Shown here: piece after piece, positions 1 to 33,698 of the stretch
Numbering within the stretch: the stretch's first letter is position 1
Layout of the letters: every line of letters begins with the position of its first letter
Assembly (NCBI GenBank): GCA_937944295.1
Contig: CALDZL010000067.1
Span: 1-33,698 of the forward strand
DNA: 33,698 bases
DNA from: an uncultured Sphingorhabdus sp.
GTDB lineage: Bacteria > Pseudomonadota > Alphaproteobacteria > Sphingomonadales > Sphingomonadaceae
Direction: 5' to 3'
The notes under the pieces: model-generated
The model's input: only the letters and a program-made list of their open reading frames with translations
Told to the model about the DNA's origin: nothing
Database searches by the model: none
Translations under genes and position numbers: made by a program

Positions 1-1440
1 TGGGTCTTTGGTACGGTTTCTATCCCAGAGATTATTGATGCAGCGCCTTCTTATGCGGGTTCTAGTATTGGTTTTTTGGGTATGCGCGTTGATGTAATGA
101 GTCTGATTTGTGTTTTATTATTCATCGGTGCGATGGGTAAATCAGCACAGCTTGGTCTGCACACTTGGCTGCCCGATGCGATGGAAGGACCAACACCTGT
201 ATCGGCGCTAATCCATGCCGCAACTATGGTGACCGCAGGTGTATTCATGGTTTGCCGTCTCTCTCCAGTTTTTGAAACTAGCGAATTTGCGCTGAACATG
301 ATTACGATTGTTGGCGCTACAACGGCTATTTTTGCAGCTACTGTTGGACTGGTCCAAACCGATATTAAGCGGGTTATTGCTTATTCCACCTGTTCGCAAT
401 TGGGTTATATGTTCTTTGCTGCAGGCACAGGGGCGTATAGCGCTGCTATGTTCCATCTCTTTACGCATGCTTTCTTTAAAGCATTATTATTTCTTGGCGC
501 GGGTAGCGTGATACATGCTATGCACCATGAACAAGATATGCGCTATTATGGAGGCCTTCGTAAACATATTCCAATTACTTTTTGGGCTATGATGGCGGGC
601 ACGCTTGCGATTACGGGTGTTGGTATTGTCGGAGTTGGCGGTCTTGCTGGTTTCCACTCAAAAGATGCTATCATCGAAGCCGCTTTTGCCAGCAGCGGAA
701 CCTATAGCGGTTATGCATTCTTTATTGGTGTCTTTGCTGCACTTCTCACCAGCTTTTATAGCTGGCGTCTCATGTTCTTAACATTTTGGGGCAAAGCGCG
801 CTGGATTAATAGCGAGCATATTCAGCATAGTGTTCATAAAACAGCCGAAGAAGCAGGGGATGATACAACAGGCGGTTATCATCCGCATGAGAGTCCTTTC
901 TCCATGCTCATACCATTATTGGTACTCAGCGTGGGTGCGGTGGCTGCTGGTTATATGTTTAAATATGAATTTATTTATGCAGCAGAGGGCGGGATTGAAT
1001 TTTGGCGAGAAAGCACGATCTACTTCAATGCAGATTTGGTCAATGCATTGCATGAAGTGCCATTATGGGTGAAATTATCATCGACCATGGCGATGCTGAC
1101 AGGACTGTTTATTGCGATCTATATGTATTTACTATCCAATGATGCGCCGCAAAGATTGGCCAAAACTTTCCAACCGCTATATCAATTTTTCCTCAACAAA
1201 TGGTATTTTGACGAGCTGTACGATTTCCTTTTCATCAAACCATCTTTTTGGCTTGGTAAGCAATTTTGGAAGATCGGTGACATTGGTATCATTGACCGTT
1301 TTGGCCCGAATGGTGCGGCAAGTGTCGTGAAATATGGCAGTGTACTAGCCGTGCGCCTCCAATCAGGATATATTTATACTTATGCGCTGGTCATGTTATT
1401 GGGATTGGTTGCTGCAATTAGCTGGATGATGGTACGATAA
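1..1440 (+). CDS. nuoL: NADH-quinone oxidoreductase subunit L, 3' part (frame open from base 1)
   Basis: Frame 1 is open from position 1; [36 protein letters not shown] and [28 protein letters not shown] are NuoL signatures; followed by nuoM and nuoN. Confidence 0.97.
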
Positions 1441-1442
1441 TT

Positions 1443-3014
1443 ATGAACGCAGATTTTCCTATTTTATCGATGATGTTGGCCGTACCATTGGCCGCAGCGA
1501 TGCTATGCTTGGTTGCCAGCGCTCATAGCGCGCGTTTCTTGGCCCTTGGAGCTACGCTGATTAATCTATTATTCGGTATTTGGCTCTGGACGCAATATGA
1601 AATTGGCGGTGCGCAGTGGCAATTTACCGAGAGTGCTGATTTGTTCGGACCGATTGGTTGGAAACTTGGCATAGACGGTATTTCGCTGATGCTCATCATG
1701 CTATCTGTGTTTTTGATGCCTATCTGTATTGGCGCAAGCTGGCGTGCGATTAAAGAGCGCGTTAGCGAATATATGGCGGCTTTCCTCTTGATGGAGGTAT
1801 TGATGATTGGTGTCTTCGCGGCCCAAGATTTGATGCTTTTCTATATTTTCTTTGAAGCGGGCCTTATCCCCATGTATTTAATTATCGGTATTTGGGGTGG
1901 AACGAACCGTATTTATGCCAGCTATAAATTCTTTCTCTATACATTGCTTGGCTCGGTATTGATGTTGATTGCCATGATTTGGATGATCCAAGAAGCCAGC
2001 ACTGCAGATATTCCTACATTGCTGCAATATGATTTTAGCACAGAAGCGCAAACATGGCTATGGCTTGCATTTTTTGCCAGTTTCGCAGTGAAAATGCCGA
2101 TGTGGCCCGTACATACTTGGCTTCCTGATGCGCATGTTCAAGCTCCAACAGCGGGCAGCGTAATCTTGGCTGGTGTGCTATTAAAAATGGGCGGCTATGG
2201 TTTCTTGCGTTTCTCTATGCCGATGTTTCCTGATGCATCAGCGCAATTTATCTGGTTGATATTTGGCCTCTCTATGGTTGCTGTGATTTATACATCTCTG
2301 GTCGCTTTGGTGCAGCAGGATATGAAAAAGCTTATCGCTTATTCATCGGTCGCTCATATGGCCATTGTTACCGTCGGTTTATTCACTTTCAACCAACAAG
2401 GCTTAGAAGGCGCCATCATAGTTATGCTAAGCCATGGCCTTGTATCTGGTGCATTATTCCTATGCGTTGGTGTGATTTATGACCGTTTGCATACGCGCGA
2501 AATTGACCGTTATGGCGGCCTATCCATCAATATGCCAATCTATGCGACTTTCTTTTTATTGTTCACTATGGCTTCTATAGGCCTACCAGGGACGAGCGGA
2601 TTTGTCGGTGAATTTTTGGCTCTAACAGGTGTGTATAAAGTGTCCACCTGGGCGGCCTTGATTTGTACAACAGGGATTATATTAGGTGCGGGATATATGC
2701 TCTATCTCTATCGCCGTATTGCATTTGGCGAACAAAAGAATATCGATGCAGCAGCAATGGAAGATTTGGATATGCGTGAATTCTGGCTACTTGCACCAAT
2801 TGCAGCGGCTGTTATGTGGATGGGTATTTATCCCGAGAGCTTTATCGCGCCTATACGCGATGATGTCAGCAAAATCGTGCAGCGCGTAGAGTCAGCGACA
2901 CCAGTTTTAGACGGTAAATTCATCGCCAATGACCCTAGTACTGCGCAATATCGTACAGGTGGAGAGGGTGATAGTGACACAATAGAGCAAGAAGCATCAG
3001 GGAACACGCAGTAA
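1443..3014 (+). CDS. nuoM: NADH-quinone oxidoreductase subunit M
   Basis: KMPMWPVHTWLPDAHVQAPTAGSVILAGVLLKMGGYG motif; lies between nuoL and nuoN. Confidence 0.97.
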   Translation: MNADFPILSMMLAVPLAAAMLCLVASAHSARFLALGATLINLLFGIWLWTQYEIGGAQWQFTESADLFGPIGWKLGIDGISLMLIMLSVFLMPICIGASWRAIKERVSEYMAAFLLMEVLMIGVFAAQDLMLFYIFFEAGLIPMYLIIGIWGGTNRIYASYKFFLYTLLGSVLMLIAMIWMIQEASTADIPTLLQYDFSTEAQTWLWLAFFASFAVKMPMWPVHTWLPDAHVQAPTAGSVILAGVLLKMGGYGFLRFSMPMFPDASAQFIWLIFGLSMVAVIYTSLVALVQQDMKKLIAYSSVAHMAIVTVGLFTFNQQGLEGAIIVMLSHGLVSGALFLCVGVIYDRLHTREIDRYGGLSINMPIYATFFLLFTMASIGLPGTSGFVGEFLALTGVYKVSTWAALICTTGIILGAGYMLYLYRRIAFGEQKNIDAAAMEDLDMREFWLLAPIAAAVMWMGIYPESFIAPIRDDVSKIVQRVESATPVLDGKFIANDPSTAQYRTGGEGDSDTIEQEASGNTQ

Positions 3015-4474
3015 TGACCGAGAATGATCTATTCTACACGCGCCCAGAACTCATTTTAAGTTTTAGTGGATTACTTCTTTTATTGCTTGCTGCATGGCGA
3101 CCCAATTTGGGCCGTCAAATATGCTATATATCAATCGCCCCCTTAATTGCGGCGAGTTATTATGCTTGGATTATCATGACCAACGAAGCTTTTGAATTTG
3201 GCGGCGATGCCTTCTTTGGGCAATATCGCGCCGATGGGTTCAGCAGTTTTAGCAAATTACTCATCTATCTGGCATCTGCCATCACATTATTAATCGCCCC
3301 GCGCTTCCTGGAGAAAAAGGGCGTGATGAAAGCCGAATTTCCCGTATTAATCCTATTTGCGGCTGTTGGTATGGGGATAATGGTATCGGCGGTTGATCTC
3401 TTGTCGCTCTATATCGGTTTGGAATTAAACTCTTTAGCAGCTTATGTATTGGCAAGTTTTGCCCGCAATGATGTCAAATCGAGCGAGGCGGGATTGAAAT
3501 ATTTCATCCTAGGGGCGCTGGCGAGTGGTATATTATTATTCGGTATTTCATTGGTCTATGGATTTACGGGATCAACTAGCTTTTTAACGATTAATTCGGC
3601 TCTATCGGGCGAATTGAGCATGGGCGCGACATTTGGTATTGTGTTCATGCTTGCGGGGATGGCCTTTAAAATTAGTGCCGCACCTTTTCACATGTGGACA
3701 CCCGATGTTTACGAAGGCGCGCCAACCCCGATTACAGCCTTTTTTGCCAGCGCACCAAAAGTAGCGGCTACTGCATTATTGGTGCGCATAGTTGGCGAGG
3801 CCTTTACCAACCAAGTTGATGCGTGGCAGCAAATCATTATTATCGTTGCGCTTATGTCGATCGTGGTTGGAGCGCTGGGTGCAATTGGTCAAAAGAGCCT
3901 CAAGCGCCTGTTGGCCTACAGTTCGATTAACAATATCGGTTTCATTTTAATCGGCCTTGCTGCAGCTTCGCAAATCGGTGTTGCTGCTTTATTGGTATAT
4001 TTGGCTATCTATGTAGCGATGACGCTCGGCGGGTTTATCTGCTTGATGCAACTTGAAGATAAAGACGGCAATATGCGCGATAATATTGATGATATTGCTG
4101 GCCTATCTAAACACCGCCCTGTTCTGGCTGCTGTATTTATGATCTTTATGTTCTCGCTTGCAGGGATTCCGCCCATGTTTGGTTTTTGGGGTAAATTACA
4201 AGTATTTCAAGCCGCCGTCGCTGCTGATCTATTGCCGCTTGCTGTTATCGGTATTGTGGCTTCAGTGATTGGTGCTTTCTATTATCTTAAAGTTATTAAA
4301 GTCATGTATTTTGATAAGCCCGTTAATGTGATTGGAAATATCAACAGTAATATGTTGGTTTGGATTGGAGGTGTTTTGGCGCTATTTGTATCGCCTTTGG
4401 GCTATTTAACCATATCAATATTAAGCAAATGGAGCGCCGTTGCTGGGACCTTTTTATTCGTCAATGGAGGTTAG
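3014..4474 (+). CDS. nuoN: NADH-quinone oxidoreductase subunit N
   Basis: FKISAAPFHMWTPDVYEGAPTPITAFFASAPKVAA motif; start overlaps nuoM stop. Confidence 0.97.
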   Translation: MTENDLFYTRPELILSFSGLLLLLLAAWRPNLGRQICYISIAPLIAASYYAWIIMTNEAFEFGGDAFFGQYRADGFSSFSKLLIYLASAITLLIAPRFLEKKGVMKAEFPVLILFAAVGMGIMVSAVDLLSLYIGLELNSLAAYVLASFARNDVKSSEAGLKYFILGALASGILLFGISLVYGFTGSTSFLTINSALSGELSMGATFGIVFMLAGMAFKISAAPFHMWTPDVYEGAPTPITAFFASAPKVAATALLVRIVGEAFTNQVDAWQQIIIIVALMSIVVGALGAIGQKSLKRLLAYSSINNIGFILIGLAAASQIGVAALLVYLAIYVAMTLGGFICLMQLEDKDGNMRDNIDDIAGLSKHRPVLAAVFMIFMFSLAGIPPMFGFWGKLQVFQAAVAADLLPLAVIGIVASVIGAFYYLKVIKVMYFDKPVNVIGNINSNMLVWIGGVLALFVSPLGYLTISILSKWSAVAGTFLFVNGG

Positions 4475-5177
4475 GGCCTATCCAAATATAGAGACGGTTG
4501 ATTTCACAGGCTCTACCAACAGCGATTTATTAGAGCGCGCATCGCAAGGTGCGCCAGAGGGTTTGTGGCTGCGTGCTAAATCTCAAGGCTCTGGACGCGG
4601 CCGCAATGCGCGTGAATGGGTGTCCAACAACGGCAATATCTATACCAGCACTATCATACGTCTATTACCGCATGATCCCCCAGCAACAAATATTGCATTT
4701 GTAGCGGCGAATGTTTTGCATCAGAGCATTGCACAATTCCTTCCTGATAAGAATGTGCTTATAAAATGGCCCAATGATATATTGGTCGATAATTCTAAAA
4801 TCTGCGGTATATTATTGGAACGCAATGAAGATGCGATCATTATGGGAACGGGTGTTAATTTGGTGCATAGTCCGCAAAATATTGATCGCGCAGCCACGAG
4901 CATGACTGAGTTAGGAATAGATGCACCAGACCCAGATGAATTTATGCACATATTAGTAGAAAATTTCGCCTATTGGCTACGGCTATGGCGAGAAAATGGT
5001 TTTGATATAATACGCGACTATTGGCTAAAAAATGCGCATGGAAAAGGTCAAAAAATAGCCCATAAAGATTATGTGGGACATTTTGATGGTATTGGAAATG
5101 ATGGTGCTTGTTTGCTGCGCTTGGCAGATGAAGAAATTATCAGCATATATGCTGGCGATATATTTATGTTGGATTAG
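4464..5177 (+). CDS. birA: Biotin--[acetyl-CoA-carboxylase] ligase, catalytic domain only (ORF track start 4440; ATG at 4464 more plausible)
   Basis: GSGRGRNAREW, IKWPNDILV and KICGILLE motifs of biotin protein ligase; no N-terminal HTH. Confidence 0.9.
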   Translation: MEVRAYPNIETVDFTGSTNSDLLERASQGAPEGLWLRAKSQGSGRGRNAREWVSNNGNIYTSTIIRLLPHDPPATNIAFVAANVLHQSIAQFLPDKNVLIKWPNDILVDNSKICGILLERNEDAIIMGTGVNLVHSPQNIDRAATSMTELGIDAPDPDEFMHILVENFAYWLRLWRENGFDIIRDYWLKNAHGKGQKIAHKDYVGHFDGIGNDGACLLRLADEEIISIYAGDIFMLD

Positions 5178-5186
5178 GGGTTTTAT

Positions 5187-5948
5187 ATGCTGCTCGCTGT
5201 CGATGTAGGAAATAGTAATATAAAATTTGCACTGCTTGATGGGCGCACTATCGTTGCGCGCTGGAAAATTGACAGCGATGAAAATCGTACTGGCGATGCC
5301 TATGCGCGCTGGCTCATGCCGTTAATGATAGAGCATAAAGCGGTTAGTGCTATAATAATTTCAACCGTGGTTCCTAACATATTAGAGCATTTACAAAATT
5401 TGGGACGCAATCATTTTAATCTTGAACCTATAATTGCGCGAAATGACTCGGTAAATTGGGGCATTGCGATTAATGTCGATAATCCAGTGAGCGTTGGCAG
5501 CGACAGGCTTGTGAATGCTATTGGCGCCCATCAAGAGCATGAAGGTGATTTAATTGTGGTGAGTCTCGGTACGGCTACCACCATCGATCATATTGGAGAT
5601 GATGGCAGCTATAATGGCGGTATAATTGCCCCAGGTATGGCTCTGTCGCGTGATGCACTGGCTGCTGCTGCTGCGCAATTGCCTCATATTGCGATAAAAC
5701 GTCCCTTGCATAAAAAAGTGATTGGTAAAAATACGCAAGATCAAATTTTGATAGGAATCTATTGGGGTTATTTTTCACTTATAGAAGGGTTAATGAACAG
5801 AATGAAAGCTGAGATTGATAAACCGATAAAGGTTATTGCAACAGGAGGTTTGTCAGCTCTGTTTCACCGTGATGATGCATTATTTGATATTATTGACTCT
5901 AATCTAACTTTGAAAGGTTTAGCCATTTTATATAACCGCCAAGCGTAA
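5187..5948 (+). CDS. coaX: Type III pantothenate kinase
   Basis: MLLAVDVGNSNIKFALLDG start; VSLGTATTIDHI and GGIIAPGMALSRDAL motifs. Confidence 0.95.
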   Translation: MLLAVDVGNSNIKFALLDGRTIVARWKIDSDENRTGDAYARWLMPLMIEHKAVSAIIISTVVPNILEHLQNLGRNHFNLEPIIARNDSVNWGIAINVDNPVSVGSDRLVNAIGAHQEHEGDLIVVSLGTATTIDHIGDDGSYNGGIIAPGMALSRDALAAAAAQLPHIAIKRPLHKKVIGKNTQDQILIGIYWGYFSLIEGLMNRMKAEIDKPIKVIATGGLSALFHRDDALFDIIDSNLTLKGLAILYNRQA

Positions 5949-5967
5949 AATAGGCTAAGAGGCTTTC

Positions 5968-7605
5968 ATGAACGAATCCAAAAAAGAATTATTATTCCTC
6001 GCGCTTGGCGGTTCGGGTGAAATTGGCATGAATGTTAACCTTTATTGCTGTAATGGCAAATGGTTGATGGTCGATATGGGAATTAGTTTTGCTGATCCTT
6101 ATTACCCTGGTGTAGAATTGGTTCTTCCCGATTTGGAATTTATTGAAAAAAATGCAGATAATCTGTTGGGTATTATATTAACCCATGGGCATGAAGATCA
6201 TATTGGCGCCTTGCCTTATCTTGCTGAAGAATTAGGCGTACCGCTTTATGCCACGGCATTTACTGCCTCTCTTATTCGTCATAAATTGGATGAGAATGAC
6301 ATAAAGAGCCTTGATCTGCATGTGGTTGATGAAGGCGGATTGGTTGAACTAGACCCATTCACGGTGACTTATAAGCCGCTTGCACACAGCATAGCCGAGG
6401 GTAATGGGCTGTTTATTGAAACACCGCATGGCAATATATTTCATACAGGTGATTGGAAGCTTGATAAAGAACCGCTGATTGGCACGCCGACATCACCTGA
6501 AGAATTAACGGCCATCGGTGATAAAGATATTTTGGCATTGGTTTGCGATAGTACCAATATATTTAATGACCAGGATTCTGGGTCTGAAGGCGATGTAAAA
6601 CGCAATTTGATTGATGTGACACAGGATTTGGAAAACCGTATATTGGTGACAACTTTTGCATCCAATGCAGCGCGTTTACAAACATTAGGCGAAGTTGCCA
6701 AAGCCACCAACAGGACTTTGTGCATTGCGGGTCGCTCACTCGATCGGATGCTCGAAATTGGTAAAGCCAATGGCTATTTCAAAGAGTTTCCGCAAACCGT
6801 TGATTTCCATACTGCTATGCAATTGCCGCGATCAGAGGTTATGATTATTGCTACAGGTGGGCAAGGCGAAGCTCGTGCTGCTCTAGCAAGAATAGCCAGT
6901 GATAGCCATAAAATCGCATTAGAAGCAGGCGATCATGTTATATTTTCGTCCAAGCAAATACCTGGCAATGAATTGGCGATTAGCCGTATACAAAATGCTT
7001 TGGCGGAACAAAATATCAATATGATTACAGAGAAACAGGCGCATATCCATGTCTCTGGACATCCTGGAAAACCCGAGCTTGCGAAAATGTATGATTGGAT
7101 AAGACCAGAGATTTTGCTACCTGTTCATGGTGAAATTCGTCATATGAAGGAACAGGCACGTTTCGGTGCGCGATGCGGTATTAAAAAGCAGATAGTGCAA
7201 AAAAATGGCGATCTTATTCGACTTGCGCCCAATGGACCTGAGCATATTGGTTATGAACGGGCGGGACGATTGGTATTAGATGGCGATATTTTAATAGATG
7301 CCGATGGCGCTGCGATGAATGAGAGGCGCAAAATATCAATGCATGGGCAAATATCTGTAGCTTTGGTATTAAATAAAAAAGGTGAGGCCGAAAAAGCGCT
7401 AGAAATCCATTGCAATGGAGTGCCGCTGGATGAAGATTTGGATGGCTTCCTGGAGGAGGCCCATAAAGATGCTATTGCGGCTATGGATGTATGGTTATCT
7501 GATATAGAAAAATTACGCGAGAATGTGCGTATAGCAGTTCGCCGTTGTGCGCATCGTTGGACGGGCAAAAAACCGATTGTAAATGTTTTGATCGTGGAGC
7601 TTTAA
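5968..7605 (+). CDS. rnj: Ribonuclease J (metallo-beta-lactamase/beta-CASP)
   Basis: HGHEDHIGALPY metal-binding motif; VHVSGHPGKPEL and LLPVHGEIRHMKEQ motifs. Confidence 0.95.
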   Translation: MNESKKELLFLALGGSGEIGMNVNLYCCNGKWLMVDMGISFADPYYPGVELVLPDLEFIEKNADNLLGIILTHGHEDHIGALPYLAEELGVPLYATAFTASLIRHKLDENDIKSLDLHVVDEGGLVELDPFTVTYKPLAHSIAEGNGLFIETPHGNIFHTGDWKLDKEPLIGTPTSPEELTAIGDKDILALVCDSTNIFNDQDSGSEGDVKRNLIDVTQDLENRILVTTFASNAARLQTLGEVAKATNRTLCIAGRSLDRMLEIGKANGYFKEFPQTVDFHTAMQLPRSEVMIIATGGQGEARAALARIASDSHKIALEAGDHVIFSSKQIPGNELAISRIQNALAEQNINMITEKQAHIHVSGHPGKPELAKMYDWIRPEILLPVHGEIRHMKEQARFGARCGIKKQIVQKNGDLIRLAPNGPEHIGYERAGRLVLDGDILIDADGAAMNERRKISMHGQISVALVLNKKGEAEKALEIHCNGVPLDEDLDGFLEEAHKDAIAAMDVWLSDIEKLRENVRIAVRRCAHRWTGKKPIVNVLIVEL

Positions 7606-7865
7606 TGCAAATAACATCAATCCTCGCCATTTACATATTATTTTGGGTGATATCAGCATTTATCATGCTGCCTATTGGCATTAAGACTCACGATGAAATA
7701 GGTGAAACCAAGATAAAAGGGCAGGCGGATAGTGCACCTGCTAATTTCAGGCCCAAGATTGTAATTGTCAGAGCAACAATATTGGCAAGTTTATTATTTG
7801 CACTATTTTATGCCAATTATACTTTTGGTTGGATTACGACCGAAACTATTGCTTGGGAACCTTAG
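7605..7865 (+). CDS. DUF1467-like small two-TM membrane protein (ORF track start 7545; ATG at 7605 overlaps the rnj stop as TAATG)
   Basis: Two hydrophobic segments, IMLPIGIKTHDEIGE motif, coupled to rnj. Confidence 0.8.
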   Translation: MQITSILAIYILFWVISAFIMLPIGIKTHDEIGETKIKGQADSAPANFRPKIVIVRATILASLLFALFYANYTFGWITTETIAWEP

Positions 7866-7893
7866 AGTATAGTGTTATCGGATATAATAATGA

Positions 7894-10365
7894 TTAATGG
7901 CGCAAGCGCTCAATTGCCTGTGCTAGAGCCACATATAATTTGCCCACGTCGGATGATAATATTGTAACGCCTATAGCATTACCATCACGGGTACTAAGTA
8001 AAACCCGCATCATAGCCTCAAAATCATGGATATAGCGATTTACATGGTCGCGAAACTCCATATTTTCATCATAATGGGAAACGATTAACTTGGCTTCACT
8101 TGCTGTTAATAATTTAACGGCACGGCGAGTAAATACACCTCTATCACCTTTAAGATAGGCCGCCCAAGCTGTATCTGTAACATCGTTAGATATAATCTTA
8201 GCAACATCAATTGCAGTAGAATTAAGCGATTCAGTCAGTAGCGCCATTTGGCGAGAAAAACTCTCTTCACCCACATTGGAAAATCCGACGGAATTATCTT
8301 CGAGACGTTTTTCTAAATTATCGGTCATTTCTTCGATAACTGATAATTGCGATTGCAATTTGGCCACATTTTCGCTGGCCGCTTTGACATGTATATCAAG
8401 CGATATTTGCAGATTATTCTCAATGGCGGCGACTTGTTTGTCGATAGTCTCTTGAATGATGGTTGAACCATTTTCGGCTATTCTTTGGGAACTAAAATCT
8501 ATTTTTTCGCTTATAGCTTCTCTGGAAAATTCTAGGCTTTCGGATATTTGATTGTTCACATTCTTAATCTGTTCAGCGAAGATACCATTTGCGCTATTGC
8601 TAATCTCTTCCAATGCGGCTTTGCTTTCCTGAAGGGTTGATAAAATTTTGTTGATTTTATCATTGTTCAAATCGGCCTCATTATTTTGCTTTTCTAATAG
8701 GGCTTCTATCTGATCTTTAGAGGCGGATAATTGCTTTTCTATAGCACTATTTTTCTTGTTAACTTTATCACTATGCTCTGATAATTTTTTGATGTTAGAG
8801 AATGTGGATTTGAAACGGGCTTCGACCAAATCAAATGTTTCATCTAATCTTTTGACAGAGGCTGGTATGGTTTCATCTAATTCACGCGAACTAGTATCTA
8901 GGGCTAATAATAATTTTTCAGAGCGCTCTATCAATAGTTCTGCCTGCGCATGATTATTTGATAGGCCTTGTTCAACGCTGTCGCTATTTTCTCTAAGAGC
9001 AGTCATAGCAAAAGCCATCTTAGCCGTTTGTGCAGATGCTTTGTCGCTAATGACATCAATTTTCTCTTGGCTCTTATCAATATGCTCTCGAATTTTAGCT
9101 ATCATATCATTGATATGATTATCTTCCATATGGTTGCTATCAATCAAGTCTTGCAGAGCAAGCGAGAGTCTCTCAACATTTTGATGGAGATTATCGGCAA
9201 TTTCCTGACTTTGCGTGTCGAGTTTATTACTTGTCTCACTGATGGCAAGATCAAATTCATTATATTCTGATTTTATTGTTGCAGCAATCTCTCTAATCTC
9301 ATTTTTGGTTTTGTCTGACATTGCTTCACTAAAAGCTTGGAGTTCTTTTGTTTGCGTTAAAATATCATTTGAGACTAATTTATTTTGTAGTGATAATTTT
9401 TCTAATTCTTGAAGATTAAGAGTGCTTGCTTCATTACTATCTTTCAGCGCAAGTTCCAAAGAACGCACTTGCGCAATGGCTTCCATTCCAGTTTTTCCGA
9501 TTAAATTGGTTGCATCTTTAGCCGCACTGTTAACAACGGGAAGTTTCCTGCTTAATAATTCTAAATTTTTGTGCGTTGATTCACTGACTTTCTCTAAAAT
9601 ATCTGCTTTTTGAGTACTGTTATTGAGGGCATATTCAATTTTTTGCGAAGCATTAACAATATTCTCAGCGGTATGCCGACCAATATGTTCAAGGTCTTGG
9701 CTATATTGAGAGAGAAAATCTCTTGCTAAGGCAATTTCTTGATTAACTTCACGGACCTTATCTTCAACATTTTGCGCCTCAATACGAAGGCTGTTTGAAA
9801 CATCTCCAAAGCGCAATGCCTCTGCTGTGCTATTACGCATGAATAAGAGCCAGCTTAGTGCGATTAGGATTATCGGTGTTGCCCAGTTAATAATAAGCGA
9901 TGAGATTTGCTGAAAAGTGATAGCAGGCGTTAAAATATTGAGATTTGAGATTATAAAAAAAGCGCTCCAAGCGAGTGCGACAGAAATAAAGAAAATGGGT
10001 ATGAAATAAGCTGTTAATGATCTGGATGTATTTTGGTTATAAGTTTCATCATAAACCCATTCATTCTCAGTATTTTGATTTGTGTCATAATCTGTTTCAG
10101 AGCCATCACTATTAGAAAGCTGATTGTCAATTAAACTATCATCCACAGCGTTTAAATTATAATTTTTATCTAAAGAAACAGCTTTCTGTGGTGTGTAAGC
10201 CATAAAATTTTCTCCATTATTATAAGAGAGAAAATCTATACCTTTACGATAAATGGGTTTCTCTTTATTATAAGAAGGTGCTGATTTATCAGAAAAAAGA
10301 TAATCCTCTGTACCATTTTCAATGGATGTTGGTTTCTTAATATTATGTTTCTTTACCCCAGTCAT
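7894..10365 (-). CDS. Large membrane-anchored coiled-coil protein of unknown function; alternative start at 10203
   Basis: Two TM segments (AYFIPIFFISVALAWSAFFIISNL and WATPIILIALSWLLFM), about 500 aa of heptad-rich helix, then a compact C-terminal domain (DTAWAAYLKGDRGVFTRRAVKLL...DHVNRYIHDFEAMMRVLLSTRDGNAIGVTILSSDVGKLYVALAQAIERLRH). Confidence 0.85.
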   Translation of the reverse strand: MTGVKKHNIKKPTSIENGTEDYLFSDKSAPSYNKEKPIYRKGIDFLSYNNGENFMAYTPQKAVSLDKNYNLNAVDDSLIDNQLSNSDGSETDYDTNQNTENEWVYDETYNQNTSRSLTAYFIPIFFISVALAWSAFFIISNLNILTPAITFQQISSLIINWATPIILIALSWLLFMRNSTAEALRFGDVSNSLRIEAQNVEDKVREVNQEIALARDFLSQYSQDLEHIGRHTAENIVNASQKIEYALNNSTQKADILEKVSESTHKNLELLSRKLPVVNSAAKDATNLIGKTGMEAIAQVRSLELALKDSNEASTLNLQELEKLSLQNKLVSNDILTQTKELQAFSEAMSDKTKNEIREIAATIKSEYNEFDLAISETSNKLDTQSQEIADNLHQNVERLSLALQDLIDSNHMEDNHINDMIAKIREHIDKSQEKIDVISDKASAQTAKMAFAMTALRENSDSVEQGLSNNHAQAELLIERSEKLLLALDTSSRELDETIPASVKRLDETFDLVEARFKSTFSNIKKLSEHSDKVNKKNSAIEKQLSASKDQIEALLEKQNNEADLNNDKINKILSTLQESKAALEEISNSANGIFAEQIKNVNNQISESLEFSREAISEKIDFSSQRIAENGSTIIQETIDKQVAAIENNLQISLDIHVKAASENVAKLQSQLSVIEEMTDNLEKRLEDNSVGFSNVGEESFSRQMALLTESLNSTAIDVAKIISNDVTDTAWAAYLKGDRGVFTRRAVKLLTASEAKLIVSHYDENMEFRDHVNRYIHDFEAMMRVLLSTRDGNAIGVTILSSDVGKLYVALAQAIERLRH

Positions 10366-10433
10366 ACTGTCTGTTTACCATATTTTTTGTGCTTAGAAAG
10401 GTAAAGTTAACATATTAGCCCTAAACTTATCAT

Positions 10434-10736
10434 ATGTCCGCTGATTATGGTTCCTTTGCAACAGCTATTAAAGAAGCTGCAGGTGATGATATTGTACTAA
10501 TGTCAGAGCTTCGTATAGCTTTTTTTGATAGTGCTGATCGTCAACTTGATCTTTTAAGTCGTTCACGTTGTGATGCCAATTGGCAATATTCAGCGTGGAG
10601 GCTGCAAAGTTTAGCGGCAAGCTTTGGTGTAGAAGATATTAAAAATTTAGCGCATGCAGCCGTTGTAGGTGCACCAGGTGATCCTGTTGTGCTTCGGGAA
10701 TTGGGTGCAGCTATTGAAAAAATTAGAGACTGCTGA
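10434..10736 (+). CDS. Hpt-like four-helix protein with the phospho-acceptor His replaced by Trp
   Basis: DANWQYSAWRLQSLAASFGVEDI aligns by eye with the Hpt motif AAHxLKGxAxxxGA; W55 sits at the His position. Confidence 0.7.
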   Translation: MSADYGSFATAIKEAAGDDIVLMSELRIAFFDSADRQLDLLSRSRCDANWQYSAWRLQSLAASFGVEDIKNLAHAAVVGAPGDPVVLRELGAAIEKIRDC

Positions 10737-10856
10737 GTATAGAGACCTCTGGTTATAGCGTGAAGTTACGCCTATTCTTAAAAGAATAAAAATTCCAATT
10801 CTAATGCTATCATGTTAATATTAGGCCTGTAATAGGCTATTGAAGGATTTAAGTCA

Positions 10857-12047
10857 TTGGTTAGCATAGCTCTGTTAATGATCGAACAATCTCATAACAA
10901 AATCGCTACAGAGCAGATTAAAGTAGCAGGGGAACCTCTATTATATCACCAAATCGTTCAGCTTCGTAATTTTGGGATTAGCCGTTTCATAATAGCTGTA
11001 GAAAAAATCGATTCAATGACGCTGCAAATAGCTACAAACCTGCGCAGCGAAGGGATAGAAGTTGAATTTATAAGCCGCTTAGATGCTTTAGGTGATATAT
11101 TAGCAAGCGATGATTCATTTTTGATGATCTCTGATGGCGTATTGAGTAGCGATAAGCATATTGAAAATATGATGAATGCGCTTTCTTCTGAAATATTGGT
11201 GTTTGAGAATGATGATAAATTATCACGATTTGAATTAATTGATTTGAATTATCGATGGAGTGGCTTGGCAAGGTTAACAGGTGATATATTATCTTCTATT
11301 GAAAACCTGCCTGAAGATTCTGCCATTCAATCCACTTTATTGCGTATAGCACTACAACAAGACTGTATGTTAAAAGTCATAGAATCTGTGCCATCATCAT
11401 TGATAAGAATTACGGAACGATCTGCTGCCAAAAGTCTAAGCGAAGCTAAGATAAAATCTTCTCTTAAAGCTATCAATTTGCGAGGTTTCTGTGAAACTAT
11501 ATTATTCTACCCACTCATTCGTTTTTTATTACTCTATTTGTGGAGAGGTGGACAGTTTTCACTCTTGAATAAATATACCATAAATTATGGCTATCTTTTA
11601 TTTTTTGCTATAGCTATTATTTTCGCAATATTAGGATTTAGCATCGCTTCTTATATATTGGCAATTATAGCTTATTTTTGTTGCTGTTTTAGAAAAATCC
11701 AAAATAATTTAAAACCTAATGCAGATATTAAATCTGTGCAAATAATTAGCGATGTAAGTATATTCCTCATATTGATAGTAACAGTTCATACCAAAGATAA
11801 CCTTTGGAGCGTTAGTGGTGCCATTATAATATTTTTATTAGGATATTCTGCCCAAAGATTAAGTTTTGAGATAAATTATAATCGCTTTATTTTCTCATTT
11901 TGCGATATATTCTGCCTTATGGTTTTGGCTCTAATATTCGACATACAATCCTATGCAATAATAATAATATCTATATTATATGCTTTGTGGATATTTGGTG
12001 GAACAATCCTGTTGAACTCTCAGATTAGTGATAATTTAAAAAAATAA
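10857..12047 (+). CDS. Membrane protein with a degenerate nucleotidyltransferase-like N-terminus and a polytopic C-terminus resembling a degenerate CDP-alcohol phosphotransferase (TTG start)
   Basis: IKVAGEPLLYHQIVQLRNFGISRFIIAVE resembles NTP-transferase beta-alpha-beta; several TM helices after about residue 215; no GxGxR loop and no DGxxAR...D...D motif. Confidence 0.65.
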   Translation: MVSIALLMIEQSHNKIATEQIKVAGEPLLYHQIVQLRNFGISRFIIAVEKIDSMTLQIATNLRSEGIEVEFISRLDALGDILASDDSFLMISDGVLSSDKHIENMMNALSSEILVFENDDKLSRFELIDLNYRWSGLARLTGDILSSIENLPEDSAIQSTLLRIALQQDCMLKVIESVPSSLIRITERSAAKSLSEAKIKSSLKAINLRGFCETILFYPLIRFLLLYLWRGGQFSLLNKYTINYGYLLFFAIAIIFAILGFSIASYILAIIAYFCCCFRKIQNNLKPNADIKSVQIISDVSIFLILIVTVHTKDNLWSVSGAIIIFLLGYSAQRLSFEINYNRFIFSFCDIFCLMVLALIFDIQSYAIIIISILYALWIFGGTILLNSQISDNLKK

Positions 12048-12076
12048 TAAACCATCACTAAGTCTTCAAATTAAGC

Positions 12077-12116
12077 TTAAAACGAAATTAACTTTAATGC
12101 GCTAATGAGATAATAG
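12077..12116 (+). promoter_or_regulatory. Candidate CtrA-dependent promoter: TTAA-N7-TTAAC (12077-12092) over the -35, with -10-like TAATAG (12111-12116)
   Basis: Sequence read TTAAaacgaaaTTAAC; TTAACT then a 17-nt spacer then TAATAG, ending 18 nt before the GTG at 12135. Confidence 0.55.
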
Positions 12117-12134
12117 ATTAGAATAGGAAATTTT

Positions 12135-13118
12135 GTGTCTCAGGATTTTGAGCAAATATCATTTATGGAAAATGCGATGCAATGTGCGCGCAGTCTTACG
12201 GCTGCGCGGCGCAGTTTGCCTTATCTTATTTTCCCAGTAAATAGCTTCCCTATCGATGAATATTTATTATCGAATATAAAAAACAGTCTTTATAAAATTA
12301 TATATAATATTGAATGCTCAATTTTACAGCATGCAGAGATGTATAATAAAATTTCAGATAAGTCCCAAGCCTATCCCATATTGATGGAATCTGGTTTGAT
12401 GAATGATCCTGTTATTTTAGATGAACTTTTATCAATTTTTCGATTACAGAATCTAATATCGAGCAGTGATAGTGGTGAACATATTGCGGATAATTGGCGT
12501 AATGAGGCCAATGTGAGCAGATTTTCAGGTGATATTAAAGAGTGTTTAAATACTTTATCATTGGGTTTGAGCCGCGCTAAATCATTTGAGCTTGGTAATT
12601 TTTATGAACTTTCACCTGAAAATCTGCATCTAATAACATGGCGTATTTTAGCAACATTTGAGATTATTGATGGGGCAATTGATCCCAAATTAATGGATGC
12701 CACCCAAGATTGGTTGAATTGTTATAATGAAGCCGAGACAATAATGGCCTCTTCAGGTAAATTAATGTATTTACTACGCAATAACCCTAATTTAGAAATA
12801 GAATCTTTTTGGCGATACCGACATATAAATGCACCATTATTTATTGCATTATTAGAGTATAAAACATCGCTTAATAGATCTATGATTTTGGCTGTTTTGA
12901 CGGATAGATCACCGCTTCTATGCGCTTTATTATTTAGAGCTGTTGATATGGATAAAAATATAGCATTAGAAAATTTATCTATCATATTTAAAAAACAAAA
13001 GATTATGAGTAGTAATATATTTGTACAGATATCTGATGAATATCTATCGGTAGAACCCAAGATTGCATTACAAAATTTACATGAATGGTCAGATATAATG
13101 AGGTTGAAAAGTGGATAA
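12135..13118 (+). CDS. Predicted all-helical protein of unknown function (GTG start)
   Basis: Long ORF overlapping the next gene by 8 bp; helical composition, no recognised motif. Confidence 0.75.
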   Translation: MSQDFEQISFMENAMQCARSLTAARRSLPYLIFPVNSFPIDEYLLSNIKNSLYKIIYNIECSILQHAEMYNKISDKSQAYPILMESGLMNDPVILDELLSIFRLQNLISSSDSGEHIADNWRNEANVSRFSGDIKECLNTLSLGLSRAKSFELGNFYELSPENLHLITWRILATFEIIDGAIDPKLMDATQDWLNCYNEAETIMASSGKLMYLLRNNPNLEIESFWRYRHINAPLFIALLEYKTSLNRSMILAVLTDRSPLLCALLFRAVDMDKNIALENLSIIFKKQKIMSSNIFVQISDEYLSVEPKIALQNLHEWSDIMRLKSG

Positions 13119-14490
13119 TATCTCCGATGATATGATCATAGCTCATGTTGATGCAGATGGAAAATTGCTTTTTGCAGACCCTGCGTTGCGAAGGTTGCAC
13201 ATCCAAGCAGGCGGAAGCGATAATGGTAAATTTGCCATAGCGGCATTAGCGCGGATAGCGCAATTGACGCATAAATTAAAATTACCATTATCAAGAATGG
13301 TCCAAGTTGCAGATGATGGTTTTGATATTTCATTATGGGTTGATAGCCATTTAGAAGATAATATAGCCATATTATCGATATTAAATTGGAATGAAAAAGA
13401 GATCAGAGGATCTAAGGTTTCTGAAGAAGATGCATTACTATTTAATGATTTAGGTGAAGATATATTATTCTTAACAGATGATAATAGCGATATAATCTCA
13501 TTTCAGACTGGCAAGCGTAACGTGGAAAAATTCAGTAATTTTCTGGGTAAAAATATTTTCGATATATTGGATATCAATGACGATATACACGCAAATATTG
13601 AACAGACATTTGAGAGTAAAGATGAAATTGAAAGTATCATTATCAATTTGAATCAATATTTGGAACCTTATGACTTTTCAGCGATTACAAGGCTTAATGA
13701 TAAAGATGAGTTTTTAGGTTATGAATGTTATTTGAGCCCAATTACCAATGAATTTAAATCTAATGAAATTAATGAATCTGATAAAGATGATGTATCAGAA
13801 ATAAATATTGATGATATTTATCAAAATATGGTGGCGTCTCAATTAGCACCAGCAATTCGCCAGCCATTGGGTCGAATAATTGCGAATGCCGACACAATAG
13901 GCAGTAAATTAAACGGACCAATCAGAGAGAATTATGCCAATTATGCTAGAGATATTGCACGTGCTGCTCGTCATTTGGTAGAGATAATTGACGATCTTGG
14001 TGATTTGCAGGCAATTGAAAGACCAGATTTTAATATCGCCAAAGATGATATAGAATTGCATGATGTTGCTGACCGATTGGCGGGACTTTTAGCCCTAAAG
14101 GCTAATGAAAAGTCTATTGAGATTATTACGCCAGATAAGAATGATATGATCCATGCTGTTGGTGAGTTTAGGCGCGTGTTACAAATTGGACTTAATTTAT
14201 TGACCAATGCGATCCGATATTCGCCAAATGGGATAAGCGTTAGGATTATTGTTGGTTACGATAATGATATGGCATTTTTATCGGTACAGGATGAAGGTCC
14301 TGGTATTGATAAGCAACAGCAAGAAAAAATATTTGAAAAATTTGAAAGGCTGGGTCGAACTGGCGATGGAGGAAGTGGTTTGGGTCTATATATTTCAAAC
14401 CGCCTTGCAATAGCCATGGGTGGCAGCCTCAATATTGAGAGTGATATTGGTAAGGGGGCCTGTTTCACGCTTCATTTGCCTAAAAAATAA
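13111..14490 (+). CDS. PAS-like sensor histidine-kinase-type protein lacking the H-box histidine (GTG start)
   Basis: C-terminal HATPase: NLLTNAIRYSPNG (N), DEGPGID (G1), FEKFERLG (F), GGSGLGLYISNRLAIAMGG (G2). DHp segment reads LAPAIRQPLGRIIANADTI with no His. Confidence 0.9.
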   Translation: MDNISDDMIIAHVDADGKLLFADPALRRLHIQAGGSDNGKFAIAALARIAQLTHKLKLPLSRMVQVADDGFDISLWVDSHLEDNIAILSILNWNEKEIRGSKVSEEDALLFNDLGEDILFLTDDNSDIISFQTGKRNVEKFSNFLGKNIFDILDINDDIHANIEQTFESKDEIESIIINLNQYLEPYDFSAITRLNDKDEFLGYECYLSPITNEFKSNEINESDKDDVSEINIDDIYQNMVASQLAPAIRQPLGRIIANADTIGSKLNGPIRENYANYARDIARAARHLVEIIDDLGDLQAIERPDFNIAKDDIELHDVADRLAGLLALKANEKSIEIITPDKNDMIHAVGEFRRVLQIGLNLLTNAIRYSPNGISVRIIVGYDNDMAFLSVQDEGPGIDKQQQEKIFEKFERLGRTGDGGSGLGLYISNRLAIAMGGSLNIESDIGKGACFTLHLPKK

Positions 14491-14513
14491 GGGGCAATTA
14501 AAATACCCCTTAT
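14487..14513. terminator. Hairpin between convergent kinase-like gene and gltA
   Basis: ATAAGGGG - 11 nt - CCCCTTAT inverted repeat overlapping the stop codon. Confidence 0.5.
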
Positions 14514-14526
14514 AATCGGCTATATA

Positions 14527-15813
14527 TTAACGGTTTTCAACAGGAATATAATCGCGCTGTTCTGGCCCTGTGTAAAGTTGGCGGGGGCGTCCAATTTTTT
14601 GACCAGGATCAGAAATCATCTCATTCCATTGTGCTACCCAACCCACGGTGCGTGCTAATGCAAATAATACTGTGAACATTTCGGTCGGAAAGCCAATTGC
14701 TGATAATATGATACCTGAATAGAAATCAACGTTGGGATAGAGTTTTTTCTCTACAAAATAAGGGTCATTAAGAGCGATTTGTTCTAACTCGCGTGCCACG
14801 TCAAAAATAGGGTCAGTTACGCCCAATTTGGTCAATACTTCGTCTGCCGTTTTTTGCATAACGGTTGCGCGTGGATCATAATTTTTATAAACACGGTGAC
14901 CAAAGCCCATTAGACGGAATGGATCATTTTTATCTTTTGCACGCGCAATATATTCTGGAATACGGTCAACCGTACCAATTTCGCGCAGCATATTAAGGGC
15001 TGCTTCATTAGCCCCGCCATGCGCAGGACCCCATAAACAAGCAATTCCAGCAGCTATACATGCAAATGGGTTAGCGCCTGAGGATCCAGCCAAACGCACG
15101 GTAGATGTTGAAGCATTTTGCTCATGATCTGCATGTAATATAAAGATACGATCCATAGCGCGTTCAATAACGGGATCTACTTTATAGTCTTCTGCGGGAA
15201 CTCCAAATGTCATACGCAAGAAATTACCAGGATATGAGAGGCTATTATCTGGATAAACAAAGGGCTGTCCTATAGAATATTTATAGGCCATAGCCGCAAT
15301 AGTTGGCATTTTTGCAATTAAGCGATGACTTGAAATTTTACGATGTTCTGGATCATTAATATCTGTACTGTCGTGATAAAATGCACTTAGTGCACCAACA
15401 ACGCCGCACATAATAGCCATAGGGTGCGCATCACGGCGAAATCCGCTAAAGAATTTTGCTAATTGTTCGTGCAGCATTGTATGATTTGTGATGGTTGCTT
15501 TAAAAGTCTCTAACTCATTTTTGTTTGGTAATTCTCCATTAAGCAACAAATAAGATGTTTCCATGAAAGTAGAGTGTTCGGCTAATTGGCCGATAGGATA
15601 GCCGCCATGCAGCAATATACCCTTTCCCCCATCAATGAATGTAAGATCGGATTCACAACTAGCTGTTGAGGTGAAGCCTGGATCAAATGTGAAATTATCG
15701 GTTTGTGCGTATAATTTTCTTATATCTATAACATCTGGGCCAGTTGTAGCTTTTAGCACGGGAAATTCATAGTCTTTACCGCTTACTGATATTTTAGCTG
15801 TTTCATTCGACAT
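14527..15813 (-). CDS. gltA: Citrate synthase (ORF track start 15846; ATG at 15813 more plausible)
   Basis: [21 protein letters not shown] start; [47 protein letters not shown] and [15 protein letters not shown] motifs. Confidence 0.97.
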
Positions 15814-16115
15814 ACATAATCTCCAGATTGGCGAGAGATGTATCACTCTCGCAAATGTTAATTCAAAATTTAAGTCCCATCAGGGCGATATTCACCAATT
15901 TTTTTGCTGCATTTCAATCATGAAATGGCTGCATCACTATTTTTATATCTATGATTTATATACCCATCATTTACGATATACTCTTGGGGAAGATCATCAT
16001 TTGATGCAGATTGGACATGGAAGAATTTGATCATAAGGTCAAGATAAAACATAATGTTAGAGGGTAATTATTGCTATGATTTATGGAGAAATGATAGATA
16101 GCGGGCCTTGGTTTT

Positions 16116-18305
16116 ATGATATATATAATATCTATGAGAATGTTGTTCACACGTGATTTTCATTTATCTGTCTCTGCGCATTTTACTTCATTTGCCGCTA
16201 AGCTAGAATTATGGTTAGAAAAAGAAGCTGCACAATTACCACTCTATATCCCTATATTTGTTGGAATGGGAATTGCTGCTTGGTTTGCATTGGGGATAGA
16301 CAATTGGTTTTATATTATTGTTCCATCAAGCCTTTTGGTAATGATGGGTTTAGTTACGAAACTTAAATCACGTTTCAGTCTTGTCTTACTGATGATGGGT
16401 TTATCGATCATTATCGGATGGTCAGCTATTTCTATAAGGTCGTATAATGTTTCAGCACCTATATTAGGAAAACCATGGGTAGGCCATATTTATGGCCGAA
16501 TTGAACGAATAGAAAAATTACCTGCACGGGCATTAGTGAGGCTAATATTAGAAACTGAGGGTAGGCAATCACTTCCTAAAAAAATTCGTATCAATTTATC
16601 CAATGAACAATATGATGATAGCTTCACCAAAGGTTCAATCATCAAATCTAAAGTTAGATTATTGCCACCAACTGGGCCTGCTGTTCCAGGTGCCTATGAT
16701 TTTGCTCAGCGCGCTTGGTTTGAAGAACTTGGAGCAACAGGTTCTGCTTTGGGTAAGGTGCAATTGGTCACATCAGCGCAGGTTACTCTCAACCTCTCTA
16801 ATACGCGCGATCAAATAGCCACTAAGGTGAGAGAAAAGATTCCAGGCAGAGCTGGCGCGATAGGAGCAACATTAGCATCGGGAGACAGAGGCGCGATTGC
16901 CATGGAAGATGCAGAGGCTATGCGCCGTAGCGGTATGGCTCATTTGCTCGCAATTAGCGGTTTACACGTATCGGCCATAGTCATGATGAGTTTTTTTATC
17001 ATTGCCAAAATATTATCCTTATTCCCAATCTTTGCACTACGAAATAAAGTCCCAATTTACGCGGCTTCTGTAGCGGCATTGATTGCGATTTTTTATACCA
17101 TTTTAACAGGTGCACAGGTACCTACGATAAGGGCCTGTATCGCTGCTTGTTTGGTTTTAATAGCTCTGGTAATGGGGCGCGACCCTCTAACGCTTCGGTT
17201 GGTGGCTTTTGCAGCTTTATTCATCATGCTTATCATGCCCGAAGTATTGGTTGGGCCAAGCTTTCAATTAAGCTTCGCAGCAGTTGCTACCATTATTACA
17301 TTGCATGAAACAAAATTTATGCAAAATTTGGTACACAGAAGAGAAGAGTTTTGGCTAAAAGCGCTAGGGCGTTTTTTATTGTCGCTTCTCATAACGGGGC
17401 TTTTCATCGAAATAGCGCTTGCTCCCATTGCATTATATCATTTTCAAAAAACGGGCATTTATGGCGCTCTAGCCAATATGATTGCAATCCCGCTCACAAC
17501 ATTCATCATCATTCCTGCAGGTATAACAGCATTTGTTCTTGATATAATAAATTTAGGAGCACCATTTTGGTGGATATGCGGTCAATCCATCGAAATAATA
17601 TTAAAATTAGCACATTATGTGAGCAATCTACCTGCTGCCATTACTACAGTCGCAGCTGTAAATATAAATCTATTTGCGGTGATAATATTATCAGGACTTA
17701 TATTGATGGTCGTGAAATCGAATTTTAAATTGCTTGCAATTGGTCCGCTTTCAATGGCTTTTCTATTTTTATTACGTACGCCATCACCAGATATATTGAT
17801 AACGGGTGATGGACAGCATTTGGCTGTTAAAAACAATATAGATAAAGGCGATGAGATGCTATTGCTGCGGACTAGAGCAGGCAGCTATGTTCGCGAACTG
17901 CTCAATGAAAATGCAGGATATGATGGTGAGGCATCTGATATAGCCAATTGGCCTGGAGCGCAATGCTCTCTTGATGTTTGCATCATTATATTAGAAAAAG
18001 AACAAAGGGATAGCAAGCAAGGCTCATGGACATTATTAGCAACTATATCAAATTATTTTGTGCCGCGCTTAGAATTGGCCGCTGCTTGCAAGAGAGTCGA
18101 TATTGCAGTTAGTAACCGTTATTTACCTTATGACTGTAAACCGAAGAGATTAAAAATTGATCGAGCCTATCATGATAAGAGCGGCGGCGTTGCCATATAT
18201 TTATCATCAGGTCGGATTAGGACTGTAGCATCTGAACATCGCCATTTGCCATGGTCTGAATATAATGAAGACCGGCTGACGACCTACCCTCCCAAGAAGC
18301 AATAA
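16116..18305 (+). CDS. comEC: ComEC/Rec2-family competence protein
   Basis: GLHVSAIVMMSF (SGLH motif), PTIRACIAACLVL, PSFQLSFAAVATII; polytopic. Confidence 0.92.
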   Translation: MIYIISMRMLFTRDFHLSVSAHFTSFAAKLELWLEKEAAQLPLYIPIFVGMGIAAWFALGIDNWFYIIVPSSLLVMMGLVTKLKSRFSLVLLMMGLSIIIGWSAISIRSYNVSAPILGKPWVGHIYGRIERIEKLPARALVRLILETEGRQSLPKKIRINLSNEQYDDSFTKGSIIKSKVRLLPPTGPAVPGAYDFAQRAWFEELGATGSALGKVQLVTSAQVTLNLSNTRDQIATKVREKIPGRAGAIGATLASGDRGAIAMEDAEAMRRSGMAHLLAISGLHVSAIVMMSFFIIAKILSLFPIFALRNKVPIYAASVAALIAIFYTILTGAQVPTIRACIAACLVLIALVMGRDPLTLRLVAFAALFIMLIMPEVLVGPSFQLSFAAVATIITLHETKFMQNLVHRREEFWLKALGRFLLSLLITGLFIEIALAPIALYHFQKTGIYGALANMIAIPLTTFIIIPAGITAFVLDIINLGAPFWWICGQSIEIILKLAHYVSNLPAAITTVAAVNINLFAVIILSGLILMVVKSNFKLLAIGPLSMAFLFLLRTPSPDILITGDGQHLAVKNNIDKGDEMLLLRTRAGSYVRELLNENAGYDGEASDIANWPGAQCSLDVCIIILEKEQRDSKQGSWTLLATISNYFVPRLELAAACKRVDIAVSNRYLPYDCKPKRLKIDRAYHDKSGGVAIYLSSGRIRTVASEHRHLPWSEYNEDRLTTYPPKKQ

Positions 18306-18360
18306 GCTGGCCTTGAGAGAGCAAGTCAATCTTTAAAATTAAACTTATGAAGAGCCCTCT

Positions 18361-19062
18361 TTAGTGATAACGCCGTAATAGACCTGCTAAAGTTCCTTGG
18401 ATAGCGACTTCTTCGGCGGGATAGATTTGCGGTTCATAGGCTACATTGGCAGGGTCCAATTGAATGTTAGGACCATTTTTACGCAGATATTTAAGCGTCG
18501 CTTCTTCATTACGGACAAGCGCAACTACAATTTCTCCATCACGCGCTGTTTGTGTACGCTTAATCAGCGCATAATCGCCATCAAAAATACCTGCCTCGAC
18601 CATAGAATCTCCAGAAACTTCAAGAGCATAATGCTCCCCCGAACCAAGCAATGCAAGCGGAACAGCAAGACTGTTTTGTCCTTCCATAGCTTCAATGGGA
18701 ACGCCAGCGGCAATTTTACCATGTAAGGGTATTTCGATGACATCATTAGCAGCAACGGGAATAGAATTGGCTGGTAAATCGGGTAAAGACTTTTTCTGCA
18801 CAGTTTCAATAATATCTTTATTGAGTTTAACAGCTGTTTCTTGGCCCATATCGGGTAATTTGATAACTTCTAATGCTCTGGCTCGATTGGGTAATCTTCT
18901 TAGGAAACTACGCTCTTCCAAGGCCGATATTAACCTATGAATTCCTGATTTTGATTTTAATCCAAGAGCCTCTTTCATTTCTTCGAAAGAGGGTGAAATA
19001 CCCGTTTCTTCTAAACGTTGGTGGATGAAATTTAACAGTTCAAATTGTTTGGCTGTAAGCAT
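18361..19062 (-). CDS. lexA: LexA SOS repressor
   Basis: [51 protein letters not shown] cleavage site ([11 protein letters not shown]), GDSMVEAGI catalytic Ser region. Confidence 0.97.
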
Positions 19063-19080
19063 TTTTTGATCCTTAATGGG

Positions 19081-19095
19081 GAACGTTTAAAGAAC
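19081..19095 (-). promoter_or_regulatory. SOS/LexA box upstream of lexA (GTTC-N7-GTTC on the minus strand)
   Basis: Plus strand reads gaacgtttaaagaac; about 18 nt upstream of the lexA ATG; an 11-bp-phased imperfect half-site aaac follows at 19103-19106. Confidence 0.85.
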
Positions 19096-19159
19096 AATTA
19101 AGAAACAAAAGGGGTTAAGTCAAGTCATTTCCAACATTAATTAGAAATTTCTATAGTTA

Positions 19160-20359
19160 TCATAAATGATTGATCGGTATATAATGTACCTCTTCACCAG
19201 ATTTCACTTCTTCGCTTTCTCTATCTCTTATAATCAACGCGTTAGCAGACGCCAATGTTGATAATTTTCCGCTGTCTTGCGATGAAAAAGCTATGACCTT
19301 ATCACCACTTTCTATCGCTCGCAGAAATTCAGCACGATTTCCTGTCTTGGGCAATATACCCGCAGTGATAGATTTGTGTATGGGCGGAAAATAATCCTCT
19401 AAACCACTGATATAGCGTAAAATCGGCAACAAGAATAATATAGCGGTGACATAGGCGCTGGACGGATTTCCAGGCAAGGCAATAATATGGCTCTGGCCTA
19501 GTCGCCCGCTCATAATAGGTTTACCAGGTTTAATCGCCGCCTTCATAAAAGCTATATCTGCGCCCAATTCTTTTAGAGCAGGCAGGATAAGGTCATGATC
19601 ACCAACAGATGCTCCGCCGATAGTGATAATTACATCGCAATATTGATGTTTAGAGATGATATTTTTTATGTTCTCTAAATCATCGGGGACGGTGTCATTA
19701 TAGATGATCTCATAGTCATCCAATAATGCTGCAATCATAGGTCCATTGCTGGCGGGAATTTGATAGGGTGCGCAATTCTCTCCCGCTTTACGCAATTCAT
19801 CGCCCGTCGATATGATGGCGATTTTCGCGGTGCGATAAGCGCTTATTTTATTATGTCCTGCCGCAATGCAATGGCCAATATGTGCAGCGTTAATGCGTGT
19901 CCCAGCTTTGATTATTGTATCGCCTTCAGCAAAATCATTTCCTTTGCGCCTAATATGCTGCCCTAATATGATGGGCGTATCAGCATTATATTCTATCTTA
20001 CCATCATGGCGATTGGTATTTTCTTGGATGATAATCGTATCCGCACCTGCGGGCAGCAATGCTCCCGTGAATATGCGGGCTGCTTGTGTGGGTTCTATTG
20101 TATCACAAGGGGGCGCTCCCGCTTTACATTCCCCAGCGATTTCCCATGATGTGATATTGGCGTCATAGCAAATAGCATATCCATCCATAGCCGACATATC
20201 CGCCGCTGGTTGATTGCGGAGAGATATAATATCTTGCGCGGCTGTACGGCCTAATGCGGCGTTAATATCTATAACTTCCGTGTCTAATCTGTCTGCTGCA
20301 TCAATCAATGCTTTTTGCGCATCAATAAGGGGTAGTAAGCCAGCCATTAGGCGCTCCAT
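19160..20359 (-). CDS. moeA: Molybdopterin molybdenumtransferase (ATG at 20347 is an alternative start overlapping the moaC stop)
   Basis: [53 protein letters not shown] motifs. Confidence 0.95.
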
Positions 20360-20814
20360 TCCCCTGATTTTCCGCCTGTCTTTTTAAGGAGCTTAATATC
20401 GCTTAGCACCATATCTTTTTGTAATGCTTTGACCATATCATAGATAGTGAGAAGGGTGACATTAACCGCAGTGAGCGCTTCCATTTCTACGCCTGTTTTA
20501 CCATTGAGGCGCACCAGTGCGGTGACCAATATACCATCGTCCAAATATTCAAAATCAACCGAAATTTTGCTCAGCATCAGCGGATGGCATAGCGGAATTA
20601 ACTCGCTGGTTTTCTTGGTCGCCATAATGCCTGCAATTCGCGCGGTAGAGAGGACATCGCCTTTTTTAAGGGCATTGTCTTTTATGGCTTGCAGCGTATC
20701 AGCATGCATAGATATTTGCCCCGATGCAATGGCTTCGCGCATCGTTGTATCTTTGCCGTCAACATCAACCATATGGGCGCTGCCTTCACTATCGATATGC
20801 GTTAATTTGCTCAT
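20347..20814 (-). CDS. moaC: Cyclic pyranopterin monophosphate synthase
   Basis: [39 protein letters not shown] motifs. Confidence 0.96.
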
Positions 20815-21602
20815 GACCCTCTCAACAATTTTTGCGTAGCGGCGCTGACATCATCTTGGCGCATAAGCGATTCCCCAACCAGAAAACAGCACGCACCTGA
20901 TTGTGCAAGACGCAAGCAATCGTCATGCGTGAATATCCCGCTTTCGGATACCATGATACGATCATTGGGTACCATTTTTGATAGTCTTTCAGTCATGCTG
21001 AGGCTGGTTTCAAAAGTTTTGAGGTTGCGATTATTAATACCCAAAAGACGTGATTTTAATTGTAATGCGCGTTCTAATTCCTCTTCATCATGCACCTCAA
21101 CCAACACATCCATGCCATGGTGGATCGCTGCATCTTCTATCTCTTCGGCCAGAGCATCATCCAATGCGGCCATAATAATCAATATAGCATCAGCGCCAAG
21201 GCTACGCGATTCTACGACTTGCCAAGGATCGACCATAAAATCCTTGCGCAAACAGGGAAGTGAAGTGGCGGACCGTGCCGCGATTAAATATTCATCTGTT
21301 CCTTGAAAATATGGTGTATCAGTGAGTATCGACAAACAGGCTGCACCGCCGATTTCATAGGCTTTGGCATGTGCTGGTGGATCGAAATCTGTGCGGATTA
21401 ACCCCTTGGAAGGGCTAGCTTTCTTAATTTCAGCGATCAACGCAAAACCATTTCGAGATTTTTGTTCAATTGATTGAATAAATCCGCGCGGCGCGCTTTG
21501 TGCGGCGATGGTATCTTTTATTTGTGCATTGCTAAGCTGCTCTTTGCGTTTGGCAACATGGGCGCGTTTTGCATCGCATATCTCGGCTAATTTATCGCTC
21601 AT
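20811..21602 (-). CDS. trpC: Indole-3-glycerol phosphate synthase (ATG at 21602 preferred over 21620)
   Basis: [48 protein letters not shown] motifs. Confidence 0.97.
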
Positions 21603-22537
21603 TGGTGCGCTATCCAGCAATCTAATAATGTGTTCGCTAATCCTTTGTCGATGGCTTCAGCGGCTTCCTCAGCGCCTTCTTCAAAACTATCCACTTCTCC
21701 TGCGACCATTAAAGCTGCTGCGGAATTGAGAATAACTGCATCACGATAGGCGGATTTCTCGCCCATCAGCATTTTACGCAAAGCAGCTGCATTATAGTCT
21801 GCATCACCGCCTTTTATCGCATCAGCATCATGACGCGGTAGGTCGACATCTTCGGGTGACAGAGATGAATATTGGATATTAGTCCCGTCGATCATGGCTA
21901 TTCTGGTAGGGCCAGAAATGCTAATTTCGTCTAACCCATCCATGCCCGAAACAATCATTACTTTTTCATAGTCTAATTGCACCGCTGCTTGTGCATATTT
22001 TTCTATCAAATCGGGCGATGCAACGCCGATAAGCTGGCGTTTGACACGCGCAGGATTGCACAGCGGCCCGAGCAAATTAAATATTGTGTGGCGCCCAAGC
22101 GTTTTGCGGATCGGTGCAATCGGGCCAAGGGCAGGGTGATGATTGGGTGCAAAGAAAAAACCAATACCAATCTCGGCTAAAGATTTTTCAGCATCGGCCT
22201 TAGCAAGGTTTAATCCCAATGCCTCTAATGTATCCGCAGCACCCGATTTGCTCGATGCCGCGCGATTGCCATGTTTGGCCATGGGAACATCGCAAGCCGC
22301 CACCACCAAAGCCGTGGCAGTGGAAATATTCAGGCTATGGCTGCCATCGCCGCCCGTGCCGCATACATCGATAGCATTTTGCGGCGCATCGACCGTAATC
22401 ATGCGGCTGCGCATAGCTAGCGCGGCGGATGTTATTTCATCGGCGCTTTCTCCGCGATCCGCCATCTGGGTCAGCGCATCAGAAATTTCAGCAGCAGATA
22501 ATTTCCCATCGAGCATATCATTGAATAAATTGCTCAT
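21599..22537 (-). CDS. trpD: Anthranilate phosphoribosyltransferase
   Basis: [43 protein letters not shown] motifs. Confidence 0.97.
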
Positions 22538-23118
22538 GATAAATACTTTGGTTCTAACCCAGCGATACGCATGAAATTGGCCAGCAAGTCATGTCCATGC
22601 TCGGTGGCGATGCTCTCGGGATGAAATTGCACGCTATGAATCGGTAGGCTCTCATGCGCATAACCCATCACGCTGCCATCATCGGCTGTTGCTGTGACTT
22701 TCAGGCACTCTGGAATATCCTCAACGATAAGCGAGTGATAGCGTGTCGCAGTAAATGGCGATGGAATATCCGTAAATAACCCGCTGCCATCATGCGTGAT
22801 AGGCGATGTTTTCCCGTGCATAAGACCGCCTTGAATGACCTTTGCTCCAAAATGCTGACCAATGGATTGATGTCCTAGACAAACCCCCATCAACGGTTTT
22901 TTCGCTTTGGCACAGGCTGCGACCAGATCAAGCGAAATACCCGCTTCATTGGGCGTGCAAGGACCAGGGGATATTAAAAATGCATCCGCACCGCTTTGTA
23001 AGGCTTCATTGGCACTAATCGCATCATTACGCTCTACGCGCACTTGCGCGCCCAGTTCCATCAAATAATGGACAAGGTTAAAGGTAAAGCTGTCATAATT
23101 ATCGATAACAAGGATCAT
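22534..23118 (-). CDS. trpG: Anthranilate synthase component II, glutamine amidotransferase (ATG at 23118 preferred)
   Basis: MILVIDNYDSFTFNLVHYL start; GVCLGHQSIGQHFGA; VQFHPESIATEHG. Confidence 0.96.
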   Translation of the reverse strand: MILVIDNYDSFTFNLVHYLMELGAQVRVERNDAISANEALQSGADAFLISPGPCTPNEAGISLDLVAACAKAKKPLMGVCLGHQSIGQHFGAKVIQGGLMHGKTSPITHDGSGLFTDIPSPFTATRYHSLIVEDIPECLKVTATADDGSVMGYAHESLPIHSVQFHPESIATEHGHDLLANFMRIAGLEPKYLS

Positions 23119-23128
23119 AATATTACTC

Positions 23129-24664
23129 TCACTGGCCGAACCCCGCGTCATGGGCGCGGCGCACCGCTTCTTTTGCTGCGGCTAGCAATGCCCCCGATTT
23201 GGCTTCACATTCGCGCAATTCATAATCAGGATCACTATCGGTGACAATGCCTGCGCCTGCCTGAACATGCAATTCACCATCTTTGACGATACCCGTGCGC
23301 AAAACAATACAGCTATCCATATCGCCATTGGGGGAGAAATATCCAACGCCGCCCGCATAAGCACCGCGCGTTTCGGGTTCTAATTCAGCGATAATTTCGC
23401 ACGCCCGTACCTTGGGCGCACCGCTGACGGTTCCTGCTGGAAAGCCAGCAAATAGAGCGTCAATCGCATCATATTTATCATCAAGATCGCCTGTAACATT
23501 GGAAACTATATGCATGACATGACTGTAAAATTCGACCATATAGCTATCGGTAACGCTGACGCTATCGGCTTTGGCAACGCGGCCCACATCATTGCGGCCC
23601 AGATCAAGCAACATTAAATGTTCGGCGCATTCTTTGGGGTCGGCGAGTAGGCTAGCTTTATTTGCGGCATCTTCAGAAGCGTTTTTACCGCGTGGACGTG
23701 TACCTGCGATAGGACGTATTGTGATTTCACCATTTTTTGCGCGCACCAATATCTCTGGACTAGAGCCGATCAATGCAAATTCGGGTAAGTCGAGGAAAAA
23801 TAGGAAAGGCGAGGGGTTTATGCGCCGCAATGCCCGATATAATTCTATCGGGGGTAAGGTGAAGGGCGCTGTAAAACGCTGCGCCAATACGATCTGAAAT
23901 ATATCACCGGCGGTTATATATTCTTTGGCACGGCGCACCATCTCTTTATAATCATCTGGTGCTATATTGGGTGTGAAATCTATATCCATGGATTGCACAT
24001 TGCGGACTAAGCTAGGTACGCCCTGATTCAATTGACGTTCAACAGCGTCTATCTTATCTAGGGCTGTGGCCATCTTCTTTTCATTATCCCCACAAGTTTT
24101 TGGTTCTCCAGGTGTTTCGGGCCAGATCGGAGCAATGATGAATAACTCATCGCTCAAACGATCAAATATTAAAATCACCGTTGGACGCACAAATAACATA
24201 TCAGGGGTTTTTAAGTCTGATTGTGTAGCGCGTGGAAGCTTTTCAACTAAACCAATCGTTTCATAGCCAAAATAACCAACCAGACAGGCCAAAGCATCGG
24301 GTAATTCCTCTGGAACATCCATATGGCAAGATGCCACTAATTGCCGAAGGGCGCTGAGACTATCCGTTTCTATAGGTCTAAAATCATTACGGTCATAGGC
24401 CCAGTGAGTGTTGATTTGCGCATCATTACCATTGGCTCTGAAAATAAGATCAGGGTCGAGACCGATGAGACTATGGCGGCCGCGTGTTTCACCGCCCTCA
24501 ACCGACTCAAGCAAAAAATCACCGCGCTCGTTCTGCATTAATTTTAAGGCTGCCGAAACGGGTGTCTCTGTGTCGGCGACAATGCGTTTCCATAGCAAAG
24601 CTGCTTTGCCTTGCTCTAAATTAGCACGTGCTTCTTCTATCATGCTATAATTTTGATTGGCCAT
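23129..24664 (-). CDS. trpE: Anthranilate synthase component I
   Basis: IRPIAGTRPRGKNASEDAA, LDLGRNDVGRV, FPAGTVSGAPKVRA motifs. Confidence 0.96.
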   Translation of the reverse strand: MANQNYSMIEEARANLEQGKAALLWKRIVADTETPVSAALKLMQNERGDFLLESVEGGETRGRHSLIGLDPDLIFRANGNDAQINTHWAYDRNDFRPIETDSLSALRQLVASCHMDVPEELPDALACLVGYFGYETIGLVEKLPRATQSDLKTPDMLFVRPTVILIFDRLSDELFIIAPIWPETPGEPKTCGDNEKKMATALDKIDAVERQLNQGVPSLVRNVQSMDIDFTPNIAPDDYKEMVRRAKEYITAGDIFQIVLAQRFTAPFTLPPIELYRALRRINPSPFLFFLDLPEFALIGSSPEILVRAKNGEITIRPIAGTRPRGKNASEDAANKASLLADPKECAEHLMLLDLGRNDVGRVAKADSVSVTDSYMVEFYSHVMHIVSNVTGDLDDKYDAIDALFAGFPAGTVSGAPKVRACEIIAELEPETRGAYAGGVGYFSPNGDMDSCIVLRTGIVKDGELHVQAGAGIVTDSDPDYELRECEAKSGALLAAAKEAVRRAHDAGFGQ

Positions 24665-24686
24665 GTTAACTGCTATGGCCCTCCGA

Positions 24687-26636
24687 TTAATTCGCAGTGA
24701 TAGACGTTAGAGATGCACGCAGAGAATCAATATCATCTTCGCTCTTTTCAACACCGATTTCTGCACGAGCAGCATTTATGAATTGGGCAAAATGCTCTTG
24801 GGCAATTGTATTTTTGAACTGTTTTTGAGTTTCATCCAACAAATTTTTTCGTTCGCTTGCATCGCCACGGGTTATTTTGTTTAAATTCACCAAAATCCAT
24901 CCTTGATCAGTAGGCGCCTCTAGTTTTTTTATGCTTTTGGCTGCCATCGCAAACATAAGCACTAATGCTTCGGGAACTTCGCCTCCTTGTTGGGATAGTT
25001 CAAAACGACTTGCTTTTAAATCTTGGACGGGTGGTAATTTTAGTCCACTTTCTGCTAAGGCTTTTTTGAGAGTGCTTCCGCTCTCTACAGCTTTTAATAT
25101 TTTATCGGCTTCTACTTTTGCTTTCGCTGAACCTTGAGAGAATGCCCATCTTTGTGCAACTAATTCTTTTACTTTGCTGAGTGAAGGAGGGGCGGCTTCT
25201 GATAATTGAGCAATGGTTATAATAGCAAATTTACTGCCTTGTTCAATTTCGATTAATTGACCTTCGCCGTCATTATCCATTTGAAATGCTGCGGGCAAAA
25301 TAGCGGCCATTTCTGGAATAGGTTGGTAACTTGAATCTTCTGGATTCTGACCCGTAACAACAAGTAATGGACTGGTCTGAACTTTTAAAGAGCGCTCTTT
25401 TGCCACATCCTCTAAGGTCGTACCGTCCGATAGAGCATCTTCTATTTCGCCAGTTAATTCAGCTAATAATTCATCTTTTTTCTGAGCTAGAACAATTTCG
25501 GCAATTTCTGTACGCGCTTGATCTAATGTGCGGGCATCTTTCTTTAAAATATTAGTTATTTTGACAACAAACCAACCCAAGGGGCCTTGTGCTGGCTTTG
25601 CATATTCACCATCAGCAACTGCGAATACTGCATCACTAACTTCTTTTGAAGCGCTATCGCTAAGCTCTTTTGCACTAATATTGTCTCTCTGCGTTACGGA
25701 CAAACCAGTTTCTTTTGATGCTTCTTGCAGAGAGATGCCTGATTGCGCGTTGGAAATTATTTGATCGGCAGCATCTTTGGTTGACACGATGATTTGTTCA
25801 AAACTGCGTGTTTCGCTCTCAGCATAATTCTCTTTATTTTCATCATAATATGCTTGAATATCTTCTTTAGTAGCTTTTGCATCCCCATCGACTATGTCAC
25901 TGTTAAATAAAGCATAGCTGATGGAACGTCGTTCAGGGATGATATATTGGGTTGCATTTTCTTTGTAGTAAGTAGATAAAATATCATCGCTAGGTGGTTT
26001 TTCTGGCAAAAATTGCGCAGAAGGAACAACCGCTATTTGTCCTTCTCGGCGCTCCAAAACTAATGAAGCATAAGGAAGTACCAGAGATTGAGGAGAGAGA
26101 ACCCCTTTGTTCGCGATTGGGAAAATCTGTTGACCGTATAGGTTTTGTGTAAAATCCTTACGAATGGCTGCTTCGGAAATTTGAAGTCTCGACAATAATG
26201 TACGGAAGCTATCGGTTGTAAATTTTCCATCAATACCTTTTGCGCCTGGTATTTCTCTAATTTCGGCATCAACCATAGCTTGGCTGACACCTATACCATG
26301 TTTTTCGCCAAATACAGCAAGAACGTAACGATTTATAATCTGTTCCAATGTTCTATCTAAACCACCGCCCTCTACGAATTGAGAAATATCAAGATTGGGG
26401 TTCCTCTGGCGTTCAGTGCGCAATCGATTGTTGGTCATATCACGCAACTCCGAAATGCTTATATCTTGATCGCCAACTTTCGCAGCATTACCACTGGATA
26501 CACCCCCAAAAGTTCCCGATCCAGTAACATCCCCAAGAGCAAAAGCAACGGCAATGATACCGATAAAGATAAGTGCGAAAAAAGCACCGAATTTAGAGCT
26601 AAATAATGAACGTATTCTGGCAAACATATTAGTCAA
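24687..26636 (-). CDS. Peptidylprolyl isomerase of the PpiD/SurA-N type, membrane anchored
   Basis: N-terminal TM anchor, SurA_N-like helices, parvulin-like segment (SFEQIIVSTKDAADQI...GPLGWFVVKIT). Confidence 0.88.
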   Translation of the reverse strand: MTNMFARIRSLFSSKFGAFFALIFIGIIAVAFALGDVTGSGTFGGVSSGNAAKVGDQDISISELRDMTNNRLRTERQRNPNLDISQFVEGGGLDRTLEQIINRYVLAVFGEKHGIGVSQAMVDAEIREIPGAKGIDGKFTTDSFRTLLSRLQISEAAIRKDFTQNLYGQQIFPIANKGVLSPQSLVLPYASLVLERREGQIAVVPSAQFLPEKPPSDDILSTYYKENATQYIIPERRSISYALFNSDIVDGDAKATKEDIQAYYDENKENYAESETRSFEQIIVSTKDAADQIISNAQSGISLQEASKETGLSVTQRDNISAKELSDSASKEVSDAVFAVADGEYAKPAQGPLGWFVVKITNILKKDARTLDQARTEIAEIVLAQKKDELLAELTGEIEDALSDGTTLEDVAKERSLKVQTSPLLVVTGQNPEDSSYQPIPEMAAILPAAFQMDNDGEGQLIEIEQGSKFAIITIAQLSEAAPPSLSKVKELVAQRWAFSQGSAKAKVEADKILKAVESGSTLKKALAESGLKLPPVQDLKASRFELSQQGGEVPEALVLMFAMAAKSIKKLEAPTDQGWILVNLNKITRGDASERKNLLDETQKQFKNTIAQEHFAQFINAARAEIGVEKSEDDIDSLRASLTSITAN

Positions 26637-26854
26637 AAACTTCCTATTAGAAATATTATATAAGGCTTTAGGTAGCTATGCTGTTACAATCAAGCATTCA
26701 TAACATAAGAATGTCATTTATCCATAGAATGATAATATGTTTGCAAATATTGAAACCGTTGCGAGTCATGATATTTCGTGTAATATTTACTTATAACAGC
26801 ATCGAGGATAGATGGTATTTAATGGGATAAGCATTTGTAACAGGAAATAATGAT

Positions 26855-27604
26855 ATGCTCAAAAAATTAATTGTCGGTAATTGGAAAATGAACGGTGTAA
26901 GGTCTGATATTGCCCATATTAAAGATATATCCGAACAAGCTGCTGCGCATTCAAATGTAGATGTAGCAATATGTGTTCCTGCGACATTGATTGAGAGCGC
27001 CAGTAACATATCCGATTCCCTGGCCATTGGTGCGCAAGATTGTCATGCACATACCAATGGAGCGCATACGGGCTGCGTGTCTGCTGCCATGGTGGCGGAA
27101 TGCGGTGCACAATATGTGATTGTTGGTCATAGCGAACGAAGAAGTGATCAAGGCGAGAATAATACCGACGTTAAAGCAAAAGCGCAGGCCGTTATGGCGC
27201 AACAAATGGTCGCTATATTATGTATTGGGGAAACAGAAAATCAGAGAAATAGTGACAATGCAGTTTCTGTTGTGATTGAACAATTAAACCTGTCACTTCC
27301 AGAAGTTGATAATTATGATAATCTAACATTATGCGTTGCTTATGAACCGATCTGGGCGATTGGAACGGGTCGTATTCCTACCTTGGATGAAGTTGCTGAA
27401 ATGCATATGGCTATCAGGCAGGCCTTAGTCATAAAATATGGTGAGAGCGGGAATAATATTCATATCCTTTATGGTGGGTCTATGAATGGTGATAATGCGG
27501 CGGATTTGTTGAGCATAGAGCATGTAGATGGCGGCTTGGTTGGTGGTGCAAGCCTCACAGCAGCGAAATTCACGCCTGTAATCGCAGCGGCTTCTCTCAC
27601 TTAA
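26855..27604 (+). CDS. tpiA: Triosephosphate isomerase
   Basis: IVGNWKMNG, YVIVGHSERR, AYEPIWAIGTG, ILYGGSMNGDNA motifs. Confidence 0.97.
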   Translation: MLKKLIVGNWKMNGVRSDIAHIKDISEQAAAHSNVDVAICVPATLIESASNISDSLAIGAQDCHAHTNGAHTGCVSAAMVAECGAQYVIVGHSERRSDQGENNTDVKAKAQAVMAQQMVAILCIGETENQRNSDNAVSVVIEQLNLSLPEVDNYDNLTLCVAYEPIWAIGTGRIPTLDEVAEMHMAIRQALVIKYGESGNNIHILYGGSMNGDNAADLLSIEHVDGGLVGGASLTAAKFTPVIAAASLT

Positions 27605-27728
27605 TAGGAATTTAATCTATCTAAGCGGGATGATTTTGATAATATAATTGCGCAAATCAATTGAAGATTCGAATTTCAATCGCTATGTGGGCATGGTCAT
27701 AATAAATATATATGTATTGGAACGTTCA

Positions 27729-28130
27729 ATGGGTCTTTTTCAATTTCTAATCATACTGCAAGGCACTGTTGCATTTGGTTTGGTTGTTGCAATATTAATG
27801 CAGCGTTCTGAAGGCGGTGGCCTTGGCGTTGGCGGAAGCCCCTCTGGCCTTATGTCTGCGCGTGGGGCTGCTGATTTTATGACGCGTTTAACATCTTTCT
27901 TGGCGATCTTATTTATATCATTATCGGTAGCCCTTGCTTTTGTGGCAGCAAAACAAAGCTCTGGTACAGCCGTTGATGATAGTTTTGAACGTACGCCTGT
28001 TGAAGCACCAACTGATCTTAACCCTACAGAAAATTCTATTACTCCTCCGTTGAGCGATGATCCGTTGGAGGCTGCAGCAGCTGCAGCAGCTGCTGCTTCT
28101 GAAGAAGAGAATGATGATAATTCTGAGTAA
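27729..28130 (+). CDS. secG: Preprotein translocase subunit SecG (ATG at 27729 preferred over 27648)
   Basis: Two TM segments flanking LMQRSEGGGLGVGGSPSGLMSARGAADFMTRLT; Ala/acidic C-terminal tail. Confidence 0.94.
   Translation: MGLFQFLIILQGTVAFGLVVAILMQRSEGGGLGVGGSPSGLMSARGAADFMTRLTSFLAILFISLSVALAFVAAKQSSGTAVDDSFERTPVEAPTDLNPTENSITPPLSDDPLEAAAAAAAAASEEENDDNSE
28070..28096 (+). repeat. GCN trinucleotide tract encoding polyalanine in the SecG tail; contains palindrome GCAGCAGCTGCTGC (28083-28096)
   Basis: ggctgcagcagctgcagcagctgctgc read directly. Confidence 0.8.
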
Positions 28131-28333
28131 ATTTTATAATGTTTGTTTTAAGAGGAACCCCTATATTTGAACGGCCCTTTTATCCCTTAAATGTTAGTTC
28201 CAGAGTTTTGAACTGCTACCAGATATCATTGGATGTGACATGAGTTATATCTAAAAGTTATCCATAGCTTTTTTCGAATTTCAGATTATTTCACTTGTCA
28301 AACCATATCCTGTCCCCTTAACCCTTTGCTCCC

Positions 28334-29965
28334 ATGGCGCGATATATTTTTATTACTGGCGGTGTGGTCTCCTCACTGGGAAAAGGTTTAATGGCTGCAA
28401 GTCTTGCAGCACTTTTACAAGCGCGTGGTTACCGCGTCCGAATCCGTAAATTTGACCCTTATTTAAATGTCGATCCGGGAACAATGTCTCCCTATCAGCA
28501 TGGTGAAGTCTATGTCACCGATGATGGAGCGGAAACGGACCTTGATTTGGGACATTATGAGCGGTTTAGCGGTGTATCTGCACGCCAATCAGATAATGTG
28601 ACTTCGGGGCGTATCTATCAAGATATTATCGCCAAAGAACGGCGCGGCGATTATTTAGGTGCTACTGTTCAGGTGATTCCGCATGTTACTGATGAAATTA
28701 AGAAATTTGCATTGGATGAAAGCGACGATCTTGATTTCATATTGTGTGAGATTGGCGGAACTGTAGGCGATATTGAATCGCTACCCTTTATGGAAGCCAT
28801 TAGGCAATTGCGTAACGAATTGGGCCGTGACCAGAGCATTTCAATTCATGTTACATTGGTTCCTTATGTGGCGGCGGCTGGTGAATTAAAAACGAAACCA
28901 ACGCAGCATAGTGTGCGCGAGTTAACATCTTTGGGGATACAGCCTGATATATTGCTGTGTCGCTGTGAACATAATTTACCCGATAATGAGCGCGCTAAAA
29001 TCGCTGCTTTTTGTAATGTCCGTAAAGAGGCGGTTATTCCAGCATTGGATGCTGAGAGTATTTATGCTGTGCCATTGCAATATCATGCCGAAGGGTTAGA
29101 TGATCAAGTGCTTCGTGCATTTAATGTTGATAATAATAAGGAACCAGACCTATCACGTTGGTATGATATTAATGATCGTTATCATAATCCCGAAGGTGAA
29201 GTGACTATCGGTGTTGTTGGCAAATATGTTGGTCTGCAAGATGCTTATAAATCTCTGCATGAAGCGTTGGTACATGGCGGTATGGCACACCGAACGCGTG
29301 TGAATATTAAATGGCTTGATGCTGAAATGTTTGAAAGCGAAGAAGACATAGTTAGCAAATTAGAACCGATGCATGCGATTTTGATACCTGGAGGCTTTGG
29401 TGAACGCGGCAGCGAAGGTAAAATTGCGAGTATTAAATTTGCCCGCGAACGCAATATACCATTTTTTGGAATATGCCTTGGAATGCAGATGGCTTGCTTG
29501 GAAGGCGCACGAAATATTAGTGGTATTGGTGATGCCTCGACTAGTGAATTTGGCGCTACCGATAATCCTGTGATCGGCCTTATTACCGAATGGCAGAGCA
29601 AAGATGGTATTGAAAAACGCGATGATGATAGCGATCTTGGCGGAACAATGCGCCTTGGGGCATATCCAGCGAAACTCAATAACAATAGCCATGTTGCATC
29701 TATTTATGATTCGCAAGAAATCGAAGAACGCCATCGCCATCGTTTCGAGGTTAATATGGCCTATAAGGACAGTTTGGAGAAGGGAGGCCTTATATTTTCT
29801 GGCATGTCACCCGATGGTGAATTGCCTGAAATTGTGGAGCGCCCCGATCACCCTTGGTTTATCGGTGTGCAATTTCATCCAGAGCTTAAATCACGTCCAT
29901 TTGATCCACACCCTCTATTTGCAAGCTTTATAGGGGCTGCGCTTAAACAAAGCCGCTTAGTATAA
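28334..29965 (+). CDS. pyrG: CTP synthase
   Basis: [56 protein letters not shown]. Confidence 0.98.
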
Positions 29966-30000
29966 GATTCTGATTGTCACATTATCGAAGGATTAACTCT

Positions 30001-30045
30001 CAGATTAGCATATAAAAGGGCAGCACTAATGCGCTGCCCAATCTG
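30001..30045. terminator. Strong hairpin between convergent pyrG and hsp20
   Basis: CAGATT...GGGCAGC-actaatgc-GCTGCCC-AATCTG nested inverted repeats. Confidence 0.65.
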
Positions 30046-30081
30046 CAAGCTAAATTTGAGATTTAGAGGGAGAGAAGGAAT

Positions 30082-30576
30082 TTAACCTGCTTTTTTAGGT
30101 TTCTTCGATGAGATTTTTGCAACCTTCTGATCGTCAGATTGTTCAATAAGGTTGGAACCGCCAACTTCTATTTTGCGCGGCTTTAAAGCATCTGGAACCT
30201 CGCGCAATAGTCTAATCACAAGCAATCCATCGGCCATGTCGGCTTGAGTTACATGGACATAGTCTGCGAGTTGAAAGCGGCGCTCAAAGTTGCGGTTGGC
30301 AATACCAATATGCAAAAAATCGCGATTATCATTACCATCAATATTTTTCTGTCCAACGACGGTGAGCAAGTTTTGCTGAGCAGTGATGTCTATTTCATCA
30401 TTTTTAAAACCAGCGACTGCAATAGTGATGACATAATCATCTTCTGATAGTCGCTCGATGTTAAAAGGGGGGTAATTTTCGTTTTGGCCGTTACGGTTGG
30501 AATTTTCTAGCAAATCAAACAAACGATCGAAGCCTACTGTGGTTCGGCGATAGGGTGTAAAGTCAAGACGATTCAT
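30082..30576 (-). CDS. Small heat shock protein, Hsp20/IbpA type (ATG at 30576 with AGGAG SD preferred over 30615)
   Basis: MNRLDFTPYRRTTVGFDRLFDLL start; alpha-crystallin core YPPFNIERLSEDDYVITIAVAGFKNDEI...FERRFQLADYVHV. Confidence 0.95.
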   Translation of the reverse strand: MNRLDFTPYRRTTVGFDRLFDLLENSNRNGQNENYPPFNIERLSEDDYVITIAVAGFKNDEIDITAQQNLLTVVGQKNIDGNDNRDFLHIGIANRNFERRFQLADYVHVTQADMADGLLVIRLLREVPDALKPRKIEVGGSNLIEQSDDQKVAKISSKKPKKAG

Positions 30577-30672
30577 AATATTCTCCTGTTGAGCAATGTT
30601 ATTGACGAAGCCCAAAATTGGCGCTTCGGTGTAAGTTTAGTCTTTGTTAAGGGCCTGCTCATGCAGCACCCT
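30574..30672 (-). ncRNA. Candidate ROSE-type RNA thermometer in the hsp20 5' UTR
   Basis: mRNA sense: AGGGUGCUgcaugAGCAggCCCU hairpin, CGAAGCgCCAAuuUUGGGCUUCG hairpin, then AUUGCUcaacAGGAGAAU immediately before AUG (UUGCU opposite AGGAG). Confidence 0.6.
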
Positions 30673-30679
30673 ACAGAAA

Positions 30680-30707
30680 AGATAATAATATCATTTCAGG
30701 TTTCAAG
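30680..30707 (-). promoter_or_regulatory. Candidate heat-shock sigma (RpoH/sigma32) promoter for hsp20
   Basis: Minus strand CTTGAA-N15-ATTATCT; compare the alphaproteobacterial RpoH form CTTG...CYTATNT; predicted start near 30673, just before the first leader hairpin. Confidence 0.5.
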
Positions 30708-30827
30708 AGCCAATACTATAATTTATAGTATATTTTGTCGGTTAGGATATCAGATGATACTTGACCAACGGGCGGCTACGCTACAAATGGAAAGATAATA
30801 AAGCATCTATAGGATTATAAATATATA

Positions 30828-32078
30828 ATGATTTTGTCTCCGCTCGAATATATGATGGCAAAACGCTATCTCTTGCCGGGTAAGGGCGAGCGTTTCATAA
30901 CTATGGTCGCGGGGATCAGTTTGATTGCTGTTATGCTTGGCGTTGGCGCATTGATCGTAGTGATGAGCGTGATGAATGGTTTTCGCGCTGAATTATTTGA
31001 CAAAAGCGTAGGCCTTAATGGCCATGCCATTGTCCAAGGCTATGATGGTAGGCTCTCTGATTGGCGTGCTATATTAGAAGACACCCAAAAAACGTCTGGT
31101 GTTGTTGAAGCTACGCCGCTGATTGACCAGCCTTTATTATCAACTTTTAACGGACGGGTAGAAGCGGTTTTAGTGCGCGGTATGACGGTGCAGAATATTC
31201 GTAATAACCCTAGCTTGAAGGGTAAAACAGTAGTTGGTGATATGTATGATATTACCGAAGGTAGCGAGAGGATTGCCATTGGCGCTGGGCTTGCCCGCAA
31301 TATTGGCGCAACAGTCGGGCAAAGTATAACCATCATTAATCCGCAAGGCCGGCCAACCCCATTTGGTACAGTACCGCGCGAAATATCCTATGAAATTGGG
31401 GCCATATTTGAAATTGGAATATATGATTATGATAAAGCCTTGGTGATATTACCGATGAAAGATGCGCAGCTATTGCTATTGATGGGCGATGAAGTGGGTT
31501 TGATAGAAATTAAGACCAATGATGCCGATAATGTTGATGAAATCGTAAAGCCGCTTGCTGAAAAATATATCAATGAAGCGCAAATTATAAATTGGAAAAC
31601 GCTTAATTCTTCATTGTTTGAAGCCTTAGCCGTTGAACGCGTTGTGATGTTTGTAATCTTATCCATTATCATTTTGAACGCTGCTTTTAATATATTGTCA
31701 TCTCTTATTATGTTGGTGCGCGCTAAGACCCGCGATATTGCCATATTGCGCACTATGGGAGCATCGCGACGTTCTTTGCTGAAAATATTCATCACAGTGG
31801 GTACATTAATAGGGACTTTGGGCGTTGCAGCGGGAACAGCAATAGGTTTTGTCTTCCTCCACTTTCGTCAAAATGTTGTGAATTTTGTCGAATGGGCAAC
31901 GGGGCAAAATCTATGGGATCCCTCCATTCGAGTGTTAGTTGAGCTGCCATCAAAAACAGAACCTGCCGAAGTGATTGGTATTTGCGTTTTGGCGATATTA
32001 CTCAGCTTCTTGGCGACCCTATACCCCGCGTTTAAGGCTGCTAATACGGACCCAGTGCAGGTTTTGCGCTATGAATGA
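30828..32078 (+). CDS. lolC: Lipoprotein-releasing ABC transporter permease, LolC/LolE family
   Basis: N-terminal TM plus periplasmic domain plus three C-terminal TMs; [14 protein letters not shown] and [18 protein letters not shown]. Confidence 0.92.
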
Positions 32079-32748
32079 GATTATTAAACTTACTGATCTA
32101 AAGCGCAGTTTTGAACAAGGTGAAACCTTGATTGAAGTGCTGCGCGGCGTCAATTTGAGCATTGAAGCAGGCGAGATAGTCGCTTTATTGGGGCCTTCTG
32201 GTTCGGGTAAATCCACACTGTTACAAGCTGTTGGTTTGTTGGAGGGCGGTTTTGAAGGGTCTATTAAAATCGATGGTGAAGAAACATATGATGTAAGCAG
32301 CGATGTACGAACGCGTATCAGGCGCGATAAATTAGGGTTTGTCTATCAATTTCATCATTTACTCGCTGATTTTGATGCGATGGAAAATATCATGTTGCCA
32401 CAAATTGTAGCTGGCGTTGCAAAGAGAGAAGCGGAACATCGCGCAATAGAATTGCTCGAAAAATTGGGCCTTGGTAAACGTGTCAAACATCGTCCATCAA
32501 AATTATCAGGTGGTGAACAGCAGCGCGTTGCTGTGGCGCGGGCGCTGGCCAATGCTCCAAAATTAGTGCTGGCTGACGAGCCTACGGGTAATTTGGATGA
32601 ACATACGGCGGATTTGGTATTACAAGAATTTGTTGATTTGGTACGATTAGAGGGTTCTTCATCGCTCATCGCAACGCATAATGAGCGTTTGGCCCGCAAG
32701 ATGGATCGCGTGGTACGCTTGAAGGACGGAATATTATATGAAGATTAA
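32071..32748 (+). CDS. lolD: Lipoprotein-releasing ABC transporter ATP-binding protein (ATG at 32071 overlapping lolC preferred over 31975)
   Basis: [15 protein letters not shown] Walker [16 protein letters not shown] signature, [12 protein letters not shown] Walker B. Confidence 0.95.
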
Positions 32749-32773
32749 GCCCTGATAATGAGGTATGTAAATA

Positions 32774-33253
32774 ATGGCAGATGATTTTATATTAAAACAA
32801 GCGGATGGGTCATCTGCATCCTTTGATGCGTATCGCGGCAAAGTGGTATTGGTGGTGAATACAGCATCGCAATGCGGTTTTACACCGCAATATCGAGACT
32901 TAGAATCCCTCTATAAAGAATATGCCGACCAAGGATTGGAGATATTGGCCTTTCCCTGCAATCAATTTGGCGCACAAGAACCTGGAGATGCTGAGGAGAT
33001 AAAGAATTTTTGTACCCTCAATTATGACATCAGTTTTCCATTAATGCAAAAAATTGATGTCAATGGCGATAATGCAGACCCATTTTGGGAGCATCTCAAG
33101 TCTAAGCAGGCTGGTTTATTAGGATCGCGCAAAATCAAATGGAATTTCACAAAATTTCTGATCGACAAGCAAGGAAATGTGGTTGCACGACATGGCCCAC
33201 AAGTGAAACCATTGACGCTGAAAAAAGATATTGAAGCCTTGTTAGTGCAGTGA
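32774..33253 (+). CDS. Glutathione peroxidase-family protein (Cys type)
   Basis: VNTASQCGFTPQYRDLESLY, LAFPCNQFGAQEPG, KWNFTKFLID motifs. Confidence 0.95.
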   Translation: MADDFILKQADGSSASFDAYRGKVVLVVNTASQCGFTPQYRDLESLYKEYADQGLEILAFPCNQFGAQEPGDAEEIKNFCTLNYDISFPLMQKIDVNGDNADPFWEHLKSKQAGLLGSRKIKWNFTKFLIDKQGNVVARHGPQVKPLTLKKDIEALLVQ

Positions 33254-33347
33254 TATTTTTAGCGCAATGATATTTTTCTCAATATTATAGACTGAATAAG
33301 CGGCCTAAAATAACTTTCCTTGTCCACAGATTTCGCGGACCCATCTT

Positions 33348-33375
33348 TTGACATTTTGCTGCTCTCGCATAAGAT
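33348..33375 (+). promoter_or_regulatory. Candidate sigma70-type promoter for dnaE
   Basis: TTGACA (33348-33353), 16-nt spacer, TAAGAT (33370-33375), 6 nt before the ATG. Confidence 0.55.
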
Positions 33376-33381
33376 TTTAAT

Positions 33382-33698
33382 ATGTCTTACTCGCCCTTTG
33401 TTCCGCTTCGTATATTCTCAGCCTACACAATGCTGGATGGTGCGATGGAGCCTAAGGCGCTTGGTAAACATGCTAAAAATCTAGGATTTCCAGCGATAGC
33501 AATTAGTGATCGTAACGGGCTTTACGGCGTAATGGCGTTCGAGGATGGCTGCCGCGCAACGGGTGTGCAGCCTATATTGGGGACATTACTCTCTGTTGCG
33601 CGAGAGAAACAGCAAGCGGGCACTGCGCTGCAATATGATTGGCTCGCTCTTTATGCGCAAAATGAAACGGGTTATGAAAATCTGTGTAAATTGGTTTC
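33382..33698 (+). CDS. dnaE: DNA polymerase III subunit alpha, 5' part (runs off window end; not in the ORF track)
   Basis: My translation MSYSPFVPLRIFSAYTMLDGAMEPKALGKHAKNLGFPAIAISDRNGLYGVMAFEDGCRATGVQPILGTLLSV matches the PHP N-terminus of DnaE; no in-frame stop to the window end. Confidence 0.9.
   Translation, partial: MSYSPFVPLRIFSAYTMLDGAMEPKALGKHAKNLGFPAIAISDRNGLYGVMAFEDGCRATGVQPILGTLLSVAREKQQAGTALQYDWLALYAQNETGYENLCKLV

Follow-up and report, generated by a model that had tools for sequence, protein, structure and literature searches.

A block of five adjacent genes in an uncultured Sphingorhabdus sp. encodes an Hpt-like protein and a sensor kinase that retain the scaffolds of phosphorelay components and lack the acceptor histidines of both. 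The window, by which we mean the whole stretch of DNA analysed, comprises 33,698 nt (GCA_937944295.1, contig CALDZL010000067.1, positions 1-33,698, forward strand), and the block occupies 7894-14490. Conservation and selection of these proteins in the absence of their phosphoacceptors are well supported, and it is probable that they form one contact-based module. We assign a probability of about 0.5 to the reading in which a phosphorelay remnant now serves the CtrA/DivK network as a contact-based, DivL-like regulator, with putative partners discussed below. Missing acceptors, retained scaffolds, conserved adjacency and purifying selection together make contact signalling the most economical reading. 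The preliminary description had proposed such signalling in place of a classical relay; this part of its proposal is supported.

Composition and conservation of the block

The adjacency of the five genes, all of whose open reading frames were confirmed, is not a matter of chance, since the block recurs across the family. The leftmost gene (7894..10365, minus strand) encodes an 823 aa TIPN-like protein in which two transmembrane segments (residues 121-139 and 157-175) precede a long helical, coiled-coil region, as originally described. No Pfam family exceeded the cut-off for this protein. It carries a conserved C-terminal domain, W..YLKGDR..F.RR...SSD.GKLY..L.Q, which also adjoins Hpt in other families of the order. 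Its architecture resembles that of TipN, a polar membrane scaffold of Caulobacter; TipN has two N-terminal transmembrane segments and a coiled-coil. A divergent intergenic region of 68 nt (10366..10433; 55-95 nt in the loci used) separates the TIPN gene from that of the 100 aa pseudo-Hpt (10434..10736, plus strand), which is followed on the same strand by a membrane pseudo-nucleotidyltransferase (NT; 10857..12047), an all-helical protein (12135..13118) and the pseudo-histidine kinase (13111..14490), whose start overlaps the preceding stop by 8 nt.

NT bears out its earlier assignment: its N-terminus resembles MobA/GlmU but lacks the glycine-rich loop, three transmembrane segments are predicted, and its C-terminus derives from CDP-alcohol phosphatidyltransferases. 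The catalytic motif of the latter, D..DG..AR (PF01066), is absent in the core-clade NTs checked and present in most early-branching NTs encoded beside the inositol-1-phosphate synthase Ino1; outside the order, searches for NT orthologues returned distant CDP-alcohol transferases only. The fourth gene had been called an orphan, a label that probably has to be given up: 13 of the 25 members of its alignment match DUF2336 (PF10098; best 4.3e-63), and it is through these members that we provisionally assign the window protein, which does not match the profile on its own. A fold comparison of this protein gave no significant PDB match, and nothing on the function of DUF2336 was found in the literature searched. 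The adjacency of DUF2336 and kinase genes is already seen with His-bearing kinases.

Of 121 family genomes searched, 119 contain TIPN and 77 contain Hpt; many kinase orthologues were recovered as well, and 26 of the loci sampled in the family hold all five genes together. A gene order of RNase J, DUF1467, TIPN, Hpt, NT, DUF2336, kinase, gltA, ComEC recurs, complete or partial, in 60 regions; the block, usually with RNase J/DUF1467 on one side and gltA/ComEC on the other, is conserved across Sphingomonadaceae. By its named loci the window sits in or near Sphingorhabdus, and the block also occurs in named Sphingobium, Novosphingobium and Sphingomonas. In five genomes (G012, G093, G077, G044, G083) the TIPN-Hpt and DUF2336-kinase parts stand apart, NT accompanying either one, and in outgroup families of the order the divergent TIPN-Hpt pair occurs with the rest of the block absent. 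In most loci the citrate synthase gene gltA (14527-15846) and the kinase gene are convergent. A cell-cycle effect of citrate synthase CitA has been described for Caulobacter, in a study employing a tipN mutant background (PMC7083601), and the link may be coincidence.

Phosphotransfer scaffolds without acceptor histidines

Considered alone, the Hpt-like protein of the window matches Pfam Hpt (PF01627) weakly (E 0.16), and 16 of the 22 members of its alignment match the family (best 3.7e-9). AlphaFold2 predicts a helical bundle with high confidence (pLDDT 94), and phosphotransfer proteins, among them AHP1 (TM 0.76) and Caulobacter ShpA (TM 0.69), are its top matches in the PDB. The four-helix Hpt fold is thus retained, while the phospho-accepting histidine of HxxKG is replaced by Trp55 (codon 10596-10598), in keeping with the initial report of an Hpt-like protein without its His. 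Relatives carry W, L, Q, M, E, A, F, Y or S at this position. Two motifs, RxRCDxNW and APGDP, are specific to the clade; residues R43, R45, C46, D47, N49, G82 and P84 are each present in >90% of 98 pseudo-Hpts, a sample weighted towards Sphingobium and Sphingorhabdus, and are rare in 22 His-bearing relatives. At the Pfam cut-off the only Hpt in the window's own genome (86% complete) belongs to an ORF of CheA size. This ORF shares contig C36 with a gene for a CheY-like regulator (L349, L365). FlhA was not found in this genome, which may mean that the chemosensory genes operate without a flagellum or that the assembly has a gap. A link between the block and motility was considered and rejected: many genomes with an intact module lack FlhA, and several that have lost the module possess it.

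The kinase matches HATPase_c (E 3e-25) and HisKA (1.7e-5), and here too the loss of the acceptor is confirmed, with Pro247 (codon 13849-13851) in place of the H-box His. Nearly all orthologues have other residues at this position (Pro, Arg, Lys, Ala and others), and the acidic neighbour of the H-box His is gone as well. By comparison, the ATPase N, G1 and G2 boxes and the DHp are retained in 49 kinase sequences, with the N-box Asn and the G2 motif GLGL each in 49/49. The second DHp helix contains a conserved His; it is also present in His-bearing relatives and is therefore no replacement for the lost residue. Two kinases from one long-branched genus with small genomes (L119, L121) do have His at the acceptor position, within an altered H-box, IDHSFKP, and these loci are without an Hpt gene.

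In Sphingomonadales the DivJ-PleC-DivK system is degenerate (PMC2877005) and most known polarity genes, which are largely confined to Caulobacterales and Rhizobiales, are lacking (PMC8116508). The TIPN-Hpt gap contains NNAA-N7-TTAA in 26 of 29 thinned loci, where 0.78 would be expected, usually 27-31 nt ahead of the Hpt start codon; in the window the box reads GAAA-N7-TTAAC (10396..10411, plus strand), 27 nt upstream of the Hpt ATG. This fits the CtrA consensus of H. neptunium, TTAA-N7-TTAAC (PMC7200025), although TTAAC is similar to a -35 element as well. Among the early-branching and outgroup loci checked, a single one has the box, and in seven Hpt-less Sphingorhabdus loci it is mutated to TTATC. 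GANTC methylation sites in the same promoter are below chance. The genome that carries the window appears, by sequence reading, to encode CtrA-like and DivK-like regulators, a CckA-like kinase and a separate Tyr-type kinase (MSYELRTPL) that fits DivL. A DivK-like regulator was absent or damaged in 6 of 13 genomes whose kinase is likewise absent or damaged, and in 1 of 14 genomes that retain the kinase (Fisher p 0.033); the comparison, which includes reduced genomes, some MAGs and few independent events, is only suggestive because relatedness and genome reduction are uncontrolled, and several kinase-less genomes retain DivK. On the basis of the promoter, this co-loss and family logic, we hypothesize a DivK/CtrA connection of the block.

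Origin and maintenance of the His-less state

Early-branching relatives that still carry the histidines make a before-and-after comparison possible. The Hpt His is present in 18/18 outgroup-family loci and in early-branching members of the family, the kinase H-box His in early-branching L122, L123 and L124, and both together in L122 and L123. Homologues with His in both proteins point to an ordinary phosphotransfer system as the ancestor. On the TIPN tree, which was built by a quick method and has several long branches, the His/non-His state of Hpt changes once and that of the kinase twice (one loss, and the His of L119 and L121); the two losses fall at about the same place, and the replacing residues went on to change further (17 residue changes in Hpt, 15 in the kinase). 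Among the 50 loci with both genes, 48 have neither His, two have both and none is mixed. L125 appears to be an intermediate, with inositol genes retained, the kinase His lost and no Hpt detected. The preliminary description had held that homologues with an intact His in both proteins would mark the block as a decayed two-component system. Such homologues do exist, yet the state without His had a single origin and, in the core family, has become fixed and is under constraint, which argues for repurposing over mere decay.

The early-branching loci L122 and L125 (in part also L134, L226 and L227) further contain inositol-1-phosphate synthase, a MobA-like cytidylyltransferase, an NT with D..DG..AR and, in most, a Wzi homologue. 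They share Ino1, the cytidylyltransferase and the CDP-alcohol transferase with DIPP-type inositol-1-phosphate/CDP-inositol operons, from which core loci, the window included, differ in retaining only the motif-less NT. In L122 and L125 the run of these genes with a Wzi-type outer-membrane protein might serve an inositol-containing surface polymer or lipid. An Ino1 match with an internal TGA (G020:C10:592353-593441, L230) is possibly a decaying copy.

Selection was estimated as dN/dS over 13 pairs, a few values being missing because dS was saturated. Ranges were 0.01-0.15 for Hpt, 0.03-0.24 for the kinase, 0.07-0.24 for DUF2336, 0.03-0.28 for NT and 0.03-0.16 for TIPN. True decay is confined to one Sphingorhabdus subclade, in which Hpt, DUF2336 and kinase were lost together and TIPN and NT remain; relatives have Hpt fragments, split kinase ORFs and, in S. 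rigui, a 31-aa kinase stub. In 76 complete loci, Hpt, DUF2336 and kinase are all present in 45 and all absent in 14, while 11 have DUF2336 and kinase, four the kinase only, one Hpt and kinase, and one Hpt only. Tests of co-loss by independent pairs were not significant, with too few events. Hpt has been lost in several lineages that retain the kinase, so the two are not strictly interdependent. Persistence of TIPN and NT without the other three genes, loss of Hpt alone and the split of the block in five genomes all speak against the single five-gene system initially envisaged.

A proposed contact-based module, its alternatives and known parallels

In the scenario that we propose, the Hpt and kinase of a working phosphotransfer system lost their phosphoacceptor histidines at about the same point early in Sphingomonadaceae, after which Hpt, DUF2336 and kinase would have been kept for protein contact. 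The kinase, with its nucleotide-binding domain and DHp helix pair, would dock receiver domains, whose phosphorylation or dephosphorylation via the usual His is no longer within its reach; the neighbouring DUF2336 gene probably supplies its adaptor, and the pseudo-Hpt, divergent from TIPN, may offer a second docking surface for a receiver or scaffold. The module could sense or sequester a response regulator, most plausibly DivK, where TIPN and NT define a membrane site, and thereby adjust CckA-ChpT-CtrA signalling in the manner of Caulobacter DivL. The ancestral block would also have held an inositol-1-phosphate/CDP-alcohol pathway of which the NT shell is the sole remainder. A tentative, more specific version, in which kinase and Hpt lost their acceptors together to give a contact-only CtrA-network module with the former inositol-lipid enzyme as its membrane shell, is somewhat less probable. 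Homology, the missing acceptors and their single, coincident loss, purifying selection, the pattern of co-loss and the conserved promoter box are what the data show; receiver docking, the DivK/CtrA connection, polar localisation and direct contact among the five proteins are what we infer.

Three other explanations were weighed against repurposing. That a two-component system and an inositol pathway are simply being lost, with the survivors as chance relics, would account for the remnants in some Sphingorhabdus and for the prior loss of Ino1, IPCT and Wzi from most loci. It is very improbable and already disfavoured by the selection data, as dN/dS is well below 1 in every pair with unsaturated dS; it is also at odds with the retained ATP site and DHp, the newly conserved pseudo-Hpt motif and conservation across many genera since the histidines were lost. 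A kinase that is still catalytic, phosphorylating through another residue or acting only as a phosphatase, would explain why its N, G1 and G2 boxes are so highly conserved, and the helix-2 His could in principle be an alternative acceptor; L119 and L121 have a His at the original site. We consider this unlikely, given that the helix-2 His is shared with His-bearing relatives, that the H-box has lost its acidic neighbour and that the Hpt site is likewise without His.

Less easily set aside, though still rather unlikely, is the idea that two separate modules are neighbours here, an old TIPN-Hpt pair found in several families and a DUF2336-kinase pair, with NT between them. The pair that stands alone in outgroup families, the split blocks and the isolated losses of Hpt all fit this arrangement; the coincident loss of both His sites, the lack of mixed loci and the disappearance of Hpt along with DUF2336-kinase in Sphingorhabdus do not.

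Among known proteins, the closest parallel to the kinase is DivL of Caulobacter crescentus, likewise an alphaproteobacterial HisKA/HATPase scaffold whose acceptor His is replaced; DivL binds DivK~P via its DHp without phosphotransfer and can act as a DivK~P sensor (PMC4211667). DivL homologues have Tyr at the acceptor site, where the window kinase has Pro, and because the same genome has another kinase, of the Tyr type, that fits DivL, we read the window kinase as DivL-like in logic and not as DivL. We know of no pseudo-Hpt or DUF2336 partner for DivL. Plant pseudo-phosphotransfer proteins, AHP6 and its relatives, share with the pseudo-Hpt a fold without the phospho-His; they act as inhibitors alongside true Hpts. 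In contrast to AHP6, the pseudo-Hpt described here is encoded in a bacterial operon whose partner kinase is also without its acceptor His, and no bacterial pseudo-Hpt family was found in the literature searched. Pseudo-kinases such as DivL are familiar. If our reading is correct, the joint loss of acceptors in a kinase and a neighbouring Hpt, together with a third enzyme of the locus that has lost its catalytic function, would show that contact signalling can take over an entire relay.

Follow-up and report, generated by a model that had tools for sequence, protein, structure and literature searches.

A conserved pseudo-histidine kinase of the Sphingomonadaceae keeps its ATP site and lies beside an HPt-fold protein that has lost its own histidine

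Why should a sensor kinase keep its ATP-binding site when the histidine that would receive the phosphate has gone? The question is raised by an ORF at positions 13111..14490 (forward strand) of a 33,698-nucleotide stretch of DNA from an uncultured Sphingorhabdus sp., the whole of which was analysed and is called the window here. The ORF starts with GTG and encodes a protein of 459 amino acids with the layout PAS - PAS - DHp - CA/GHKL, as defined by Pfam, AlphaFold, a fold search and comparison of orthologues. We refer to this protein, whose DHp has no phospho-histidine, as pHK (pseudo-histidine kinase). Pseudo-histidine kinases are already known as a kind. They are few and have mostly been studied singly.

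An earlier note, made from the sequence alone, had placed a proline (Pro247) at the phospho-His position, and alignment bears this out. Pro247 (codon CCA, 13849..13851) lies within LAPAIRQPLGRI, and in the alignment each column of this segment pairs with one of MSHELRTPLNAI in canonical kinases from the same order; the degenerate H-box reads LAPAIRQPL. With the HMM comparison that the note had proposed as a check, Pfam HisKA scores 25.2 bits against a cut-off of 26.9, and its match begins only at residue 248, just past Pro247, while HATPase_c matches clearly (3e-25, 89 bits, residues 354-458). The N, G1, F and G2 boxes, which had looked intact by eye, are so: N362/N366, D394-G398, F408 and G420-G425 are all present in the CA (ATP-binding) domain (residues 312-458; 14044..14484, + strand; Pfam, conservation and AlphaFold). 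The H-E/D-x-x-N/T phosphatase motif of active HisKA kinases is absent.

The AlphaFold model of pHK (57 aligned orthologues as input; mean pLDDT 87.5) contains a DHp hairpin, the CA domain and two PAS-like domains. The PAS-like region noticed earlier is therefore present as a fold, but as two domains rather than one: residues ~9-97 (13135..13401, + strand), recognised by AlphaFold topology and undetected by Pfam, and residues ~118-210 (13462..13740, + strand), also recognised by topology and passing the Pfam PAS_4 cut-off in one His-bearing orthologue. DHp helix 1 (residues 233-265; 13807..13905, + strand; alignment and AlphaFold) runs straight through Pro247, and helix 2 covers residues 273-303. 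A fold search with pHK returned histidine kinases, with a NifL-NifA entry ranking second. The first PAS-like domain contains what looks like a second H-box, LTHKLKLPLSRM (residues 52-63), but this candidate was rejected as it is unconserved among orthologues.

A survey of 301 Sphingomonadaceae genomes (E <= 1e-45) found a pHK orthologue in 223, one per genome. The assignment to this family rests on a scan of named records, which gave 80 pHK loci from Sphingomonas, Sphingobium, Novosphingobium, Sphingopyxis, Erythrobacter, Qipengyuania, Blastomonas and others. In 123 aligned orthologues of the main clade the acceptor column contains P (87), R (10), G (8), K (7), N (3), S (3), Q (2), L, T and E, and His in none, a result that disposes of a sequencing error or an isolated mutation at Pro247. 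From the alignment, the conserved trait is the absence of His at the acceptor site, the replacement residue being apparently free to vary. None of the 123 has a substitution at N362, N366, D394, G396, G398 or F408, and G421, G423 and G425 are kept in 122 (with a gap in the other). In HisKA kinases the residues at H+1 (Glu) and H+4 (Thr/Asn) confer phosphatase activity; here H+1 is Ala or Val in 119/123 and Glu or Asp in none, and H+4 is Gln in 91/123. These counts indicate that the acceptor and phosphatase residues were lost while the ATP site was retained. With a kinase fold, a clade-wide loss of the acceptor and purifying selection (see below), pHK is, as judged from its sequence, a true pseudo-histidine kinase, and we predict that it lacks autokinase activity.

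The gene order around pHK is conserved in the genus: a divergent gene for a coiled-coil membrane protein, then an HPt-like, a nucleotidyltransferase-like and a DUF2336-like gene, pHK, the convergent gltA, comEC and lexA. No canonical kinase gene is found in this conserved cluster. The divergent gene (7894..10365, - strand; identified by synteny) encodes 823 amino acids: N-terminal membrane segments are followed by an extended coiled coil, and the last ~120 amino acids or so form a conserved domain. The gene adjoins the HPt gene across the order, outgroups included; we take its product to resemble polarity or coiled-coil scaffold proteins, being TipN-like in layout. The product of 10857..12047 (+ strand), a conserved cluster member recognised from weak NCBIfam matches and synteny, has a nucleotidyltransferase-like N-terminus and a hydrophobic C-terminus, and is weakly similar to inositol-1-phosphate cytidylyltransferase/CDP-alcohol transferase fusions. 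In the vicinity of the corresponding locus of genus G127 (L258) we noted by eye an inositol-phosphate synthase-like protein and a second nucleotidyltransferase-like protein. Immediately upstream of pHK, the ORF at 12135..13118 (+ strand) encodes a diverged DUF2336 protein of 327 amino acids. On its own it has no Pfam match; a profile of its orthologues matches genuine DUF2336 proteins at 4e-41, whose own scores against Pfam DUF2336 are 223 and 213 bits. Its end overlaps the start of pHK by 8 bp, so that the two genes are probably translationally coupled. The gltA gene (citrate synthase; 14527..15846, - strand; Pfam and synteny) serves as a flanking syntenic landmark.

The HPt-like gene (10434..10736, + strand) encodes 100 amino acids with Trp55 (codon 10596-10598) at the phospho-His position, within SAWRLQSLAASFG. 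Orthologues read A-x-RLKGLAASF (AxRLKGLAxSF) against the HPt signature AxH(K/R)LKGxAxxxGA, the His being replaced. The site in 59 crown orthologues (an alignment of 60 rows, from which the spurious row L120 was discounted) is occupied by M (33), L (10), W (5), E (4), S (3), A (2), Q, Y or F and never by His, nor does His occur there in 44 sequences from two genome surveys whose taxa overlap with those of the 59. AlphaFold predicts a five-helix bundle (pLDDT 93), and the top Foldseek matches of this model are all HPt proteins, including ShpA of Caulobacter (probability ~1, TM up to 0.74, E-values above 0.04). The protein thus shares the helical-bundle fold of known HPt proteins (ShpA, AHP1; PF01627) but differs from them in having Trp, or mostly Met or Leu in its orthologues, instead of the phosphorylatable His of HxxKG. 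The Pfam Hpt score of the window protein is sub-threshold (12.6 bits against a cut-off of 24.6), and its identity is therefore drawn from its fold and its syntenic His-bearing homologues. Canonical AxHKLKG HPts, picked up with a profile of the HPt-like family, stand beside the same coiled-coil gene in deep Sphingomonadaceae as well as in other families of the order; an HPt from these other families reaches 39 bits against Pfam Hpt. The strongest support for an HPt identity is positional: His-bearing HPts occupy the same locus.

The earlier note had held that orthologues with a canonical His would count against its reading. Such orthologues exist, but only in deep branches of the Sphingomonadaceae; as they represent the ancestral state, they strengthen the case for a pseudokinase. 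In these branches the locus contains canonical SHELRTPL kinases and AxHRLKG HPts. Full-length His-bearing pHK orthologues are present in the deep genera G048, G082, G094 and G098. The kinase of G094 and of G048 is immediately preceded by a DUF2336 gene, and a receiver/HPt cluster lies 6-10 kb away. G127 and G053 are intermediate: their gene order is that of the crown, the kinase standing between the DUF2336 gene and gltA, yet this kinase still has SHELRTPL; the HPt of G127 also keeps its His, in AAHRLKG. The kinases of G094, G048, G127 and G053 are homologous to pHK over their full length, including the PAS region, and differ from it in having SHELRTPL and in passing the Pfam HisKA cut-off where scanned (61.9-63.7 bits for the His-bearing kinases). 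They are predicted to be active kinases. In G094 (L231, 7324-13352) the kinase/DUF2336 pair is separated from the HPt2 and receiver genes by a flagellin gene, flgK, metA and a wzi-like gene, and the placement of flagellin and flgK may point to an ancestral connection with motility.

Both deep Sphingomonadaceae and other families of the order have a receiver protein after the HPt, and a second HPt after that. Among 96 sampled genera the receiver was found in only four (G048, G082, G094 and G098), and no match to its gene was obtained in G127, G053 or the sampled genomes of the His-less clade. All nine receiver sequences of the ancestral cluster (L202 6885-7442, L199 8197-8751, L203, L204, L206, L207, L212, L213 and L214) have Asn at the position of CheY Asp57 (SNWDM, SNWQM or SNWEM), which suggests that the phosphate chemistry of the receiver was eroded before the kinase and HPt lost their His. 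The kinase tree separates all His-less from all His-bearing sequences (support 100/97), with G127 and G053 nearest on the His-bearing side, and the trees support a history in which the kinase lost its acceptor and phosphatase residues once only, in the stem lineage of the main Sphingomonadaceae clade. Three genomes of the ancestral group (G082, G098 and G127) yielded both proteins with certainty, and in each of them both have the His; in every crown locus with both proteins, neither has. A mixture of the two states was seen in no genome examined. The simplest history would be that the receiver was lost first, followed by a single loss of the kinase acceptor and the HPt His.

All 58 genera with a crown-type HPt-like protein also have the kinase (this count and the next are uncorrected for relatedness). 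Of the 18 genera without a kinase match, none has the crown-type protein; one of them, G045, has a His-bearing HPt. In ~13 genera pHK is present and the HPt-like protein undetected, and in some genera, such as G084 and G133, the two genes are unlinked. The HPt-like protein is therefore unlikely to be the obligate sole partner of pHK, and the ~13 kinase-only genera weaken the idea that it is an obligate partner. Several small-genome species of the window's genus have no pHK orthologue, and the kinase is thus dispensable there. Two further cases in this genus may be mentioned: G233 has kept the HPt-like gene together with a short C-terminal remnant of pHK (L200, 11303-11431), and the pHK of G023 (L016) lacks part of the DHp and is interrupted by an in-frame stop.

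Kinase-like proteins of similar design have been described. The earlier note was reminded of DivL, which is found in Caulobacter and other Alphaproteobacteria and resembles pHK in its PAS domains, its His-less DHp and its retained CA fold; DivL regulates by protein contact (PMC4211667). The resemblance in the DHp holds, but pHK is not DivL. DivL has a conserved functional Tyr, more PAS domains and a different lineage, whereas pHK has a variable residue (Tyr in 0/123 orthologues), two PAS-like domains and an HPt that has decayed in parallel. In addition, the window's genome encodes a separate multi-PAS protein (L153) with the DivL signature MSYELRTPL, which does not group with pHK in a tree that represented DivL by this L153 protein. 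NifL (Azotobacter, Klebsiella) shares the PAS-PAS-H-GHKL order with pHK; its GHKL domain binds ADP and it acts as a non-phosphorylating anti-activator (PMC8219145). NifL, however, pairs with the activator NifA; the window ORFs that were scanned include no NifA-like gene, and nothing indicates that NifL and pHK are orthologous. The ChrS pseudokinase of Corynebacterium glutamicum is likewise a kinase-dead histidine kinase, and has a positive function, but it arose in the laboratory by a frameshift in the CA domain and so lost the opposite half (PMC9491836). The logic proposed for pHK is like that of DivL or NifL, and pHK is orthologous to neither. Each element of this logic, set out below, has a precedent in these two proteins (PMC4211667, PMC8219145).

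Taken as a whole, we think it probable that a phosphorelay has here been turned into a phosphate-free and probably nucleotide-gated protein-interaction module, for which we infer ATP binding, a partner and the direction of signalling. An allosteric or ATP-sensing role, as suggested in the earlier note, is supported by the loss of the acceptor from a protein with an intact CA domain. On this reading pHK descends from a canonical PAS-PAS-HisKA-HATPase kinase that stood at this locus and lost its acceptor and phosphatase residues, and its former phosphorelay neighbour, the HPt, is His-less too in the main clade. The CA domain would still bind ATP or ADP; PAS input and nucleotide occupancy would set the conformation of the DHp dimer; and the output would be a protein-protein contact, with no phosphotransfer. 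Candidate partners are the HPt-fold protein and/or the DUF2336-like protein, or a canonical kinase or receiver encoded elsewhere. A more specific version is put forward only tentatively: that both phospho-histidines were lost in a matched way after loss of the receiver, that ATP/ADP occupancy gates the binding of pHK to the HPt-fold protein and to partners, and that this arrangement became fixed in most Sphingomonadaceae genera.

The best rival is that pHK acts in trans as half a kinase, forming a heterodimer with a canonical kinase whose His is phosphorylated by the pHK CA domain. Heterodimers of a pseudokinase and a kinase are known (ChrS-HrrS, PMC9491836), the genome has canonical kinases as well, and the ATP-binding residues are invariant although a protein serving as a scaffold alone could, strictly, do without them. 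We nevertheless regard this as unlikely, as the conserved cluster holds no canonical kinase and, in a non-exhaustive comparison, none of the canonical kinases stood out as co-varying with pHK. That the GHKL fold has been retained for its shape only, with no ATP bound, seems less probable again: DivL functions despite poor ATP binding (57 uM for TNP-ATP, with a CA domain that looks similarly good; PMC4211667), and by this precedent the pHK CA domain may bind ATP only weakly in spite of its appearance, but the strict conservation of Asp394 and the Gly boxes is hard to explain by shape alone.

The remaining two explanations fare worse. The cluster could be the relic of a dead phosphorelay, slowly disappearing and with no present function, given the loss of the receiver gene, of the His of the HPt and of the HisKA motif, and given that in some species of the genus the kinase is absent, reduced to a remnant or interrupted by an in-frame stop. 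Measured against a 74%-identical relative, however, dN/dS is 0.10 for pHK, and 0.08 and 0.13 for the HPt-like and DUF2336-like genes, respectively (gltA, 0.03), ratios that are approximate as synonymous distances exceed 1. The His-less kinase and HPt-like genes are under purifying selection, and pHK was accordingly rejected as a pseudogene. A single intact copy is present in about three-quarters of genera, and the sampled genera all share the same ATP-site residues, in contrast to an acceptor position that is free to drift. A decaying relic is in our view distinctly improbable. Least probable of all, and very much so, is phosphorylation of another residue, which the earlier note had also raised, naming an 'H280-like' His in ARHLVEI. 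The residue concerned is H288 (13972..13974, + strand), the only conserved His of the DHp, kept in 119/123 orthologues. It lies on helix 2, is Leu in the other four, and is found equally in most canonical kinases of the order (GRHLL) and in the His-bearing pHK orthologues; it is a structural residue, and on these grounds was rejected as a substitute acceptor.

What is new is a pseudokinase that extends across a family, with a parallel loss in an HPt and with the ancestral and derived states both extant at one locus. The literature that we searched, which was incomplete, contained no earlier report of this pseudokinase family or of DUF2336 in association with histidine kinases. Automatic annotation would label pHK a sensor histidine kinase, which is impossible in the usual sense. 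The active ancestral and inactive derived forms in living genera provide a natural experiment on the path from a phosphorelay to allosteric protein interaction, and the long-standing question of why pseudokinases retain an ATP site is made directly testable here.
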